In this document: positions 1 through 64,000 of the stretch, in pieces | How the letters are laid out: each line of letters begins with the position of its first letter | Numbering within the stretch: position 1 is the stretch's first letter | Origin: Galactobacter valiniphilus | GTDB taxonomy: Bacteria; Actinomycetota; Actinomycetes; Actinomycetales; Micrococcaceae | Assembly (NCBI RefSeq): GCF_003575975.1 | Contig: NZ_QQXK01000004.1 | Location: 62,001 to 126,000 of the forward strand | Length of the DNA: 64,000 bases | Direction of reading: 5' to 3' | Notes under the pieces: model-generated | Told to the model about the DNA's origin: nothing | The model's input: only the letters and a program-made list of their open reading frames with translations | The model's database searches: none | Translations under genes and position numbers: made by a program

Positions 1-647
1 CCGTCGGCCACCACGTAGGCACGGCGCGCTCGGCGCGCGATGAGCGCGTTCACTACGGCCTCAGACTCCTCGTCCACCGAGAAGACGCCCTCCTCGGAGA
101 TGCCGTTGACGCCGATGAAGGAGAGGTCGCACGTGAGCTGGCCCAGCGTCGCCTCGGCGAAGGGTCCCACGAGCTCGTAGGAGTGCGGGTGCATGACGCC
201 GCCCGAGACGACCACCTTGATGTGCGGGCGCACGGCCAGCGTGGAGGCGATGTTGACCGAGTTGGTGACCACCGTGAGGGCGGCGCGGCCCGTGTCATCG
301 CGCAGATCGGCACGCATGCCGAGCATCTGCGCCAGCATGTCGGTGGTGCTGCCGCCGGAGAGGCCCACCACCATGCCGCGGCTGACCAACGAACTGGCCA
401 GGGAGGCAATGGCCCGCTTGGCGCCGTCGTCGTCCAGGCGATAGCGCTCCGGGAGGTCGTAGGCGAGGGAGCCGCGCGTGGCGCCGCCGTGCGTGCGGAC
501 CAGGAGCTGGCGCTCGGCCAGCCCGTCCAGATCGCGGCGGACCGTGGCGGGCGAGACGGAGAGCTCCTCGACAAGGCGCTCCACGTCCACGGAGCCCTCG
601 CGGGCGAGCGTGGCCAGGATGATGTTGCTGCGTTCCGAGCGATTCAC
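1..647 (-). CDS. DeoR-family transcriptional regulator (partial)
   Basis: A DNA-binding repressor of sugar catabolism genes, cut by the left window edge after 215 codons. Translation gives an N-terminal winged helix-turn-helix (about residues 10-60, with VSPATVRRDL as recognition helix and RTHGGA after it), then the sugar-phosphate sensor domain (GLSGGSTT, VVTNSVNIA, VVVSGGV, FIGVNGISEEG). These are hallmark DeoR/GlpR motifs. The GTG start at 647 has AAGGAGG 8-10 bases upstream, the best ribosome site in reach. It lies downstream of, and co-oriented with, a sugar ABC transporter and sugar-phosphate genes, so it probably controls them in response to a phosphorylated sugar. The C-terminal end is not visible. 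Confidence 0.9.
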   Translation of the reverse strand, partial: MNRSERSNIILATLAREGSVDVERLVEELSVSPATVRRDLDGLAERQLLVRTHGGATRGSLAYDLPERYRLDDDGAKRAIASLASSLVSRGMVVGLSGGSTTDMLAQMLGMRADLRDDTGRAALTVVTNSVNIASTLAVRPHIKVVVSGGVMHPHSYELVGPFAEATLGQLTCDLSFIGVNGISEEGVFSVDEESEAVVNALIARRARRAYVVAD

Positions 648-766
648 ACCGCCCCTCCTTCGCTTGATCCGTGGTCCTCGGGCTGCCGGCGACGGTGGCC
701 GGGTACGCGCGTGGGCCCGCGCAAGCACGAGCCCACACACGAACCACCCACTGTAGCTTTCCCCGA

Positions 767-785
767 CCCCGGGACCGTCCCGGGG
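767..785. terminator. GC-rich stem-loop after permease gene
   Basis: A perfect 9-bp inverted repeat (CCCCGGGAC / GTCCCGGGG) with a one-base spacer lies between the end of the permease gene and the DeoR start. No T-run follows, so it may act as an mRNA 3' end or processing structure rather than a classical terminator. Confidence 0.35.
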
Positions 786-834
786 CGGGAGGCGGGATGC
801 TGTGCATCGCCGTCTGCCGTGGTGTCTTCCGTGC

Positions 835-1692
835 CTACTTGACCGAACCGGCGGTCAGGCCGCCGATGAGTCGCTTCTCGATGAAGAAGAAGAGGATCAC
901 GACCGGGATGATCGAGACGATCGAGACCGCGAAGACAAACTGCCAGCTCGTGGCGTACTGGCCGATGAACTTGGTCAAGGCGACGGAGAGCGGCTGGTTC
1001 TCCGCCGTGGACATGATGACCAGGGAGGCGGCGAACTCGTTCCACGCCGAGACGAAGGTGAAGATCACGGCGGTGACGATGCCCGGCCACACGAGCGGCA
1101 GGTTGACCTTGAACAGCGTGCGGAACTTGCCGGCACCGTCCAGCTGCGCCGCCTCGTCCACCTCCTTGGGCACGGCCGCGAAGAAGGAGTGCATCATCCA
1201 CGTGGCGAAGGCCAGGTTGAACGCGGCGTTGATGAGGATCATCGCGAGCCACGTGTCGGCGATGTTGAAGAGCAACATCTCCTTGAACAGGCCAGTGGTG
1301 AGGATGGCCGGCTGCAGCATCTGCGTGAGGATCACGAGCGCCATGAAGGCCATGCGCCCCGGGAAGCGGAAGCGGGCCGTGTAGTAGGCCGCCGGCATCG
1401 CCACGAGCAGCACCAGGAGGGTCGCTGCCACCGAGATGATGATCGTGGAGGCCATGTTGAACGGCAGCGGGGTCTCCGGCGTGGACCACATCTCGGTGTA
1501 GTTCTGCCACTGCCAGCCGTCCCTCGGCAGGAACTGCGAGTCGTAGGAGAGGATCTCCTCCTTGGTCTTCACGGACCCGAGGAACATCACGAGGTACGGG
1601 ACGAGGAAGACGAGCGCGATGATCAGGCCGATCACCATGCGCCCGATGACGCGGCCCTTGGTGGCCTGGTCTTCGACGGCAAGGAACGCCAT
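835..1692 (-). CDS. Sugar ABC transporter permease, MalG/CUT1 type
   Basis: Inner-membrane subunit of a CUT1-type carbohydrate importer, 285 aa with about six hydrophobic segments. The cytoplasmic EAA loop that contacts the ATPase is clear (EAAQLDGAG followed by LPLVWPG). The gene begins 3 bases after the stop of the MalF-type permease and is presumably translated from the same mRNA. No ATPase gene lies in this cluster; CUT1 systems in actinobacteria often share an MsiK-type ATPase encoded elsewhere, which is the likely situation here. The substrate cannot be read from the sequence; the neighbouring SIS and aldolase-type genes suggest an amino sugar or related hexose. Confidence 0.92.
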   Translation of the reverse strand: MAFLAVEDQATKGRVIGRMVIGLIIALVFLVPYLVMFLGSVKTKEEILSYDSQFLPRDGWQWQNYTEMWSTPETPLPFNMASTIIISVAATLLVLLVAMPAAYYTARFRFPGRMAFMALVILTQMLQPAILTTGLFKEMLLFNIADTWLAMILINAAFNLAFATWMMHSFFAAVPKEVDEAAQLDGAGKFRTLFKVNLPLVWPGIVTAVIFTFVSAWNEFAASLVIMSTAENQPLSVALTKFIGQYATSWQFVFAVSIVSIIPVVILFFFIEKRLIGGLTAGSVK

Positions 1693-1695
1693 GGC

Positions 1696-2658
1696 TCAGA
1701 CCTCCTTCAGGGGCTTGACGACGCGGACGTAGATGACGACGATCACGGCGACGACGGCGAAGTTGAGCACCGAGAGCGCCGAGGCCCAGTCGATGCGCTG
1801 GTCGTCCTGCATGACCTTGAAGATGTAGGTCATGAGGGTGTCCGACTCGTAGCCGGGAAGGTCGCCCGTCATGACGCGCAGGATCGGCAGGTTGTTGAAG
1901 ACGTTGATGATGTTGATCAGCACCGCCACCGCGAGCGATCCGCGCAGCTGCGGCAGGATCACCGAGAAGTAGGTGCGCAGGCGACCCGCGCCGTCCATCT
2001 TGGCTGCCTCGATCGTGTCGGCCGGGACCGACTGCACGCCGGCCAGAAGGGTGTAGATCGTGAAGGGCAGCGAGACGAAGACGGCAACGATCATGGCCGC
2101 GCCGAGCGCGAGTGCCGGGTCCTTCGTGAAGCCAATGCCCTCAGCGCCGACCAGGCCGAAGCGCTCCAACAGCAGGTTGAACGGGCCGTAGTTCGGGTCG
2201 AGCGAGTAGTAGAAGACCGTGGTGGTCATGACCACGGAGGCCGCCCACGGGATCACCACGGCCATGCGCACGAGGCGACGGCCGGGGAAGGGCTTGGAAA
2301 GGAACTGCGCCAGGACGAGGGAGATGACCACCGTCAGCGCCACCACCACGACAACCCACACGAGCGAGTTCCAGAGGATGCGCGGCAGGTTCGGGTCGGT
2401 GAAGATGTGGCCGAAGTTGGAGAAGATCCCCCAATCAGGGTCCTTCTTGCCGGGGACGGCCCAGCCCTTGTCGAGGCCGGACTGCGAGATCTTCCGCAGC
2501 GAGTTGAAGATCATGTAGCCGGCGGGGAAGACCACCACCACGAGGATGAGGATGATCGCCGGGGCGAGCCACGGGAAAGCCTGCAGGAAGCTCTCGCCGT
2601 TGAGGGCCCGCCGTTGCTTGGGCACCTTGCCCTGGCTGGGCGCGGGAGTGATGGTCAT
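1696..2658 (-). CDS. Sugar ABC transporter permease, MalF/CUT1 type
   Basis: Partner permease of the CUT1 sugar importer, 320 aa. A cytoplasmic N-terminus of about 25 residues precedes the first membrane helix; a large periplasmic-side loop (around FSNFGHIFTD) follows, as in MalF-type subunits. The EAA motif reads IEAAKMDGAG...LPQLRG. The ATG at 2658 is preceded by CTGGAG at good spacing. It lies between the binding-protein gene, from which it is separated by two strong stem-loops, and the MalG-type permease, 3 bases downstream. Together they form the membrane channel for sugar delivered by the lipoprotein encoded upstream. Confidence 0.92.
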   Translation of the reverse strand: MTITPAPSQGKVPKQRRALNGESFLQAFPWLAPAIILILVVVVFPAGYMIFNSLRKISQSGLDKGWAVPGKKDPDWGIFSNFGHIFTDPNLPRILWNSLVWVVVVVALTVVISLVLAQFLSKPFPGRRLVRMAVVIPWAASVVMTTTVFYYSLDPNYGPFNLLLERFGLVGAEGIGFTKDPALALGAAMIVAVFVSLPFTIYTLLAGVQSVPADTIEAAKMDGAGRLRTYFSVILPQLRGSLAVAVLINIINVFNNLPILRVMTGDLPGYESDTLMTYIFKVMQDDQRIDWASALSVLNFAVVAVIVVIYVRVVKPLKEV

Positions 2659-2691
2659 GGGTTCTCCAGGGGCGCGTGGATGCTAAGGGGA

Positions 2692-2726
2692 GGCGCCGCG
2701 CGTCCTGAGAGGGAACGCGCGGCGCC
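2692..2726. promoter_or_regulatory. Intercistronic stem-loop 1 between binding protein and permease
   Basis: Perfect 12-bp inverted repeat (GGCGCCGCGCGT / ACGCGCGGCGCC) with an 11-base loop. With the adjacent hairpin it fills most of the 109-base gap inside the transporter operon. Such structures usually reduce read-through or protect the upstream mRNA, so that binding protein exceeds permease. Confidence 0.7.
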
Positions 2727-2731
2727 GGTGT

Positions 2732-2759
2732 GGGTGCCCCAGCGGGGGCTGGGGCACCC
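2732..2759. promoter_or_regulatory. Intercistronic stem-loop 2
   Basis: Perfect 12-bp inverted repeat (GGGTGCCCCAGC / GCTGGGGCACCC) with a GGGG loop, 8 bases from the binding-protein stop codon. It is probably an attenuating terminator or an mRNA-stabilising hairpin. Confidence 0.7.
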
Positions 2760-2767
2760 GAGCGAGA

Positions 2768-4078
2768 TCAGGAGGCTGCGTCGGCCTTGGCCTGGATCTG
2801 CTTGAGCACGTCGGCCGAGGGCGACTTCTCGATCTGACCCGTGAGCGACTTCAGCGCGCCGTCCGTGGCGGCCCAGGCCGGGTTGGTGGTCGGGTAGAAC
2901 TTGGCGCTCGGGAGCAGCTCGAGGAACGGCTTCAGCGTCTCGTCCGAGGACATCGCGGTGGCGCCGGTCTTGGTGGTCGGCAGGAAGGACTCGCCCTTGA
3001 TGAAGGGGACGTAGACCTCATCGGAGAAGAAGTAATCCATGAACTTCTTCACGCCGTCCTTCTTGGCCTGATCCTTGGAGAAGGAGGCCAGGCGGTCGGC
3101 AACACCCAGGGTCACGGCCGAGCCGTCCTTGGTGGCGGGCTGGGCGATCCCGTACTCGAGGCTCGGGTTCTCCTTCTTGATCTGCGCGACCGTCGGCGGG
3201 AGGGCGTAGACGAAGCCCATCTTGCCCTGCACGAAGCCGGACATCATGGGGGTGCGCTGCGTGGAGCCCGGGTTGGACTGCGTCACGCCGGCGTCGATGA
3301 ACTTCTTCATCTCGTCGAACGCCTCGAGGTTCTGCGGGGTGTCGACGGTGATCTCGGACTCGTTGCCGAAGCCGCCACCGGCGCCGAGCGACCAGATCAT
3401 GGCCTCGGCCTGGGCCTCCTCGGAGCCGAGCGGCATGCCGTAGCCCGGGTTGCCGGTCTTCTCCTTGACGGCCTTGGCGGCGGTCAGCAGCTCGTCCCAG
3501 GTCTTGGGGACCTCAACGCCGGCCTCCTTGAGGAGGGCCTTGTTGTAGAAGAGCGCGCGGGCCGAGGCGAGCAGCGGGAGGCCGTACTGCGTGCCGCCCA
3601 CCTTCTCGTTGGTGTTGAAGGAGTCCTGGAAGTTGGACAGGGTCTCCGGGGAGGTGATCTCCTCGGCCTTGGCCAGCAGATCGTCGGCCACGAAGCCGGA
3701 GATGGCGCCGCCGTTGTAGATGTCGGGGGCCTGGTTGCCCTGGATCTTCGTCTTCAGGACGGTCTCCAGGTTGTCCCAGGACTCGACCTGCAGCGTGATC
3801 TTGACGTTGGGGTTCTTGGCCTGGAAGTCGGCGACGACCTTCTCCCAACGAGCCTTGGTGCCCACGCCGTCCACGCTGGTCTTGGTGTCGGAGTAGGTGG
3901 GGACCAGCATGGTCAGGCTGACGGCCTCGCCGCCGGCGGCGCCGGAGGACGAGGAGCCACCCGGGGCGGCCGAGGAGCTCCCGCTCCCGCCACTGCCGGA
4001 GAAACTGCAGGAGGACAGGGCCATGGCGTCGATGGCGCCGATGGCCAGGGCGCTGGTGCGCCAGGTCTTCTTCATCAT
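2768..4078 (-). CDS. Sugar-binding lipoprotein of CUT1 ABC transporter
   Basis: Extracellular solute-binding protein family 1, about 436 aa, that captures the sugar and presents it to the permeases. Lipoprotein signal: MMKKTW, hydrophobic core, lipobox ALSSC with the modified Cys at residue 24, then a Ser/Gly-rich tether. An Asp inside the hydrophobic core (GAIDAM) is unusual. The mature part shows typical family 1 features (WDNLETVLKTKI, PDIYNGG, WDELLTAAKAVKEKTG, PMMSGFVQGKMGF). I use ATG 4078 behind GGGGAGAGAG; a TTG at 4084 is less likely. The upstream gap (4079-4312) holds several TGTGATGA/GTGATCATAC-like words that could be regulator sites, but I cannot define an operator. Confidence 0.92.
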   Translation of the reverse strand: MMKKTWRTSALAIGAIDAMALSSCSFSGSGGSGSSSAAPGGSSSSGAAGGEAVSLTMLVPTYSDTKTSVDGVGTKARWEKVVADFQAKNPNVKITLQVESWDNLETVLKTKIQGNQAPDIYNGGAISGFVADDLLAKAEEITSPETLSNFQDSFNTNEKVGGTQYGLPLLASARALFYNKALLKEAGVEVPKTWDELLTAAKAVKEKTGNPGYGMPLGSEEAQAEAMIWSLGAGGGFGNESEITVDTPQNLEAFDEMKKFIDAGVTQSNPGSTQRTPMMSGFVQGKMGFVYALPPTVAQIKKENPSLEYGIAQPATKDGSAVTLGVADRLASFSKDQAKKDGVKKFMDYFFSDEVYVPFIKGESFLPTTKTGATAMSSDETLKPFLELLPSAKFYPTTNPAWAATDGALKSLTGQIEKSPSADVLKQIQAKADAAS

Positions 4079-4312
4079 GGTCAACTCTCTCCCCGAAAGA
4101 TCATTCGATCCGACGGTGTGCGCGGAAGTGATGTTTTAGCGGCGCGATCGCTCACACAATTGCAAGTATGATCACTCATTGTGGGTGTCCTGCGTCACAT
4201 CAAGAGGTCTGAGGCAACTGTTCGCAGTCATCACACACTTGTTTCACGGCCGTGATCTGCGAGGGACGCGCGAGACGCCCGGGCCGGATCGGGAAGGCCA
4301 CCGCGGCGGCGC

Positions 4313-5227
4313 TCAGGCCCCCGTGATGACCGCCGCGAGCCGCGCCACCTCGGCGCGCATGGCCTCGCGTGCGGGACCCAGGTACTTGCGCGAATCCACG
4401 AGGTCCGGGTTCGCCGCGAGCACCTCGCGCACGGCCCGGGTGAAGACCTTGTTCAGGTGAGTGGAGACATTGATCTTGCGCATGCCCGCCGCCACGCCGC
4501 GCTGCAGCAGCTCGTCCGAGACCCCCGAGGAACCGTGCAGCACGAGCGGGACGGGCACGGTGGCGTGCAAGCGCTCGATCAGCTCCAGGTCCAGCGCCGC
4601 GGTCCGCTGGGTCATGGCATGCGAGGAGCCAACGGCCACCGCGAGGGCGTCGACGCCGGTGTCGGCGACAAAACGCGCGGCGTCGTCCGGATCGGTGCGC
4701 ACTCCGGGCGCGTGCGCACCGTCCTTGCCACCCACCTCGCCCAGCTCGCCGGCACCCGGCACGTCGACGCGAGTGTCCCCCACGAAGGCCGTGGCGGCGA
4801 TGCCCGTGCCGATGACGACGGCCAGGGTGCAGGCGGCGCCGTCGAGCCCCGCCCCCTCGGCCAGCTCGGCCTCGGCCGCCGCGCCGACGTCGTGCCCGAA
4901 CGCCAGAGGGACCCCCAGGCGGGCGGACAGCGCGTCCGGCACCGCGGCGTCGCGCAGGCCCAGATTCGCCGAGAAGACCGCGCGGCGGCGCGCGGTGTCG
5001 ACGATCCCGGGAAGGAGGAGGGCGGCGACACCCGGCCGCTCGCCGTCGAGCACGTCCTCCGCGATACCCGCGAGCTGGCCCACGAGGGCCTCGCCGCTCG
5101 TGTCGGCGTGCGCCAGCACGCCGCGGCGGGGCACGGGGCCGAGCTCATGCCCGGCGCCGCGCGCCACGGCCGCCTTGATGTCGGTTCCCCCCACGTCCAG
5201 CAGGAGCAGGGGGGCGCGCTCAGGCAT
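4313..5227 (-). CDS. Chimera: N-terminal half ROK sugar kinase joined to C-terminal half class II aldolase
   Basis: One uninterrupted 304-aa frame whose halves belong to different families. Residues 1 to about 160 match a ROK kinase: LLLLDVGGTDIKAA phosphate loop, FGHDVGAAAEAE around the catalytic Asp, and VVIGTGIAAT. The Cys-rich zinc motif and the C-terminal third are absent. Residues about 162-304 match a GatY/KbaY-type class II aldolase: GGKDGAHAPG, AVAVGSSHAM and LVLHGSSGVS with two zinc-binding His (203, 231), and KINVSTHLNK. The aldolase N-terminal half, with its catalytic Asp and first zinc His, is missing. The join lies near 4720-4760 inside GELGEVGGKDG, where both families carry a similar GELG/AELG word. 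The start overlaps the SIS stop by 8 bases. Full kinase or aldolase activity is unlikely. It could be a deletion relic or a repurposed protein. Confidence 0.85.
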   Translation of the reverse strand: MPERAPLLLLDVGGTDIKAAVARGAGHELGPVPRRGVLAHADTSGEALVGQLAGIAEDVLDGERPGVAALLLPGIVDTARRRAVFSANLGLRDAAVPDALSARLGVPLAFGHDVGAAAEAELAEGAGLDGAACTLAVVIGTGIAATAFVGDTRVDVPGAGELGEVGGKDGAHAPGVRTDPDDAARFVADTGVDALAVAVGSSHAMTQRTAALDLELIERLHATVPVPLVLHGSSGVSDELLQRGVAAGMRKINVSTHLNKVFTRAVREVLAANPDLVDSRKYLGPAREAMRAEVARLAAVITGA

Positions 5228-6131
5228 CGTCGCCGTCGAGGGTGATCGAGCGCGTCAGGTGGCGCGGCTCGTCCGGGTTGAGGCCGCGGGCCAGGGCGCG
5301 GTCGAGGGTCACGCGGTGCACGCGGGCCAGCTCGGCGAGCGGGTGCACGTCGGCGTGGTGAACATAGGCGCCGCCCGTGACCTCGACCTCGCTGCGCAGC
5401 GCGGAGGGGCCGTCGCCGATGAGCCAGGTGACGCGGTTCGGGCCCGCGATGGAGATGGAGCCATGGCGGTACTCCTTGGCCGGGTAGGACTCCGTCCAGC
5501 CCTGGACGGCCTCGCGCATCTTGAGCGCGGCCTCGTTGGCCAGGCCGTAGGTCCAGCCGCGGCCGAGGAAGGTGAACTGCTCGGCGTCGACCAGCTCCTG
5601 CTCCGTGGGGGTGTCCACGGCGACGCGGGCGTCCTCCACGGCGCTACCGAGGTCGATGCCGGAATCGGTGAGGAGGTACGCGAGGGCCGTCGTGGCGAAG
5701 CGGGTCTGCACCACGGAGCGCTCGTCGGCGTACGGCGGCGCGACGATGCGATCGGCGAGCGTGACGATCGGGGTGTCGGGGTCGCCGATGATCGCGACGC
5801 TCGGGACCACGCCCTTGAGCTCGGTGAGCACCTCAAGGACCTCGGTGGTGGTGCCGGAGCGAGTGATGGCCACGAGCAGATCGTAGTTCTGCGCGCGCAC
5901 GGCGAGGTCGGATTCGGACGCGGAGAAGGCGTCGGTGAGGCCCTGGCCGGAGAGCTCGCGGGCCTTGGCCCAAGCCTGCGCCATGAACCACGAGGTGCCG
6001 CAGCCGATGACGGCGACGCGCTGGCCGGCGGCGGCCACGGGCTCGGTGGCGCGGCGCTCGGTGGCCTCGACGATGGCGCGGGTCCACACCTCGGGCTGCG
6101 AGCGCAGCTCCCCTTCCATGTAGGTGCTCAC
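5220..6131 (-). CDS. SIS-domain sugar-phosphate isomerase/deaminase (AgaS-like)
   Basis: Two SIS domains in 303 aa, the fold of sugar-phosphate isomerases and of the GlmS isomerase domain. Seen: VIGCGTSWFMAQA and AITRSGTTTEVLE (phosphosugar-binding loops of the first domain, about residues 35-110), and FLGRGWTYGLANEAALKMRE plus YPAKEYRHG (second domain). Such proteins in aga/gat-type operons convert or deaminate amino-sugar phosphates. GTG 6131 is chosen because AAAGGG sits 7 bases before it; ATG 6119 is an alternative. It is the first gene of the cluster and overlaps the chimera by 8 bases, so translation is coupled. The exact substrate is unknown. Confidence 0.85.
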   Translation of the reverse strand: MSTYMEGELRSQPEVWTRAIVEATERRATEPVAAAGQRVAVIGCGTSWFMAQAWAKARELSGQGLTDAFSASESDLAVRAQNYDLLVAITRSGTTTEVLEVLTELKGVVPSVAIIGDPDTPIVTLADRIVAPPYADERSVVQTRFATTALAYLLTDSGIDLGSAVEDARVAVDTPTEQELVDAEQFTFLGRGWTYGLANEAALKMREAVQGWTESYPAKEYRHGSISIAGPNRVTWLIGDGPSALRSEVEVTGGAYVHHADVHPLAELARVHRVTLDRALARGLNPDEPRHLTRSITLDGDDA

Positions 6132-6240
6132 GTGCGTGCCCTTTCTGCTTCTCCTGGCGTGAGGACGCGCCCGCGAGGGTTCCGGGGCGGTTGCCACGCG
6201 CGCGGCGCTGGCGCCGAGGTGGTGATTAGTATTGATCGTT

Positions 6241-6255
6241 TCAAGTGCTTCTTGA
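6241..6255. promoter_or_regulatory. Candidate operator upstream of the SIS operon
   Basis: Perfect inverted repeat TCAAG-5-CTTGA in an AT-richer pocket about 110 bases upstream of the SIS start. It is a possible DeoR-type operator for the sugar operon. The assignment is inference; no second copy was recognised. Confidence 0.3.
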
Positions 6256-6333
6256 GCAGAATCTCTCAAATCGGGCGCGAGGGGAAGGGCACTGGGGGCC
6301 TTTTCGCGGCCGCCTTGCGCCTCGCCGCCTCGC

Positions 6334-6436
6334 GCGCGTCGCGCTCGCGCACACGCGGGCGGGCGGGCGGGCGCAGGCGGGCGGGTGGGCGCGCAGGCGC
6401 CCGTGCGCGCACCCGGGCACGCGGGCCCGCGCGCGA
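6334..6436. repeat. GC simple-sequence tract (GCGGGCGG/GCGCGC units)
   Basis: Nearly pure G/C run with repeated GGGCGGGC and alternating CGCGCG blocks, unlike its surroundings. It could adopt Z-DNA or G-quadruplex structures and may vary in length between isolates or be prone to assembly error. Confidence 0.6.
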
Positions 6437-6697
6437 ACGCGCGCCTCAAGTGGTCGACGGCGACGCCCCGCCAACACCCAGCGCAGCGTCACCGCCCCGT
6501 GACCACCGCCTCACGCGCCGCGCACGGTTCGGAGTGTGGTTTGTGTTGCTTATGTGACTAGTGTTGCCAGAGGTGATCGAGTTCCGTATGGTGTTCGAGT
6601 GACGTTGATCCGATCGTGACCTTGGCCCCGCCAAACATCACGGACCGTGATCCGCTTCGCACCACACGCAAACTGTCATCTGCAGTGAGGAAACATC

Positions 6698-8587
6698 ATG
6701 GCTTCGCGACTCACCCTGGGCGCCTCGGCTTGCACCGTCGCACTCGTCGCCGCCACCTTCACCGGCGCGGCCGCCGTGGCCGAGCCCGGCGCTCAGGCCC
6801 CCGCCGCTCCCGTGCAGGCCCAGCCGGCCTCCGCCGCGCCGAGCCAGGCCGAGGTCAACGCCGCCAAGGTCGACCCCGCCGCGAAGTCCGCCATGGTGCA
6901 GCGCCTGCAGAAGTCGCTCGATGACACCTCCAAGCAGCTCGAGAAGGTCGCCGAGTCCGCGCAGACCTCCTGGGACAAGCTCTCCGAGGCCCAGCAGCTC
7001 GTGCTCACGCGCCAGGACCGCGCCAAGGAAGCCGCCACGCAGGCCACCGCCGCACAGAAGCAGCTCGAGGCCGCGCAGGAGCGCGTGGGACAGCTCGCCG
7101 CCTCCGCCTACCGCAACGGCGGCTACGACGCCACGACCGCCGAGCTGCTCTCCGGCGACCCGCAGGCCGCGCTTGATCGCGCCCGCACCCTACGCACGCT
7201 CTCCGATTCCAGCACCCGCGAGCTGCGGTCCTCCGAGGCCTCCGCGGCCCTGGCCTCGCAGTGGAAGGCCTACGCCGACGCCACGCAGCGCTCCGCCGAG
7301 CAGGCCGTCTCCGCGCAGACCGAGGCCGAGCAGCAGGCGCAGCAGCAGGCCTCCGGCTTCCGCGAGGCCGTCGAGAAGAACACGACCGAGCGCTCCACGC
7401 TCCTGAGCCGCCTGGCCGAGCTGAACGGCACGAGCGTCAAGGACGAGGAGAAGGCTCAGACCGAGCGCGAGGAGAAGGCCCGCGAGGCCGCCCTGGCCGC
7501 CGCGAAGGAGGCCGCCGCCGCCAAGGCAGCGCAGGAGGCCGAGGCCCGCCGCGCCGAGGAGGAGCGTCAGGCCGCAGCGGCCGCCGCCGCCGAGAACGAC
7601 GGCTCCGTGGTGGACGGCGTGGCCCGCCCCGCCGAGAACGCCACCGAGGATCAGGGCACCCAGGATTCGTCCGACGGCGGCCAGGAGGAAGGGTCGTCGT
7701 CGGACGCCACCACCCCCGCCGAGGACAACAGCGACGCCGAGCAGAAGGCCGCCGATGAGGCGGACGCCAAGGCGAAGGCCGAGCAGGAAGCCAAGGACAA
7801 GGCCGAGGCCGCTGCCGCCGCCCAGGCCGCCGCCGACAAGAAGGCTGCCGACGAGGCCGCCGCCAAGGCCGAGCAGGCGAAGAAGGACAAGGAGGCCGCC
7901 GAGAAGGCTGCCGCCGAGGCCGACGCCGCTAATAAGGCCAAGGCCGAGGCCGAGGCAAAGGCCAAGCGCGAGGCAGCCGAGAAGGCGGAGGCCGCCAAGC
8001 AGGCGGCGCAGGAGGCCAAGGACAAGGCCGAGGCCGCGAAGGCGAAGGCCGCCGCGGAGAAGAAGGCGGCCCAGGAGGCCGCCGAGAAGGCTGCTGCCAA
8101 GAAGAAGGCCGCCGCCAAGAAGAAGGCCGAGGCTGCCGCCGCCGCCAAGAAGAAGGCGGAGCAGGAAGCCGCGGCGAAGGCCGACGAGGACGACACCCCG
8201 TCCACCGGCTCCTCCTCCAAGGAGGCCGCCATCGCCTGGGCCCTGCAGATCGCCGGCAACGACAAGTACGGCTACGTCTTCGGCGCCAACGGCCCCACGA
8301 TGTTTGATTGCTCCAGCTTCGCACTGACCGCCTTCAACAAGTCCGGCGTGAGCATGACCCGCACGTCCACGAGCCAGTACAAGAACGCCCCCAAGCACAT
8401 CCCGCTGAGCCAGCTCAAGCGCGGTGACCTGGTCTTCTCCTCCAGCAACGGCGGCGCCTCGATGTACCACGTGGCGATCTACCTGGGCAACGGCCAGGTG
8501 GTCCACGCCCGCAACCCCAACTCCGGCATCTCCACCACGCCGCTGAGCTGGGTCAACAACCTCTACCCCATGGCCGCCCGCTACTGA
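6698..8587 (+). CDS. Secreted NlpC/P60 peptidoglycan endopeptidase with long helical region
   Basis: Cell-wall hydrolase, 629 aa. A signal peptide covers about residues 1-28 (AAAVAEP cleavage region). Residues about 55-270 form a coiled coil (DDTSKQLEKVAE, LVLTRQDRAKEA). A long Ala/Lys/Glu-rich segment (about 340-500) follows, composed of EAKAKAEAE-like units that should form one extended helix. The NlpC/P60 domain occupies about 508-629 with Cys538 (FDCSSF), His591 (YHVAIYLG) and His603 (VVHARN) as the expected catalytic triad. This resembles RipA/CwlO-type enzymes, whose coiled coil is often controlled by FtsEX; no ftsEX is nearby. The ATG at 6698 follows GAGG. A terminator lies 23 bases after the stop. 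Confidence 0.93.
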   Translation: MASRLTLGASACTVALVAATFTGAAAVAEPGAQAPAAPVQAQPASAAPSQAEVNAAKVDPAAKSAMVQRLQKSLDDTSKQLEKVAESAQTSWDKLSEAQQLVLTRQDRAKEAATQATAAQKQLEAAQERVGQLAASAYRNGGYDATTAELLSGDPQAALDRARTLRTLSDSSTRELRSSEASAALASQWKAYADATQRSAEQAVSAQTEAEQQAQQQASGFREAVEKNTTERSTLLSRLAELNGTSVKDEEKAQTEREEKAREAALAAAKEAAAAKAAQEAEARRAEEERQAAAAAAAENDGSVVDGVARPAENATEDQGTQDSSDGGQEEGSSSDATTPAEDNSDAEQKAADEADAKAKAEQEAKDKAEAAAAAQAAADKKAADEAAAKAEQAKKDKEAAEKAAAEADAANKAKAEAEAKAKREAAEKAEAAKQAAQEAKDKAEAAKAKAAAEKKAAQEAAEKAAAKKKAAAKKKAEAAAAAKKKAEQEAAAKADEDDTPSTGSSSKEAAIAWALQIAGNDKYGYVFGANGPTMFDCSSFALTAFNKSGVSMTRTSTSQYKNAPKHIPLSQLKRGDLVFSSSNGGASMYHVAIYLGNGQVVHARNPNSGISTTPLSWVNNLYPMAARY

Positions 8588-8609
8588 GGCAGCCCCCAGA
8601 ACGCCGAAC

Positions 8610-8639
8610 GGCCGGTTCCCGATGCACAGGGAGCCGGCC
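8610..8639. terminator. Terminator of the NlpC/P60 gene
   Basis: Stem GGCCGGTTCCC / GGGAGCCGGCC (one G-T pair) with an 8-base loop, then ATTCGT, directly after the hydrolase stop codon. Confidence 0.7.
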
Positions 8640-8732
8640 ATTCGTGCGTGTGCAGGTCGGCGGGGCGGCGGCGCTGGACCCCCGCGCCGGACGGCGGGAC
8701 TCCCCCACCGTGGCGGGACCCTCCCCCAGCGC

Positions 8733-8771
8733 GACGGCGGGTGGTCACCTTGAAGGTGACCACCCGCCGTC
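8733..8771. terminator. Long convergent hairpin carrying the dispersed motif
   Basis: A 19-bp perfect inverted repeat around one base, between the convergent wall hydrolase and universal stress genes, so a bidirectional terminator fits. Its right arm runs into GCCGTCGTGCA, a copy of the motif dispersed through this window. Arm ends are GACGGCGG / CCGCCGTC. Confidence 0.7.
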
Positions 8772-8802
8772 GTGCACTGTTCCCGGGCCGCGCCCGGCAC
8801 CC

Positions 8803-9822
8803 TCAGTCGTCGCTGGGCATGGGGCCGAAGTCGGCGCGGTTCTCGACGCGGCGGTCCTTGCGGTTCGGGACCACGAGCACGGGCGCCTTGGAGTGGTGGA
8901 GCACGGCCTGCGAGGTGGAACCGAGCAGCACGCCCGCGAAACCACCGCGGCCGCGCGTGCCCGTGATGACGAGGCGCGCGCGCTCGGATTCCTTCACGAG
9001 CACCTGGCCGGGGATGCCCTCGACCACGGCGGTCTCGACGTCGAGGCCCTTGAAGTGGTGGCGCAGCCAGAGCGCGCCAGCGTCGATCTGCTCGCGCATC
9101 TCGGCCATGACTGCCTCGTAGTCGATCGCCGCGGAGACCCAGGCCTGCGTGCCGGTCAGCGGCGGGAGGGCCCAGATGATGCGGAGGCGGCAATCGCGCG
9201 CCTCGGCCTCGCGGGCGGCGTCGAGCATGGCCAGGCGGGCGCGCTCCGAGCCGTCCACGCCCACCACCACGACGTCGTCCACGTCGCTGCGCTCGAGCGA
9301 GCCCTTGGGGACGACCACGGTGGCGCAATGCGCGTGCGGCGGCACGGCCGAGGAGACCGAGCCGAGGATGCGGCCCATGAAACCGCCGCGGCCGCGCGAG
9401 CCCATGACGATGAACTTGGCGTTGCGGCTGTATTCCAGGAGGGTGCCGGCGGCGTCGCCCGTCTCGACGTAGGCGCGGACCTTGTCCGGGCCAACAAACA
9501 CCACGTCCTTCACCTCGGAGCGGCGGCGCTCCAGGTCGGCGAGGGCGTCGCGCAGCACCTGCTCGGCGCCGCGGCGCAGCGACTCGTCATCCAGGGCGGC
9601 GTAGCCGGCGTCCATGGCGGTGGCGACGAACGTGGGGATCGCGTAGGACATCACGGCCTCCACCTCGAGGTCGCGGCGTGCCGCCTCGGCGGCGGCCCAG
9701 GCGAGGGCATCGAGGGACTGCTCTGAACCATCCACTCCCACCACGATGGCCCCGGCACCCGGGGTCTCGCGGCGGAGGTCATCGCTGGCGCGGTCTTCGC
9801 GGGGGGCATTCTGCGCGGCCAT
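8803..9822 (-). CDS. Tandem-domain universal stress protein (UspA family)
   Basis: Two UspA domains in 339 aa, a common actinobacterial arrangement for ATP-binding proteins of dormancy and stress. The first domain starts at AIVVGVDGSEQSLDAL and ends with the nucleotide loop MGSRGRGGFMGRILGS; the second starts at VVVGVDGSERARLA and ends with TGTRGRGGFAGVLLGS. Both loops match G-2X-G-9X-G(S/T), so both domains may bind ATP. ATG 9822 is preceded by AGGAG at 8 bases. The gene is divergent from the purine permease, with a perfect palindrome between them. The biological trigger is not known. Confidence 0.92.
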   Translation of the reverse strand: MAAQNAPREDRASDDLRRETPGAGAIVVGVDGSEQSLDALAWAAAEAARRDLEVEAVMSYAIPTFVATAMDAGYAALDDESLRRGAEQVLRDALADLERRRSEVKDVVFVGPDKVRAYVETGDAAGTLLEYSRNAKFIVMGSRGRGGFMGRILGSVSSAVPPHAHCATVVVPKGSLERSDVDDVVVVGVDGSERARLAMLDAAREAEARDCRLRIIWALPPLTGTQAWVSAAIDYEAVMAEMREQIDAGALWLRHHFKGLDVETAVVEGIPGQVLVKESERARLVITGTRGRGGFAGVLLGSTSQAVLHHSKAPVLVVPNRKDRRVENRADFGPMPSDD

Positions 9823-9878
9823 GGTCACCACTCCTGTTCGCTTCGAGGAAGTGCTCCCATTGAACACCCCTCACATCA

Positions 9879-9897
9879 TTTCTACACGGTGTAGAAA
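9879..9897. promoter_or_regulatory. Perfect palindromic operator candidate
   Basis: TTTCTACAC-G-GTGTAGAAA, a perfect 19-base palindrome, in the divergent region of the stress-protein and purine permease genes. Its form suits a dimeric TetR-, MerR- or CopY-like regulator. No regulator gene of that type is adjacent, so the protein that binds it is unknown. Confidence 0.6.
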
Positions 9898-9971
9898 GAG
9901 ATTCTGGTCACATTGGGGGTGGGGGCGTGTCTATACCGTGAAATCCCGGCGGCAAGGACCCGGCGCGCCGA

Positions 9972-9977
9972 TAAACT
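9972..9977 (+). promoter_or_regulatory. -10 box of a probable leaderless transcript
   Basis: TAAACT (TANNNT) ends 7 bases before the ATG of the purine permease. No Shine-Dalgarno sequence is present, so the transcript probably starts at or next to the start codon. Confidence 0.5.
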
Positions 9978-9984
9978 GGCTGTC

Positions 9985-11445
9985 ATGTCAACTCGCACCA
10001 GCACCCCCGCACCCCGTGGTGCCCTGGACCGCTACTTCAAGCTCACCGAGCGCGGTTCCACCATGGCGCGCGAGGTTCGCGGCGGCTTCGCCACGTTCTT
10101 CGCCATGTCGTACATCGTGGTTCTCAACCCCCTGATCCTGGGCATCTCGCCCGACTCCGCAGGCAACACCCTGGGCGTGCCCCAGGTGGCCGCCGCCACC
10201 GCCTTCGTCGGCGGCGTGCTCTCCATCATCATGGGCCTGTGGGCCAAGCACCCCTTCGCGATCGCGACCGGCCTGGGCGTCAACGCCCTCGTGGCCGCCA
10301 CGATCGCCACGCACCCCGGCCTGACGTGGCCGTCCATGATGGGCCTCGTGCTCATCGCGGGCGTCATCATGTTCATCCTGGTGCTCACCGGCTTCCGTAC
10401 GGCCGTCTTTAACGCCGTGCCCGCCGGGCTCAAGACCGCGATCGTGGTCGGCATCGGCTTCTTCATCACGCTCATCGGCCTGGTGAACGCCGGCTTCGCC
10501 CGCGCCGGCACCGGCACCCCGCTGACCCTCGGCATCAGCGGCCGCCTCATCGGCTGGCCCACGCTCGTGTTTGTGGTTGGCCTGCTCCTGACCATTGCGC
10601 TGCTGGTGCGCAACGTGAAGGGCGCCATCCTCATCGGCATCGTCGTGGCCGCCGTCTTCGCCAACGTCCTGCAGCTCATCTTCAACATCCCCGGCAAGAT
10701 CGGCGCCGACGGCACCGTCACCCCCACCGGCTGGTCCCTCGTGGTTCCGGGCTCCGACTTCACGCTGACCGCCCCCGACCTCTCCCTCATCGGCAAGGTC
10801 GACTTCGGCGCGTTCTCGCCGTCCTCCCTCGGCGCCATCGCCGCGATCCTGCTGGTCTTCGTGATCCTGCTGTCGATCTTCTTCGACGCCATGGGCACCA
10901 TGGTTGGCCTGGCCACCGAGGCCGGCTCCATCGACAAGGACGGCCAGATCGAGGACGTCAACAAGGTCCTCCTCGTGGACGCGGCCGGCGCCATCGCCGG
11001 TGGCGGTTCCTCCGTCTCCTCGAACCAGATCTTCGTGGAGTCCTCCGCCGGCATCGGCGAGGGCGCCCGCACGGGCATCGCCGCGATCGTCACGGGCCTG
11101 CTGCTCATCGTGGCCATGTTCCTCTCGCCGCTCGTGAACTTCGTGCCCTTCGAGGCCGTGGCCCCCGCCCTCGTGTGCGTCGGCTTCATGATGATGCGCC
11201 AGGTCGTGAACATCGACTGGAAGGACATGGGCATCGCGATCCCGGCCTTCCTGACGGTGGCCCTCATGCCCTTCACGTACTCCATCGCCGACGGCATCGG
11301 CGCCGGCTTCGTCTCCTACGTGTTCATCCGCGTGGTCCAGGGCAAGTCCCGCGACGTGCACCCGCTCATGTGGGTCATCTCCGCGCTGTTCGTGCTGTTC
11401 TTCGGCATGGGCGTCGTGGACGGCTGGCTGGGCGTCAACGCCTGA
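9985..11445 (+). CDS. NCS2-family purine permease (AzgA-like)
   Basis: Proton-driven uptake of a purine base (guanine, hypoxanthine or adenine in AzgA relatives). 486 aa with about 12-14 membrane segments. Family signatures: FFAMSYIVVLNPLIL near the N-terminus, GLGVNAL in helix 3, and FFDAMGTMVGLATEAG plus GGGSSVSSNQIFVESSAGIGEGARTG in the substrate-site half. This fits the AzgA rather than the uracil/xanthine branch. I place the start at ATG 9985, which has no ribosome site but a -10 box at leaderless distance; an in-frame upstream start at 9913 would overlap the promoter. A strong terminator follows at 11511. Confidence 0.9.
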   Translation: MSTRTSTPAPRGALDRYFKLTERGSTMAREVRGGFATFFAMSYIVVLNPLILGISPDSAGNTLGVPQVAAATAFVGGVLSIIMGLWAKHPFAIATGLGVNALVAATIATHPGLTWPSMMGLVLIAGVIMFILVLTGFRTAVFNAVPAGLKTAIVVGIGFFITLIGLVNAGFARAGTGTPLTLGISGRLIGWPTLVFVVGLLLTIALLVRNVKGAILIGIVVAAVFANVLQLIFNIPGKIGADGTVTPTGWSLVVPGSDFTLTAPDLSLIGKVDFGAFSPSSLGAIAAILLVFVILLSIFFDAMGTMVGLATEAGSIDKDGQIEDVNKVLLVDAAGAIAGGGSSVSSNQIFVESSAGIGEGARTGIAAIVTGLLLIVAMFLSPLVNFVPFEAVAPALVCVGFMMMRQVVNIDWKDMGIAIPAFLTVALMPFTYSIADGIGAGFVSYVFIRVVQGKSRDVHPLMWVISALFVLFFGMGVVDGWLGVNA

Positions 11446-11510
11446 GCCTCCTGAGCCGCGCGTGCGCGGCGCCGGGCACCGACCCGGCCACGCGTCGTCG
11501 TGCTGTTCGA

Positions 11511-11543
11511 CGGCCCGGTACCCCCCTGCGGGGTGCCGGGCCG
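11511..11543. terminator. Terminator after the purine permease
   Basis: Stem of 14 bp (CGGCCCGGTACCCC / GGGGTGCCGGGCCG, one G-T pair) with a 5-base loop, 65 bases after the stop codon. A GTCGTCGTGC copy of the dispersed motif sits just upstream. Confidence 0.65.
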
Positions 11544-11630
11544 CCGGCGTTTCCGGCCCCGGCACCCGCCACTACGCCGGCCCCGCCCGCACCCCTCACC
11601 GCGCCCGCACCCCTGCCCGTGTCCGGCCAT

Positions 11631-11689
11631 CTCGCGACTTTTTGGCTTCTCCGCGACTTTTTGTCGCGGAGAAGCCAAAAAGTCGAGAG
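11631..11689. repeat. Long T-loop hairpin, copy 1 (flanks the nuclease-like gene)
   Basis: A 22-bp perfect stem (11636-11657 with 11663-11684), loop TTTTT, arms ending GACTTTTTGGC. It lies 19 bases beyond the stop of the DUF559 gene. A second, nearly identical copy in the same orientation lies on the other side of that gene. Differences between the copies preserve pairing apart from wobble or minor mismatch, which points to selection on the folded form. Confidence 0.85.
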
Positions 11690-11707
11690 GCCGTCGAGCG
11701 AAGGCAG

Positions 11708-12691
11708 CTAGGCTGCCTCACGATCCGTCCGCTGAGCCACGCCGGCCGCCCTGAGCGTCCTGATCAGCTGCTCTGGGCGATAGAGATCCGCCCAGCCCCA
11801 GCGCACCACGCGATACCCCAGCGCCGTCAGCCGGTTCTCCCGCGCCTTCTCCTGGCCGAACACCTGGTCGGCGCTCCTCGAGGCTCCAAAGGTGCCGTCG
11901 TACTTCAGCTTGCCGTCGAACTCACCGATGACCCGCACGCCGGGCCAGCAGAAGTCGACGTACCCGATCAACCCGCGCCCATCCACGAGCCCCAGCTGAA
12001 GCTTCGGCTCCTCCAAACCGGCCCCGACAAACAAGGCCCTACTGACGGATTCGCCCACCGAACCCGACAGCGACGAACCGGATTCCCAGGCCAGCCGGGC
12101 CCTTTTGCGCGCAGCCGCCGAGGGAAGGCCGAGGATCGCGTCCACGACGTCCGCCTGCGCCACGAGGTCCCACTGCGTGAGCGCATCCACGATCGGCAGC
12201 GCCCTCACCAGAGGTGCGCCCCCGAGCACCTCAAGTACCGCGGGCAGCAGGCCCGCCGTACGAAAGGTGCCAGTGTTCCTCTCCCCCACCCAAGCGCCGT
12301 CGTGGGTGTGACGCCGAATCACTGGCCTCCACACGTCGAGCGCCTGGGCGGCCGCCGGTCCGCGAACGCTCAGGGTGTCAGCGCGCTGTCCGCTCCGCCC
12401 GGCCAAGCTCTCTGCAACGGAGATAACCCGTGGTGGGCCGAAGGTGGGCAGCCTCATCGCAATGAGCGCCGCCTCACCGCACAACACGAATCGCCCAGAG
12501 CGGGTGGAGCGCGCCGCAAGCACCCAAACGAATCGTTCAAAGTCCTTCGCTGCGAGCCAGCGGGCGGTCTCCACGTACCAGCCGCTCACGAGGCGGACGC
12601 ATTCTCCGCGATCGAAGCGCCGGCGCACCGAGGGATCGGCGGCGGAACTGATCAGGTGCTCTGGCCAGGCCAGGGGCATCGGCTTCTCCAT
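11708..12691 (-). CDS. AbiEi-like/DUF559 protein with Vsr-type PD-(D/E)XK nuclease domain
   Basis: A 327-aa protein. The N-terminal part (CVRLVSGWYVETARW, FVLCGEAALIAMRLP) resembles the AbiEi antitoxin-like helix-turn-helix region seen in actinobacterial DUF559 proteins. The C-terminal part has the restriction-endonuclease-like core: GYVDFCWPGVRVIGEFDGK (Asp246, Glu257, Asp259, Lys261), then EKARENRLTALGYRVVRW. These residues are those expected for an active Vsr-like nuclease. I use ATG 12691; further upstream codons read through the flanking hairpin. The ribosome site is weak. No toxin partner is adjacent. The bracketing hairpins suggest a self-contained cassette. The function is unknown. 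Confidence 0.75.
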   Translation of the reverse strand: MEKPMPLAWPEHLISSAADPSVRRRFDRGECVRLVSGWYVETARWLAAKDFERFVWVLAARSTRSGRFVLCGEAALIAMRLPTFGPPRVISVAESLAGRSGQRADTLSVRGPAAAQALDVWRPVIRRHTHDGAWVGERNTGTFRTAGLLPAVLEVLGGAPLVRALPIVDALTQWDLVAQADVVDAILGLPSAAARKRARLAWESGSSLSGSVGESVSRALFVGAGLEEPKLQLGLVDGRGLIGYVDFCWPGVRVIGEFDGKLKYDGTFGASRSADQVFGQEKARENRLTALGYRVVRWGWADLYRPEQLIRTLRAAGVAQRTDREAA

Positions 12692-12757
12692 CGACACAGC
12701 CTGACAGCCACCGCGGAACGGTGCATCACCCTCTCGCCGTCCTGTGGATAAGCCCGT

Positions 12758-12816
12758 CTCGCGACTTTTTGGTGCCTCCGCGAATTTTTGTCGCGGAGAC
12801 GCCAAAAAGTCGCGAG
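12758..12816. repeat. Long T-loop hairpin, copy 2
   Basis: Near-identical to the hairpin at 11631-11689: same outer arms (CTCGCGACTTTTTGG / CCAAAAAGTCGCGAG), the same T-rich loop on the plus strand, and a few changes in the middle of the stem. It sits 66 bases before the nuclease-like gene and 22 bases beyond the stop of the next gene, where it could also end that transcript. Confidence 0.85.
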
Positions 12817-12838
12817 GTGGACCCGCGTCCACCTCCGA

Positions 12839-13660
12839 TCAGCGGAGGAAGGCCGCCAGCTCCTGCTCGCCCCAGACGTGCGCCGGGAGGGCGTCACCCA
12901 GGAGGGAGCGGGTCAGTGCCGGGCCCAGCGGCAGTTCCGCGCACGACGCCGCAACGACCACGTTCCCGCGGCGTCGCCCCTTGAGCATGGCCGGGTCGGC
13001 GACCGCGGCGACGTGGGGGAACAGCTCGCGCAGGGCGCTCGCCTCAGCGCGCAGGTGGGCGCGGTCCGGGGCGTCGCCCACGTTGAGCAGGTACAGCCCG
13101 TCCTCCGCGAGCACGCGCTTGGCCTCGGCGTGGAAGGCCGGCGTGGTCAGCTGCTGCGGCGTCTGATCCCCAGCGAAGACGTCGCGGATGATGAGGTCTC
13201 GGGTGTCCTCGGTCAGGCTCGGCAGCACCTCGCCGGCGTCGCCGGGGCGCAGACGCAGCAACGGCGCGCTCGGCAACGAGAACCACTCGCGCACCAGCAC
13301 GGTCAGGCGAGCATCCAGCTCCACGACCACCTGGCGGGCGCCCGGGTACCCGGCGTGAATCCAGCGGGCCATGGAACAGGCGCCGCCGCCGAGGTGCAGG
13401 GCCCGCAGCCGGCCGCCGTCCGGCCAGCGTTGCGAGATGAGCGCCGCCATCCAGCGCATGTACTCGAAGTCGAGCCGCTCGGGATGCTCCAGGTCCACGT
13501 GGGAGGAGGGAACGCCGTTCACGTAGACGGTCCAGGCGCTCGGCGAATACGGGTCGCGCTCGAGCCGCACCGTCCCGGTGTCGGTCTCCCAGGTGCCCTC
13601 GCGCAGGGCGTCGCCCTCCGGCTGCGCCTCGATCTCGCGCCCGGCGCGCTTGCGTCCCAC
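12839..13660 (-). CDS. Spermidine-synthase-like class I SAM-fold protein
   Basis: A 273-aa Rossmann-fold protein of the actinobacterial spermidine synthase-like family. Seen: SSHVDLEHPERLDFEYMRWM (polyamine-synthase-type entry region), ALHLGGGACSMARWI (SAM/dcSAM-binding glycine loop), VVVELDARL, and DLIIRDVFAGDQTP, where true enzymes have an acidic catalytic motif. Many such proteins lack confirmed aminopropyltransferase activity, so the reaction is uncertain; a methyltransferase role is possible. GTG 13660 follows GAGGAG at 7 bases. It is divergent from the small VOC protein, and its 3' end faces the hairpin at 12758. Confidence 0.75.
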   Translation of the reverse strand: MGRKRAGREIEAQPEGDALREGTWETDTGTVRLERDPYSPSAWTVYVNGVPSSHVDLEHPERLDFEYMRWMAALISQRWPDGGRLRALHLGGGACSMARWIHAGYPGARQVVVELDARLTVLVREWFSLPSAPLLRLRPGDAGEVLPSLTEDTRDLIIRDVFAGDQTPQQLTTPAFHAEAKRVLAEDGLYLLNVGDAPDRAHLRAEASALRELFPHVAAVADPAMLKGRRRGNVVVAASCAELPLGPALTRSLLGDALPAHVWGEQELAAFLR

Positions 13661-13757
13661 GTATGCTCTCCTCGCTCACCGCCCCGAATCCGGGCGGTCC
13701 GATCAAGCTTAGGCGTGGCGCCCGGGAGTTACGGTGCCGAGAGACCAGGCTCGGGGC

Positions 13758-14153
13758 ATGGCTGGATTGCATCACGTGGAGATCTGGGTGGCACGACTCG
13801 ACGCTGCGCGTGCCGAGTGGGGCTGGCTGTTGCCGCGCCTCGGCTTCGAACGCACCGCAACGTGGGACGAGGGAGACTCCTGGTCCTCTGGTGGCGCTTA
13901 CCTCACCATCACGACGTCCCCGAACCTCAGCGCCCTCGTCCACGATCGCCGCTCCCCGGGCGTCAACCACCTGGCCTTCTCGGTCGATTCCCCGGCCGAG
14001 GCCGACGCCATCATCCGCGAGGGCACCACCCACGGCTGGGCGGAGCTCTACGCCGATCGCTACCCGCACGCCGGTGGGTCGGATCACTACGCCGGCTGGC
14101 TCGAGAACGCGGACGGCTTCAAGGTGGAGGTCGTCGCCCTCGACCGGGCGTAG
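13758..14153 (+). CDS. Small VOC-fold (glyoxalase/dioxygenase superfamily) protein
   Basis: A single VOC module of 131 aa with paired beta-alpha-beta-beta-beta units: LHHVEIWVARLDAARAEWGWLLPRLGF at the start, SPGVNHLAFSVDSPAEADAI in the middle and GFKVEVVALDRA at the end. Candidate metal ligands are the His near the start, the His in NHLAF and the Glu near the end. This places it with glyoxalase or antibiotic-resistance-like VOC proteins, but the substrate is unknown. ATG 13758 is used; an in-frame GTG at 13734 with GGGAG in front is an alternative. Confidence 0.75.
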   Translation: MAGLHHVEIWVARLDAARAEWGWLLPRLGFERTATWDEGDSWSSGGAYLTITTSPNLSALVHDRRSPGVNHLAFSVDSPAEADAIIREGTTHGWAELYADRYPHAGGSDHYAGWLENADGFKVEVVALDRA

Positions 14154-14235
14154 CGCACGGGGAAGGCGCCCCCAGGAACGCACGAGGGCTCGGCACGCGG
14201 ATCGCGCACCGGGCCCCACGGCGATCACCCGAGGA

Positions 14236-14994
14236 TCAGGCGGCGGACCAGCCGCCGTCGGAGGCCAGGATGGCGCCGTTGATGTTGGCCGAGTCGTCCG
14301 AGAGCAGCCAGGTGATGGCGGCTGCGAGCTGGGTGGCCTCGGCCGGGGCACCGGCGGCCACGAACAGCGGGCCCAGGCGGCCGGCGGCGAACTCGGACTT
14401 GAACGGCGCCTCGATCCCGGTCTTCACGCCGCCCGGGGCCACCGCGTTGGTTCGGATGCCGGAGGGGCCGTAGATCACGGCGGTGTTCTTGGTCAGGCCG
14501 ATGATGGCGTGCTTGGACGTGGTGTAGGCGGCACCGGCGGCGGAACCGCGCAGGCCGGCCTCGGAGGCCACGTTGACGATCGCGCCGGCGCCCGCCGCGA
14601 CCATGAGCGGCACCACGGCGCGGGAGAGCTTCATGGGGCCAGTGACGTTGACGCGCAGCACGCGGTCCCAGGTCGCGTCGTCGACCTCGCCCACGGGCAG
14701 GAAGCCGTCCATGATGCCGGCAACGTTGGCCAGGCCGTCGATCTTGGTGCCGGCGGCGGCCACGATGGCCTCCACGGAGGACTCCTCGGCCACGTCGCCG
14801 ACCACGGTCACGAGGCGCTCGCCCACCGCGAGCTCGGCGGCGAGGGCATCGAGCCGCTCGGCCACGACGTCGGAGGCGATGACGCGGCCACCCTCGGCGA
14901 GGATGCGCTCGGTCGTGGCACGGCCGATGCCGGAACCGGCGCCGGTGACGATGATGGTGCGGCCGTCGAAGCGACCGGGAACAACGCTGGACAT
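14236..14994 (-). CDS. Short-chain dehydrogenase/reductase (classical SDR)
   Basis: NAD(P)-dependent oxidoreductase of 252 aa. The cofactor loop TGAGSGIG is at about residues 18-25, the structural NVAG motif is present, and the catalytic Ser (NVASEAG) and Tyr/Lys pair (YTTSK) are all intact. PGGVKTGIE replaces the usual PG...T segment. Acidic residues after the second strand (SDVVAERL) suggest NAD rather than NADP. AAGGAG precedes the ATG by 7 bases. No adjacent pathway genes identify the alcohol or ketone substrate. It is convergent with the VOC gene. Confidence 0.88.
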   Translation of the reverse strand: MSSVVPGRFDGRTIIVTGAGSGIGRATTERILAEGGRVIASDVVAERLDALAAELAVGERLVTVVGDVAEESSVEAIVAAAGTKIDGLANVAGIMDGFLPVGEVDDATWDRVLRVNVTGPMKLSRAVVPLMVAAGAGAIVNVASEAGLRGSAAGAAYTTSKHAIIGLTKNTAVIYGPSGIRTNAVAPGGVKTGIEAPFKSEFAAGRLGPLFVAAGAPAEATQLAAAITWLLSDDSANINGAILASDGGWSAA

Positions 14995-15166
14995 GCGGGG
15001 TCTCCTTGGGGGATCAAGCAGGGTTCACCGCGCGAAATGGTGGCGCGCGGACAGCACCAAGTCTTCACGTCGCGGCGTCGCAAAACAACGGTGACAACAC
15101 CCCGCCGGAGGCGTATCCTGCGCACTCCGTCGCAAAAACCCGCCGGCCAGACCGGGCCCGGGACCG

Positions 15167-15901
15167 CTACTCGTCGTCCTCTTCCTCGTAGGGTGCCAGG
15201 CCGCGCCGCAGCCCCACCGACCGCATGCCCTGCACCTCTGACAGCGCGGGCACCAGATCCTCCACGCGCGCACTTCCGAGGAAGCGCAGCTCGGCGTCGA
15301 TCAGGGTCGTCCCGTCCTCCGCCACCGACTTGGTGGCACCCTCGAAGGTGGTCGTGAAGCCGTTCTCCGAGGCCAGCTCCAGGATCTTGCGCATGGCCCC
15401 GGTCCCGTCGGCGTAGACCACGCGCAGGTCGGTCACCCGCCGCTCACCCGGCAGTTTGCGCATGAGCGGCGCCACGAGCAGCAGGGTCACGAGGTAGATC
15501 GCCGTGACGATGAGCGCCACGGCCACCATGCCTGCGCCGCAGGCCATGCCCACCGCGGCCGCGATCCAGATGGAGGCCGCCGTCGTCAGGCCGCGCACCG
15601 TGGTGGAGCCCTTGAAGATCACCCCAGCGCCGAGGAAGCCGATGCCGGAGACGATCTGCGCGGCGATGCGCGTGGGGTCGCGCGGCGCGTCAGGGTCCAG
15701 AATCGCGCCAAAGCCGTAGGCGGAGACGAGCGTGAACACGCAGGAGCCCAGCCCCACCAGCACGTGCGTCCGATACCCGGCGGACTTCCGCCGCGCCTGC
15801 CGCTCCAGGCCAATGGCCGAGCACAGCACATATGCCACCAGGAGTAACAACACCTGTAGGCCTACATGGGAGCCCAGGATCTGATGCCAAAAGTCGTTCA
15901 C
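15167..15901 (-). CDS. MgtC/SapB-family membrane protein
   Basis: A 244-aa protein: about five membrane helices in the first 150 residues (LQVLLLLVAYVLCSAIGLERQ, HVLVGLGSCVFTLVSAYGF, RIAAQIVSGIGFLGAGVIFK, TTAASIWIAAAVGMACG) followed by a cytoplasmic ACT-like C-terminal domain ending in an acidic tail. GLERQ...YRTHVLVGLGS and GIGFLGAG...RGLTTAASIW are diagnostic. Family members act in growth at low magnesium, membrane potential control or virulence. GTG 15901 overlaps the GNAT stop by 4 bases, so it is translated with that gene. No Mg-responsive leader was recognised. Confidence 0.88.
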   Translation of the reverse strand: MNDFWHQILGSHVGLQVLLLLVAYVLCSAIGLERQARRKSAGYRTHVLVGLGSCVFTLVSAYGFGAILDPDAPRDPTRIAAQIVSGIGFLGAGVIFKGSTTVRGLTTAASIWIAAAVGMACGAGMVAVALIVTAIYLVTLLLVAPLMRKLPGERRVTDLRVVYADGTGAMRKILELASENGFTTTFEGATKSVAEDGTTLIDAELRFLGSARVEDLVPALSEVQGMRSVGLRRGLAPYEEEDDE

Positions 15902-16440
15902 GCCCGCACCATCCGGATCTCTCGGGCGCCGTGCCACTCGGCCGGCAGCTCTTCCATGCCCCCATCGGCAACAAAGCCCATCTTGCCGTAGAACGCCCGC
16001 GCCCGCGGGTTGTCTTCGAGCACCCAGAGCTGAGCCGCATGCACGCCCACCACCGTCTCGGTCAGCTCCTCGGCGATGCCCCGCCCGCGCCACGCGGCGT
16101 CGACGTACAGCACGCCGAGCTCGTGGCTCACCCCCGGCGCCGCGTCGCCGGCCAGGCGCCCTTCGATCGCGGCCATCACCTCAAGGGGACCCCCGGCACC
16201 CACTCCCACCACGACGTCGTCGTCCGTCAACGCGACCCACGTGGGCATGAGCCGGCCCGCGGCCAGAGCGGCGCCCCAGCCCTGCACTCCGCGTTCCAGC
16301 CCCGCGTCCATCCGGTCCAGGTACTCCTCGCCGAGCCACGGGAGGTAGGTGTCCCGCCAGCCGGCATTCTTCACGAGCAGCGCGCCGCGCACCCACTCCT
16401 GTCGCAGCGGCTCGATCCGCACGCCCTCCGGCAACGCCAT
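15898..16440 (-). CDS. GNAT N-acetyltransferase
   Basis: A 180-aa acetyl-CoA-dependent acyltransferase. The acetyl-CoA loop is WRGRGIAEEL (R/Q-x-x-G-x-G/A), preceded by the strand HELGVLYVD and followed by LWVLEDNPRARAFYGKMGF, the typical motif B. GGAGGA precedes the ATG at 16440. The sequence is closely related over its length to the GNAT half of the next gene upstream (shared LWVLEDNPRA and EELP-EW segments), so the two are tandem paralogues. The substrate is unknown. Confidence 0.88.
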   Translation of the reverse strand: MALPEGVRIEPLRQEWVRGALLVKNAGWRDTYLPWLGEEYLDRMDAGLERGVQGWGAALAAGRLMPTWVALTDDDVVVGVGAGGPLEVMAAIEGRLAGDAAPGVSHELGVLYVDAAWRGRGIAEELTETVVGVHAAQLWVLEDNPRARAFYGKMGFVADGGMEELPAEWHGAREIRMVRA

Positions 16441-16556
16441 GGCTCCTCCGTCCTCACCGGCCTCGGTGGCGCCACGCTATCGCGCGGCGCGGGGACGGGG
16501 ACAGGGCACGACGACGCGTGGCCGGCCCAAGCGGCCCGGCGGCTGTATCCGAGCGC

Positions 16557-17795
16557 TCAGGCCCGGCGCACCATGCGGATGTCGTGCGCGCCGCTCCACT
16601 CGGGCGGCAGCTCCTCGCGCGCTCCGTCGGGCGTGAAGCCGAGCTTCTCGAAGAAGGCCTGAGCGCGCGGATTGTCCTCGAGCACCCAGAGCAGCGCCGG
16701 CTCGTCGCCGAGCACCGAGTCGGCCAGGCGCCGGGCAATCCCCGATCCCTGCCAGGCCCGCGCCACGTACACCGTGAAGAGCTCCCACTTGGCGCCGGTC
16801 GCGAGACGGTCCGACTCCTCGAGGACGGGCGCCGCGGACGCCATGCCCACGACCTCGCCGTCCTCCGTCGTTGCAACGGCGGTGCGGGTGAGGTTGCCCG
16901 GGCGTTGCAGCGCGCGGGTCCAGGAGACCACGTCGGCGTCGAGGCGGCGGTCCATGTCGTCCAGCCAGTCCTCGGCGATGTGCTTGGAGAAGGTTTCGCG
17001 CCAGCCCAGGTTCTTCACTTCGAGCGCGCCGCGCACTGTCTCGGGACCCATGGGCGTGACGGTGACCCGCTGGGCCGCGGAACCCGGCGCCGCGGCCCCC
17101 GTGACGAGCGCGATCGCGAAGCCGTCCCAGCCGCGGCCGGTCACGGTCTGCAGGGCCGTCGCATCGAAGCGCGGGTCCTCGTGCAGGAGCTTGAGGGCGG
17201 CGGCCATGCCGGCGGCCTCCGAGCCGCCCGCCTCGGCGCCCACCACGCCAGCGCGGATCACGTGGTCCACGATCACCACGGAGCCCGGAGCGGTGAGCCG
17301 CAGCGCCCACTCGAGGTAGACCTTGGTGCTGGCCTTGTCGGCGTCGATGAAGACGAGATCGAACGGCGCCTGCCTGGTCCACGTGAGCTGGTGCAGCGCC
17401 TTGACGGCGGGCCCGGTCTCCACGGTCCAGCGGTGCCCCTCGCCCTCCGGGTCGGCGAGGCGCAGATTGGCCCGCGCCACATCGGCGATGTCTCGGTCGA
17501 TCTCGAGGGAGTGCAGGTGCCCGTCCTCGGGCAGAGCGTCGAGGATCCAGGCCGCCGCGTAGCCGCCGAGCGTGCCGATCTCGAGGATCCTGCGCGCGCC
17601 GGAGAGGCGCGTGAGCAGCGAGAGGAACTTGCCGCGGGCCGGGGCGGAGGCCTCGTCCGGCAGCCCGGCCTCGACGCTCGCGCGGCGCACGGCGGCGACG
17701 CCGGCCGGCTCGTCGACGAGGCTCAGCTCCAGGAAGGACTCCACCTCAGACGGCGAGGAAGGAGCGGGGGTGCCTCCCAGTGGCGTGGCTGACAT
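16557..17795 (-). CDS. Fusion: family 3 O-methyltransferase + GNAT acetyltransferase
   Basis: One 412-aa frame with two enzymes. Residues about 15-235 form a SAM-dependent O-methyltransferase of the caffeoyl-CoA/catechol type: LEIGTLGGYAAAW (70-82) binds SAM, LEIDRDIADVARAN follows, VFIDADK (148-154) carries metal-binding Asp residues, and VIVDHVIR follows. Residues about 245-412 form a GNAT domain with WQGSGIARRL as acetyl-CoA loop and LWVLEDNPRAQAFFEKLGF. No stop, frameshift or spacer suggests an artefact. AAAGGA precedes the ATG at 17795. The GNAT half is paralogous to the separate gene next door, so the fusion probably arose by tandem duplication. It may methylate and acetylate one small molecule. 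Confidence 0.88.
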   Translation of the reverse strand: MSATPLGGTPAPSSPSEVESFLELSLVDEPAGVAAVRRASVEAGLPDEASAPARGKFLSLLTRLSGARRILEIGTLGGYAAAWILDALPEDGHLHSLEIDRDIADVARANLRLADPEGEGHRWTVETGPAVKALHQLTWTRQAPFDLVFIDADKASTKVYLEWALRLTAPGSVVIVDHVIRAGVVGAEAGGSEAAGMAAALKLLHEDPRFDATALQTVTGRGWDGFAIALVTGAAAPGSAAQRVTVTPMGPETVRGALEVKNLGWRETFSKHIAEDWLDDMDRRLDADVVSWTRALQRPGNLTRTAVATTEDGEVVGMASAAPVLEESDRLATGAKWELFTVYVARAWQGSGIARRLADSVLGDEPALLWVLEDNPRAQAFFEKLGFTPDGAREELPPEWSGAHDIRMVRRA

Positions 17796-18153
17796 GCGTT
17801 CCTTTCCTGCTCCCCCGCGGCGCGGGAGAGTCGTGTTGTGCATCCAGGCGATGCCCGACGGCGTTCGCCTGGGCCGGGTGCCTCGGCCCGCCTGAGCGGC
17901 GGGCGGGGTCCGCCGGCGCGGTGCGATCCCGAGGGCAGATCCCTCGGCGGCCCGCCCGTGCGGCCCGAGCGATGCTCGGATCAGGCCGTCCCGGTGGGCG
18001 AGCCCCGCAGTGGCCCCCAGAGCGGACCCGGACGACGCCCAGGGCGATCCCAGGACCGCCCCGGCGTGCGCCCGCACCACCGACGCGAGGCGAGCGAGTC
18101 GAGGCGTTCCAGCCACGCTCCGCCGAACGAACCGAGCGAGCCGAACGGGGCCC
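17796..18153. other. 358-base GC-rich intergenic region
   Basis: I see no convincing gene. The frames here are composition artefacts. It contains an 8-bp hairpin CCAGGCGA / TCGCCTGG (17848-17876) enclosing CCCGACGGCG, a variant of the dispersed motif, and must hold the promoter of the leftward fusion gene. Confidence 0.5.
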
Positions 18154-18537
18154 TTAGGCCCCTTCGCCCTCACCCAGCGCGGGGCGCGTGTCGCGCTCCA
18201 GGGCGACCGGGGCGTCGTCGTGCCCCTGGGCGTCCTGCTGCGCGATGGCCTTCTGCAGGCGATCGATCTTACCGGTGAGTTCGCCCGTGCGGCCCGGGCG
18301 GATGTCCGCCTTGAGCACGAGCGAGATGCGCGTGCCGTAGCGGCCAACGGCCGCGGTGGCGCGCTTGACGACGTCCATGACCTCGTCCCACTCACCCTCG
18401 ATCTCGGTGAACATCGAGGAGGTGCGGAACGGGAGGCCTGAATCGCGGACCACGCGGACGGCCTCGGCGACGGCGTCGTGCACGGATCCGTCCGGGTGGT
18501 CGTTGCCGGACGGGGAAACGGAGAACGCAACGATCAT
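18154..18537 (-). CDS. MTH1187-family (YkoF/DUF77) thiamine-binding protein
   Basis: A cytoplasmic ferredoxin-fold protein of 127 aa. It begins MIVAFSVSPSG and contains HDAVAEAVRVVRDSGLPFRTSSMFTEIEG and ADIRPGRTGELTGKI, the conserved core of the MTH1187/YkoF family, which binds thiamine or a related pyrimidine. The Gln/Asp-rich C-terminal extension is variable. ATG 18537 gives the family-typical start; a GTG nine bases upstream is an alternative. It is divergent from the amino-acid permease. No thiamine pathway genes are adjacent. Confidence 0.75.
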   Translation of the reverse strand: MIVAFSVSPSGNDHPDGSVHDAVAEAVRVVRDSGLPFRTSSMFTEIEGEWDEVMDVVKRATAAVGRYGTRISLVLKADIRPGRTGELTGKIDRLQKAIAQQDAQGHDDAPVALERDTRPALGEGEGA

Positions 18538-18624
18538 GTCTCCCACACTCTCACCCGCCCGGGCCCGTGCGAAGGATGCGAAGCCACTATGACCACCCGA
18601 GTACCGCGGGGGCGCGCACGGGAC

Positions 18625-18630
18625 TACCCT
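18625..18630 (+). promoter_or_regulatory. -10 box of the amino-acid permease (leaderless)
   Basis: TACCCT lies 8 bases before the GTG start, with no ribosome site between, which supports a leaderless transcript. Confidence 0.45.
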
Positions 18631-18638
18631 GGTTCCCC

Positions 18639-20075
18639 GTGCATTCTCCCTCCCCTCAGGCCTCCGATTCCGGCGCGTCAGACACCCTGCGCCGCGGCCT
18701 GTCCATGCGGCACATCCGCTTCATTGCCCTCGGATCGGCGATCGGGACGGGGCTCTTCCTCGGCTCGGCCGAGACCATCAAGGCCGCCGGCCCCGCCGTG
18801 CTCGTGTCCTACATCGTGGCCGGCGCGTGCGTGTTCTTGGTCATGCGGGCGCTCGGCGAGATGGCCGTGCGCCACCCCGTGGCCGGCTCCTTCGCGAACT
18901 ACGCGCACCACTACCTGGGCCCCTACTTCGGCTTCCTGGCCGGGTGGACGTTTGTCTTCGAGATGCTGCTCGTGGCGATCGCCGATATGACGGCCGTGAC
19001 GGCGTACATGGGGCTGTGGTTCCCCGGGACGCCGGGCTGGGTGTGGATGCTCGCGGCGATCGCGCTCATCATCGGGCTGAACCTCCTGCGGGTGCGGGTC
19101 TTCGGCGAGGTGGAGTTCTGGTTCTCGCTCATCAAGGTCGTCACGATCGTGGCGCTCATCGCGGGCGGCCTGGCACTGCTGGTCTTCGGCGTGTCCGTGG
19201 GCGGGCACACACCCACGGTGGAGAACCTCTGGAGCGGCGCGGGCGGCTTCGCGCCGTTCGGCGTGTGGGGCATCGTCATGAGCCTCGGCGTGGTGGCGTT
19301 CAGCTTCGGCGGCATCGAGACGCTCGGCTCCACGGCCGGCGAGGCGGACCGCCCCGAGCGGTCCATCCCCCGGGCCATCAACTCGGTGCCCGTGCGCATC
19401 CTGCTCTTCTACGTGCTCTCCCTGGCCGTGATCCTGTGCCTCGTCCCGTGGCAGCAGCTGGACCCCAGCTCCTCGCCGTTCGTGACGGTCTTCTCGGCGC
19501 TCGGCCTGCCCGCGGCGCAGCACATCGTGAACTTCGTGGTGCTGACGGCCGCGCTCTCGGCGATGAACTCGATCACCTACGCCTCGGCGCGGCTCATGTA
19601 CGGCCTGGCGCAGCAGGGCCAGGCGCCGCGGGCCTTCGGGGCCGTGCGCGGGGGTTCGGGCGTGCCGCTGGTTCCGGTGCTCGTGGTGCTCGGCGCGCTG
19701 CTCGTGGGCCTCGGGGCGTTCCTGCTCATCCCCGACACGCTCTTCCTCATGGTCGCCTCGATCGCGTCCTTCGCGACCGTCTCCACGTGGATCTTCATCC
19801 TCTGCTCGCACCTGGCGATGCGCCGCCGGCTGCGCGCCTCCGGCGAGCGCACGGTCTACCGGATGCCGGGCGCGCCGTGGACGAGCGTCGTGGCGCTCGC
19901 CTTCTGCGTGTTTGTCCTGGTGGCGCAGGCGTTCAGCCCCTCCACGGTGTGGGCGCTGGTCATCGGCGTGGCCTGGGTGGCGCTGGCCTCGCTCGGCTTC
20001 CTGCTGCTGCGCGGGCGCGGGCGCGAGCCGCTGGACCTCGAGGTGAACCCCGCCTCGATGGCCGCGGCAGCCTGA
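18639..20075 (+). CDS. APC-superfamily amino-acid permease (AAT type)
   Basis: Proton-coupled amino-acid importer of 478 aa with 12 membrane helices. The N-terminus RRGLSMRHIRFIALGSAIGTGLFLGSA is the AAT signature of AroP/ProY/GabP relatives; GSFANYAHHYLGPYFGFLAGW and FSFGGIETLGSTAGEADRPERSIPRAIN are further family motifs. The substrate within the family (aromatic acid, proline, GABA) cannot be resolved. GTG 18639 gives the conserved N-terminal length and sits 8 bases after a TANNNT box. The gene stands alone and is divergent from the thiamine-binding protein. Confidence 0.9.
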   Translation: MHSPSPQASDSGASDTLRRGLSMRHIRFIALGSAIGTGLFLGSAETIKAAGPAVLVSYIVAGACVFLVMRALGEMAVRHPVAGSFANYAHHYLGPYFGFLAGWTFVFEMLLVAIADMTAVTAYMGLWFPGTPGWVWMLAAIALIIGLNLLRVRVFGEVEFWFSLIKVVTIVALIAGGLALLVFGVSVGGHTPTVENLWSGAGGFAPFGVWGIVMSLGVVAFSFGGIETLGSTAGEADRPERSIPRAINSVPVRILLFYVLSLAVILCLVPWQQLDPSSSPFVTVFSALGLPAAQHIVNFVVLTAALSAMNSITYASARLMYGLAQQGQAPRAFGAVRGGSGVPLVPVLVVLGALLVGLGAFLLIPDTLFLMVASIASFATVSTWIFILCSHLAMRRRLRASGERTVYRMPGAPWTSVVALAFCVFVLVAQAFSPSTVWALVIGVAWVALASLGFLLLRGRGREPLDLEVNPASMAAAA

Positions 20076-20142
20076 GGCGCGGCGCCGGGAGGCGCCGTCG
20101 CCAGCGGCCCGGTCCCCGCGCCGTCGTACACCCCGGCGCTTT

Positions 20143-20222
20143 GTCACCCCCTCGGTGCTTTTGCACCCCTTCCGGGTTTTCTCACCGTCCGCCGGACGGT
20201 GCAAAAGCAAGAAAGGGGTGAC
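20143..20222 (+). repeat. Composite hairpin with mutually exclusive pairings
   Basis: Outer arms GTCACCCC (20143) and GCTTTTGCACC (20157) pair with GGTGCAAAAGC (20198) and GGGGTGAC (20215). Two smaller hairpins use the same bases: GGTGC-TTTT-GCACC (20154-20167) and CACCGTCC-GCC-GGACGGTG (20183-20201). The folds exclude one another, as in attenuators or REP-like elements. Confidence 0.55.
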
Positions 20223-20331
20223 TTTTCGAGGGACTGGGTGCAGATCCGGTGCACGACGGCGCGCGCCCGGCCCGGGCGGGCCCGTCGCCGAGGCGCGTGG
20301 CCCGGTGAGCGCCCCCACAGTGACAAGCCGG

Positions 20332-20366
20332 AACAACTCTGCCAGAATAGTTGTTGCTTCAAGTAA
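20332..20366. promoter_or_regulatory. Candidate MarR-type operators upstream of the VOC dioxygenase gene
   Basis: AACAACT-10-AGTTGTT (20332-20355) overlaps a near-palindrome TTGCTTCAAGTAA (20354-20366), 50-85 bases before the start codon. Homologues of the downstream gene are controlled by quinone- or catechol-sensing MarR/DUF24 repressors. The link to these repeats is inference. Confidence 0.4.
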
Positions 20367-20417
20367 AGCCTCAAGCGATCAGGACGCCCGGGGCTCCACC
20401 AGCAAGGGAGAAGAGCC

Positions 20418-21326
20418 ATGATCCAGGGCAACGCAGAACAGACCGCAGCCAAGAACCCCGAGGACCGCCTCGACGCCCTCAGCACCGTGGGCACCGTGAC
20501 GCTCAAGGTCGCCGATCTCGACGGGATGATCCGCTTCTATCACGAGGGCGTGGGCCTGGCCGTGATCGCGCAGGAGGGCGACTCCGCGATCCTCGGCCGC
20601 CACGGCGTCCCCGCGCTCGTCCTCGAGCACGAGCCCGCGCTCAAGCACGCCGCCAACGGCGCCGCCGGCCTCTACCACACGGCCATCCTGTTCGACTCGC
20701 GCGCCGACCTCGCCGCCTCCGTCTACTCGGTGGCGCGCAAGTACCCCTCGCAGTTCACGGGCTCGGCCGACCACTTCGTCTCCGAGGCCTTCTACTTCGA
20801 CGACCCCGAGGGCAACGGCGTGGAGCTCTACTTCGACCGCCCGCGCGAGGCCTGGCAGTGGAACAACGGCCAGGTCAACATGGGCACCGTGTACCTGGAC
20901 CCCAACACCTACCTGCAGTCCAACATGACCCAGGAGGGCCTCGAGAACCCGGTCGGCACCGACCACGCCGCCTCCGTGGGCCACGTGCACCTCAAGGTCG
21001 GCGACACCGCCACGGCCCGCGCGTTCTACGAGGGCGTGGTGGGCTTCGACGTCACCACCACCCTGGGTGACCAGGCCATCTTCTTCTCCGTCGGCGGCTA
21101 CCACCACCACCTCGCCGCCAATACGTGGGAGTCCCGCGGCGCCATGGGCCGCGCCCCGAGCCTCGGCCTCGGCGAGATCGACCTCATCCTGCCGAACGAC
21201 GACGCCGTGGGCGCCCTCCGCGAGCGCCTCACCGCGCGCGGCGTGGCCCAGCACAGCGACGGCCGCACGCTGACCTTCGAGGACCCCTGGAAGAACGCCC
21301 TGCGCGTCACCATCCAGGGCGCCTGA
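20418..21326 (+). CDS. VOC-family ring-cleavage dioxygenase (CatE-like)
   Basis: A two-module extradiol-type dioxygenase of 302 aa, similar in layout to Bacillus CatE, which opens catechol rings and takes part in quinone detoxification. The first module contains VGTVTLKVADLDGMIRFYHEGVGL and ends FDDPEGNGVELYFDRP. The second begins VGHVHLKVGDTATARAFYEGVVGF and includes GGYHHHLAANTWESRG, typical of this group, with the His of VGHVHL as expected metal ligand. GGGAGAAG precedes ATG 20418. Upstream inverted repeats suggest inducible expression. A terminator follows at 21345. Confidence 0.85.
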   Translation: MIQGNAEQTAAKNPEDRLDALSTVGTVTLKVADLDGMIRFYHEGVGLAVIAQEGDSAILGRHGVPALVLEHEPALKHAANGAAGLYHTAILFDSRADLAASVYSVARKYPSQFTGSADHFVSEAFYFDDPEGNGVELYFDRPREAWQWNNGQVNMGTVYLDPNTYLQSNMTQEGLENPVGTDHAASVGHVHLKVGDTATARAFYEGVVGFDVTTTLGDQAIFFSVGGYHHHLAANTWESRGAMGRAPSLGLGEIDLILPNDDAVGALRERLTARGVAQHSDGRTLTFEDPWKNALRVTIQGA

Positions 21327-21344
21327 GCCCCCTCGTGTGAGCCC

Positions 21345-21382
21345 CGCGTGGCCCCGGACGTTGACGCGTCCGGGGCCACGCG
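21345..21382. terminator. Terminator after the CatE-like gene
   Basis: A 16-bp perfect stem (CGCGTGGCCCCGGACG and its complement), a 6-base loop, and TTTCCCTC after the stem on the plus strand. Confidence 0.8.
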
Positions 21383-21463
21383 CGTTTCCCTCACAGGAGC
21401 GGCTTCAAGGCCCGTGGCCGAAAACCGCCAGCGTTCGGCGGCAAAGCGCGGCACCATAAACGG

Positions 21464-23125
21464 GTGAGCATTCAAGAGCACGACGACGCGGTGACCGGCC
21501 CGGGCACGCCCCTCGCCTCCGGCGCGGAGGTCACGGGAGCCGCCGCGCCGCTGCCGTTCGACGCCGCCTACGCCGCCATCCACGCCCGGGATGCGCGCTT
21601 CGACGGCCAGTTCTACACGGCAGTGCTCTCCACCAAGATCTACTGCCGCCCGTCCTGCCCCGCGCCCACACCCAAGCCGCAGAACGTGCGCTTTGTCCGC
21701 ACGGCGGCCGAGGCGCAGGGCCTGGGGCTGCGCCCGTGCCTGCGTTGCTTCCCCGAGGCCCTGCCAGGGACGCCGCAGTGGGCGCCCCGCACCGAGCTCG
21801 CCCGCCGGGCCCTCGAGCTCATCGCGGGCGGAGGCCTGGACGAGGCCTCGCTTGACACCCTCGCGCGCCGACTGCACACGAGCCCGCGCACCCTCCACCG
21901 CGTCATGGTCGAGGAGACGGGTGCCCCGCCCGTGGCCCACGCCCGCGCGCACCGCGCCCGCACCGCCTTCCGGCTTCTGGCCTCCACGGACCTGTCAAAC
22001 ACCGAGGTGGCCTGGGCTGCCGGCTTCGGCAGCGTGCGCCAGTTCAACGACACCGTGAAGCAGGTCTTCGACCGCACGCCGTCCCAGCTGCGCGAGGCGG
22101 CCCGCCGCAGCCCGCGCATCACGGCCCCCGGCGTCCCCGCCGCGCTCAGCGCCCGGCTCGAGGCCCGCGACCCCGTGGACGTCGCCGGCCTCCTAGCCTG
22201 GTTCGGCGCGCGCACGCTGCCCGGCGTGGACGAGGTCTCCGGCTCCCGGTACCGGGTGGCCGTGCGCCTGCCGCGCGGGACCGGCACCGTGAGCGTTGGC
22301 CTCGACGCCGACGAGCGGCTGCGCGCGAGCCTGGTCCTGGACGACGCCGCGGACCTCACCGCCGCCGTGCGCGTGGCCCGCCACCTCTTCGACCTCGACG
22401 CCGACACCCCCACGATCGACGCCGCCCTGGGGCAGCTGCCCTGGCTCCGGGACGCCGTCAACGCCCGCCCGGGCGCCCGCATCCCGGGCGAGCCCACGCT
22501 CACCGAGTCGCTGTGCCGCGCCATCGCCACCCAGCAGGTCTCCGTGGCGGCGGGCCGCGGGCAGCTGCGCCGCCTCGTCGAGGCGGCCAACGGTCCCGCC
22601 GATACGGCGGCCCCGGACGCCGGCGACGCCGAACCGCTGGCCGCGGCCGCGGCCGTGCCGGCCGCCAGCGCCGGAACCCAGCCGGCCGAGCCTCAGGCGA
22701 GCCGCGCGAGCGGCGGGTCGGGCGCGGAAGGCGAGCCCGCGCCGTCGGGCACTGGGCTCACCCCGTTCCCCACGGCGGAAACGGCCCTGGAGACCCTCGA
22801 CGCGTGGTTCCGCGGCCCTGCCGCGCGGCGCGAGACCTTCGAGCGCGTCCTCACCCTCCTCGCCGACGCAGGCGAGCCCACCGACCGCGACGGCGCCTCG
22901 GCGCTCCTGGAGCGGGTCGGCGCGCTCAAGGGCATCGGCCCCTGGACGCTCGCCTATGCCCGGCTACGCACCGTGGGAGACCCGGACGTCGATCTCTCGG
23001 GCGACGGCGCGCTCCTGAGCCGGGCGCGTACGCTGGGCCTCGCCGAGGACAAACGCCGCCTCACGACCCTTCTGGACGGCGCGCGCCCTTGGCGCTCCTA
23101 CGCCGCCCTCCACCTCTGGGGCTGA
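21464..23125 (+). CDS. Ada-AlkA fusion: methyl-sensor, AraC regulator and 3-methyladenine glycosylase
   Basis: DNA alkylation-damage protein of 553 aa. Residues about 30-100 form the Ada zinc domain with Cys61, Cys65, Cys92 and Cys95 (YCRPSC, PCLRC), which accepts a methyl group from phosphotriesters. Residues about 108-205 are an AraC-type HTH (LARRLHTSPRTLHRVM, VAWAAGFGSVRQFND). From about 215 follows an AlkA glycosylase with LCRAIATQQVSVAAGRGQL and GIGPWTLAYARLR (490-502); Asp514 in LSGDGALL is the expected catalytic residue. A low-complexity linker of roughly 60-70 residues interrupts the glycosylase. The GTG start follows CATAAACGG without a ribosome site. The Ogt gene follows directly. 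Confidence 0.9.
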   Translation: MSIQEHDDAVTGPGTPLASGAEVTGAAAPLPFDAAYAAIHARDARFDGQFYTAVLSTKIYCRPSCPAPTPKPQNVRFVRTAAEAQGLGLRPCLRCFPEALPGTPQWAPRTELARRALELIAGGGLDEASLDTLARRLHTSPRTLHRVMVEETGAPPVAHARAHRARTAFRLLASTDLSNTEVAWAAGFGSVRQFNDTVKQVFDRTPSQLREAARRSPRITAPGVPAALSARLEARDPVDVAGLLAWFGARTLPGVDEVSGSRYRVAVRLPRGTGTVSVGLDADERLRASLVLDDAADLTAAVRVARHLFDLDADTPTIDAALGQLPWLRDAVNARPGARIPGEPTLTESLCRAIATQQVSVAAGRGQLRRLVEAANGPADTAAPDAGDAEPLAAAAAVPAASAGTQPAEPQASRASGGSGAEGEPAPSGTGLTPFPTAETALETLDAWFRGPAARRETFERVLTLLADAGEPTDRDGASALLERVGALKGIGPWTLAYARLRTVGDPDVDLSGDGALLSRARTLGLAEDKRRLTTLLDGARPWRSYAALHLWG

Positions 23126-23152
23126 GCCCCCGTGACGAACACGGAGCAGACC

Positions 23153-23659
23153 ATGGCACACCTCTTGACGAGTTCCCCGCTGGGGACGCTGATCATCGCC
23201 GGCAACGGCGCCGCCGTGACCGGCGTGTGGTTCGAGGACCACCGCTACTTCCCCACCGATACGACGCTCGGAGAGCGCGTGGAGCCGGGACAGGACTCGG
23301 TGCTCGACGCCGCCGCCGAACAGTTGGGCGAGTACCTCGCCGGGGAGCGCGAGGACTTTGATCTCCCGCTGGATCCCGCGGGCACCGGCAAGCAGAAGAA
23401 GGTCTGGGAGATCCTGCGGGCCATCCCGGCCGGCTCCGTCACGACCTACGGCGCGATCGCGCGCGAGCTCGGCAAGCCCAAGGCGGCCCAGGCCGTGGGG
23501 CAGGCGGTGGGGCACAACCCGCTGTCGATGATCGTGCCGTGCCACCGCGTGGTCGGCGCCGACGGCTCCATGACGGGTTACGCGGGCGGCCTGGAGCGCA
23601 AGCGCTTCCTGCTGGACCTGGAGGGCTACGACCCGGTCCTCGAGGACGCGCTCTTCTGA
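23153..23659 (+). CDS. ogt: Methylated-DNA--protein-cysteine methyltransferase
   Basis: Direct-reversal repair enzyme of 168 aa that moves methyl groups from O6-methylguanine to its own cysteine. The active-site motif is IVPCHRVV (Cys130), preceded by the recognition helix TYGAIARELGKPKAAQAVGQAVGHNP and followed by YAGGLERKRFLLDLEG. I choose ATG 23153, which has GGAG 6 bases upstream; the frame opens at a GTG at 23132 without a ribosome site. It follows the Ada-AlkA gene closely, forming an alkylation-repair operon, probably induced by the methylated Ada domain. Confidence 0.93.
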   Translation: MAHLLTSSPLGTLIIAGNGAAVTGVWFEDHRYFPTDTTLGERVEPGQDSVLDAAAEQLGEYLAGEREDFDLPLDPAGTGKQKKVWEILRAIPAGSVTTYGAIARELGKPKAAQAVGQAVGHNPLSMIVPCHRVVGADGSMTGYAGGLERKRFLLDLEGYDPVLEDALF

Positions 23660-23850
23660 GCGCGAGGCGGGCGGCGGCACCCGGCGGGCAGGTCACCCTG
23701 GGGACGCAACGTGGAAGGTCGGACCTCCGAAGCGCGGACAAAACCGGCCTCGCCGTGCCAGGGTAGGCGCCATGATCACGCGACGGGGGGACGCGCGTCC
23801 CCGGCCCGCGGCCGACCGCGGCCCGGGACCGTCGCACGCCCGCGTCCGGT

Positions 23851-25101
23851 GTGGCTGCCGCGCTGGCGCTCGCCACCACGGTGGCGCTGAGCGGCTGCGT
23901 GCAGGGAAGCCCGGGCGACGGGCCCACCACCGACGCACCCGGCCCGGCCCGCCTGGTCCCCACGCCCGACGCCCCGCCCGCCGGTTCCACCCCGCTGCCC
24001 GGATGGACATGGGAAAACGGCGCACCCATCCACGCCGTTCCCACGCGCTTCCCGAACGCCACGGCCCCCCAGGGCCGCCCGGCCAAGCTCCCGAGCGCGG
24101 AGGAATGGAGCGCCTCCTGGGACATCGCCACCTCGGACGGAACGCTCATCGGCCTGGTCCATCGCCACGACGCCGGCGGCCAGTCCAGGCCGCAGCTCTC
24201 GCTCGTGCGCGGAGGCCGCGCCACCCCGGCACTCCCCCGGGACAGCGGCGGCGTCTTCTCCGAGCGCGGCAAGGACAGCGCCCCGAGCTGGACGCCCGTT
24301 CCGGGCACGCTCTCCCCCTCAGTGCAGGGGTTCCTCTTCATGGCGGCAAGCACGGTGTACGGCGACGACGCGGTGACCGGCACGGTGCGCCTGTACCGCG
24401 TGAACCGCGTGGGCGACCCGGCCCGGCTCGTGAGCGAGTGGACGGTTCCGGAGGACGAGCCGCTGGTCATGGGCGGCGTCACCACGGGCCTCTCCGACGG
24501 CGGCCGCCGGATCTACTGGGACCAAAGCACCCTCGGGGCGAACTGGGACACCCAGGTGATGTCCGTGCCGCTGACGGGAGGCCGACCGCAGCTCGAGGCC
24601 GAGCACGCCGCCGCCCCCATGCCCACCGCCCAGGGGCTCTTCGCCCTCTCCCTCACGCCGGGCACGGGCCGCGAGCGTTCGCTCGCCTTCGGCACCGTGG
24701 AAGACAGCGCCGTGGTCCCGGTGCTGCGCTTCACCCGGCCCGTGGACGACGGCGTGCCCCGCAGCATCTCGAGCGACGGCGAGCGCGTGGCGCTGGCCGA
24801 TGTGGACCTCGACACCGACCGCGGTTACCACGGAGCCGCCGTGATCGATCTGCGCTCCGGACGCGCCAACGCGGTCCCGGAACTACGCGCCAACGCCATC
24901 TCCTGGAACGGAGCGGTTTACATCGACGAAGAGGGCCTCATCCGCCGGCTCGGCGCGCGTTCCACCACGCTCGCCGACTTCAGCGGCGAGGACGCCGAAG
25001 GGTGGGGAAAGCTCACCGCAGGCTGGGCCAGCGACGGCGAGATTTCCCTGCTGTGGAGCGCCGAAGGCACGGCGTGGACCGCCCGCGTCCAGATGGAGTG
25101 A
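23851..25101 (+). CDS. Lipoprotein 1 of a four-copy array (start possibly frameshifted)
   Basis: A secreted lipoprotein of about 416 aa with no recognised enzymatic domain. It has a hydrophobic signal and lipobox VALSGC, then a Pro-rich tether, the array's signature GWTWENGAPI, and many short strand-turn segments that could form a beta-propeller. GTG 23851 lacks a positively charged n-region and a ribosome site. ATG 23772 lies upstream but one base out of frame; removing one G from the G6 run at 23785-23790 joins it to this frame and yields an Arg-rich n-region (MITRRGTRVPGPR). The G tract may therefore be phase-variable, or a sequencing error. The stop is 4 bases before the next array member. 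Confidence 0.7.
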   Translation: MAAALALATTVALSGCVQGSPGDGPTTDAPGPARLVPTPDAPPAGSTPLPGWTWENGAPIHAVPTRFPNATAPQGRPAKLPSAEEWSASWDIATSDGTLIGLVHRHDAGGQSRPQLSLVRGGRATPALPRDSGGVFSERGKDSAPSWTPVPGTLSPSVQGFLFMAASTVYGDDAVTGTVRLYRVNRVGDPARLVSEWTVPEDEPLVMGGVTTGLSDGGRRIYWDQSTLGANWDTQVMSVPLTGGRPQLEAEHAAAPMPTAQGLFALSLTPGTGRERSLAFGTVEDSAVVPVLRFTRPVDDGVPRSISSDGERVALADVDLDTDRGYHGAAVIDLRSGRANAVPELRANAISWNGAVYIDEEGLIRRLGARSTTLADFSGEDAEGWGKLTAGWASDGEISLLWSAEGTAWTARVQME

Positions 25102-25105
25102 CCCC

Positions 25106-26627
25106 GTGACATCAGCCCTTCATCCGTCCGCCGCGCGCCGCTGTCTCCTCGCCGCGGCCCTCTCCGCGAGCCTGGCCCTGAGCGCCTGCTCCGGCCCGGG
25201 TCCCGCTGCCTCCTCCGACGCGCACGGTGCCGCGGCGAGCGCCACGGCCGGCGCCGCGTCGTCGTCCACCGGCAAGGAAGACGGCGCGGTCCCGACCGCC
25301 GTGCCCTCCGCCGCGTCGGCGGCGGCCGCCCCCGCGAGCAGGGCCGTGGCGGGGTGGAGCTGGGCAGACGGCACGCCCGTGATGGCCTCCGAGCCGACGC
25401 CGGACGGGGCGGAGCCACTCGAGGGAACCGAGCTCGACCTGCCGCACCCGCGCACCAACACCTGGTCCGTGGCCACGGTGACGTCGGCCGGCCGGGTCAT
25501 CATCGCGACCTCGCCCCGTGACGGCAGCAAGGGCTCCTCGCCGCTCGAGCTGGCCGTGGCGGGTCCGCACCTCGAACCCGTCTCCCCCTTCCCCGCCGGC
25601 GCCGACCCGTACGCCGCGAACCGCTCCTTCTCCGACCTGGACATGGAAACTCTCAAGCCGGGCGTCGCGTGGTTCCCGGTGGACGGCTCGTTCACGACGG
25701 ACGGCGCCGCCTTCGCGTGGGCGGCCCCCGAGCTGCCCGGCGACGGCTACGCGTCCGGGCGCTTGCGGATCATGTACGCCCCCTCGGTGGGGCAGGCGCC
25801 CCGGGTCCTGGCCACCTTCCCCGCACAGCGCTCAGACGGCGACTTCCTGCTGGCCACCGACTCGCTCCGGCTCTCCCCCGCGGGCGCGGGTCAACGCTAC
25901 CGGCGCGACCGAGGCGCGATGGGAGACTGGGCTCTCCCCCGCGGGCGCGGGTCAACGGGTGTACTTCTCGGAGACGCCGTCCCCGGCGGGCGGCGCCAGC
26001 ACCCGCATCCGTTCGGTGGAGGTGGGGACCGGCGGGGGCGCTCCGCGCCTCGAGGCCACCGACGCCGCCCGGCCCTCCCCGACGCGGGACGGCATGCTCG
26101 CGTGGATCGATGAGGACCCGAGCGCGGCAACCGCCACGCCCGCGCTGGCGCGCTTCACGAACGGCAAACGGACCGTCCTGCTGCGCTCGAGCATCAGGTT
26201 CGCGAAGGACACGGCCGGGCTGGAGACCATGGCGGAGCTGCAAGCGAGCCCCGGCGGCGACGTCGTCTACCTCCCGGTGGTGGACGCGAACACCACCTAA
26301 GGACCGAAGCTCACGGGAGGCGCCGTGCTGCGCCTCGACGCCCGCACCGCCGTCTCAGCGGGGCTTCCAGCCAGCGAGTTCGACTCCTTGGCCGCGGTTC
26401 TCTGCGGGGAGTCGTTGCTCGTGGACGACGGGCTGGAGGATGGCATCCCGCTGCAGCGCATTTCGGCCGACGGAACCTCCACCGCGCTGCGCTCCCCCGT
26501 CCGCGCGGCGGCGCTCTACTCTGTCCCGGTCTGCTCCCCCGACGGCGACACCGTGGTCTACTCGCTGCCCTACAGCCTCGACCACCCCTTGGCTCACTTC
26601 GTGGTGGCGCGCTACCCGCGCTCCTAG
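25106..26627 (+). pseudogene. Lipoprotein 2 of the array, disrupted by a 61-bp insertion and a stop codon
   Basis: A paralogue with lipobox LALSAC (Cys28), a Ser/Ala-rich tether and GWSWADGTPV. The frame from 25106 is lost after LRLSPAGAGQR, where a 28-base word occurs twice (25869-25896 and 25930-25957) with 33 unrelated bases between. Deleting 61 bases restores SLRLSPAGAGQRVYFSE and the frame continues to 26300. A TAA at 26298-26300 then interrupts the frame, but similar coding sequence continues in phase (VLRLDARTAV to FVVARYPRS) to a stop at 26627. Two independent lesions make a functional product unlikely, although a truncated lipoprotein of up to 335 aa could still be made. Confidence 0.8.
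25869..25957. repeat. 28-bp direct repeat flanking a 33-bp insert inside the pseudogene
   Basis: The word beginning GGCTCTCCCCCGCGGG and ending GGTCAACG occurs at 25869-25896 and 25930-25957. The extra 61 bases cause a +1 frameshift. Either recombination between the repeats could revert it, or the spacer was brought in by template switching. Confidence 0.9.
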
Positions 26628-26729
26628 TCGCACTCCCCGCGCGGAGGCGGCGCCTACGCCGTGTCACGCTCCCGCAACGAAGCAATGACAAACTCCCCGT
26701 GACTCGTCAAACACTGTCAGGGTGGAGAC

Positions 26730-28079
26730 ATGAAACTCACACGAATGACCGCGCGGCGCGGGGGGCTCGCCGCCGCAGTGTTCCTGCCCGCAGCGCTCGC
26801 GCTCAGCGCCTGCGGACCCGTTTCTCCCCACGACATCGTCTCGCCCACGCCGCAGGGCTCGCAGCTGACCAAGCCGCACGCCGCCGAACCCTCGGCCGCT
26901 GCGGCCCCCGCCTCGTCGGTCCCGGCACCGGCCTCCTCCTCCGCATCGACCTCCGCTGCCCCCGCTCCTGCTCCCACCGTGGCGCCGAAGGACGGTGCGG
27001 TCCAGACGGCCAAGGGCCTCGCGTGGGCCGACGGCAGCCCCGTCCAGGCCACCACCCGGGCCCTGCCGGCGGGCAGCGGCAGCGGCTCGCTCCTGCATTC
27101 GACCGTGCACGAGCTCGAGACAGACACGAGCGAGGAGCTCACGCCGAAGGCCATCACGAAGGACGGCGTGGCCCTGGGCGCGGACGGCAAGGGCCTGTGG
27201 GTGCTGGGCACCAAGCGCGAGACGGCCGCCGTGAGCGACTATCCCGAGAAGGGCACCACGCCGGACGTTCCAGTGGCCGACGGCGCGGGGTTCGCCTGGG
27301 TGGATGAGGCCACGCAGGGCGGGAAGAAGGTCGACCGGGTGCTGCGCGCCGCCGGCCCGGGCGCCAAGGCGCAGGTGCTCGCCACCTTGCCGAGCGTGAA
27401 GAGCGAGGACGGCTACGGCTGGTCCGTGGTGAGCGCCTTCACCGACGGCTCCGGCACCCGGCAGCTGCTGGTGGCCTCACCCCAACGCACCGGCAGCGTC
27501 GGCGCCGGCACCTCGGAGTACGACTACTACACCGTCCCCAGCGCCGGCGGTCAGCTGACCCTGGTGGGCAAGGATCTCTCCGCGGCGTGGGGCACGCCCA
27601 AGGGCTTCTTCGCCAAGCGCTACGCGTGCGACGGCCTCGAGGAGTTTGGCGCCCTGACGGAGCAAGGCTTCCGGACCATCATGCGCTCCACCGACCCCGA
27701 CGTGGGCGGCCTGCCGGACAGCACCGACGCAACGAGCGCCGTGCTGCTGTACACCTCGATTCCGGGCGATACGGCGGACACCGGCAGCGTCGCCATGGTG
27801 CTCGACCTCGATTCGCACGAGGGAACGGCGCTTGATGTGAGGCTGCAGCGCGGCGACGAGAATGCCTGGTACGCCGACGCGGCCAACGGCGAACTCATCG
27901 TGGCCACGCAGCGCACCATCTACGTCGCCACACCCCAGGGCGTCACGCCCATGGCGGCGGTCAGCAAGGACGTCGCGCCCGGTGTGGCCATGAGCGTCTG
28001 GCGCGAGGGCGAGCTGCTGGGCTTCACCAATCTGGACATCACCCGCGGCTGGTCAGGCGTGTACCGGCTCGCGAAGTAG
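26730..28079 (+). CDS. Lipoprotein 3 of the array (intact)
   Basis: The intact 449-aa member. Signal MKLTRMTARRGGLAAAVF, lipobox ALSAC with Cys28, then ACGPVSPHDIVSPTPQGS, almost the same as array member 4, a long Ala/Ser/Pro tether, and GLAWADGSPV. The rest has repeated short beta segments (FAWVDEA, QVLATLPSVKSEDGYGWSVV, LLVASPQ, YTVPSAGGQLTLVG) consistent with a beta-propeller sensor or binding domain; this is inference. GGTGGAGAC precedes ATG 26730. It is convergent with a two-helix membrane protein gene. Confidence 0.75.
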   Translation: MKLTRMTARRGGLAAAVFLPAALALSACGPVSPHDIVSPTPQGSQLTKPHAAEPSAAAAPASSVPAPASSSASTSAAPAPAPTVAPKDGAVQTAKGLAWADGSPVQATTRALPAGSGSGSLLHSTVHELETDTSEELTPKAITKDGVALGADGKGLWVLGTKRETAAVSDYPEKGTTPDVPVADGAGFAWVDEATQGGKKVDRVLRAAGPGAKAQVLATLPSVKSEDGYGWSVVSAFTDGSGTRQLLVASPQRTGSVGAGTSEYDYYTVPSAGGQLTLVGKDLSAAWGTPKGFFAKRYACDGLEEFGALTEQGFRTIMRSTDPDVGGLPDSTDATSAVLLYTSIPGDTADTGSVAMVLDLDSHEGTALDVRLQRGDENAWYADAANGELIVATQRTIYVATPQGVTPMAAVSKDVAPGVAMSVWREGELLGFTNLDITRGWSGVYRLAK

Positions 28080-28106
28080 CGCCCAGCCCGGCATCACCGA
28101 GCCGGT

Positions 28107-28724
28107 TCAGAAGGAGGAGGGCCGCCCGCCGCCGCGGGCGACCCTCCGTGCGCGGAGGGTCTGCGCCGCCATGATCGGCAGCAACAAGACCGCCAGGAGC
28201 GGCGCCACCACGGCGGAGAAGGCGAAGACGCTGGAGAGCCGGAAGTCGGCCGAGCCGCCCCGCCCCAGGCCCAGCCAACCGGGCGCCGAGGGATCCTTGG
28301 CGAGGAGCACGTCCGCCTCGTAGGCGCCGATGCTGTCCGCGCAACTGACGACGTAGTCCCCGGCCCGGCCGGCGGTGAAGCCGGCATAGCTCTCGAAGCC
28401 GTGCCGCGGGGTGACCCACCAGAGGGTGTCGTTCCAGTTCAGCTCGCGCACGCGATGCACGGAGGGCGTTTCACCCTCTCCGGAGCGCACCGAGCAGTCG
28501 AGCGTGCCCAGGATCGCGGCGCGGCCGGAGGCCCAGATCCCCACTCGTTGCCCGTCCGCGAGCCGCAGGCTCACGCTCGTGCCGCTCGGCACCGGCGCCG
28601 CGTCCGCGACGGAGGCGCGGATCGGGAGCACCCAGAACAGCCAGAGCCCCAGGCCCAGCGCCGCGCTGAGCGCGCACGCCATCCAGCCGAGCCAGCGGCG
28701 ATCGCGGGAGGGGATGGGTCTCAC
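28107..28724 (-). CDS. Hypothetical membrane protein with two transmembrane helices
   Basis: No family recognised. Starting at GTG 28724 (AAGGTGG 8 bases upstream) it is 205 aa: a short basic N-terminus (VRPIPSRDRRW), a first membrane helix (MACALSAALGLGLWLFWVLPI), an extracytoplasmic domain of about 115 residues with beta-rich segments (GTSVSLRLADGQRVGIWASG, AGDYVVSCADSIG), then a second helix (SSVFAFSAVVAPLLAVLLLPIMAAQ) and an Arg-rich tail. It lies inside the lipoprotein array on the other strand. Association with those lipoproteins is possible but unsupported. Confidence 0.6.
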   Translation of the reverse strand: MRPIPSRDRRWLGWMACALSAALGLGLWLFWVLPIRASVADAAPVPSGTSVSLRLADGQRVGIWASGRAAILGTLDCSVRSGEGETPSVHRVRELNWNDTLWWVTPRHGFESYAGFTAGRAGDYVVSCADSIGAYEADVLLAKDPSAPGWLGLGRGGSADFRLSSVFAFSAVVAPLLAVLLLPIMAAQTLRARRVARGGGRPSSF

Positions 28725-28755
28725 GGGCACCACCTTAAGCGGGCACCCACCCGCC

Positions 28756-28790
28756 CGACGTCGCCCGCTTGCCGCGAGCGGGCGACGTCG
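28756..28790. repeat. Long hairpin between divergent genes
   Basis: A 14-bp perfect stem (CGACGTCGCCCGCT / AGCGGGCGACGTCG) with a 7-base loop. It shares its outer word and design with the hairpin at 63172-63210. It lies between divergent starts, so a simple terminator role is not obvious. Confidence 0.65.
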
Positions 28791-28904
28791 AGCGGGGGCG
28801 TGATTGGGCGCCGCCGGGGCCACGGATCACGGCCCGAACACAATGTGGTTTCCGAACGGTCTCACCGCTCGCGGCGAGCATCCGCGGATGCCAGGCTGGC
28901 GATC

Positions 28905-29438
28905 ATGAACTCCCAATCTGTCTCCCGACGCGCCCGCGCGGCGCTCGCCCTCACGGTCGTTCTTCCCGCCGCCCTGGCCCTGAGCGCCTGCAACCCCGTC
29001 TCCCCCGACAAGATCGCCTCGCCCACGCCCTCCGGCTCCCACCTGGCCGCCGCGCACGAGGCCACGGCCCCCGCGTCGGCATCAGAGTCCGCATCGCCCG
29101 AGGCGTCGGCCTCGGAGACAGCGCAGCCGACGCTGGATGGGTGGACCTGGGCAGACGGGTCCCCAGTCGCGCCTGCTGAGGGCGCCGTGCGGACCGCTCC
29201 CGAACCGGACACGAGCATGCTGGGGGAGAGCAAGGACGACTGGGGGCTCTGGGCCAACGCCGTGTTCACCAGCACCGGGCAACCGCTGGACCTCTACACG
29301 ACCGGGGGCATGGCCAAGCTCGTTTCAACGACGGGCCTCGTGACGGTCATCGACGGCAAGATCGCCTCCCCGTTTGCCTCCGGACACGACCCCTTCGAGG
29401 GCAATGCCAAGGCCCTAGGGCGTGACGGAGTCGACTGA
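28905..29438 (+). pseudogene. Lipoprotein 4 of the array, truncated
   Basis: A 177-aa frame with signal RARAALALTVVLPAALALSAC (Cys29), NPVSPDKIASPTPSGS, a Ser/Ala tether and GWTWADGSPV, clearly related to member 3. It ends at IASPFASGHDPFEGNAKALGRDGVD, matching member 2 around PFPAGADPYAANRSFSD, where the paralogues continue for another 200 or more residues. No continuation is seen downstream before the pta promoter region. It is best read as a 3'-deleted copy that may still yield a short lipoprotein. CCAGGCT 7 bases before the ATG could be a leaderless -10 box. Confidence 0.7.
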
Positions 29439-29642
29439 CACGCCCGACGGCGCGTGGCTAGGCTGGGCGCGGATCGCGCGGCGGCGGTGCCCGGGCTTGG
29501 CCCGCGTCGGGGCGCCCCAGGCGCCCGGCACCCGCGGCGACGTGACCCACGGCACGGAACCGACGCGTCGTCGTGCACAATGGAAGCACCATTGATGTTA
29601 CCTAAAGCACGCAACGCCCTCCCGAAGGAGCCCCTGAAGAGC

Positions 29643-31775
29643 ATGACCCGCGGCCTCTATGTCAGCGCCACCAGCGCCGGCTCAGGAAAGTCCCTCATCG
29701 TCCTCGGCCTCGGCGACCTCCTGCACCGCCGCGCCGACACGGTGGGCTTCTTCCGCCCCATCACCGAGGCGAGCGATCCCGCCGCGGACCCGAGCGTGCG
29801 CCTCATGACCTCGCTCTTCGAGCTGCCCGCCGAGCGTATCGGCGTGGGCCTCACGCGCGGCGAGGCCCGCAAGCTCATCGCCGCGGGCCAGGTCGAGGAG
29901 CTCTACTCCCGCGCGCTGGACGCCTACTCCCGCGTGGCCGAGCACGCCGACGTGGTCATCGTGGAGGGCACCGACCTCTCCGGTCACGACTTCACGAGCG
30001 AGTTCGACCTCAACGCGCGCCTCGCCAACCACCTGGGCTGCCACGTGGTGGGCGTCGTGAACGGCGCGGGCAAGGACGTGGCCCAGGCCGCGGAGGCCGT
30101 CGACGTGGCCCGCGATTCCTTCTACGCCGAGCACGTCTCGCTGCTCTCCATGATCGTGAACCGCGCCGAGCCGGCCCTCGCCGATCAGCTCCGCGCCGCC
30201 GTGCGCCCGGGCCTGAACGAGCGCAAGGTCTACGTGGTCCCCGAACTGCCCGACGTCGTGGCCCCCACCGTGGGCGAGGTCGCCTCCGCGCTGGGCGCGC
30301 GGCTCATCGCCGGCGCCCCGGCCGAGGACCGCGACATCAAGCACATCATCGTGGCGGCCATGAACGTGGGCTACCTGCTGGAGCGCTACGAGCAGGACGA
30401 CACCTTCCTCGTCACCCCGGCCGACCGCACCGATGTGCTCACGGCCGCCATCGCCGCCGCCCGCACCCCGGGCTTCCCCTCCACGGCAGGCGTACTCGTC
30501 ACGGGCCGCCGCCCCGTGGAGGACTCCGTGCTGCCGCTCCTGGCCGAGGCCCCCTTCCCCGTCTACGTCACGGAGCAGGGCACCTTCGAGGCCACGACCG
30601 CCGTGGCCGGTGTGCGCGGCGAGCTCACCGCCAACGTCCCCCGTAAGACTGCCGCCGCCCTGGGCGCCTGGTACCAGGCCGTGGACGAGGACGAGCTCCT
30701 CGCCCGCCTGCAACTGCCAGCCCCCGAGCTCATGACGCCCGTGCGCTTCCTCCACCAGCTCGTGGAGACCGCCCGCGCCGAGCGCAAGACAGTGGTGCTC
30801 CCGGAGGGCGAGGACGTGCGCGTGCTGCGCGCGGCCGAAATCATCGCGCGCCGCGACATCTGCGATCTGGTGGTCCTGGGCGGGCCCGACGTCGCCGATC
30901 TCGCCAAGGAGCAGGGCATCGACCTCTCCGGCGTCACGCTCGTTGATCCCGCGCGCGATCCGCGCACCGAGGAGTTTGCCGCCGAGTACGCCCGCCTGCG
31001 CGCCCACAAGGGGATCACCCTGGAGCAGGCCCGCGAGCGCATGGTCTCCCGCTCCTACTGGGGCACCATGATGGTCCACCTGGGCCTCGCCGACGGCATG
31101 GTCTCCGGCGCCGCGCACACCACCGCCGACACCATCCGCCCCTCGCTCGAGTTCATCAAGACGCGCCCCGGCGTGAAGATCGTCTCCAGCGTCTTCCTCA
31201 TGTGCCTGCCCGAGCGCGTGCTCGTCTACGGCGACTGCGCCGTGAACCCGAACCCCAACGCCGAGCAGCTCGCGGACATCGCCCTGGCCTCCGCCGCGAC
31301 GGCCCGCCAGTTCGGGGTGGACCCCAAGGTCGCCATGCTCTCCTACTCCACCGGCACCTCCGGGGCCGGCGAGGACGTGGACCGCGTGCGCGAGGCCACC
31401 GAGCTCGTGGAGGCGTCCGGCCCCGACTTCCCCGTGGAGGGCCCCATTCAGTACGACGCCGCGGTGGACGCCTCCATCGCCGCCTCCAAGCTGCCCGGCT
31501 CCGACGTGGCGGGCCAGGCGACCGTGTTTGTCTTCCCCGACCTGAACACGGGCAACAACACCTACAAGGCCGTGCAGCAGTCCGCCGGCGCCGTCGCCGT
31601 GGGCCCCGTGCTCCAGGGCCTGAACCGCGCCGTCAACGACCTCTCCCGCGGCTGCACCGTCCAGGACATCGTCAACACCGTGGCCATCACCGCGATCCAG
31701 GCGCAGTCCCTCACCCCGGCGGGTTCGCCGGCCGCCTCGCCGGCCGCCGCCTCGACCACCAGCAAGGAGGCCTGA
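29643..31775 (+). CDS. pta: Phosphate acetyltransferase (long form)
   Basis: Converts acetyl-CoA and phosphate to acetyl phosphate. 710 aa, the long form: an N-terminal BioD/DRTGG-type regulatory region (RGLYVSATSAGSGKS, then TAGVLVTGRRPVEDSV) and a C-terminal catalytic domain from about residue 375 (PVRFLHQLVETARAERKTVVLPEGEDVRVLRAA; SRSYWGTMMVHLGLADGMVSGA; MLSYSTGTSGAGEDVDRVREA; FPDLNTGNNTYKAVQ). I use ATG 29643, which begins the conserved MTRGLYVSA; ATGs at 29580 and 29595 are in frame. It ends 3 bases before ackA, making a Pta-AckA operon. Confidence 0.95.
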   Translation: MTRGLYVSATSAGSGKSLIVLGLGDLLHRRADTVGFFRPITEASDPAADPSVRLMTSLFELPAERIGVGLTRGEARKLIAAGQVEELYSRALDAYSRVAEHADVVIVEGTDLSGHDFTSEFDLNARLANHLGCHVVGVVNGAGKDVAQAAEAVDVARDSFYAEHVSLLSMIVNRAEPALADQLRAAVRPGLNERKVYVVPELPDVVAPTVGEVASALGARLIAGAPAEDRDIKHIIVAAMNVGYLLERYEQDDTFLVTPADRTDVLTAAIAAARTPGFPSTAGVLVTGRRPVEDSVLPLLAEAPFPVYVTEQGTFEATTAVAGVRGELTANVPRKTAAALGAWYQAVDEDELLARLQLPAPELMTPVRFLHQLVETARAERKTVVLPEGEDVRVLRAAEIIARRDICDLVVLGGPDVADLAKEQGIDLSGVTLVDPARDPRTEEFAAEYARLRAHKGITLEQARERMVSRSYWGTMMVHLGLADGMVSGAAHTTADTIRPSLEFIKTRPGVKIVSSVFLMCLPERVLVYGDCAVNPNPNAEQLADIALASAATARQFGVDPKVAMLSYSTGTSGAGEDVDRVREATELVEASGPDFPVEGPIQYDAAVDASIAASKLPGSDVAGQATVFVFPDLNTGNNTYKAVQQSAGAVAVGPVLQGLNRAVNDLSRGCTVQDIVNTVAITAIQAQSLTPAGSPAASPAAASTTSKEA

Positions 31776-31778
31776 GCC

Positions 31779-32936
31779 GTGCGCGTTCTGGTCATCAACT
31801 CCGGCTCCTCGTCCCTCAAGTACCAGGTCCGCGAGACCTCCACGGGCGAGCTGCTCCTCTCTGGGCTCGTCGAGGAGATCGGCTCGGGCGAGGTGCCCGA
31901 TCACGGCGCCGCGCTGGATCTGGTCGAGGAGCACCTGCAGGCGGAGTTCGGCGGCGACCCCGAGCTCGAGGCCGTGGGGCACCGCGTGGTGCACGGCGGC
32001 GAGCGCTTCTCCGCGCCCGTCATGATCGATTACGAGATCACGCGCGCCATCGAGCGCTTGGCCCCGCTGGCCCCGCTGCACAATCCGGCGCACGCCCTGG
32101 GCATCCGCGCCATCATGCGCAAGTGGCCCAAGCTGCCGCAGGTGGCCGTCTTCGACACCGCCTTCCACCGCACGCTCCCCGAGCACGCGTGGCGCTACGC
32201 CGTGCCCAACGAGCTGTACACGGAGCACGGCGTGCGCCGCTACGGCTTCCACGGCACCTCGGCGCAGTACGTCACCGCGCGCGCGGCCGAGCTGCTGAAC
32301 GTGCCGGTGAACCGCTTCGACGGCATCATCGCGCACCTCGGCAACGGCGCCTCGATCACGGCGATCAAGGGCGGGCGCAGCATCGACACGTCCATGGGGT
32401 ACACGCCCCTGGCCGGCCTCGTCATGGGCACGCGCTCCGGCGACGTTGACCCCTCTGTGCTCACGCAGCTCATGATCCGCGGCGAGTACACGGCGGAGCA
32501 GCTCGACACCCTCCTCAACAAGGACTCGGGCCTCAAGGGCATCGCCGGGACCAACGACATGCGCGCCGTCATCGCGCGCGCCGCGGAGGGCGACGAGGAG
32601 GCCGAGTTGGCCCTCGCCATCGCCTCCTACCGCGTGCAGAAGTACATCGGCGCCTATCACGTGGCCGTCGGCGGCGCGCAGGCGCTCATCTTCACGGCCG
32701 GCATCGGCGAGAACTCCTGGCAGTTCCGCGAGCGCGTGTGCGAGGGCCTGGGCGCCATCGGCGTGAAGCTGGACCGCATGGCCAACGTCGAGAAGTCCCG
32801 CGAGCCGCGCGTCGTCTCCACGGAGGACTCGGCCATCGCCGTGCTCGTGGTGCCGACCGACGAGGAGGCCGCGATCGCCGATCAGACCGCGGAGCTCGTC
32901 ACGGCCGCCGGCCCGCACGACACCGGGCGGCACTGA
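31779..32936 (+). CDS. ackA: Acetate kinase
   Basis: Makes ATP and acetate from acetyl phosphate, completing the overflow route begun by Pta. 385 aa, usual length. Motifs: VLVINSGSSSLKYQV (phosphate 1), VGHRVVHGGERFS, FDTAFHRTLPEHAWRYAVP, RYGFHGTSAQYV, AHLGNGASITAI, TGIGENS-type segment FTAGIGENSWQFRE. The GTG start is 3 bases after the pta stop. The last 38 bases overlap the end of the convergent SDR gene. Confidence 0.96.
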   Translation: MRVLVINSGSSSLKYQVRETSTGELLLSGLVEEIGSGEVPDHGAALDLVEEHLQAEFGGDPELEAVGHRVVHGGERFSAPVMIDYEITRAIERLAPLAPLHNPAHALGIRAIMRKWPKLPQVAVFDTAFHRTLPEHAWRYAVPNELYTEHGVRRYGFHGTSAQYVTARAAELLNVPVNRFDGIIAHLGNGASITAIKGGRSIDTSMGYTPLAGLVMGTRSGDVDPSVLTQLMIRGEYTAEQLDTLLNKDSGLKGIAGTNDMRAVIARAAEGDEEAELALAIASYRVQKYIGAYHVAVGGAQALIFTAGIGENSWQFRERVCEGLGAIGVKLDRMANVEKSREPRVVSTEDSAIAVLVVPTDEEAAIADQTAELVTAAGPHDTGRH

Positions 32937-33798
32937 GCCGCGGGGCCTCGTCGCCGGGCGCGCAGCGCCCGGCGGTCCCGCTGATCGCGCGCCGCACCAG
33001 GGCGTCGAACGCCCGGTCCGGCAGGACGGCGCGGGCGGCCAGCAGAGGCTTGGCCCCGAAGCCCACGGCGTAGCGCGTCTTCGGGCGCGCGGCGGTCACG
33101 GCGCTGACGATCGCGTCGGCGATGACCGAGGGCGGCGAGCTGCGCTTGCCCATGGCCTCGGAGCGGAAGGACGAGGCGACCGCCGCGGCCTGGGCGAAGT
33201 ACGGCGAGTGCTTCGAGGACTCCTCGAGGTGGTCCGCCGCGATGCCGCTCCACTCCGTGGCGATGCCTCCCGGTTCGATCACCACCACGTCGATGCCGAA
33301 GGGTTCGAGCTCCAGGCGCAGGCAATCGGACAGCGCCTCGAGGGCGAACTTGGTGGCGTGATACCAGCCGCCGAGCGGCGTGTAGATCTTCCCGCCCATG
33401 GAGCTGACGTTGACGATGGTGCCCGCGCCGCGCTCACGCATCTGCGGCAACAACAGCCGGGTGAGCTCGGTGGCCCCGAAGACGTTGACCTCAAATTGGC
33501 GCCGAGCCTCCTCCAGCGGCACGTCCTCGATCGCACCGTAGGATCCGTAGCCGGCGTTGTTGACGAGCACGTCGACCCGCCCCGCCTCCTCGAGGACGCG
33601 GCGCACCGCGGTCTCGCGCGAGGCCTGATCGGTGACGTCGAGCGCCACCGCGTGGATCCCGTGCTCCTCGAGCGGGCGCAAACGCTCGAGCCTGCGGGCG
33701 GCCCCGTACACCTCGAAACCCGCCCGCCTCAGCGCCACCGCCGTGGCCTCGCCGATGCCGGACGACGCCCCCGTCACCACTGCAACCTTGCCGCTCAT
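32899..33798 (-). CDS. Short-chain dehydrogenase/reductase
   Basis: A classical SDR of 299 aa with a C-terminal extension. The cofactor loop is TGASSGIG; GAARRLERL after the second strand, with Arg residues, suggests NADP. NNAGYGSYGAIED, the catalytic Ser (VSSMGG) and YHATKFALE (Tyr/Lys) are intact. The arrangement matches the oxidoreductase/retinol-dehydrogenase-like branch that ends with a substrate-binding extension (PKTRYAVGFGAKPLLAARAVLPDRAFD). GAGGGGA precedes ATG 33798. The gene overlaps ackA tail to tail by 38 bases. The substrate is unknown. Confidence 0.88.
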   Translation of the reverse strand: MSGKVAVVTGASSGIGEATAVALRRAGFEVYGAARRLERLRPLEEHGIHAVALDVTDQASRETAVRRVLEEAGRVDVLVNNAGYGSYGAIEDVPLEEARRQFEVNVFGATELTRLLLPQMRERGAGTIVNVSSMGGKIYTPLGGWYHATKFALEALSDCLRLELEPFGIDVVVIEPGGIATEWSGIAADHLEESSKHSPYFAQAAAVASSFRSEAMGKRSSPPSVIADAIVSAVTAARPKTRYAVGFGAKPLLAARAVLPDRAFDALVRRAISGTAGRCAPGDEAPRLSAARCRAGRRP

Positions 33799-33967
33799 GT
33801 CGGTCCCCTCTGCCGGTGTCCCCTGCATCGTTGCCCGGCCACCGGCCCGAGGCAAGGGGCGCCGGGCCCCGACCAGCCGCCGTCGTGCATTGCGATCACG
33901 AAAACCTTTGGGCGGCGCGGGGCCGACGGCCTCGCCGGGAGGCTACTCATGCGGCAAGATGTCCGGT

Positions 33968-35674
33968 ATGACTCACGCCACACCCGAGCAGACCGCTCCC
34001 GAGGCCGCCCCGCTGCTGGAGGTCAAGGACCTCTCGATCTCCTTCCGCACGCAGCACGGCACCGTCGAAGCCGTCCAGGGCGCCAGCCTCACGCTGCGCC
34101 AGGGGCAGACGCTCGCGATCGTGGGCGAGTCCGGCTCCGGCAAGTCCACGACCGCCATGGCGATCATCGGCCTGCTGCCGGACAACGGCAACATCACCTC
34201 TGGGTCCATCACCTTCGATGGCAAGGACCTCGCGAAGTACTCGGACAAGCAGTACCAGAGCGTGCGCGGCAACCAGATCGGCCTGGTCCCGCAGGACCCT
34301 ATGTCCAATCTGAACCCCGTGACGCGCGTGGGCGATCAGATCGCCGAGACGCTCCTCGTCAACAAGATGGCCACCAAGGCGGACGTCAACGCCAAGGTGC
34401 TCGAGGTCATGGGCCGCGCCGGCATCCCGAACCCCGAGGCCAAGGTGCGCGCCTACCCGCACGAGCTCTCCGGCGGCCTGCGCCAGCGCGTGCTCATCGC
34501 GATCGGCCTGGCCTGCCGCCCGCGCCTGCTCATCGCCGACGAGCCGACCTCCGCCCTGGACGTCACGGTGCAGCGCACCATCCTGGACCAGATCGACACC
34601 ATGACCGCGGAGCTTGGCACCTCGGTTCTGCTCATCACACACGACCTCGGCCTCGCCGCCGAGCGCGCCGAGCAGGTCGTGGTGATGCACCGCGGCCGCG
34701 TGGTGGAGCAGGGCGACGCCCGCCAGATTCTCGAGAATCCGCAGCACGAATACACCAAGAAGCTCGTCGCGGCCGCCCCGTCCGTGGGCGTGGCCCGCCA
34801 GGCGCCGGGCGCCTACACGGCCCCGCTCGCCGAGCGCGAGGAGCTCGCCACCGAGGAGGTCCCGGCTGCGGCGCCCGCCAACCTCGTGGAGCTGCGCGAC
34901 CTCACCAAGGTCTACCCGATCCGCGGCAAGGAAGACTTCTACGCGGCCAAGGGCGTCTCCCTGGACATCCCGCGCGGTTCCACCGTGGCGATCGTGGGCG
35001 AGTCCGGCTCCGGTAAGACCACCACGGCGCGCATGCTGCTCGGCCTGATCAAGCCGACCTCCGGCACCATGACGTTCGACGGCAAGGACCTCACGAAGCT
35101 CTCCAAGGCCGACGCCAAGGACTTCCGCCGCCGCGTCCAGCCCGTCTTCCAGGACCCGTACTCCTCGCTGAACCCCATGTTCACGATCGGCCGGATCATC
35201 CAGGAGCCCATGGACGCGTACAAGGTGGGCACGCCCGCCACGCGCCGCGCCCGCGTCAAGGAGCTGCTGGACCAGGTGGCCCTGCCGCAGGCCATGCTGC
35301 GCCGCTACCCCTCCGAGCTCTCCGGCGGTCAGCGCCAGCGCGTGGCCATCGCGCGTGCGCTCGCCCTCGAACCCGAGCTCATCGTCTGCGACGAGCCCGT
35401 CTCCGCGCTCGACGTGCTGGTGCAGGCACAGATCCTGAAGCTCCTCGCGGATCTGCAGGCCGAGCGCGGGCTCTCCTACCTCTTCATCTCGCACGACCTC
35501 GCCGTGGTCCGCCTCATCTCCGACTACGTCTGCGTCATGCAGAACGGCGAGCTCGTCGAGGCCGCCTCCTCCGAGGAGATCTTCACGAACCCGCGCCACC
35601 CGTACACGCGCAAGTTGCTGGCCTCCATCCCGGGCAACGAGCTCGGCATCCAGGAGGATCCGGAGGCCGCCTGA
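33968..35674 (+). CDS. Fused oligopeptide ABC transporter ATPase (DppD-DppF type)
   Basis: Two complete ATPase domains in 568 aa. Domain 1: Walker A GESGSGKST (53-61), signature ELSGGLRQRV, Walker B LLIADEPTSALD, His-loop ITHDLG. Domain 2: Walker A GESGSGKTT (344-352), signature LSGGQRQRVAIARAL, Walker B LIVCDEPVSALD, and the oligopeptide-family tail HPYTRKLLASIPG. Domain 1 has LSGGLRQRV in place of the usual LSGGQRQRV. Actinobacteria often fuse DppD and DppF in this way. It stands alone; matching permeases and a binding protein lie at 46136-49952. ATG 33968 follows CAAGAT at 7 bases, possibly leaderless; ATG 33959 is in frame. Confidence 0.92.
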   Translation: MTHATPEQTAPEAAPLLEVKDLSISFRTQHGTVEAVQGASLTLRQGQTLAIVGESGSGKSTTAMAIIGLLPDNGNITSGSITFDGKDLAKYSDKQYQSVRGNQIGLVPQDPMSNLNPVTRVGDQIAETLLVNKMATKADVNAKVLEVMGRAGIPNPEAKVRAYPHELSGGLRQRVLIAIGLACRPRLLIADEPTSALDVTVQRTILDQIDTMTAELGTSVLLITHDLGLAAERAEQVVVMHRGRVVEQGDARQILENPQHEYTKKLVAAAPSVGVARQAPGAYTAPLAEREELATEEVPAAAPANLVELRDLTKVYPIRGKEDFYAAKGVSLDIPRGSTVAIVGESGSGKTTTARMLLGLIKPTSGTMTFDGKDLTKLSKADAKDFRRRVQPVFQDPYSSLNPMFTIGRIIQEPMDAYKVGTPATRRARVKELLDQVALPQAMLRRYPSELSGGQRQRVAIARALALEPELIVCDEPVSALDVLVQAQILKLLADLQAERGLSYLFISHDLAVVRLISDYVCVMQNGELVEAASSEEIFTNPRHPYTRKLLASIPGNELGIQEDPEAA

Positions 35675-35692
35675 GGCTCCAGAACCCAACGC

Positions 35693-35741
35693 ACGACGAC
35701 GCTCGGTGACCTTCCGCTGGAAGGTCACCGAGCGTCGTCGT
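35693..35741. terminator. Bidirectional terminator hairpin
   Basis: A 21-bp perfect stem (outer ACGACGACG / CGTCGTCGT) with loop CCGCTGG, followed by TTCT, between the convergent ATPase and SMR genes. Its left arm begins with GCACGACGACG, a variant of the dispersed motif. Confidence 0.85.
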
Positions 35742-35751
35742 TCTGGCGGGG

Positions 35752-36081
35752 TTAGTGGGCCGCACCGAGCTCCACGAGCGCCACCCCGCACATGATGGCG
35801 GCGATGCCGAGGCTCATGAGCCACGTGAGCGGCTGCTTGAACAGGATCCGGGCGAGGATTGCCGTGAGGGCCACGCCGCACGCGGTCCACAGGCCGTAGG
35901 CGACGCCGAGCGGCATGCCGTGGGCCAGGGAGACGGAGAGCAGCGTGTAGGCGATGCCGTAGCCCGCCAGGACGGGGACGATCCAGCGCTTCTTCCTGAA
36001 GCCGTCCGAGTGCTGCAGGCTCAGCGTGGAGGCGACCTCCACGACGATGGCGCCCGCGAGGGCCAGGTACGCGACGATCAC
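35752..36081 (-). CDS. SMR-family multidrug/polyamine efflux subunit B
   Basis: A four-helix small multidrug resistance protein, 109 aa. The helix-1 Glu is present in VVEVASTLSLQHSDGF, the site of proton and cation binding. Also seen are IAYTLLSVSLAHGMPLGVAYGLWTACGVALTAILARILF and IAAIMCGVALVELG. GTG 36081 overlaps the stop of the second SMR gene by 4 bases. Paired SMR genes usually form heterodimers (EbrAB, YkkCD, or the spermidine exporter MdtJI). It ends an operon with an amine oxidase and APC permease. Confidence 0.88.
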   Translation of the reverse strand: MIVAYLALAGAIVVEVASTLSLQHSDGFRKKRWIVPVLAGYGIAYTLLSVSLAHGMPLGVAYGLWTACGVALTAILARILFKQPLTWLMSLGIAAIMCGVALVELGAAH

Positions 36082-36455
36082 GGGCCGTCCACCGCCTCGG
36101 CCCGCTCCTGGGCCTTGGACCCTCCGTGGGACCCCAGCTCCACGAGCCCCACTCCGAGGATGATCAGCGCCATCCCGAGCGCCATGACGGGCGTGATGGC
36201 CTCGCCGAAGATCACCACCGACAGCAGGGCCGTGAGGACCACCCCGGTTGCACCCCAGATGCCGTAGGCGACGCCCACGGCCATGCCGCGGCGCAGCGTG
36301 AGGGCCAGCAGGAAGAACGAGGCGCCGTAGCCGAGCACCACGACGGCGACGAGCCACGGGTGGGTGAGCGCGCCCTTGAGCGAGAGGGTCGCGGCGACCT
36401 CACACACGATCGCCGCGAAGAGCGCGCCGTGCGCGGAGTGCCTCAGCCAGTTCAC
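36078..36455 (-). CDS. SMR-family multidrug/polyamine efflux subunit A
   Basis: The partner SMR subunit, 125 aa, with four helices and a 15-residue charged C-terminal tail. The helix-1 Glu lies in IVCEVAATLSLKGALTHP; helices 2-3 carry FLLALTLRRGMAVGVAYGIWGATGVVLTALLSVVIFGE. GTG 36455 overlaps the FAD oxidase stop by 4 bases, and its own stop overlaps the next SMR start by 4 bases, so the three genes are translationally coupled. The two subunits differ in loop charge (RRG here, AHG in the partner), as expected for antiparallel heterodimers. Confidence 0.88.
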   Translation of the reverse strand: MNWLRHSAHGALFAAIVCEVAATLSLKGALTHPWLVAVVVLGYGASFFLLALTLRRGMAVGVAYGIWGATGVVLTALLSVVIFGEAITPVMALGMALIILGVGLVELGSHGGSKAQERAEAVDGP

Positions 36456-37894
36456 GAATCGAACCCTAGCTTGAAGGCGTCGAGCAGCCGAAGCCACGGG
36501 CCGCGCTTGCCCTCACGCCGGTCGGAGCGGGCCATCTGCGCGGCGGTGAAGCGAATCGCCGGCCACGCGATGGGCTCCGGGGGGAACGGGAACGGGCGCT
36601 TCTTGACGAGCTGGGTGCGCGTGCGCTCGGTGTCCTTGCCCTCGAGCAGGTCGAGCATGACGTTGCCGGCGAAGCGGGTGGCGGCGACGCCGAGCCCCGT
36701 GAAGCCGGCGGCGGCCGCCACCCGTCCGCCGTGCGCCGTCGTGAAGAAGGAGAAGAAGCGCGTGCACGTGTCGATCATGCCGCCCCAGGCGTGGGAGACC
36801 TTGACCCCCGCCAGCTGCGGGAAGAGCACTCCCAGGTGCACCACGAGCCGGCGGAAGGTCGGCTCGCTCAGGTCCTGCTCCGGGCGCACCTTGCGGCCGA
36901 AGTGGTACAGCGCGTCGTAGCCGCCGATCAGGACGCGGTCGCGGCCCTCGGCGTCGGTGATGAGGCGCAGGTAGTGGAAGCGGTTGTTCAGGTCGGTGAG
37001 GCCCTGGCGCTTCCTCCAATGCAGGCTCTCGCGCTGCTCGGGCGTGAGCGGCTCGGTCACGATGGCGTAGTCGTAGACCGGCACCGTCATCCAGCGATCC
37101 CGCAGCAGGAGCGCTCGGAAGCCGTTGGTGGCCAGTGCCACCCGGCGTGCGCGCACCGTTCCGAGCGGGGTGGCGGCGTGCATGTCGTCGCCGCGGCGGC
37201 GCAGGCCCTGAACGGGCGTGTTCTCGTAGATGCGCACGCCCAGCCGCTCGCACACGGCCCGCAGGCCGTACACGAGCTTGATGGGGTTCAGGACCACGCC
37301 GTCAGCGGTTGCCCAGTTGCCGAGCTGCGCGGCAGGGGTGTTGATCTCCTCGCGGAGCTGCTCGCCCCGCAGGAGCTTCATGCTCGGCTCCGCGGCCGCC
37401 ATCTCCTCCAGGTACGCCTCTTGGTAGCGCTCCGTCGCCACCTTCACGACGCCCTCGCTGACCACGTCCGCGTCGATCCCGTACCGCTCGAGGGTGGCCA
37501 GGAGCTCCCGTAGGTTGTCCTCTCCGAGGCGTTCGAGCGTCTCGATCTCATCGGGAAGGTGCACCTTGGCGTTGGCGCGGCCGTGGGTCAAGCTCGGCTC
37601 GCAGAAGCCGCCGTTGCGCCCGGAGGCCGCCCAGCCGATCCGCTGGGCCTCCACCAGGACGACGTCGCGCCCCGGCTCGCGCTCCTTGGCCAGCAGTGCC
37701 GTCCAGAGCCCGGCGAACCCGCCCCCCACGACCAGCAGGTCCGCGGCGGCGTCCCCCGCCAGCGCCGGGTGCTCACTCTCGCGGGGTTGGTCGTCCTCCC
37801 AGAATGGAAGGCGCCGGGCGCCGCGCAGCGCTTCGTCGATTCCCTTCTGGTCGGCACGGCGTTCTGCGAGTTCGTAGCTGGTCTGCTGCTGCAT
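36452..37894 (-). CDS. FAD-dependent amine/amino-acid oxidase (DAO family, PuuB-like)
   Basis: A flavoprotein of 480 aa. The FAD-binding loop is LLVVGGGFAGLWTALLAKE (about 54-72), followed by VVLVEAQRIGWAASGRNGGF, typical of the DAO branch containing gamma-glutamylputrescine oxidase and related amine oxidases. Also present: RVALATNGFRALLL, VTEPLTPEQRESLHWRKRQGLTD, and the C-terminal flavin contact AAAAGFTGLGVAATRFAGNVMLDLL. ATG 37894 is assumed; the ribosome site is poor and GTG 37909 is possible. It lies 44 bases after the APC permease and overlaps the first SMR gene, which suggests oxidation of an imported amine. The exact amine is unknown. Confidence 0.85.
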   Translation of the reverse strand: MQQQTSYELAERRADQKGIDEALRGARRLPFWEDDQPRESEHPALAGDAAADLLVVGGGFAGLWTALLAKEREPGRDVVLVEAQRIGWAASGRNGGFCEPSLTHGRANAKVHLPDEIETLERLGEDNLRELLATLERYGIDADVVSEGVVKVATERYQEAYLEEMAAAEPSMKLLRGEQLREEINTPAAQLGNWATADGVVLNPIKLVYGLRAVCERLGVRIYENTPVQGLRRRGDDMHAATPLGTVRARRVALATNGFRALLLRDRWMTVPVYDYAIVTEPLTPEQRESLHWRKRQGLTDLNNRFHYLRLITDAEGRDRVLIGGYDALYHFGRKVRPEQDLSEPTFRRLVVHLGVLFPQLAGVKVSHAWGGMIDTCTRFFSFFTTAHGGRVAAAAGFTGLGVAATRFAGNVMLDLLEGKDTERTRTQLVKKRPFPFPPEPIAWPAIRFTAAQMARSDRREGKRGPWLRLLDAFKLGFDS

Positions 37895-37938
37895 GGGGAG
37901 CGGGTTCACTTTCAGGGGGAAGGACGGGTGTTGCTGGC

Positions 37939-39375
37939 TCAGTGAGCGCTGGTCGAGTCCTCGTCGCTGGGGGCGACCCAGCCGGAGGCCTGGTCGCGCT
38001 TGCGCACGACGGCCCAGATGATGACGCCGGCCGCGAGGACTCCGAGGGCGATGAAGAGCTCCTTGAGTCCTCCGTAGCCCGTGATGGAGAAGCCGGTAGC
38101 GCCGACCACGAGGATTACGGTCAGGAGCACCGCCAAGACGATCGAGAGCGGCGTGAAGAAGCGCGGCAACTTGATGGGCCGGACGGCGTCCGGGCGGTCC
38201 TTGCGCAGCAGCCAGTAGCCGGAGACGGCCAGGATGTGCGTGAGGATGTAGCCGAGGTTGCCGGTGACGATGATGGCCAGCGGGGACTGCAGCACCACGA
38301 GCACCAGGATGTTCATGACGAGCATGACGTTCAGGGAGCGCATGGGAATGCCGCGGCGATCCAGCTTGCCGACAGCCGGCACCGTGACGTGCTCGCGGCC
38401 CATGTTGTAGAGCACGCGGGAGGCGTCTGCGACGGACGTGGTCATGATGAGGATCAGCGAGGCGATGAGGCAGATGACCATGAAGTCGCTCGCGCCGCCG
38501 ACCAGGTTTCCGAAGGCCCCCACGAAGAAGGCGGCCGGGTCCTCGTCGATCGCCGCTTCGCCGGCGTAGCCGCCGAGGGTGAGGGGGATGAGGAAGAAGA
38601 CGCCGAGGCAGAAGAGCACGGCGGCCTTGATGGCACGCGTGGTGTCCTTGACGGAGTTCTTGTACTCGGGGGCGAAGGTGGCGCAGACCTCGATGCCGAA
38701 GGTCGTCCAGGCCATGATGTACATCCACACGAGAGCCGTGCGCAGGCCCTCCCAGCCGGAGGCGAGGCGCCACGTGAGCTCACCCGGGTGCCAGTCACCG
38801 CTGAAGAGCGGGAGGACGATGAACACGAAGAGCGGGATCATCAGCAGAGCAGCGGTGATGTAGACGAACGACATCGCCATGCGCACGCCGATGGCGTTGA
38901 TGCCCCAGAGCAGCACGATGACGCCGAGGCCCACCACGATGGGGAAGCTCAGGTGGATCGGCCCGAAGGACACGGCCCAATCGACCTCGGGGAACCACTG
39001 GGCCTGAACCAGGGCACCGGTCACGGCACCATACGTCGCCAGGTTAGTGCCCCAGGGGAGCCAGTAGCCGACGCCGGCCAAGGGAGCCACCCAGGGCGCG
39101 CGCGACTTCCACGCCTTGGCGGCGTAGTCGGCGATGCCGCCCGAGGAGTTCGGGAACATCGTGGCGAGTTCGGTGTAGAGCCAGTTGACGCCCATGGCCA
39201 GGATCATCGAGATCGCCCAGAGGATGGCGGCGCCCCAGCCTCCAAGACCGCTGATTGAGGCTCCGAGGGTGGCGATGAGCGCGGCCGGCATGGTCATCGA
39301 CATGGCGAAGCCGTCGAACCAGCGCATCTTCTTGGGCAGGGCCTGCGGCGGTGCCGTCGTGGTCTCTGAGGACAT
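37939..39375 (-). CDS. APC-superfamily amino-acid/amine permease
   Basis: A transporter of 478 aa with 12 predicted membrane helices. FAMSMTMPAALIATLGASISGLGGWGAAILWAIS contains the first helices; SSGGIADYAAKAWK and TTFGIEVCATFAPEYKNSVKDTTRAIKAAV are APC family motifs. It resembles permeases that sit beside PuuB- or aldehyde dehydrogenase-type genes. CGGAGATCG precedes ATG 39375. It is first in the operon with the FAD oxidase and the SMR pair, and divergent from an aldehyde dehydrogenase; import of the oxidase substrate is the natural reading. Confidence 0.88.
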   Translation of the reverse strand: MSSETTTAPPQALPKKMRWFDGFAMSMTMPAALIATLGASISGLGGWGAAILWAISMILAMGVNWLYTELATMFPNSSGGIADYAAKAWKSRAPWVAPLAGVGYWLPWGTNLATYGAVTGALVQAQWFPEVDWAVSFGPIHLSFPIVVGLGVIVLLWGINAIGVRMAMSFVYITAALLMIPLFVFIVLPLFSGDWHPGELTWRLASGWEGLRTALVWMYIMAWTTFGIEVCATFAPEYKNSVKDTTRAIKAAVLFCLGVFFLIPLTLGGYAGEAAIDEDPAAFFVGAFGNLVGGASDFMVICLIASLILIMTTSVADASRVLYNMGREHVTVPAVGKLDRRGIPMRSLNVMLVMNILVLVVLQSPLAIIVTGNLGYILTHILAVSGYWLLRKDRPDAVRPIKLPRFFTPLSIVLAVLLTVILVVGATGFSITGYGGLKELFIALGVLAAGVIIWAVVRKRDQASGWVAPSDEDSTSAH

Positions 39376-39573
39376 GACGATCTCCGTTCGTTCGGCACGT
39401 GAGCGTGCAAGGGGGGTGATGCAGGACACTGTGCCCCAAGACTTGTCGATACATCAAGAGTTTTGGCAGAACAATGTCGAATCCGCAAAATCTTACGACC
39501 AACTATTGCCTGGATCACAATCGCGGGGTTAGCGTGGCGGCATTCCCCTTCGTCCCCTCAGGAGAGAAGCAGC
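39376..39573. promoter_or_regulatory. Divergent control region of the amine locus
   Basis: 198 bases, clearly more AT-rich than surrounding DNA. It contains TTGTCGATA (39445) and AATGTCGAATC (39473) as half-site-like repeats and TTTTG-20-CAAAA (39460-39489). An Lrp/AsnC regulator encoded just beyond the dehydrogenase is the likely binder; the sites are inference. Confidence 0.5.
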
Positions 39574-41025
39574 ATGCAGACCTTGAACGCCAGCCCCCAG
39601 TTGTTCATCGCCGGCGAGTACAGCGACGGCACCGGCACCGAGCGGGTGGACATCGTCAGCCCCGCGACGGGCGAGGTCGTTGCGGCCCTCCCGGTGCCCA
39701 CGGCCGAGGACCTCAACCGCGCGGTGGCCGCCGCCAACGAGGCACAGCGCGCCTGGCGCAAGGTCGGTGTGTGGCAGCGCGCCGAGATTTGCCACCGCAT
39801 CGGCGACAAGCTTTCCGAGCGCGCCGAGGAACTCGCCCGCCTGCAGACCTTGGAGCAGGGCAAGCCGCTGAGCGAATCCCTCGCCGACATCAACGAGGCT
39901 GCGCAGCTCTTCCACCTGCACGCCGAAGACGCCGTGCGTCTGTACGGCGAGACACTCCCGTCCACCGACACCACCAAGCGCATGTTCACGCGCCGCGAGG
40001 CCGTGGGTACCTGGGGCATCATCACCCCCTGGAACTTCCCCCTGCTGATGTTCACGGAGTTTGTGGCACCGGGCCTCGCCACGGGCAACGCGCTCGTCGT
40101 CAAGCCCCCGACGCACACGTCCCTCACCGTGCTCGCCGCCATGGAGTGCCTCGTCGAGGCCGGGCTCCCCGCCGGGCTCGTCAGCGTACTGCCGGGCCAA
40201 GGTGACTTCGGCTCCCAGCTCGTGGCCCACGAGGGCATCCACGCGATCGGCTTCATCGGCTCCTCCGCCACCGGCGCCAAGATCGCCGCGACCGCCGGCC
40301 TCAAGCGCTCGGTCATGGAGTGCTCCGGCAACGGCCCCGTGGTGGTGCTCGAGGACGCGGACATGAAGCGCGCCGCCAAGGCTGCCGTCGACTCCGCCTT
40401 CTACTGCGCAGGCCAGGTCTGCTGCGCCACCGAGCGCGTCATCGTTGTCGAGGCCGCGCACGACGCCTTTGTTGCCGCCGTCCTCGAGTACTCCAAGACC
40501 GTCCAGCTGGGCGACCCCTTCTCCGAGGACACCAACCTCGGCCCCCTCAACAACGAGGGCGTCGCCGCCAAGATGGACCGCCACATGGCCGATGCCCGCG
40601 AGCGAGGCTTCGACATCCTCGTGGGCGGCGGCCGCGCCGAGGGTTTCCCGACCGACCTCTACTACAACTTCACCGTGGTGGACGGCGTCACCGAGGACTC
40701 ACTGCTGGCCAAGGAGGAGTCCTTCGGCCCGGTGCTCCCGATCATCACCGCCAAGGACGACGACGACGCCCTGCGCATCGCCAACGCCGACGCGCTGGGG
40801 CTGCAGTCCGCCGTGTTCACGAAGGACATCAACCGTGCGTTCCGCTTCATGGAGGAGCTGGAGACCGGCCAGGTCGTCGTCAACGACTCCAATGGCTGGT
40901 GGGACATCAACATGCCGTTCGGCGGCGCTGGCGGCAAGGGCACGGGCTGGGGCCGCATCGGCGGCGTCTACACCCTGCACGACATGACGGATCTGCGCAC
41001 CGGCGTGCTGCACATCGGCGACTGA
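39574..41025 (+). CDS. NAD(P)-dependent aldehyde dehydrogenase
   Basis: Oxidises an aldehyde to the acid, 483 aa. Motifs: GIITPWNFPLLMF (cofactor cleft), VVKPPTHTSL, FIGSSATGAKIA, the general-base Glu in VMECSGNGPVVV, and the catalytic Cys in YCAGQVCCATER; ESFGPVLPI closes the fold. The general-base segment reads MECSGNGP rather than the usual LELGGKNP, a mild departure. AGGAGAG precedes ATG 39574. Divergent from an amine permease and oxidase operon, it probably removes the aldehyde formed by that oxidase. A terminator follows at 41043. Confidence 0.92.
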   Translation: MQTLNASPQLFIAGEYSDGTGTERVDIVSPATGEVVAALPVPTAEDLNRAVAAANEAQRAWRKVGVWQRAEICHRIGDKLSERAEELARLQTLEQGKPLSESLADINEAAQLFHLHAEDAVRLYGETLPSTDTTKRMFTRREAVGTWGIITPWNFPLLMFTEFVAPGLATGNALVVKPPTHTSLTVLAAMECLVEAGLPAGLVSVLPGQGDFGSQLVAHEGIHAIGFIGSSATGAKIAATAGLKRSVMECSGNGPVVVLEDADMKRAAKAAVDSAFYCAGQVCCATERVIVVEAAHDAFVAAVLEYSKTVQLGDPFSEDTNLGPLNNEGVAAKMDRHMADARERGFDILVGGGRAEGFPTDLYYNFTVVDGVTEDSLLAKEESFGPVLPIITAKDDDDALRIANADALGLQSAVFTKDINRAFRFMEELETGQVVVNDSNGWWDINMPFGGAGGKGTGWGRIGGVYTLHDMTDLRTGVLHIGD

Positions 41026-41042
41026 TCGTCCCGGCAGATCCT

Positions 41043-41076
41043 GTGAGCCCCCGTATCCTCGGATGCGGGGGCTCAC
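41043..41076. terminator. Terminator after the aldehyde dehydrogenase
   Basis: A 16-bp stem GTGAGCCCCCGTATCC / GGATGCGGGGGCTCAC with a single wobble and a two-base loop, 17 bases after the stop codon and before the Lrp gene. Confidence 0.75.
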
Positions 41077-41113
41077 GCACCCCATGGCACCCTTTCATCC
41101 GTCAGGAGTCCCC

Positions 41114-41617
41114 GTGAAGGAAGAGAACCGCCAGCCGGCACCGCCCGCGCTGGACGAGCTCGATCGCAAGCTGATCGCCGCGCTGCAAAAGGACGGACGC
41201 AAGCCCTTCAGCGCCCTCGCCGAGGAGTTCAACGTCCCCGCTTCGTCGGTTCGCTACCGAGTCCAGCGCCTGGAGGAATCCGGCGTGCTACAGATCGTGG
41301 GCATCGCCAATCCACTGAACATCGGCTTCGATCGTCTCGCCCTCATCGGTGTGCGGTGCGAGCCCGGAACGGGCCGCGCCGTGTGTGCCGCACTGAGCGA
41401 GTTCCCCGAGACGAGCTACGTCGTGCTCACCACGGGCAGCTTTGATGTCATGGTCGAGGTCGTCTGCAAAGATGTCAGCCACTACGCGGAGTTCATGTTC
41501 GAGCACCTGCAGAAAGTACCCGGGGTGGCGAGCACCGAAACGTTCTTCGTGCTGGAGGCACACAAGCTCGCGTACGGCTGGGGCGTGGGCGAGGCGGTTC
41601 CCTCGGCCACAGAGTAG
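41114..41617 (+). CDS. Lrp/AsnC-family transcriptional regulator
   Basis: A 167-aa regulator. An N-terminal HTH (about residues 15-70: LDRKLIAALQKDGRKPFSALAEEFNVPASSVRYRVQRLEESG) is followed by the RAM/ACT effector domain (VCAALSEFPETSYVVLTTGSFDVMVEVVCKDVSHYAEFMFEHLQKVPGV, then ETFFVLEAHKLAYGWG). CAGGAG precedes GTG 41114. Its position next to the aldehyde dehydrogenase and the divergent amine operon suggests local control by an amino acid or amine. Confidence 0.9.
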   Translation: MKEENRQPAPPALDELDRKLIAALQKDGRKPFSALAEEFNVPASSVRYRVQRLEESGVLQIVGIANPLNIGFDRLALIGVRCEPGTGRAVCAALSEFPETSYVVLTTGSFDVMVEVVCKDVSHYAEFMFEHLQKVPGVASTETFFVLEAHKLAYGWGVGEAVPSATE

Positions 41618-41642
41618 GCCGGCCAAGGCGCGGCAGCACCGC

Positions 41643-42524
41643 TCAGCCGCGGTGCTTGCCGCTGCCGCCCTGCCCGCGATCGGCGTGCTTGCCGCCGCGC
41701 GAGGACCCGCCCTCGGAACGATCGGCCGCGCGGCCCTGCGCCCCGCGATCGGCGTGCTTGCCCTGGCCCTTACCCTGGGACCGGTGCTGGCCCTTCTCCA
41801 TGCCGTGCCCCTTCCCCTGTCCCTTCCCGGAACCGTAGGGGTTCCCCTTCCCGTGGCCCTTGCCGTGGCCGTTGCCCTTGCCTGGCTTGGAGCCGGTGGT
41901 CGAGCCGTTGTTCGAGGATCCGTCACCCGGCTTCACGGGCGCGGGCTTGCTGGGCGCGGGCTTGCCCGGAGCCGGCTTCGAGGGCGCCGGTTTGCTCGGA
42001 GTGGGTTTCACGGGGGCGGGCTTGATCGGCGCGGGCTTGCCCGCGCTGGGCCGCCCAGCGCCGCTCCCCGGGCCCGAAGAGCCCGTGGCAGTGGCGGGGC
42101 GGACCGCCGCGGACGACGGGGCGCGTCCCTTCCCTGGCGCGGCAGTACCCGCGCGCCCGTGCGTCGCGGTGCCAGCCGGGGCCGCCCCGCTGCCCTGGCC
42201 ACCCGCGTCAGCCGAGCCGCCCTCGGCTGAACCGGCGGACTCCCCGGCCCCGCCGCTCGCCCCGAGCACCCGCACCACGGATGCCTGGAGCTGCGCGGGC
42301 TGGGTGTTCACGGCCTCGGCGTCAGAAGGCAGGCCCAAGGGATCGGACGGCGGGGCCGCCTCGGCCGACGGCGAGGCCTGCTCGGGAATGGCGCTCAGCG
42401 CGGCTCCGGCGACGACCGCCGCGGCAATCGCGCCCCATGCGGCGAAGCGTGCCCCTTGGCGCGCCCCGTGGCGCACGGGGCCGACTGCCAGCCACGCGGG
42501 CGCGGCGACGTGACGACCAGGCAT
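41643..42524 (-). CDS. Low-complexity secreted or membrane-anchored Lys/Pro/Gly-rich protein
   Basis: No family recognised. 293 aa: a basic N-terminus, a single hydrophobic segment (about residues 30-48, WGAIAAAVVAGAALSAI) acting as signal or anchor, then a disordered exterior. A repeat block of KPAPxKPxPSKPAP units (about 170-205) resembles wall-spanning Pro-rich domains, and the C-terminal third is rich in GHGKGHGKGN, GKGQGKG and GKHADRG repeats. It should be strongly positively charged and could bind wall polymers or nucleic acid. GGGGGG precedes ATG 42524. Repeat number may vary between strains. Confidence 0.6.
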   Translation of the reverse strand: MPGRHVAAPAWLAVGPVRHGARQGARFAAWGAIAAAVVAGAALSAIPEQASPSAEAAPPSDPLGLPSDAEAVNTQPAQLQASVVRVLGASGGAGESAGSAEGGSADAGGQGSGAAPAGTATHGRAGTAAPGKGRAPSSAAVRPATATGSSGPGSGAGRPSAGKPAPIKPAPVKPTPSKPAPSKPAPGKPAPSKPAPVKPGDGSSNNGSTTGSKPGKGNGHGKGHGKGNPYGSGKGQGKGHGMEKGQHRSQGKGQGKHADRGAQGRAADRSEGGSSRGGKHADRGQGGSGKHRG

Positions 42525-42664
42525 GACAACCCCCCTTCGGGCCCCGCGTTCCCCCGAACGCGACGCGGACCCAGACCTCAAGCAAAGATGACAGTGTGCA
42601 GAATGCATCGCCTACTGAATCAGTGTTCTGCCACGTTGGCAAGGAGTCGCCAACGGTCCGGCCC

Positions 42665-43174
42665 TCAGCGCTCGCGCAGCGCCCTGAAGTAGCGCCGCCG
42701 CACCACGGCCTGCGCCGCGAGCAGCGCGGGGAAGGCGAGCGCCCACCCGAACCGGTCGGAGGGACGCGTGAGCGAGCGCAGGGTCAGCGAAAACTCCCCG
42801 CCTTCAGCGGCCCGATGCAGGATGAAGGCCTCCTCGCCGCGCACCGGATGCCCGGGCAGGGTCCGGTAGGCCAGGGCCACGCGCAGCGGCGTGCTGACGA
42901 CCTCCGCGACCTCCACCGGCTCGCGCACGCTCACCCCGAGCGCCCGCACCACGATCATGGGCCGCGCGCCGGCAACGGCCACTCCGGGCGGGGTCACGGA
43001 GAAACCGCTGCGGGTCTTCACGCCCCACTCCAGGAGGGCCGCCCCGGCGGCCGTCCAGGCCGCCTCGCCCGAGCCCACGCCCGAGGTGAGCTCGGCGCGG
43101 AGGTACCCGCGCGGCGTCGTGCCCCAGGCCTCACTGCCCGGCATGGTCAGGCCGCGTGATCCGTCCACCGTCAT
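42665..43174 (-). CDS. DUF1990-family protein
   Basis: A 169-aa protein resembling the actinobacterial DUF1990 family: the ending segment VALAYRTLPGHPVRGEEAFILHRAAEGGEFSLTLRSLTRPSD plus a final arginine-rich RRRYFRALRER matches its conserved core (YGTLPGHPE-GEE-F). The biochemical role is unknown. ATG 43174 sits directly after a G7 run, so start strength may depend on that homopolymer. It is divergent from the dehydrogenase at 43239. Confidence 0.65.
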   Translation of the reverse strand: MTVDGSRGLTMPGSEAWGTTPRGYLRAELTSGVGSGEAAWTAAGAALLEWGVKTRSGFSVTPPGVAVAGARPMIVVRALGVSVREPVEVAEVVSTPLRVALAYRTLPGHPVRGEEAFILHRAAEGGEFSLTLRSLTRPSDRFGWALAFPALLAAQAVVRRRYFRALRER

Positions 43175-43238
43175 CCCCCCCGCGCTTTTCGGTATCCCGT
43201 GATGAGATGACATCACACCCGGGAGCCTAGGAGGACGC

Positions 43239-44150
43239 ATGAACCACCCCACCGTCCCCCGCGTCGGCGTGATCGGCCTGGGCGCCATGGGCGAGCCCAT
43301 GGCGCTGCGCTTGCTCGAGGGCCACGGCCAGGTCCACGCGGCCGGCCGCTCGCCGCGCCCCGCGCTCGTCGAGGCCGGCGCCACGTGGCACGCCGACTAC
43401 CCCTCGCTCGCCGCAGCCTGCGACGCCGTCCTGCTCATGCTCCCCGACGTCCCCGAGGCCGAGGCCGTGCTCTTCGGAGGGCCCGACGGCGCCGTGCCCG
43501 GCTTGCTTGCCCGGGTCACCGAGCGTTCAACGGACCTCCTGATCCTCATCGGCTCCACGAGCTCCGCCGTGGCCGTGCGCGCCCTCGCCGAACGCGTCGA
43601 GGCGGCCTCCGGCGGCCGTGCGCGGCTCGTCGAAGCGCCGGTCTCCGGCGGCGTGGACGGCGCGGTGGCCGGCACGCTCTCCATCATGATGGGCGGCAGC
43701 GAGGCCGATTGCGCTGCCGCCGCCCGGGCCCTCGCGCCGTGCGGCAGCCCCGTGCGCCTGGGCCCCGTGGGCGCCGGAGAGGTGGCCAAGGCCTGCAATC
43801 AGCTGGTCGTCTCCGCGACGATCCTGGCCCTCGGCGAGGCCACCGTGCTGGCCGAACGCTCCGGCCTCGACGTCCAGGCGATGTGGGACCTGCTGGACGG
43901 CGGCTACGCCGGCTCGCGCCTGCTCACCACCCGCAAGCAGCGCCTCGTGGAACACGACGATTCGCCCTCCGGCGCCGCCAAGTACCTCCTCAAGGACCTG
44001 CGCTGCGGCCTCGAGGTCGCCGAGGCCACGGGAACGAACGCCGAGGCGCTCCCGGCCCTCGAGGCCACCTTCGCCCGTATCGGCGCGGCGGGCCTCGGGG
44101 ACAACGACATGTCGGTCACGCGGCGCTACATCCCGGGTGAAGGCGACTGA
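43239..44150 (+). CDS. 3-hydroxyisobutyrate dehydrogenase-family oxidoreductase
   Basis: A beta-hydroxyacid dehydrogenase of 303 aa. The cofactor loop GVIGLGAMGEPMALRLL is at residues 10-26, the substrate-binding PVSGGVDGA at about 133-141, and the catalytic Lys in GAGEVAKACNQL. AAGRSPRP after the second strand suggests NADP. AGGAGGACGC precedes ATG 43239. The substrate (3-hydroxyisobutyrate, tartronate semialdehyde or another hydroxyacid) cannot be told apart. No valine or glyoxylate pathway genes are adjacent. Confidence 0.9.
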   Translation: MNHPTVPRVGVIGLGAMGEPMALRLLEGHGQVHAAGRSPRPALVEAGATWHADYPSLAAACDAVLLMLPDVPEAEAVLFGGPDGAVPGLLARVTERSTDLLILIGSTSSAVAVRALAERVEAASGGRARLVEAPVSGGVDGAVAGTLSIMMGGSEADCAAAARALAPCGSPVRLGPVGAGEVAKACNQLVVSATILALGEATVLAERSGLDVQAMWDLLDGGYAGSRLLTTRKQRLVEHDDSPSGAAKYLLKDLRCGLEVAEATGTNAEALPALEATFARIGAAGLGDNDMSVTRRYIPGEGD

Positions 44151-44268
44151 AGATCTTGGCCGCGGGCGGCGCGCCGGCGGCTGGTAGCCTCACAGTGTTC
44201 GACGCCGTGTGGTGACCCGGCGGCGTCGCCTGTCAGGCAGACCCGGGTCCGCTTCGGAGTCAGCACCC

Positions 44269-44682
44269 ATGCCCAGCACCACCACCCGCCGCAGGGCCTC
44301 TGTGGCCGTGTCCATCGGCGTGACCGCCACGCTCGCCACGACCCTCACGGGCTGCGGCAACGGCGCCACCGACACCTCGGACGAGTACGCGCGCATCTGC
44401 CGCGACACCACCACGCAGCAGCGTGTCGAAGACGAGAAGTGCAACGAGTCCGGTTCCGGGCGCGGCTATCACGGGCACTCCTACATGCCCTACTTCTTCT
44501 TCCTCGGCAACAACTCCCGCACGCGCGTCCCGGCCGTGGGCGAGAGCGCCACGGGCGGCACCTCCACGCTGCCCGACGGCAAGAGTGCACGCAGCGGCGT
44601 CTCCTCCAAGGGCGAGACCTTTGCGCGCGGCACGGCCCGCGGCGGCTTCGGAGGCTCCGGCAAGGGCGGCTTCGGCGGATGA
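44269..44682 (+). CDS. Small YgiB-like lipoprotein
   Basis: A lipoprotein of 137 aa: MPSTTTRRRASVAVSIGV, lipobox TTLTGC with Cys29, then two further Cys (ARICRD, EKCNES), an aromatic segment YMPYFFFLGN and a glycine-rich end ARGGFGGSGKGGFGG. E. coli YgiB (DUF1190) has the same plan, with a lipobox, Cys-containing N-terminal part, aromatic/Met segment and an RGGFG element, and is also encoded directly before a YgiC ATP-grasp protein. I call it YgiB-like on plan and context; overall identity appears low. GGAG precedes ATG 44269; the stop overlaps the next gene by 4 bases. Confidence 0.55.
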   Translation: MPSTTTRRRASVAVSIGVTATLATTLTGCGNGATDTSDEYARICRDTTTQQRVEDEKCNESGSGRGYHGHSYMPYFFFLGNNSRTRVPAVGESATGGTSTLPDGKSARSGVSSKGETFARGTARGGFGGSGKGGFGG

Positions 44683-45968
44683 GGCGGATCGAGCTGGAAC
44701 CGCGCCTGAACTGGCGCGAGAGCATCAACCGTTCCGGCCTCATCTACTCCACCTCGCACAAGCCGGGCGTGGGTCCGGTGGAGTACTGGAACGACGGCGC
44801 GGCGTACGTCTTCACGCTGCCTGAGGTCGAGGAGCTGGAGCGCCAGAGCGAGGAACTGCACCAGATGTGCCTCGAGGCGGCCCGCTACATGGCCACGGGC
44901 GAGCTCGGCACGCTGGGCCTGAGCGAGGAGGGCTTCGAGCTGGCCCGCCGCTCGCTGGATGAAAACGCGCCGGACGTCTACGCGCGCTTCGACCTCGCCT
45001 ACGCCGGCGACGGCTCCCCGGCCAAGATGCTCGAGTACAACGGGGACACCCCCACGGGCCTCATCGAGGCCGCGATCACGCAGTGGGATTGGTTCCAGGA
45101 TCGCATCAACATGGGTGAGTTGAGCCCCGCGTGGGATCAGTGGAACGGCATCTACGACGCGCTGATCGAGCGCTGGGGTGTGCTGCTGCAGCGCTCCTTC
45201 CAGCAGGGCACGGGCGGGCGGCTCTTCTACGGCTACTCCGCCGACGACCCCTCCGGCGAGGACTGGAGCACCGTGGCTGTCATGGCCGAGATGGCGCAGA
45301 AGGCCGGCTGGCGCACCACGAGCATCGAGATGGCGCAGATCGGCTGGAACTTCGACCGCCACGAGTTCGTCGGCATGCCGGAGAACCCCATGCACTCCAC
45401 CGATCTGCTCGGCGGCGGCCCGGCGCGCGACGGCTCGGTGCAGCCCACCATCCGCAACATCTTCAAGCTCTACCCGTGGGAAGACATCATGTCCGGGGAG
45501 AACGGCGACCACTTCGGGAAGCTGCTCCTGGACTACCCCGGCGTCATCCCGAACTGGTTCGAGCCGCCGTGGAAGATGTTCCTCTCCAACAAGCTGCTGC
45601 TCGTGGCACTGTGGCGCCTCTTCCCGGGCCACCCGAACCTGCTGCCCGCCTACGTGGGCTCGCCCGAAGGCATGAGGGACTTCGTCATCAAGCCCGTGTT
45701 CGGGCGCGAGGGCGACGGCATCAAGATCGTGCGCGACGGCGTCGAGACCGCCAACGGCGCCGAGTACCGGCGCCCGGGGCGCGGCGGCGAGCGGGTGTTC
45801 CAGCAGTACCACGAGCTGCCGAACTTCCCCGGCCTGGCCGGCCCCAACCACCCGGTGCTGGGGTCCTGGATCGTGAACCAGGAGTCCTTCGGCGTGGGCA
45901 TCCGCGAGTCGGACGGGCCCATCACGGACTACTACTGCCGCTTCGCGCCCAACCTCATCGAACCGTAG
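44679..45968 (+). CDS. YgiC-type ATP-grasp ligase (glutathionylspermidine synthase family)
   Basis: A 429-aa protein matching the C-terminal synthetase domain of glutathionylspermidine synthase and the stand-alone YgiC/YjfC proteins. Seen: YWNDGAAYVFTLPEVEELE, FDLAYAGDGSPAKMLEYNGDTPTGLIEAA (metal and substrate site), IFKLYPWEDIMSG, and ATP-grasp elements FVIKPVFGREGDGI and WIVNQESFGVGIRESDGPITDYYCRFAPNLI. It should join a carboxylate to an amine using ATP. Actinobacteria lack glutathione, so the substrate must differ. ATG 44679 overlaps the lipoprotein stop (ATGA), showing tight coupling. Confidence 0.85.
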   Translation: MRRIELEPRLNWRESINRSGLIYSTSHKPGVGPVEYWNDGAAYVFTLPEVEELERQSEELHQMCLEAARYMATGELGTLGLSEEGFELARRSLDENAPDVYARFDLAYAGDGSPAKMLEYNGDTPTGLIEAAITQWDWFQDRINMGELSPAWDQWNGIYDALIERWGVLLQRSFQQGTGGRLFYGYSADDPSGEDWSTVAVMAEMAQKAGWRTTSIEMAQIGWNFDRHEFVGMPENPMHSTDLLGGGPARDGSVQPTIRNIFKLYPWEDIMSGENGDHFGKLLLDYPGVIPNWFEPPWKMFLSNKLLLVALWRLFPGHPNLLPAYVGSPEGMRDFVIKPVFGREGDGIKIVRDGVETANGAEYRRPGRGGERVFQQYHELPNFPGLAGPNHPVLGSWIVNQESFGVGIRESDGPITDYYCRFAPNLIEP

Positions 45969-46048
45969 GTCACGGCCCGCCCGGCCGGCCCCGCGCCGTC
46001 GGGCACCCGCCGGCAAGCAACCGGCCCCGCCCACCCGGGGCCAACGAG

Positions 46049-46087
46049 CCGGCCCCCGCCCACCCTGCGCGGGTGGACGGGGGCCGG
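46049..46087. terminator. Bidirectional terminator
   Basis: A 17-bp stem with one mismatch (CCGGCCCCCGCCCACCC and its complement), loop TGCGC, between the convergent ATP-grasp and DppC-type genes. A CGCCGTCGGGC motif variant lies at 45994. Confidence 0.75.
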
Positions 46088-46135
46088 GCGGCGTTCCGAG
46101 GGGAAACCGAGGCTCCGCGCTGATGCGCGGAAGGA

Positions 46136-47167
46136 TCAGCGCTTGCGGGCCTTGGGGTCCAAGGACTCGCGCAGCGACTCACCCAAGAGGGTGAAGCCGA
46201 GCGCCGTGATGGCGATGCAGAGGCCGGGCAGGAACGCGAGCTGCGGCGCCGAGGACAGGAAGTTCTGCGCCACCGTGAGCATGCGGCCCCACTCGGCCGT
46301 CTGCGGCACGCCGCCGCCGAGGCCCAGGAAGGAGAGCGCCGCTGCGTCGATGACGGCCGTGGCCAGCGCCAGGGTGGCCTGGACGATGACCGGGCCCGTG
46401 GCGTTGGGCAGCAGGTGGCTCATGGTGATCTTGGAGCGCGAGAGCCCCAAGGTCTGCGCGGCCAGCACGTAGTCGGCGCCGCGCTGCTGCAGCATCGAGG
46501 AACGCAGCAGGCGAGCAAACACGGGGATCTGCGCCGCACCGATGGCGATCATGATCGCAAACGGCGTCTGCCCCGCGATGGCCGCGATGGACACCGCCAT
46601 GAGCAGGTTCGGCACGGAGAGCAGGATGTCCACGACGCGCATGATGACCGTGTCGACCCAGCCGCCAAAGCCGCCGGCCAGGGCGCCGAGGAGCATGCCG
46701 CCCAGCAGACCGATGCACGTGGAAATCACGCCCACCAGGAGCGAGGAGCGGGCGCCCCAGATCAGCTTGGACAGGACGTCGCCGCCGAAGTTGTCCAGGC
46801 CCAGCGGGTAGCCGGGGGTGCCGATGCCGGGGATGTCCGTGGGGGTCACCAGCTTGCGGCCGGGCGTGGCCTCGCCGCCGTAGGGGGCGATCCACGGGGC
46901 CAGCAGCGCCACGATGATGAAGAGGGCGATGATGATCGCGCCCACGATAGCCATGGGGCTGCGACGCATGCGCTGGAAGGCCTCGCCCCACAGCGACGTG
47001 CCGCGGTCCGCGTGGCGGGTGTCGCCCTTGTCCGCCGGGGCGGGCTGCTCGGCCTGCTCCGGCTCGATGACGGGCGGGCCCGTGAGGACCACCGCGTCGA
47101 TGGCGCGGTCGGCGGCCGGGGGCAGCTGCTCGGGAAGCTGGTTCGGATCCGGAATGTTCGCGCTCAC
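46136..47167 (-). CDS. Peptide ABC transporter permease, DppC/OppC type
   Basis: A 343-aa permease with a long cytoplasmic N-terminal extension of about 75 residues rich in Pro/Ala/Glu before the OppC N-terminal segment SLWGEAFQRMRRSPMAIVGAIII. Then five more helices with the DppC hallmarks HPLGLDNFG-like YPLGLDNFGGDVLSKLIWGARSSLLVG and the EAA-type loop YVLAAQTLGLSRSKITMSHLLPNATGPVIVQ. GTG 47167 overlaps the DppB stop by 4 bases. It is the last gene of a binding protein-DppB-DppC operon that lacks its own ATPases; the fused ATPase at 33968 is a candidate partner. Confidence 0.92.
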   Translation of the reverse strand: MSANIPDPNQLPEQLPPAADRAIDAVVLTGPPVIEPEQAEQPAPADKGDTRHADRGTSLWGEAFQRMRRSPMAIVGAIIIALFIIVALLAPWIAPYGGEATPGRKLVTPTDIPGIGTPGYPLGLDNFGGDVLSKLIWGARSSLLVGVISTCIGLLGGMLLGALAGGFGGWVDTVIMRVVDILLSVPNLLMAVSIAAIAGQTPFAIMIAIGAAQIPVFARLLRSSMLQQRGADYVLAAQTLGLSRSKITMSHLLPNATGPVIVQATLALATAVIDAAALSFLGLGGGVPQTAEWGRMLTVAQNFLSSAPQLAFLPGLCIAITALGFTLLGESLRESLDPKARKR

Positions 47168-48168
47168 TTCACACGCACCCTCGGGTCGATGACGCCGTAG
47201 AGGAGATCCACGACCAGGTTGATCACCGCGTAGATGAGCGCGATGAAGATGATGTAGGCCTGCAGCACCGGGTAGTCGGCGTTGGAGATGGCCTGGGCGA
47301 TGCCGTAGCCGATGCCCTGGAACGCGAAGACCGTCTCCGTCAGCACGGCGCCGGCAAAGAGCAGGCCGAGCTGCAGGCCCACCGTGGTGGCGACCGGGAG
47401 CATCGCGTTGCGCAGGATGAAACGCTTGCGCAGGATCTTGTTGGTCATGCCCTTGGCCTTGGCGGTGCGCACGTAGTCGGCTCCCTGCACCTCGAGCACC
47501 GCGGCGCGCGTGATGCGGGTGATGATGGCCAGCGGGATGGAACCGAGGGCGATGCCCGGCAGGATGAGGTGCTTGAAGGCGTCCCACGCGGCGTCGAATT
47601 CGCCCGTGATGAGACCGTCGAACACGTAGAAGTTCGTGTAGTGCGTGGCGTCCAGGCGAATGTCCTGGCGCCCGTCGGTGGGCAGCCAGCCCAGCTCCAC
47701 GGCAAAGATCCACTTGAGGATGAAGGCCAGGAAGAAGACGGGGATCACCACGCCGAGCAGGGAGAGGATCACCGAGGTGTTGTCCTGCCACTTGCCGTAG
47801 TGGCGAGCGGCCCAGTAGCCCAGCGGGATGCCGATCAGCACGGCGAAGAGGATGGCGAAGAACGCGAGCTCCGCGGTGGCCGGGAACTGATCTGCGAACT
47901 GCTGGAGCACGGGACGCTGGCTCTGCGTCGAGTTGCCGAAGTCGCCGACCATCACCTTGGAGATGTACGTGAAGTACTGCTCCCAGACGGGGCGGTCGAA
48001 GCCGTAGGCCTTGTTGATGGCCTCGATGGCCTCTGGCGTGGCCTTCTCGCCCAGCATGGCGGTGGCGGGGCCACCGGGGAGGGCGCGCACCCACATGAAG
48101 AGCAGGAGCGAGAGGCCGACCAGGGTGATGACGAGCAGCCCCAGTCGTTTGGCGATGAATCTCAGCAC
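47164..48168 (-). CDS. Peptide ABC transporter permease, DppB/OppB type
   Basis: A 334-aa permease with the DppB N-terminus MLRFIAKRLGLLVITLVGLSLLLFMWVRALPGGPA and the EAA-type loop VQGADYVRTAKAKGMTNKILRKRFILRNAMLPVATTVGLQ. The C-terminus NLVVDLLYGVIDPRVRVK is strongly conserved in the family. It pairs with the DppC-type permease through a 4-base overlap. A stem-loop separates it from the binding-protein gene upstream. Confidence 0.93.
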   Translation of the reverse strand: MLRFIAKRLGLLVITLVGLSLLLFMWVRALPGGPATAMLGEKATPEAIEAINKAYGFDRPVWEQYFTYISKVMVGDFGNSTQSQRPVLQQFADQFPATAELAFFAILFAVLIGIPLGYWAARHYGKWQDNTSVILSLLGVVIPVFFLAFILKWIFAVELGWLPTDGRQDIRLDATHYTNFYVFDGLITGEFDAAWDAFKHLILPGIALGSIPLAIITRITRAAVLEVQGADYVRTAKAKGMTNKILRKRFILRNAMLPVATTVGLQLGLLFAGAVLTETVFAFQGIGYGIAQAISNADYPVLQAYIIFIALIYAVINLVVDLLYGVIDPRVRVK

Positions 48169-48199
48169 GATGACCCTTTACTGAGTCAGAGGAACGAGG

Positions 48200-48234
48200 C
48201 GGGGTGCCCGCGCCCAGAAAGCACGGGCACCCCG
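48200..48234. promoter_or_regulatory. Stem-loop between peptide-binding protein and DppB genes
   Basis: A perfect 11-bp stem CGGGGTGCCCG / CGGGCACCCCG with a 13-base loop, in the same operon position as the two hairpins of the sugar transporter, and with the same GGGGTGCCC core. It probably dampens permease expression relative to the binding protein. Confidence 0.7.
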
Positions 48235-48251
48235 AACACGTTGTCCTGGTG

Positions 48252-49952
48252 TTACTTGGACAGCTTGATCATGTTGTAGACCTCGTCCTGCACCGGCGAG
48301 GCCGGGTAGGAGGTCACGCGCGGGTTGAACGCCAGCGTCGGGACCGGGTGGGCCAGCGGCACGGCCGGGACCAGCTCGGAGATCTGCTTGTTGATCTCCT
48401 CGTACTTCTTGGTCTGGGCGGCCTCGTCGCTCATCTGGCGGGCATCCTCGAGGTTCTTGAACAGCGCGTCGTCCTTGAAGCCGAATTCGGGCTTCTCACC
48501 GTTGAAGAAGACACCAACGAAGTTGTCGGGGTCGTTGTAGTCGCCGGTCCAGCCGAGCAGGTGCAGGCCGTGCTTGTCGTTGCCCTGGACGTACGAGGTG
48601 TACTCGGTCCACTTCATGGGCTTGGGCTCCACCTTGATGCCCACCTCGGCCAGCTGCTGGGAGATGTTGGTGAAGGTGTCGGCCGGGGTCGGCATGTACG
48701 GGCGGGAGACGTCCGTGGGGTAGTAGAAGGTGGTCGTGAACCCGTCGGGGTAGCCGGCCTCCTTCAGCAGCTCCTTGGCCTTCTCCTGGTTGTACTCGTA
48801 CTTCTCGACGTTCTCGGTGTAGCCGCGGACGGAGGACGGGATGAACTCGATCGCAGACTTGGTGCCCTCGGGCATCACCTGCTTGATCATCTGCTCCTTG
48901 TCGATGGCATAGGAGATCGCCTGGCGCACGCGGACGTCGGAGAGCTCCTTCTCGGCGGAGTTGATGCCGAGGTAGAGGACGTTGAACGCATCGCGGCTGA
49001 TCAGGGTCTTGCCGCTGTCCTTGAGGGACTTGAGGTCGGCGGGGCCAACGAGGTCGTAACCGTCGACGTTGCCGGCCTCGAGGGCCTGCTTGCGGAACGG
49101 GGCCTCGGAGATGACGCGGAAGATGATCTTCTGCACCTGGCCCTGCTCCCCCCAGTAGTCCTTGTTGGCCTCGAGGGTGATGTGGTCGCCGTTCTTCCAC
49201 TCAACGAAGGAGAACGGGCCGGTGCCCACGGGGTGGCCCAGGGCGTACTCGGAGAGCTTCGGGGCGTCGGCGGAGCCGGCGGTCTCGTCGGCCTTGTACT
49301 TCTCCATGGCCGTCGGCGACTGCATCGCGAAGGCGGGGAGGGACAGGGCGGAGATGAAGCCAACCCACGGGCGGGTCAGGGTGACGGTCGCCGTGGTGGC
49401 GTCGTCGGCCGAGCAGGACTTGTAGACGGCCTTGTCGGTGTCCTTGTCCGCGTAGCCCTGGAAGAGCGACTTGTAGTAGTAGCCGACGCCCTCGGACTGC
49501 TGGATGCCCTTGAAGTTGTACCAGCGGTCGAAGTTCTTGCAGACGGCCTCGGCGTTGAACTCGGTGCCGTCCTGGAACTTCACGCCGGACTTGAGGGTGA
49601 ACTTGTAGCTCGTGCCCTCACCGCCCAACTCCCACTTCTCGGCGAGCAGCGGGGCCGGATCGGCCGTGCCGGGCTTGGTGCCCACGAGACCCTCGAAGAT
49701 CTGGCGGGAAACGCGGAAGGACTCGCCGTCGGAGGCGAAGGCCGGGTCGAGCGACTTGGGGTCGGACGACGAGGCGAAGGTGAAGGTCGAGTCGACGGCG
49801 GCGGTGCCGCCTCCCGACGAACCGGTGCTACCCGCGCTGTTGCTGGCCCCGCCCTCGTCGCGCTGCGAGGCGCAACCGGTCAGGAGCAGGGCGGACACGG
49901 CCACAGTGGCGGCGGCAGCCTTCAGGCCACGACGCGTGCCGAAGCTGGTCAT
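48252..49952 (-). CDS. Peptide/nickel-type solute-binding lipoprotein
   Basis: Family 5 extracellular solute-binding protein (DppA/OppA), 566 aa. Signal RRGLKAAAATVAVSALLLTGC with Cys27, a Ser/Gly tether, then conserved parts: SSDPKSLDPAFASDGESFRVSRQIFEGLV, YKFTLKSGVKFQDGTEFNAEAVCKNFDRW, HPVGTGPFSFVEWKNGDHITLEANKDYWG and GINSAEKELSDVRVRQAISYAIDK. Such proteins bind oligopeptides or similar solutes. GGAGGAA precedes ATG 49952. TAGGCT (50035-50030, minus strand) is a possible -10 box. Confidence 0.93.
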   Translation of the reverse strand: MTSFGTRRGLKAAAATVAVSALLLTGCASQRDEGGASNSAGSTGSSGGGTAAVDSTFTFASSSDPKSLDPAFASDGESFRVSRQIFEGLVGTKPGTADPAPLLAEKWELGGEGTSYKFTLKSGVKFQDGTEFNAEAVCKNFDRWYNFKGIQQSEGVGYYYKSLFQGYADKDTDKAVYKSCSADDATTATVTLTRPWVGFISALSLPAFAMQSPTAMEKYKADETAGSADAPKLSEYALGHPVGTGPFSFVEWKNGDHITLEANKDYWGEQGQVQKIIFRVISEAPFRKQALEAGNVDGYDLVGPADLKSLKDSGKTLISRDAFNVLYLGINSAEKELSDVRVRQAISYAIDKEQMIKQVMPEGTKSAIEFIPSSVRGYTENVEKYEYNQEKAKELLKEAGYPDGFTTTFYYPTDVSRPYMPTPADTFTNISQQLAEVGIKVEPKPMKWTEYTSYVQGNDKHGLHLLGWTGDYNDPDNFVGVFFNGEKPEFGFKDDALFKNLEDARQMSDEAAQTKKYEEINKQISELVPAVPLAHPVPTLAFNPRVTSYPASPVQDEVYNMIKLSK

Positions 49953-50334
49953 GTTTCCTCCAGGGTTGTGTGCGTGTGGAGCCCGCGCACAGGAAATTGT
50001 GAGCGACGCCACAGAATGACGTGAGGCAGAGCCTACCGCACGGTCAGTTACCACTGGATGTCGAAACGGCGACAAATCCCGTCGGATGCATCATGCGAGA
50101 ACGCCCGGCGCTCGAAATCCCTTGTTTTGGCTGGATTCGGCGAGTTTTTTCGCAGTTCGGAAGCCCCGCACGACGGCGCGGGGAGGGCGGCCGCTGACCC
50201 CTCACCTCGCGCGGGCGCGGGCGGCAAGGCACGACGGCGCGCTGGCGGCCGGGCGCGCCGCGGCGCCACCCAGCGTGGTTGGCGGAACGAGCGCGGTTGG
50301 CGTGGCGAGCGGGGTCGGCCGAGCCGGGCGGGGC
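49953..50334. other. 382-base intergenic region with two motif copies
   Basis: No gene is supported. It carries the promoter of the peptide-binding protein and two exact copies of the dispersed motif (50169-50178, 50230-50239) 61 bases apart, between them a GC-rich stretch. Confidence 0.55.
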
Positions 50335-50646
50335 CTAGCCCCAGCCGGCCAGGCGCAGGAGCGCCGCGGCGACGGCCCCGGAGAGCACCACCACGAGGAA
50401 CGGCGCGCGCAGCAGCAGCGCCACGGCCGCCGCGGCGAGGGCACCGAGCCGGGCGTCCAGCACCACGGAGGAGCCGGAGACGAAGGCGTTGGTGACCGTG
50501 AGCGAGGCGAGCAGACCGATCGTCAGGCACCCGGCCACGCGCAGGGCACGTCCGGACTCGAGCCAGCGCCGCGGGACGAGGTAGCCGGCCACCTTGGTCG
50601 CGTAGGCCACGGCCGCCGCGATGAGGATCCACCACCAGAGGCTCAT
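50335..50646 (-). CDS. azlD: AzlD-family branched-chain amino-acid exporter subunit
   Basis: Small partner of AzlC, 103 aa with four hydrophobic segments: SLWWWILIAAAVAYATKVAGYLVPRRWLESGRALRVAGCLTIGLLASLTVTNAF and a C-terminal pair ending VLSGAVAAALLRLAGW. The AT-KVAGYLVPR motif is characteristic. ATG 50646 overlaps the azlC stop by 4 bases. With AzlC it exports branched-chain amino acids or analogues. Confidence 0.9.
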   Translation of the reverse strand: MSLWWWILIAAAVAYATKVAGYLVPRRWLESGRALRVAGCLTIGLLASLTVTNAFVSGSSVVLDARLGALAAAAVALLLRAPFLVVVLSGAVAAALLRLAGWG

Positions 50647-51341
50647 GCCTGACCCCGCTTCCACACGCGCGGCGTCCGGCCATTGCCCGGCTCGAGCACC
50701 CAAAGGCCCCACGCCGCGGCGACCACGGCCGCCACGAGGAGGGGTAGCCCGGCCGGGAGGACAGGAGCGGCCAGCGCCGTCACGAGGCCGGCCACGACGG
50801 CGAGCGCCCAGGGCTCGCGGCCCTTGAGCCGGGGCCAGAGGAGTCCGAGGAAGGCCGCCACGGCCGCGCCGTCGAGCCCCCAGGCCTTGGGATCCCCCAT
50901 GGCCTGACCGGCCAAGGCGCCCACCGTGGTGAAGAGGTTCCAGAGCAACCAGATGCCGACGCCGGTGAGCCAGAACGCGCGCCGGCGTTCGCGCGGGTCG
51001 TCCTGCGAGAGCGCCAGTGCCGTCGATTCGTCAATCGTGACGTGGGCGGCCAGAGGGGTTCGCCCGGGCCGGACCAGCGCGTTGATTTGCATGCCGTAGA
51101 CGGCATTTCTTACCCCGAGCAGGGCGCTCGCGCCGAAGGCCGCCGGACCGCCCCCGCCGCCCGCGAGGACGCCGATGAAGGCAAATTGCGAGCCGCCCGT
51201 GAACATGAGCGCCGAGAGCGCCACGACCTGCCACAGGTTCAGCCCCGCTGCCACGCCGAGCGCGCCGAAGGAGATGCCGTAGAGGCCGGTCGCCACGGAG
51301 AGGCCCAGGCTCTGGGAAACAACGGGGCTGCGGCGACTCAC
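50643..51341 (-). CDS. azlC: AzlC-family branched-chain amino-acid exporter subunit
   Basis: The large subunit, 232 aa and about seven to eight helices. Signature: GLYGISFGALGVAAGLNLWQVVALSALMFTGGSQFAFIGVLAGGG, then RNAVYGMQINALV...HVTIDESTALALSQDD. GTG 51341 follows GGAGGG almost without a spacer, which may weaken initiation. AzlC/AzlD homologues (YgaZH/BrnFE type) export valine, leucine, isoleucine or methionine. No Lrp-type regulator is adjacent. Confidence 0.9.
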   Translation of the reverse strand: MSRRSPVVSQSLGLSVATGLYGISFGALGVAAGLNLWQVVALSALMFTGGSQFAFIGVLAGGGGGPAAFGASALLGVRNAVYGMQINALVRPGRTPLAAHVTIDESTALALSQDDPRERRRAFWLTGVGIWLLWNLFTTVGALAGQAMGDPKAWGLDGAAVAAFLGLLWPRLKGREPWALAVVAGLVTALAAPVLPAGLPLLVAAVVAAAWGLWVLEPGNGRTPRVWKRGQA

Positions 51342-51405
51342 CCCTCCAGCATCCCGGGAAGCAGCCGCGCACCCAAGTCTTGTGTCGGCGCCTCGACGCG
51401 GGGCC

Positions 51406-52263
51406 CTAAGCGTTGGCGGCGGCGAGCTGCTCGCGCAGGCGGGCCGGCACGTTGCTCGTGAGCTCCTGCACGCCGAGGCCGATCAGATACTGCGCGTCCT
51501 CGAGGCTGTCCACCGTCCAAATCCGGGCCGTGGCGCGGGAGAACCAGAAGCGAGCCACCTCTTCCAGCTCGCGGACGAGGTCGACGCCCGGGCCGGCCAG
51601 GCCGGCGTCCCCGCGCAGCAGGCGCTGCGCAGCACCGGCGAAGAGTCGCTCGGGCTCGCTGCGGGGACGGAAGTCGGGGTGCTGGATCGCGAAGGCCTCG
51701 CGCATCCAGTCCGCGTCCACCTCCTCGATGAGCTGGCACACCCCCTCGCGCGGGACGCGCTCGAGCAGGCGATCCACCGCGTTCGGCTCGAAGCTCATGA
51801 AGGAGACCGTGAGGTTCCCCCGGCGCCGCGTGGCGGGGTCGAAGCCGAGCCCCTCGAGCGTGGCGAGCACGGCGGCCTCGAGCCGCGGGTCGTCGCCGTC
51901 CTGGTGTTTGGTTTCGATCGCGAGTTCCAGGTCGCGGCCGGCCCGCGCGGCAATCTCGACGAGCTCGGCGAGCGTGCAGAACTGCTCCTGGACGGTGCCG
52001 AAGGCCGCGGGCAGCTCGGCGCCCTTCCAGGAGCTGTAGTCGAAGGAGCGCAGCTGCTCCAGGCTCAGCTCGCGCACGGAGCCGGAGCCGTTGCTCGTGC
52101 GCCCGAGGGTGGCGTCGTGATGGCACACCACCACACCGTCCGCGCTCAGGTGCACGTCCGTTTCGATGCCGTCGGCACCGTCCAGGAGGGCCTGTTCAAA
52201 GGCGGCCCTGGTGTTTTCGGCGTAGCTGGCGGAGGAGCCCCGGTGGGCGAAGATGCGCGGCAT
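51406..52263 (-). CDS. Glycerophosphodiester phosphodiesterase
   Basis: Hydrolyses glycerophosphodiesters to glycerol-3-phosphate and an alcohol. 285 aa, cytoplasmic (no signal). Catalytic motif AHRGSSASYAENT with the essential HR pair near residue 7, metal ligands in GADGIETDVHLSADGVVVCHHDATLGRT, and ELAIETKH and IWTVDSLEDAQYLIGLGVQELTSNVPARL at the end. The ATG at 52263 has no ribosome site, but TACCGT lies 7 bases upstream on its strand, so it is probably leaderless. It is divergent from the DUF445 gene. Confidence 0.92.
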   Translation of the reverse strand: MPRIFAHRGSSASYAENTRAAFEQALLDGADGIETDVHLSADGVVVCHHDATLGRTSNGSGSVRELSLEQLRSFDYSSWKGAELPAAFGTVQEQFCTLAELVEIAARAGRDLELAIETKHQDGDDPRLEAAVLATLEGLGFDPATRRRGNLTVSFMSFEPNAVDRLLERVPREGVCQLIEEVDADWMREAFAIQHPDFRPRSEPERLFAGAAQRLLRGDAGLAGPGVDLVRELEEVARFWFSRATARIWTVDSLEDAQYLIGLGVQELTSNVPARLREQLAAANA

Positions 52264-52270
52264 GGGCCCC

Positions 52271-52276
52271 ACGGTA
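52271..52276 (-). promoter_or_regulatory. -10 box of the phosphodiesterase gene (leaderless)
   Basis: TACCGT on the minus strand, 7 bases before the ATG, with no ribosome site between. Confidence 0.5.
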
Positions 52277-52398
52277 GTCCCGCCGCCCCAACGGAGGGTG
52301 AACGTCGGGGCACCAGGGCGTGCCACACGGCGGCGCGGCGTGCACCCACCCGGCCGCGCGTCGTCGTGCACGGAGCCGCGCTGCGGCAGGATGGGGCT

Positions 52399-53676
52399 AT
52401 GAGCACCCTTCCAGCCCTCGGCGGCGGCAGCGCCGCCGATCAGGAACGCCGCGCCGCGCTGCGGCGCATGAAGGCCATCGCGACGGGCCTGCTGATCGTC
52501 CTGGCGATCGTCTTTGTCATCGCGTTTGCGCTGCAGGAGCGCTACCCGTGGCTCGCCTACGTGCGCGCAGCGGCCGAGGGCGGCATGGTCGGTGCCCTCG
52601 CCGACTGGTTCGCCGTCACGGCGCTCTTCCGGCGCCCGCTCGGCCTGCCGATCCCCCACACGGCGCTCATTCCGCGCAAGAAGGACCAGATCGGCGAGAG
52701 CCTCGGCGACTTTGTCGAGGAGAACTTCCTCTCCGACGAGGTGCTCGTTTCCAAACTGGCTTCGCTGCAGGTCGCGGCCAAGGCCGGCGCGTGGCTCGCG
52801 GTGCCGACCAACGCAAGCTTCGCGGCCGGCGAGGGCGCCGTGCTGCTGCGCGGCGTGCTCGATGTGGTCTCTGACGAGGACGTGCAGCGCGTGGCCGAGC
52901 AGCTCGTGCGCAAACACATGCTCGAGCCGGAATGGTCGGGCACCCTGGGCCTGTTGCTGCAGCGGCTCGTCGAGGACGGTCATCACCGCGGCGCCGTGGA
53001 CGTGCTCGCCGACCGCGCGCTGGCCTGGGCCAACGAGCACCCCGAGCGCATCACGGAGATCGTCTCCGACCGTTCGCCGTCCTGGCTTCCCTCCGCCGTG
53101 CAGCGGCTCATCGGCGAGCGGTTGCACCGCGAGCTCACGGGCTTCCTCGGCGCCGTGCGCGCCGATCCGCAGCACGCGGCGCGGCGCTCCCTGGACGAGT
53201 GGCTCGCCGGCCTGGCGCAGGACATGCAGAGCAAGCCGGAGACGATCGAGGCCGTGGAACGCGTCAAGCGCTCCTTCATCGAGGACCCGCGCCTGCGCCA
53301 GGTGGCCCTCGATTCCTGGAACCGGCTCAAGGACTCGCTCAGCGAGGCAGCGGAGGACCCCGCCTCGGAGCTGCGCATCGCCTTCGAGTCGGGCCTGCGC
53401 GACCTCGGCACGCGCCTGGCCTCGGGCGACCCGCTCGCGGACAAGGTGGACGGCTGGCTGCGCGACGCCGCCGGCTACGTCGTGAAGAACTACCGCCACC
53501 GCGCCACCGAGCTCATCACCGACACCGTGGCGAGCTGGAACGGCCAGGAGGCCTCCGAGCGGATCGAGCTCATGGTGGGCCGCGATCTGCAGTTCATCCG
53601 GCTCAACGGCACGGTGGTGGGCTCGCTCGCCGGTCTGGCGATCTTCGCGATCGCCCACGCCGTGCTGGGGGGCTAA
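52399..53676 (+). CDS. DUF445-family membrane protein
   Basis: A 425-aa protein with an N-terminal helix (MKAIATGLLIVLAIVFVIAFAL), the conserved AAAEGGMVGALADWFAVTALFRRPLGLPIPHTALIPRKKDQIGESLGDFVEENFL, a long helical cytoplasmic or surface domain, and a C-terminal helix (LNGTVVGSLAGLAIFAIAHAVLGG). This is the standard DUF445 architecture, whose function is not established. CAGGAT lies 6 bases before the ATG, with no ribosome site, again suggesting a leaderless start. Confidence 0.88.
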   Translation: MSTLPALGGGSAADQERRAALRRMKAIATGLLIVLAIVFVIAFALQERYPWLAYVRAAAEGGMVGALADWFAVTALFRRPLGLPIPHTALIPRKKDQIGESLGDFVEENFLSDEVLVSKLASLQVAAKAGAWLAVPTNASFAAGEGAVLLRGVLDVVSDEDVQRVAEQLVRKHMLEPEWSGTLGLLLQRLVEDGHHRGAVDVLADRALAWANEHPERITEIVSDRSPSWLPSAVQRLIGERLHRELTGFLGAVRADPQHAARRSLDEWLAGLAQDMQSKPETIEAVERVKRSFIEDPRLRQVALDSWNRLKDSLSEAAEDPASELRIAFESGLRDLGTRLASGDPLADKVDGWLRDAAGYVVKNYRHRATELITDTVASWNGQEASERIELMVGRDLQFIRLNGTVVGSLAGLAIFAIAHAVLGG

Positions 53677-53742
53677 CTCCGGCAAGAGCACGACGGGACC
53701 GGCCCACGCCACGTGGGCTGGCGCCGTTGCGCGTGGTGAGGC

Positions 53743-54621
53743 TTAGGAGGCGCGGCGGCCGCGCTCCTCCTCGATGGCGCGCTCAACGTCGCCGGCGGCC
53801 TCGCGTTCGGCGGCCACGAGGGCCTTGAGCTGCGCGGCGTCGGTCGGTGCGGCCGCCACGGCCGCGCCCAGCTCGCGCGCGTCAAGCGTCTCGAGCGAGG
53901 AGAAGGCCTGGCGCGTGGAGGTCACCACGCGGCGCCCCAGCACGCGCGAGGAGACGCCGCCCACCGCGGCGCCGATGCCGAAGGGCAGAGCGCGCCCCAC
54001 GGCGCCGGCCGCCTGCGATGCCGCGAAGTGGCGCAGGAAGCGCGACTGGATCTCCTGGCCCACCATGGACCAGGTCCCGCCCTTGCCGCCGAGCGTGGAG
54101 ACGGCGGCGCCCCACGGACCCTTGGAACCGCTCGCGAACTGTTCGGAGACGCCCGCGAGCAGCCCGGCCGCCTCGTCGCCGAGGATGACCGCCATGACGA
54201 GGGTCTTGGCCTGCTCCGGATCCTTGACGGCCACGCCGTGCAGCTCGGCCACGGTCTGGGCGTAGAGCGCGCTTGCCTCGAGGAAGGCCACCGTGACGCC
54301 GGCGGAGACGCCGAGCGAGGCGACCGTTCCGAGCCCGGGCACCACGGCCGTGGCGCCGCCCGCCGCGCCGGTCCCGGTGACGGTGCGCAGGTAGTCGCGC
54401 TCGGCGATGGCGATGAGCTGGGCGGCCGTGGCCTGCGGGCGCTTGGCCTTGAGCCGCTTCACGTAGGCCAGCACGAGCGGGCGCTGCACGCCGAGCACGC
54501 GCAGCATCGCTGCCTGCACGCCCTTGGCCGGGCGGCCGTCCTCGCCGCTCACCTGGCGGCCCAGGGCCACCTTGGTCTCCTGCGGCAACACACCGCCGCT
54601 GCGCTTCTTCTTCTTGCTCAT
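53743..54621 (-). CDS. EcsC-like protein with glycine-rich hydrophobic core
   Basis: A 292-aa protein of uncertain family. A Lys-rich start (MSKKKKRSGG) precedes a helical part and a Gly/Ala-rich hydrophobic stretch at about 85-130 (TGTGAAGGATAVVPGLGTVASLGVSAGVTVAFLEASALYAQTVAEL) resembling the core of EcsC-type proteins, then an amphipathic region and RALPFGIGAAVGGVSSRVLGRRVV. The end is charged and helical. The EcsC call rests on the glycine-rich core and overall plan. TACGCT lies 9 bases before ATG 54621, possibly a leaderless promoter. Confidence 0.45.
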   Translation of the reverse strand: MSKKKKRSGGVLPQETKVALGRQVSGEDGRPAKGVQAAMLRVLGVQRPLVLAYVKRLKAKRPQATAAQLIAIAERDYLRTVTGTGAAGGATAVVPGLGTVASLGVSAGVTVAFLEASALYAQTVAELHGVAVKDPEQAKTLVMAVILGDEAAGLLAGVSEQFASGSKGPWGAAVSTLGGKGGTWSMVGQEIQSRFLRHFAASQAAGAVGRALPFGIGAAVGGVSSRVLGRRVVTSTRQAFSSLETLDARELGAAVAAAPTDAAQLKALVAAEREAAGDVERAIEEERGRRAS

Positions 54622-54734
54622 GGTGTGCCAAGCGTAGGACACGCTCCTGGGCGTCCGCCCCGTCGGGGCTCACCCGCCCGCCAGTTCAGCCGAGGGCACA
54701 GCCTGGCACCACCCGTCCCGGCGCGCGGCGCGGC

Positions 54735-55361
54735 TCAAGCCGCGAGGTAGTGGCGCAGGAAGGTCCCCACATCGCGGATCTCGTCCACGCCGATGCCGTG
54801 ACCCATCCCGGGGTAGGTGCGGGCCGTCAGCGCCGTATGCTCCTCGAGCCACGCCCCGGCGCTCTCCTGGGCGTCGGGGTTGATGACAAACTCCCCCGGG
54901 TCCCGGCCCCAGAAAAAGGGAATCCGCGGGGCGCCGTCGTTCCCGAGGTCAAGCAAGGGCTGCTCCACCACGAAGCCGGAGAGCCCCACGGCGCACCGGT
55001 AGGCGTGAGGGCGCAGGCGCAGCAGGGTCGTGGCCATGGCCATGCCCTGGGAGTGCCCGAGGACGGACACGGAGCGGAAGCTCGGGGCCAGCCGGTCCTG
55101 CAGGGCGAGCACCGAGCTCGCCGCCTCGATGACACGCGAGAGGTCGGGGCGCAGCCCCCAATCCAGGAGGAACCATCCGTATTGGTCGTCGTCCATCTCG
55201 AACGGCCCGCGCACGGCCACGCCGGTGGCGGTCAGGGGAAGCACGTCGAAGAGCGGGGTGACGGCGCCGGTGTCGGAGCCGTAGCCGTGCAGCATCAGGA
55301 CGAGGTCGGTCCCCGCCGCCTCCGCGAGCGGGCGCGAGGTGACGAGGTCCTCTGGTTCCAC
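54735..55361 (-). CDS. Alpha/beta hydrolase (carboxylesterase/phospholipase family)
   Basis: A 208-aa serine hydrolase. LVLMLHGYGSD forms the oxyanion-hole side, SVLGHSQGMAMATTLL the nucleophile elbow (G-x-S-x-G), FWGRDPGEFVI carries the expected acid, and YPGMGHGIGVDEI the catalytic His. This plan is that of YpfH/LYPLA-type carboxylesterases. GTG 55361 begins 4 bases after the stop of the secreted EEP protein, so the two are probably co-transcribed, though no functional link is evident. Confidence 0.85.
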   Translation of the reverse strand: MEPEDLVTSRPLAEAAGTDLVLMLHGYGSDTGAVTPLFDVLPLTATGVAVRGPFEMDDDQYGWFLLDWGLRPDLSRVIEAASSVLALQDRLAPSFRSVSVLGHSQGMAMATTLLRLRPHAYRCAVGLSGFVVEQPLLDLGNDGAPRIPFFWGRDPGEFVINPDAQESAGAWLEEHTALTARTYPGMGHGIGVDEIRDVGTFLRHYLAA

Positions 55362-55365
55362 GGGC

Positions 55366-56529
55366 TCAGACGGAGACGCGCAGCCAGACGAGGCGGTGCT
55401 TGCTTCCCGCCCGGTCGATGGCGTCCACGGAGCCGGAGGAGGACGCGTCGAGTGAGGTGCTGGGCAGGACGTAGTCGGCGCGCGAGCCGACGCCCTCGGC
55501 GTCCACGCGGCTGGACTCGGCACCGGCCTGCAGGCGGGCCATGGCGGTTCCCCACCACGTGCTGCCGAGCTCGGAGAGGCTCGCGGTGGTCGGATCGTTC
55601 AGCACCGTGCCGTCCAGCAGCCCACCCTTGGCGGTGCCGGCGGCCTCCTGGCCCAGCGCTCCGGCCACGATGGCGCGGGAGCCGGCGGGCAGGGCCCCCT
55701 CGCGGCCCTTGTCGTCAGCGATGGAGGAGAGGGAGGCCGAGCCGGAGACGTACTCGCGCAGGAAGCGCAGCTGGTCGGCGCGGCGCAGGGCGTCCGCGGG
55801 CGAGGTGCCGCTGGTGGTGGCCGTGGCCACGATGTGCACGGTCTGGCCTCCGACGCGGAGGGGAAGGTCCCAGACGCTCGTGGACTGCAGCGGAATGCTG
55901 TCGCCCGCCACGGAACCCAGGCCGGACGCACCCAGCTGGTTGCCCGGCAGGTCCTTCCAGAGCATCGACGTGAAGGTGCGCACATTGGCGGTGTCGATGG
56001 GGCGCGTGGAGAACACGAGCAACGAGCGCTGCCCGGCAAAGTCGCCGTCCCCGTAGGCGTCCCCGGGGCCACCGACCACGTTGTCGCCATCCAGGTCGGT
56101 GCCGGAGGGCTGGCCCACATTGGTCTGAGCCGCGTAGCTGTAGTCGTAGCGGATGCCGGAGCGCTCGCCACGGTCCACCGCGAAGTAGTCGTCCCGCAGG
56201 CTCGCGACGACGTCGCCGTCCGCGTCAACGTCCACGCCGGTCACCACGAGGACATCCGGGCGTTCGCGCTGCACCGCCTCGGAGAGTGCGATCGCCTGCG
56301 CATCGTCGTGGGCGGCCAGGTCCGCGGCGAGGTCACCCTCGCCGCTGCGGCTCAGGTCTGCCTCCACGGTGGCCACGGTGAGGGACGTCGAGGCGCCCCC
56401 GTCACGGGCGGTGTCCGCGACGGAATCGAGCGGCCCGGCCGCAGTGGGCGAGGCCCACGCTGCGACGGGGGTGCCAAGCATCGCCACAGCGGCGAGGGCG
56501 GCAACAGCCGCGGCACGGACTCGATTCAT
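55366..56529 (-). CDS. Secreted endonuclease/exonuclease/phosphatase-fold protein
   Basis: A 387-aa exported protein: signal MNRVRAAAVAALAAVAMLGTPVAAWASP, then an EEP-like domain (LTVATVEADL; ALSEAVQRERPDVLVVTGVD; FAVDRGERSGIRYDYSYAAQTNVGQPSGTDLDGD; FAGQRSLLVFSTRPI; VHIVATATTSG; RADYVLPS; SKHRLVWLRVSV). Active relatives of this type usually carry NFH in place of ATATTSG, Asn-Asp near the end of the central sheet and an Asp-His pair near the C-terminus. Here the strands are recognisable but several of these residues are replaced (SKH for SDH), so catalysis is doubtful. GGAG precedes ATG 56529. Confidence 0.65.
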   Translation of the reverse strand: MNRVRAAAVAALAAVAMLGTPVAAWASPTAAGPLDSVADTARDGGASTSLTVATVEADLSRSGEGDLAADLAAHDDAQAIALSEAVQRERPDVLVVTGVDVDADGDVVASLRDDYFAVDRGERSGIRYDYSYAAQTNVGQPSGTDLDGDNVVGGPGDAYGDGDFAGQRSLLVFSTRPIDTANVRTFTSMLWKDLPGNQLGASGLGSVAGDSIPLQSTSVWDLPLRVGGQTVHIVATATTSGTSPADALRRADQLRFLREYVSGSASLSSIADDKGREGALPAGSRAIVAGALGQEAAGTAKGGLLDGTVLNDPTTASLSELGSTWWGTAMARLQAGAESSRVDAEGVGSRADYVLPSTSLDASSSGSVDAIDRAGSKHRLVWLRVSV

Positions 56530-56822
56530 AAACTCCACAGTAGGGATTTGGCAGGCGCCCGCAAGACACTCCACCCGACGACTGTGAATCATGTCACACC
56601 GTGAGGGAAAGCGCTTTCGTGAGCGAGGCCAACAAACTCCGCGCGAACAATGCGAAGTGCTCCTTTATATCGTTTTGATAGACAAAATACGCTCGGAAAA
56701 CTCCACAGTAGACCGATACCCAACCGAGACCCCTCCGTGACCTTTTGAGGGCACCCCGGCGCCCCGCCGTCGGGCATTGAATAATGTCAAATCCGCGGGA
56801 ATCCGGGCCCTAACCGAGGCCC
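56530..56822. promoter_or_regulatory. AT-richer control region with direct repeat and LacI-like palindrome
   Basis: 293 bases without a gene. It contains AAACTCCACAGTAG twice (56530-56543 and 56698-56711), the perfect palindrome GAAAGCGCTTTC (56607-56618), which is the half-site geometry of LacI/GalR operators, and an AT-rich patch around TTTATATCGTTTTGATAGAC. It probably controls the leftward secreted EEP gene. Confidence 0.5.
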
Positions 56823-57743
56823 TCAGGCGTGCAGTTCACCCTCCGCCTCGCGCTCCCCCGGCGGTTCCAGCTGGAAGGTCGCATGGTCGAAGCAGACCTC
56901 GAAGTGCTCCGAGGCGCACGTGCGCAGGCGCTCGAGGATCTCGATGGCCCCGCCGTCCGTGAAGGCCGCCTCCTCCACCACCACATGCGCCGTGAGCACG
57001 GCCGTGGTCGAAGACAGCCGCGAGACGTGCAGATCGTGCACGGCCAGCACGCGTGGGACCTCCTCGAGGTGCTCGCGCAGTTCGCCGGCCTCGATGCCCT
57101 CGGGTGCCGCCTCCATGAGGACGCGGATGGCCTGGCGCAGGATCCGCAGCGAGCGCGGCAGGATGAGCGCCGCGATGATGAGGCCGGCCACGGTGTCCAC
57201 CCAGGGCCACCCGAGCGTCAGCAGCACCACGGCGGAGGCGATGACGGCCACGGAACCCAGCGCGTCGTTGAGCACCTCGAGGAAGGCGGCCTTCATGTTG
57301 AGGTTGTCGTGCTGGCCGCCGCGCAGCACGAGCATCGACGCGAGATTCGCCGCGAGGCCGACCACGCCAAAGAACAGGAGCGCGCCGCCGGGGATCTCCG
57401 CGGGTTCACCGAGGCGCCGGACGCCCTCGATGAGCGCGAAGACGCCCACGCCGAGCAGGATCGCCGCCTGCGTCACGGCCGAGATGATCTCGGCGCGCTC
57501 AAAGCCCCACGTGTACCGGCCGGTCGCGGGGCGCCGAACCAGATGCCCCGCCGTGAGCGCCAACCCGAGCCCCAGGACATCGGTGAGCATGTGGGCCGCA
57601 TCGACGAGGAGCGCGAGCGAGCCGGTGAGAATCGCTCCGACCACCTCGACCACTAGGATGCCGGCGGTTAGCGCAAAGGCGATGAGCAGTCGGCGGCGGT
57701 TCAGTCCCGCCGCCGCGTGCGCATGATCGTGATCGTGCCCCAC
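56823..57743 (-). CDS. Cation diffusion facilitator metal exporter (CzcD/ZitB type)
   Basis: A 306-aa zinc/cobalt-type exporter with six membrane helices and a C-terminal cytoplasmic domain. A His-rich start (GHDHDHAHAA) and the helix-2 metal site LVDAAHMLTDVLGLGLAL are present. The helix-5 site reads AAFLEVLNDALGSV, Glu in place of the His found in many Zn-CDFs, which could broaden or shift specificity. GTG 57743 is used; ATG 57809 would start right at the operator. The gene follows an ArsR repressor on the same strand with a perfect operator between them. Confidence 0.88.
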   Translation of the reverse strand: MGHDHDHAHAAAGLNRRRLLIAFALTAGILVVEVVGAILTGSLALLVDAAHMLTDVLGLGLALTAGHLVRRPATGRYTWGFERAEIISAVTQAAILLGVGVFALIEGVRRLGEPAEIPGGALLFFGVVGLAANLASMLVLRGGQHDNLNMKAAFLEVLNDALGSVAVIASAVVLLTLGWPWVDTVAGLIIAALILPRSLRILRQAIRVLMEAAPEGIEAGELREHLEEVPRVLAVHDLHVSRLSSTTAVLTAHVVVEEAAFTDGGAIEILERLRTCASEHFEVCFDHATFQLEPPGEREAEGELHA

Positions 57744-57810
57744 CTGAAGGGCCCCCGTCCTGCCTGGCCGCCGCACGGGCGGGCGGTCCTCGCGAGCGCG
57801 GCACCGCATC

Positions 57811-57832
57811 TATTTGCGTATTTACGCAAATA
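57811..57832. promoter_or_regulatory. ArsR/SmtB-type operator
   Basis: A perfect 22-base palindrome with 10-base arms (TATTTGCGTA / TACGCAAATA) and two central bases. It lies between the ArsR-family gene and the metal exporter and is the expected site for metal-released repression. Confidence 0.8.
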
Positions 57833-57886
57833 GTAGTGTGCCGGGCGCTGGCCCACAATGCACGACGGCGTGTGGGCGCCTCCTGC

Positions 57887-58243
57887 TCAGGCCTCGCGCG
57901 GCTCCTCGTGCCCCAGCGGCACGGCGTCGGTCGCGTGGGCGGCCTGATGCAGGGCGTCCACCACGAGCCGGGCCGCGTGCGGATTCGCGAGGCGGTAGTA
58001 GACGCGATTCCCCTCCTGGCGCGTGGCCACGAGGTGGGCCAGGCGCAGCTTGGCCAGGTGCTGGGAGACGGCCGCGGTGGACTTGTTGACGCGCTCGGCG
58101 AGCGCGCCGACGGGCACCTCACCCTCCCGCAGCGCCAAGATGAGGCGCACGCGGGTCGCGTCGGCGAGCATCGAGAAGACCTCGGCCGCGACCTCCACGT
58201 ACTCGCTCTCGACGCTGAGTTCCGGGACAGATTCAGGCTGCAT
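57887..58243 (-). CDS. ArsR/SmtB-family metal-sensing repressor
   Basis: A winged-helix repressor of 118 aa: EVFSMLADATRVRLILALREGEVPVGALAERVNKSTAAVSQHLAKLRLAHLVATRQEGNRVYYRLANPHAARLVVDALHQAAH. The helix-5 residues HAARLVVDALHQAAH with three spaced His and an Asp fit an alpha-5-type zinc/cobalt/nickel site; the alpha-3 Cys box is absent. It precedes the CDF exporter, which it probably represses through the palindrome at 57811. ATG 58243 is preferred by spacing; ATG 58252 is in frame. Confidence 0.9.
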   Translation of the reverse strand: MQPESVPELSVESEYVEVAAEVFSMLADATRVRLILALREGEVPVGALAERVNKSTAAVSQHLAKLRLAHLVATRQEGNRVYYRLANPHAARLVVDALHQAAHATDAVPLGHEEPREA

Positions 58244-58357
58244 GGGTGCCATTCTTCCCGCAGATCCCCGCCGCGCAATTCCCGCGCCACATCCCTGTTG
58301 GCGCCGCGTACCGCCCGATAGGCTCCGGCTCAAGTGAGTTCATCGGAAAGGACGAGC

Positions 58358-59557
58358 GTGCCCAACGCCACCCCCCAGCCCTTCTCCGGCTACCTCGAGG
58401 CGCTGCGCGCGGCCGGCCTGGACCGCCGCCCCGTGGCCATCCTCGACTTGGACGCCGTCGCCGCCAACGTGGCCGATCTCGCCCGCCGCGCGGCCGGCAA
58501 GCCCCTGCGCCTGGCCTCCAAGTCGCTGCGCTCGCGCGCCGTCCTGGAACGGGTCCTCGCCGATCCGGCGTTCGCCGGGCTGCTGTGCTTCACGCTCGCC
58601 GAGGCGCTCTGGCTCGCCGAGCACGGCCTCGACGACCTCGTGATCGGCTACCCCACGGCCGACGCCGAGGGCCTGCGGGAGCTCGCTGGCAACGAGCGGG
58701 CCCGCGCCGCCATCACGCTCATGATCGACTCCGTGGAGCATCTGGACTACATCGACGCCCAGGTCCCGGGGCACCCCGAGCTGCGCGTCGCCCTGGAGCT
58801 GGACGCCTCCTACCGCCTGGGCCCCGGCCTCATGGTCGGCGCCGCCCGCTCCCCCCAGCATTCGGCGGCCGAGCTCGCGAGCCTCGCGAGCGCCGTCGTG
58901 CGTCGTCCGGGCTTCGCCTTGGTGGGCCTCATGGCCTACGAGGGCCAGATCGCCGGCGTCGGCAACGCCGGGCGCTCCGTGCGCGCCGCGGCGGTGCGCG
59001 CCATGCAGGCCGCCTCGGCGCGCGAGCTGGCGACCCGCCGGGCCGAGGCCGTCGCGGCCGTCCGCCTCGTGGCCGATCTCGAGTTCGTCAACGGCGGCGG
59101 CACGGGGTCCATCGAATCCACGGCTGCCGAGGACGCCGTCACGGAGATCGCGGCGGGCTCCGGCGTCTACGGGCCCGGCCTCTTCGACCACTACACGCAC
59201 TTCCACCCGCGGCACGCCCTGCACTTCGGGCTCGACGTGGTGCGCCGCCCCGCCCCCGACACCGCCACGGTGCTCGGCGGCGGCTGGGTGGCCTCTGGCG
59301 CGCCGGGCCCCGACCGCCTGCCCACCGTGGCCTGGCCCGAGCGCGTGCGCTTCCGCGGCACGGAGGGCGCCGGCGAGGTCCAGACCCCGCTGGTCGGCGA
59401 GGGTGCGGCGGGACTCCGGGTGGGCGACGTCGTGTGGTTCAGGCACGCGAAGGCCGGCGAGCTCTGCGAGCGAGTCAACGAACTGGCGCTGTTCGAGGGC
59501 GGGGCCATCGTGGGCACCGTCCCCACGTACCGAGGAGAAGGGAAGGCCTTCCTGTGA
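58358..59557 (+). CDS. PLP-dependent alanine-racemase-fold aldolase/deaminase
   Basis: A 399-aa protein of the D-threonine aldolase/D-serine dehydratase-like family. The PLP Lys lies in LRLASKSLRS (after VAILDLDAVAANV), and the C-terminal metal-binding region is typical (SGVYGPGLFDHYTHFHPRHALHFGLDVVRR). It should act on a D-amino acid or beta-hydroxy amino acid. GTG 58358 has AAAGGA 5 bases upstream; the frame also opens at GTG 58334, 9 bases after TAGGCT. The stop overlaps the lactone oxidase start by 4 bases, a gene pair that recurs in actinobacteria. Confidence 0.82.
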   Translation: MPNATPQPFSGYLEALRAAGLDRRPVAILDLDAVAANVADLARRAAGKPLRLASKSLRSRAVLERVLADPAFAGLLCFTLAEALWLAEHGLDDLVIGYPTADAEGLRELAGNERARAAITLMIDSVEHLDYIDAQVPGHPELRVALELDASYRLGPGLMVGAARSPQHSAAELASLASAVVRRPGFALVGLMAYEGQIAGVGNAGRSVRAAAVRAMQAASARELATRRAEAVAAVRLVADLEFVNGGGTGSIESTAAEDAVTEIAAGSGVYGPGLFDHYTHFHPRHALHFGLDVVRRPAPDTATVLGGGWVASGAPGPDRLPTVAWPERVRFRGTEGAGEVQTPLVGEGAAGLRVGDVVWFRHAKAGELCERVNELALFEGGAIVGTVPTYRGEGKAFL

Positions 59558-60894
59558 GCACGCAGCTCGTCGATCGCCTGGGCCGCTGGAGCAATTGGGG
59601 CCGCAGCGCGAGCTCCACCCCGTCCGCCGTGGCGCTGCCCGGCAGCGAGGACGAGCTCTGCTCCCTCCTCGCCGCCGCCCACCCCGAGGGGCGCCGCGTC
59701 AAGGTCGTGGGAGGCAGCCACTCCTTCACCGACATCGCCGCGACCGACGGGACGCTCATCAGCCTCGACAAGCTGCAGGGCCTCACGCGAGTTGACCCCA
59801 CCACGGGGTGGGTCTCGATGCGCGGCGGCACGCGCGTGTGGACCATCTCCGACGCCCTGGAACCGTACGGCCTGGCCCTGCCGAACATGGGCGACATCGA
59901 CCGCCAGTCCATCGCCGGCGCGCTCTCCACCGGCACCCATGGGACGGGGCTGGGGCTAACCGGATACTCCGGGATCGTCCGCGGGCTGCGGCTCGCGCTG
60001 GCCGACGGCAGCGTGGTCACGGCAAGCGCCGAGGAGAACCCCCAGCTCTTCCAGGCGGCGCGCGTGGGCCTGGGCGCCATCGGCGTGATCCTCGAGGTCA
60101 CGCTCGCCTGCGTCCCGTCCTTTGTGGTGCGCGCCGACGAGCACCCGGTGGAACTCGCCGAGATGCTGCCGTCCTTCGTGGACCTGTGCCGCCACGAGGA
60201 CCACGTGGAGTTCTACTGGTTCCAGCACGCCACGCAGGTGGCCGCCAAGGTCAACACCCGCCTGCCCGCGGACGCCGAGCGCGCCCCGCTCACGCGCCGA
60301 CAGATCCTGCTGGACGACGAGCTGCTCAGCAACGGCGGCCACCGCGCGCTGTGCGAGCTGGGGCGGCTCGTCCCCGGCACGGTTCCGGCGCTCAACCGCT
60401 TCGCCACCAAGGCGCTCGCCTCCCGCGTCTACACGGACCGCTCGGATCGCATCTTCGTGTCGCCGCGGCGCACCCGCTTCCGCGAGATGGAGTACGCCGT
60501 GCCGCTCGAGGACTTCGAGGCGGTCTTCACCGAGGTCATGGCGGCGGTGAACGGCTTCGGCGCCGGGATCACCTTCCCGCTCGAGGTGCGCGCTGCCGCC
60601 GCCGACGACACCTGGCTCGGCACCGCCTCGGGCCGCGAGAGCGCCTACATCGCGCTGCACCGCTTCGTGAAGGAGGACCACGTTCCGTACTTCGCCGCCG
60701 TAGAGCCCATCCTGAAGGCCGCCGCCGGGCGCCCGCATTGGGGCAAGCTGCACACGCGCACGGCCGAGGAGCTGCGGACCGTCTACCCGCGCTTCGACGA
60801 CTTCCTCGCGGTGCGGGACGCGGTGGATCCGGGTGGGGTCTTCGCCAACGCGTACCTGGATCGCGTGCTGGGCCAGGCGCCCGGCCGCGCCTGA
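59554..60894 (+). CDS. FAD-linked D-arabinono-1,4-lactone/L-gulonolactone oxidase family
   Basis: A 446-aa vanillyl-alcohol-oxidase-type flavoenzyme. FAD-binding N-terminal half: GRRVKVVGGSHSFTDIAATDGTLISLD, MRGGTRVWTISDALEPYGLALPNMGDIDRQSIAGALSTGTHGTG; the latter includes the P-loop-like segment. The C-terminal ALO domain ends EEL...YPRFDDFLAVRDAVDPGGVFANAYLDRVLG. GSHSFTD has no covalent-FAD-type His next to the usual position other than His in GGSHS, which is the normal attachment site. GTG 59554 overlaps the upstream stop. It oxidises a sugar lactone or alditol; the substrate is not determined. Confidence 0.87.
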   Translation: MSTQLVDRLGRWSNWGRSASSTPSAVALPGSEDELCSLLAAAHPEGRRVKVVGGSHSFTDIAATDGTLISLDKLQGLTRVDPTTGWVSMRGGTRVWTISDALEPYGLALPNMGDIDRQSIAGALSTGTHGTGLGLTGYSGIVRGLRLALADGSVVTASAEENPQLFQAARVGLGAIGVILEVTLACVPSFVVRADEHPVELAEMLPSFVDLCRHEDHVEFYWFQHATQVAAKVNTRLPADAERAPLTRRQILLDDELLSNGGHRALCELGRLVPGTVPALNRFATKALASRVYTDRSDRIFVSPRRTRFREMEYAVPLEDFEAVFTEVMAAVNGFGAGITFPLEVRAAAADDTWLGTASGRESAYIALHRFVKEDHVPYFAAVEPILKAAAGRPHWGKLHTRTAEELRTVYPRFDDFLAVRDAVDPGGVFANAYLDRVLGQAPGRA

Positions 60895-60918
60895 GCCCCA
60901 CCCCGCGGCCCCGGCCAC

Positions 60919-60962
60919 GCGCCGTCGGGCACGCGCTGTCGGGCACGCGCCGGCGGGCACTG
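60919..60962. repeat. Three tandem copies of the CGTCGGGCAC motif
   Basis: GCCGTCGGGCACGCGC, TGTCGGGCACGCGC and CGGCGGGCACTGCGC follow one another directly after the lactone oxidase gene. They are variants of the dispersed motif seen in other gaps, here in tandem. Confidence 0.7.
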
Positions 60963-60972
60963 CGCCGGCGGA

Positions 60973-61029
60973 GATCAAGAAATCGACGGGAGATCGCCTC
61001 TGAGGCGATCTCCCGTCGATTCTTTGATC
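60973..61029. terminator. Long hairpin terminator
   Basis: A 28-base stem with two mismatches around a single T at 61001. The arms run from GATCAAGAAATCGACGGG to CCCGTCGATTCTTTGATC. It separates the lactone oxidase gene from the GntR operon; an exact dispersed-motif copy (61038-61047) follows. Confidence 0.75.
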
Positions 61030-61079
61030 CCGGAACGCACGACGGCGCGCGCCGCCTGGGGCGGGCACCTCGCCACCCC

Positions 61080-61134
61080 TTGACAGTCCCCACGCTTCGG
61101 TGGTTCATTAGTCGAGTAATGAACCACCGAAGCT
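61080..61134 (+). promoter_or_regulatory. Promoter with overlapping GntR (YtrA-type) operator
   Basis: A consensus -35 TTGACA (61080-61085) and a -10-like TTCATT (61104-61109) at 18-base spacing. A perfect 17-bp inverted repeat covers the -10 region (61094-61110 and 61117-61133, arms GCTTCGGTGGTTCATTA). The GntR protein encoded 11 bases further on should bind here and repress its own operon. Confidence 0.8.
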
Positions 61135-61144
61135 AGGACCGGGC

Positions 61145-61507
61145 ATGTTCGACGAGTCGCGGCCGATCTTCTTCCAGATCGCCGAACAAGTGGAGGAGCA
61201 GGTGCTGGACGGCACGCTGCCCGAGGGCGCCCGCGCCCCCTCCAGCAACGAGCTCGCGTCATTCCACCGGATCAACCCGGCCACCGCCGCCAAGGGACTG
61301 AACCTCCTGGTGGACGCCGGCATCCTGCACAAGCAGCGAGGAATCGGCATGTTCGTCTCCGCCGGAGCGCAGGAGCAGCTGCGCCACCGCCGTCGCGAGG
61401 ACTTCGCGGCCACCTACTTGACCCCCGTGCTGGCCGAGGCCGCACGCCTGGGCATCACGCGCGAGCAGCTCGCGCAGATGCTCCTGAGCACCCAGGAGGA
61501 AGCATGA
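61145..61507 (+). CDS. GntR-family regulator, YtrA subfamily
   Basis: A 120-aa repressor: an N-terminal winged helix (SRPIFFQIAEQVEEQVLDGTLPEGARAPSSNELASFHRINPATAAKGLNLLVDAGILHKQRGIGMFV) and a short C-terminal helical dimerisation part, the size of YtrA/YhcF proteins that control ABC exporters induced by wall antibiotics. AGGA lies 6 bases before ATG 61145. It overlaps the ATPase start by 4 bases (ATGA) and has its operator in the promoter, so the operon is autoregulated. Confidence 0.92.
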   Translation: MFDESRPIFFQIAEQVEEQVLDGTLPEGARAPSSNELASFHRINPATAAKGLNLLVDAGILHKQRGIGMFVSAGAQEQLRHRRREDFAATYLTPVLAEAARLGITREQLAQMLLSTQEEA

Positions 61508-62409
61508 GCACCACCGCCCCGGCCCTCGAACTGCGCTCCCTGAGCAAGCACTACCGCAAGCGCGGCGGCGCGGTGGCCGCCCTGGAGAACGTCAGCACCA
61601 CGCTCGAACCCGAGCGCATCTACGGCCTGCTCGGTCGCAACGGTGCCGGCAAGTCGACCCTCATGGCGCTCGCCACCGCGCAGGCCTTCCCCACCTCCGG
61701 TGAGGCGCTCGTGTTCGGCCACGCGGCCTACGAACACCGCCCCACGCTGGCGAAGATCTGCTTCGTCAAGGAGTCCCAGAAGTACCCGGACGACTTCGAG
61801 GTGCGCCACGCGCTGCACTCGGCCTCGCTCGCGTTCCCCCACTGGGACGAGGACTTCGCGCGGAGCCTCACCCAAGAACTGCGCCTGCCCACCGACCGGC
61901 GCATCAAGAAGCTCTCGCGCGGCCAGCTCTCGGCCGTCGGCATCATCATCGGCCTCGCCTCGCGCGCCGAGCTGACCTTCTTCGACGAGCCGTACCTGGG
62001 ACTCGACGCCGTGGCGCGGCAGGTCTTCTACGACCGCCTCCTGGAGGACTTCGCGGAACACCCTCGCACCATCGTGCTCTCGAGCCACCTCATCGACGAG
62101 GTCGCCGACGTGCTCGAACACGTGCTGCTTCTGGAGGACGGCGAGCTGGTGCTCGACGCCCCGGCCGACGAGGTCCGCGGCGGCGTCACCACGCTGCACG
62201 GCTCCACGGCGGCCGTCCTCGAGGCGGCGGGCGCCCTCCCCGTCCTGGCCCGCAAGGACCTGGGCCCCGTCACCCAGCTGACCGTGCGCGGGCGCTTCGA
62301 GGGTGCCGCCCTGGCGGCCGCCGAGGCTCAGGGCATCGGCATCGAGCCCGCCACCTTGCAGCAGACCATCGTTTTCCTGACCCGCGCCGGCGAGCGCGCC
62401 GAACTCTGA
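61504..62409 (+). CDS. ABC transporter ATP-binding protein (YtrB-like)
   Basis: A single ATPase domain of 301 aa: Walker A GLLGRNGAGKSTLM, signature LSRGQLSAVGIIIGLA (a departure from LSGGQ), Walker B LTFFDEPYLGLD, His-loop VLSSHLIDE. The C-terminal 80 residues are an added domain typical of exporter ATPases of this group. It is translated from an ATGA overlap with the regulator and followed after 12 bases by a membrane protein. Together they likely form an antimicrobial-peptide or lipid-linked wall-stress exporter. Confidence 0.9.
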   Translation: MSTTAPALELRSLSKHYRKRGGAVAALENVSTTLEPERIYGLLGRNGAGKSTLMALATAQAFPTSGEALVFGHAAYEHRPTLAKICFVKESQKYPDDFEVRHALHSASLAFPHWDEDFARSLTQELRLPTDRRIKKLSRGQLSAVGIIIGLASRAELTFFDEPYLGLDAVARQVFYDRLLEDFAEHPRTIVLSSHLIDEVADVLEHVLLLEDGELVLDAPADEVRGGVTTLHGSTAAVLEAAGALPVLARKDLGPVTQLTVRGRFEGAALAAAEAQGIGIEPATLQQTIVFLTRAGERAEL

Positions 62410-62421
62410 CAGGAGGCTGTC

Positions 62422-63147
62422 ATGACATCCTCACCCATCCTCGTCTCGGCCCGCGTGCAGGCCACCAACCGCAACACCTTCGTGTGGGTCCCGCTCCTCG
62501 TGCTCGGCGGCTCCACGGCCCTCACCCTCGCCATCTGGTGGGTCGTGAAGACCGCGAGTGCTGAGGCCCAGCTGTTTTCCGGCTCGGTCCAGGCGCCCTT
62601 CTGGTACCTCCTCGTGGTCGGCGCGCAAACCGTGGCACTGACCTTCCCCTTCACCCAGGCCCTCTCGCTGTCCCGCCGCGACTTCTGGCTCGGCGCCATG
62701 CTGAACTTCAGCGTCTTTTCGCTCCTGTTCGGCACGCTGCTGTGGCTGCTCGGCCTGGTCGAGCGCGCGACGGGCGGCTGGTGGATGAACGGCAGGATGT
62801 TCGCGTTTCCCCTCAAGTTGGAGGGCGGAGTGAACATCCCCGAGGCCGGTAGCCCCTGGTACCTCCTGCTCTACGCGCTGATGGCCATGATGGCGCTCTC
62901 CGTCGGCTTTGCCTTCGGCACCGTCTACAAGCGCTTCGGCCCCGCCGGCCTGACCCTCGCGATCACCGGCACCGTCGGCGCCCTCATCGCCCTGCTGTAC
63001 CTGAGCATTCAAGGCGATTGGTGGCCCACCCTGCAGGCCTGGTTCCCCCTGGACCGCTTCCCCGGCAACGTCGCCATCATCACCGCGCTGATCGCCGCGC
63101 TCGGCATCCTCGTCTCCTGGGCGCTCATCCGCAAGGTGCCGGCCTAA
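62422..63147 (+). CDS. ABC transporter membrane subunit
   Basis: A 241-aa integral membrane protein with six hydrophobic segments (VWVPLLVLGGSTALTLAIWWV, FWYLLVVGAQTVALTFPFT, LGAMLNFSVFSLLFGTLLWLLGLV, WYLLLYALMAMMALSVGFAFG, LTLAITGTVGALIALLYLSI, VAIITALIAALGILVSWALI). No family motif is recognised, but gene order after a GntR regulator and YtrB-like ATPase marks it as the permease of that exporter. AGGAGG lies upstream of ATG 62422. Confidence 0.8.
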   Translation: MTSSPILVSARVQATNRNTFVWVPLLVLGGSTALTLAIWWVVKTASAEAQLFSGSVQAPFWYLLVVGAQTVALTFPFTQALSLSRRDFWLGAMLNFSVFSLLFGTLLWLLGLVERATGGWWMNGRMFAFPLKLEGGVNIPEAGSPWYLLLYALMAMMALSVGFAFGTVYKRFGPAGLTLAITGTVGALIALLYLSIQGDWWPTLQAWFPLDRFPGNVAIITALIAALGILVSWALIRKVPA

Positions 63148-63171
63148 CGGCCGGAACCACCCACCCACCCA

Positions 63172-63210
63172 CCCGACGCCGCCCGCTCACCGTGAGCGGG
63201 CGGCGTCGGG
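63172..63210. terminator. Terminator hairpin of the GntR-ABC operon
   Basis: A 19-bp perfect stem (CCCGACGCCGCCCGCTCAC and complement) around one base, followed by CCGTTGTGTGC. The inner word CGCCCGCT...AGCGGGCG is shared with the hairpin at 28756. Confidence 0.8.
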
Positions 63211-63352
63211 CCGTTGTGTGCCTCCCTTCGACTCCACTCATCACGATGTGACAACGTCCCCGCGGCAACGGTTCAAAGCGACGCCGCCCGGGACTACGGT
63301 GGCCAGGGTCAGGGGCGCAGAAGCCCAGTCGATGCCAAGGAGCCGCGCAGTC

Positions 63353-64000
63353 ATGCGTCCACGTCAGCCCCGCACCATGTTGACCTCGTTGAGCCTCGCG
63401 GCCGCGCTCGCGCTCGGCGCGCTGGCCGGGTGCACGGACTCGGGTCCGTCCACCGGCGCGGCCTCGTCCGGCCCCGTGCCGTCGTTAAGCGCCGGGGCGA
63501 GCCCCTCCGCCTCGGGCGGCGTCAGCGCCTCCCCGAGCGGCGACGCGAGCTCCAGCTCGGAGCCGGGCTCGAGCCCCTCGGCGAGCGCCACGCCCGCCCC
63601 GGCCACCGACTTCAAGCCCACCGTCCCGGCGGGGGCCACCACCGTGTGGCCCGACAATTCGATGGTCCCGCACCTCTTTTTCCACTCTCTTGTGGTGGAC
63701 CCCAAGACCGCGTTCGGGCTCAAGAACCGCGGCAAGGCCGCCGGCTACCTCGACTACATGGTCACGGTGGACGAGTTCAACAAGGTCCTGCAGCAGGTCT
63801 ACGACAACGGCTACGTGCTCGTCTCGCCGCACCAGCTCGGCAAGGTGGACGCCAAGGGCGTCATGCACCCCACGCCGCTGAAGGTACCCAAGGGCAAGAA
63901 ACCGCTCGTCTTCTCGATCGACGACGTCTCCTACTACGAGTACATGGAGGGTGAGGGCTTCCCCACCAAGCTCGTCGTGGCGCCGGACGGCAGCGTGCAG
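63353..64000 (+). CDS. Polysaccharide deacetylase-like lipoprotein (partial)
   Basis: Cut by the right window edge after 216 codons. Signal MRPRQPRTMLTSLSLAAALALGALAGC with Cys27, a Ser/Pro/Ala-rich tether of about 55 residues, then the catalytic-type start: VPHLFFHSLVVDPKTAF, YLDYMVTVDEFNKVLQQVYDNGYVLVSPHQL, and KKPLVFSIDDVSYYEYMEGEGFPTKLVV. This matches a polysaccharide deacetylase-family group with FHSLV and SIDDV(S/N)YYEY, where the Asp pair is the expected metal and base site. AAGGAG precedes ATG 63353. It would act on wall or capsule polysaccharide. Confidence 0.8.
   Translation, partial: MRPRQPRTMLTSLSLAAALALGALAGCTDSGPSTGAASSGPVPSLSAGASPSASGGVSASPSGDASSSSEPGSSPSASATPAPATDFKPTVPAGATTVWPDNSMVPHLFFHSLVVDPKTAFGLKNRGKAAGYLDYMVTVDEFNKVLQQVYDNGYVLVSPHQLGKVDAKGVMHPTPLKVPKGKKPLVFSIDDVSYYEYMEGEGFPTKLVVAPDGSVQ

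Follow-up and report, generated by a model that had tools for sequence, protein, structure and literature searches.

The fused gene and its surroundings

The window, i.e. the whole stretch of 64,000 nucleotides of Galactobacter valiniphilus DNA that was analysed, carries on its minus strand an open reading frame (ORF) of 304 amino acids at positions 4313–5227, running from an ATG at 5227 to a TGA ending at 4313 with no internal stop. It consists of the N-terminal part of a ROK kinase (residues 1–163) and the C-terminal part of a class II aldolase (residues 161–304), three common residues being included in both counts. Pfam assigned residues 10–163 to ROK (PF00480; profile positions 4–153 of 294, E 6e-10), a partial rather than full-length domain, and residues 160–300 to F_bP_aldolase (PF01116; profile positions 132–271 of 277, E 4.4e-39). 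With NCBIfam, the tagatose/fructose-bisphosphate aldolase models started mostly at residues 152–176 and the ROK models ended by residue 166; no ROK or aldolase model reached its curated cut-off on this ORF. Residues 1–163 were 87% identical to the nearest congener's ROK kinase (E 6e-86), and residues 164–302 were 93% identical to its aldolase. Profile and congener matches therefore agree with an earlier sequence-only reading, which had described a chimera of a ROK front half and a class II aldolase back half, and the ORF is confirmed as a real ROK/aldolase fusion. The counter-evidence named in that reading, a full-length aldolase match through the N-terminal half, was not found: residues 1–163 matched the nearest congener's aldolase over 20 residues only (E 0.023), and a diverged full-length aldolase was excluded.

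The fused ORF overlaps by 8 bases an upstream SIS-domain gene of 303 amino acids (5220–6131, minus strand), which is similar to GlmD, GlmS and AgaS at scores below the curated cut-offs. The intact ROK gene of the nearest congener overlaps its SIS gene likewise, and the fused ORF is coupled to SIS because its start was inherited from the ROK gene. Also on the minus strand and with intact frames are an ABC transporter sugar-binding protein (2768–4084) and two ABC permeases (1696–2658 and 835–1692). They are followed by a DeoR-family regulator (1–740, minus strand), GlpR/AgaR-like at scores below the curated cut-offs, whose longest frame begins at 740 and extends beyond the window; next to it, outside the window, lie the genes for a NagA-like protein and NagB. 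Among the eight neighbour proteins scanned, NagB alone scored above a curated cut-off, and SIS did so for no model.

Judged by family resemblance, on which the substrate assignment is based, the ancestral operon of SIS, ROK, PfkB and GatY/Fba-like aldolase genes would resemble those for galactosamine/GalNAc catabolism via tagatose phosphates. One paper (PMC3668189) describes E. coli AgaS as a proposed deaminase/isomerase in galactosamine/GalNAc catabolism.

Gene order in relatives and the junction

Three congeners were compared (a Galactobacter sp. MAG, an 'Arthrobacter sp.' MAG and G. caseinivorans JZ R-183). All three carry separate SIS, ROK, PfkB and aldolase genes at the corresponding locus, in the order ROK-PfkB-aldolase, and in each the fused halves match two genes approximately 2 kb apart, separated by a complete PfkB-family gene. 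The sequence-only reading had placed the ROK and aldolase genes side by side before the deletion; this ancestral adjacency was rejected, since PfkB intervenes in all three congeners, and one whole kinase gene was therefore also lost. ROK is adjacent to the aldolase in 2 of 79 more distant loci (L066 and L078), the 79 being the best-scoring of a longer list.

DNA comparison with the nearest congener over 5 kb was collinear except for one large gap, at the junction, and the window is shorter by 2,020 bp (the distance between two common words). Nucleotides 1–489 of the fused gene align to this congener's ROK gene and nucleotides 478–905 to its aldolase gene, both at 86%. The lost stretch comprises the C-terminal half of ROK, the PfkB gene, a spacer and the N-terminal half of the aldolase. 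The marks of a deletion-fusion scar in a catabolic operon are all seen here: relatives in which the genes are intact and separate, and one gap only, with a short common sequence at its ends. The alignment with relatives that had been recommended thus recovered the separate ROK and aldolase genes and mapped the gap ends, and the proposal that a deletion through a common short word fused two genes of an operon of amino-sugar type is supported by both congener gene order and breakpoints.

The junction word GAGCTGGGC (Glu-Leu-Gly; 4739–4747, minus strand) is common to both parent genes, 8 or all 9 of its bases agreeing in the congeners. The join lies inside it, at ELG (residues 161–163), and so within GELGEVGGKDG, where it had been predicted. 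In the nearest congener, the ROK gene has GAGCTGGGC and the aldolase gene GAGCTCGGC, 2,020 bp apart and with matching reading phase, with the common codons GAG CTG/C GGC (Glu-Leu-Gly); in G. caseinivorans the word is exact in both genes, and in the two nearer congeners it matches at 8/9. Among relatives, it encodes Glu-Leu-Gly in aldolases and Glu-(Leu/Ile/Val)-Gly in ROK proteins. Across 69 loci with ROK at most 4 kb upstream of the aldolase, taken from the best-scoring 79 of a longer list, the ROK and aldolase words agreed at 9 bases in 2, 8 in 18, 7 in 26, 6 in 20 and 5 in 3. The two genes of Arthrobacter sp. cf158 and of G. caseinivorans (L061 and L018) share the word at 9/9 bases, so that an in-frame deletion of this kind could also happen in these genomes.

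The ROK/aldolase pair of the nearest congener is GC-rich, and exact 9-base matches occur at 34 pairs of positions. When breakpoints were placed at random in these two genes, a run of 9 with at most one mismatch was found in 0.42% of cases, an exact run of 5 in 1.5% and an exact run of 9 in 0.03%; a random join keeps the frame one time in three. On these counts the argument from the rarity of a common word at the junction is weakened; a deletion between short repeats fits. The word has one and the same reading phase in the two genes, which kept the frame open.

The contig of the window is 162 kb long, in a draft genome of 3.4 Mb. The PfkB protein had no match at E ≤ 1e-3 in this genome, and the lost ROK and aldolase halves had no other copy in it beyond distant paralogues. 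The lost ROK half gave three distant ROK matches (31–37% identity over most of its length) and a fourth at residues 98–176 (42%), and the only other aldolase is a class II enzyme of 340 amino acids (36% identity), presumably the glycolytic one. An assembly or library artefact, with intact genes in the true genome, might be suspected in a draft of 99 contigs, yet the join sits inside this contig, the common word is at most 9 bases and the missing pieces were found on no other contig; given their absence from the assembly and the shortness of the word, we consider a misassembly very unlikely. A further contig of the genome (C9; locus L143, 109–4203) carries two ABC permeases, a family-3 glycosidase and a ROK kinase together, and this kinase might supply the amino-sugar phosphorylation lost at the fused gene.

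To look for the same architecture elsewhere, as the sequence-only reading had advised, 295 family genomes (including 4 of the genus) were searched; 222 had some match, and a match spanning both halves was obtained in the genome of the window only. Several family-search matches of lower identity, in which the aldolase ran far into the ROK half, were read as overextended alignments and not as fusions. Among 396 sampled genomes of the order, the genome itself was the sole match at E ≤ 1e-64, a threshold that the three congeners would pass, so that they evidently lie outside this sample. In the 79 loci from named genomes, which are the best-scoring part of a longer list, the aldolase N-terminal half directly precedes its C-terminal half in every case, ROK lies within 4 kb upstream of the aldolase in 69 (with PfkB between in 63 of these) and SIS lies upstream in 64. 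No second fusion was thus seen in the family genomes, the sampled order genomes or these best-scoring loci. The ancestor of the window had the SIS-ROK-PfkB-aldolase cluster of Actinomycetes, which differs from the present locus in that the fusion is found in the window alone and the two aldolase halves stay together in all 79. In the literature, we found no paper on gene fusion by microhomology or on a ROK/tagatose-bisphosphate aldolase fusion protein.

Active sites and structure models

The ROK-derived part without the common word (4748–5227, minus strand) retains the DxGxT motif, which we take to be the phosphate motif (DVGGTD from residue 11), GHDVG from residue 111, whose Asp is presumably the catalytic base, and GTG from residue 140. 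In the congener ROK protein, the His of GELGH is residue 164 and the CxCGxxGC motif starts at 173; the fused ORF has Glu at 164, and both this His and CxCGxxGC, which we regard as the ROK zinc motif, are missing. On the aldolase side, D83 and H84 are invariant in 17/17 aligned aldolases and were assumed to be the catalytic Asp and the first zinc His; they lie upstream of the junction and so are absent from the fused ORF. The aldolase-derived part without the common word (4313–4738, minus strand) keeps the His residues of GSSH and LHGSSG (203 and 231), presumably the second and third zinc His. The three losses reported in the sequence-only reading, namely the ROK zinc motif, the catalytic Asp and the first zinc His, were all found.

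The junction corresponds to residues 135–137 of the intact aldolase, in strand 5 (131–138) of the control model. Of the eight barrel strands in that model, 6–8 and the end of 5 remain and 1–4 are lost, leaving the barrel incomplete. AlphaFold2 modelled the fusion with a mean pLDDT of 74.0 and a pTM of 0.56, as against 90.2 and 0.89 for the intact congener aldolase, which is a rough control given the different depth and kind of the alignments (35 rows for the fusion, 17 for the control). The ROK N-terminal lobe was modelled well (10 of the first 11 ten-residue blocks at pLDDT 81–97); the junction and parts of the aldolase section were modelled poorly, residues 155–176 falling below 50. In a fold search with the fusion model, the 50 matches listed were ROK proteins and class II aldolases, apart from one with an unclear title. 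Fused residues 159–296 match chain residues 132–272 of the tagatose-1,6-bisphosphate aldolase AgaY (PDB 1gvf; E 9.9e-26), whereas before chain residue 132 ROK sequence replaces the aldolase in the fusion; in AgaY, this replaced part is where the catalytic Asp and the first zinc His would be expected. The fusion product is most likely inactive both as a kinase and as an aldolase.

Substitution pattern, age and pathway loss

Changes on the window lineage and on that of its intact sister were polarised by the third congener and counted by parsimony, with small numbers throughout. The fused halves showed 15:35 amino-acid to synonymous changes on the window lineage and 13:25 in the sister; without constraint, 2.27 amino-acid changes would be expected for each synonymous one. 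Changes at conserved sites were 0/10 in the ROK half and 1/4 in the aldolase half, compared with 0/7 and 2/5 in the intact sister. In this conserved-site test, NagA gave no usable columns (15 loci matched, threshold 20). Both halves thus change at the pace of their intact counterparts, which means that the deletion is recent or that the product is constrained: a deletion older than approximately 1/8 of the lineage would leave more amino-acid changes unless the product were constrained (P 0.07 at one tenth of the lineage, 0.03 at 15%). We favour recency, of which the absence of relaxation and the normal codon use are what is expected.

The sequence-only reading had taken the clean frame, the coupling to SIS and the codon use as hints of selection, and had left the event as recent or selected. 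These features lend selection no support, the frame resulting from the same-phase word and the coupling from the ROK start; recency fits the substitution counts, and selection fits them too with no evidence of its own. An open frame, a start in the operon and unrelaxed substitutions are, as a counterpoint to a dead scar, also the pattern of a functional protein. A selected fusion, such as a regulator or sugar-binding protein derived from the ROK N-terminal lobe, would agree with the inherited start coupled to SIS, with unrelaxed substitutions and no conserved-site decay in both halves, and with the well-modelled lobe. We nevertheless hold it to be highly improbable: it is present in a single genome of those searched, its junction and parts of its aldolase section model poorly, both active sites are incomplete, and recency explains the same substitution counts. 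Highly improbable as well is a new protein, kept by selection, whose ROK N-terminal lobe would still bind the sugar or partners and which, with its aldolase tail, would serve the remaining transporter and regulator as a sensor or scaffold.

Eleven gene pieces were compared in this way, the xanthine-permease gene being excluded since the third congener's locus stops part-way through it, and no p value survived correction for 11 tests. Uncorrected, the window lineage had an excess of amino-acid changes in SIS (17:17 vs 6:25 in the sister, p 0.018) and NagA (8:29 vs 2:41, p 0.038), and a trend only in the sugar-binding protein (p 0.077); DeoR was opposite (0:20 vs 9:23, p 0.009), and the other seven pieces did not differ. 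Pooling of seven pathway genes gave 50:144 vs 36:164 (p 0.068), again a trend only. The DeoR-family regulator (window 1–740; L015 3839–4741) has no amino-acid change unique to the window lineage, and 9 in the sister.

SIS codon 225 (window 5457–5459, minus strand) encodes Ser, in an RHGP motif where all 68 matching loci, congeners included, have Pro; HGP is, we assume, an active-site motif of GlmS-type isomerases. Two further changes, L132P and I297T, also fall at conserved positions (Leu in 59/68 and Ile in 57/68 matching loci). The SIS enzyme may, on these substitutions, also be impaired, and P225S hints at a wider decay of what looks like a galactosamine-type branch. If real, the SIS excess suggests a relaxation longer than that of the fused halves, which one recent loss does not explain. 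Such damage to SIS could have come first, with the loss of kinase and aldolase ending a toxic build-up of sugar phosphates; an adaptive deletion of this kind would agree with the SIS excess, the P225S change and the kept frames of transporter and regulator, but it is unlikely, the SIS p value failing correction for the 11 pieces.

The best explanation, to which we give a probability of roughly 85%, is that a recent deletion of approximately 2 kb left this scar in a SIS-ROK-PfkB-aldolase operon, with an inactive product and, most likely, loss of the sugar branch. The deletion would have joined the Glu-Leu-Gly word of the ROK gene to that of the aldolase gene, leaving the front half of the ROK kinase and the back half of the aldolase, with nothing of the PfkB-family kinase gene between them. 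Translation of the fusion product probably begins at the old ROK start. As the fusion would be unable to act as a kinase or an aldolase, the branch turning a galactosamine-type amino sugar into triose phosphates was most likely lost in the window lineage. With NagA and NagB kept and other ROK proteins in the genome, use of N-acetylglucosamine may persist.

In E. coli K-12, a known parallel, a deletion within the aga/gam cluster reportedly also fuses two genes. According to two papers (PMC3668189, PMC9628945), that deletion covers 2.3 kb, with genes lost and truncated, and abolished the use of GalNAc and galactosamine. The deletion in the window hit what looks like a galactosamine-type catabolic cluster too; according to the same papers (PMC3668189, PMC9628945), the PTS transport genes agaWEF were deleted in E. 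coli K-12, whereas the window loses parts of the ROK kinase and aldolase together with the PfkB kinase, with an in-frame fusion.

The locus shows cleanly that an open, translatable chimera can result when a small deletion joins unrelated enzyme genes, here because similar codons in the same phase specify Glu-Leu-Gly in both. Domain-based annotation would name the fusion a ROK protein or an aldolase and so wrongly credit the organism with a pathway that it seems to have lost. The biological meaning is ordinary pathway loss.
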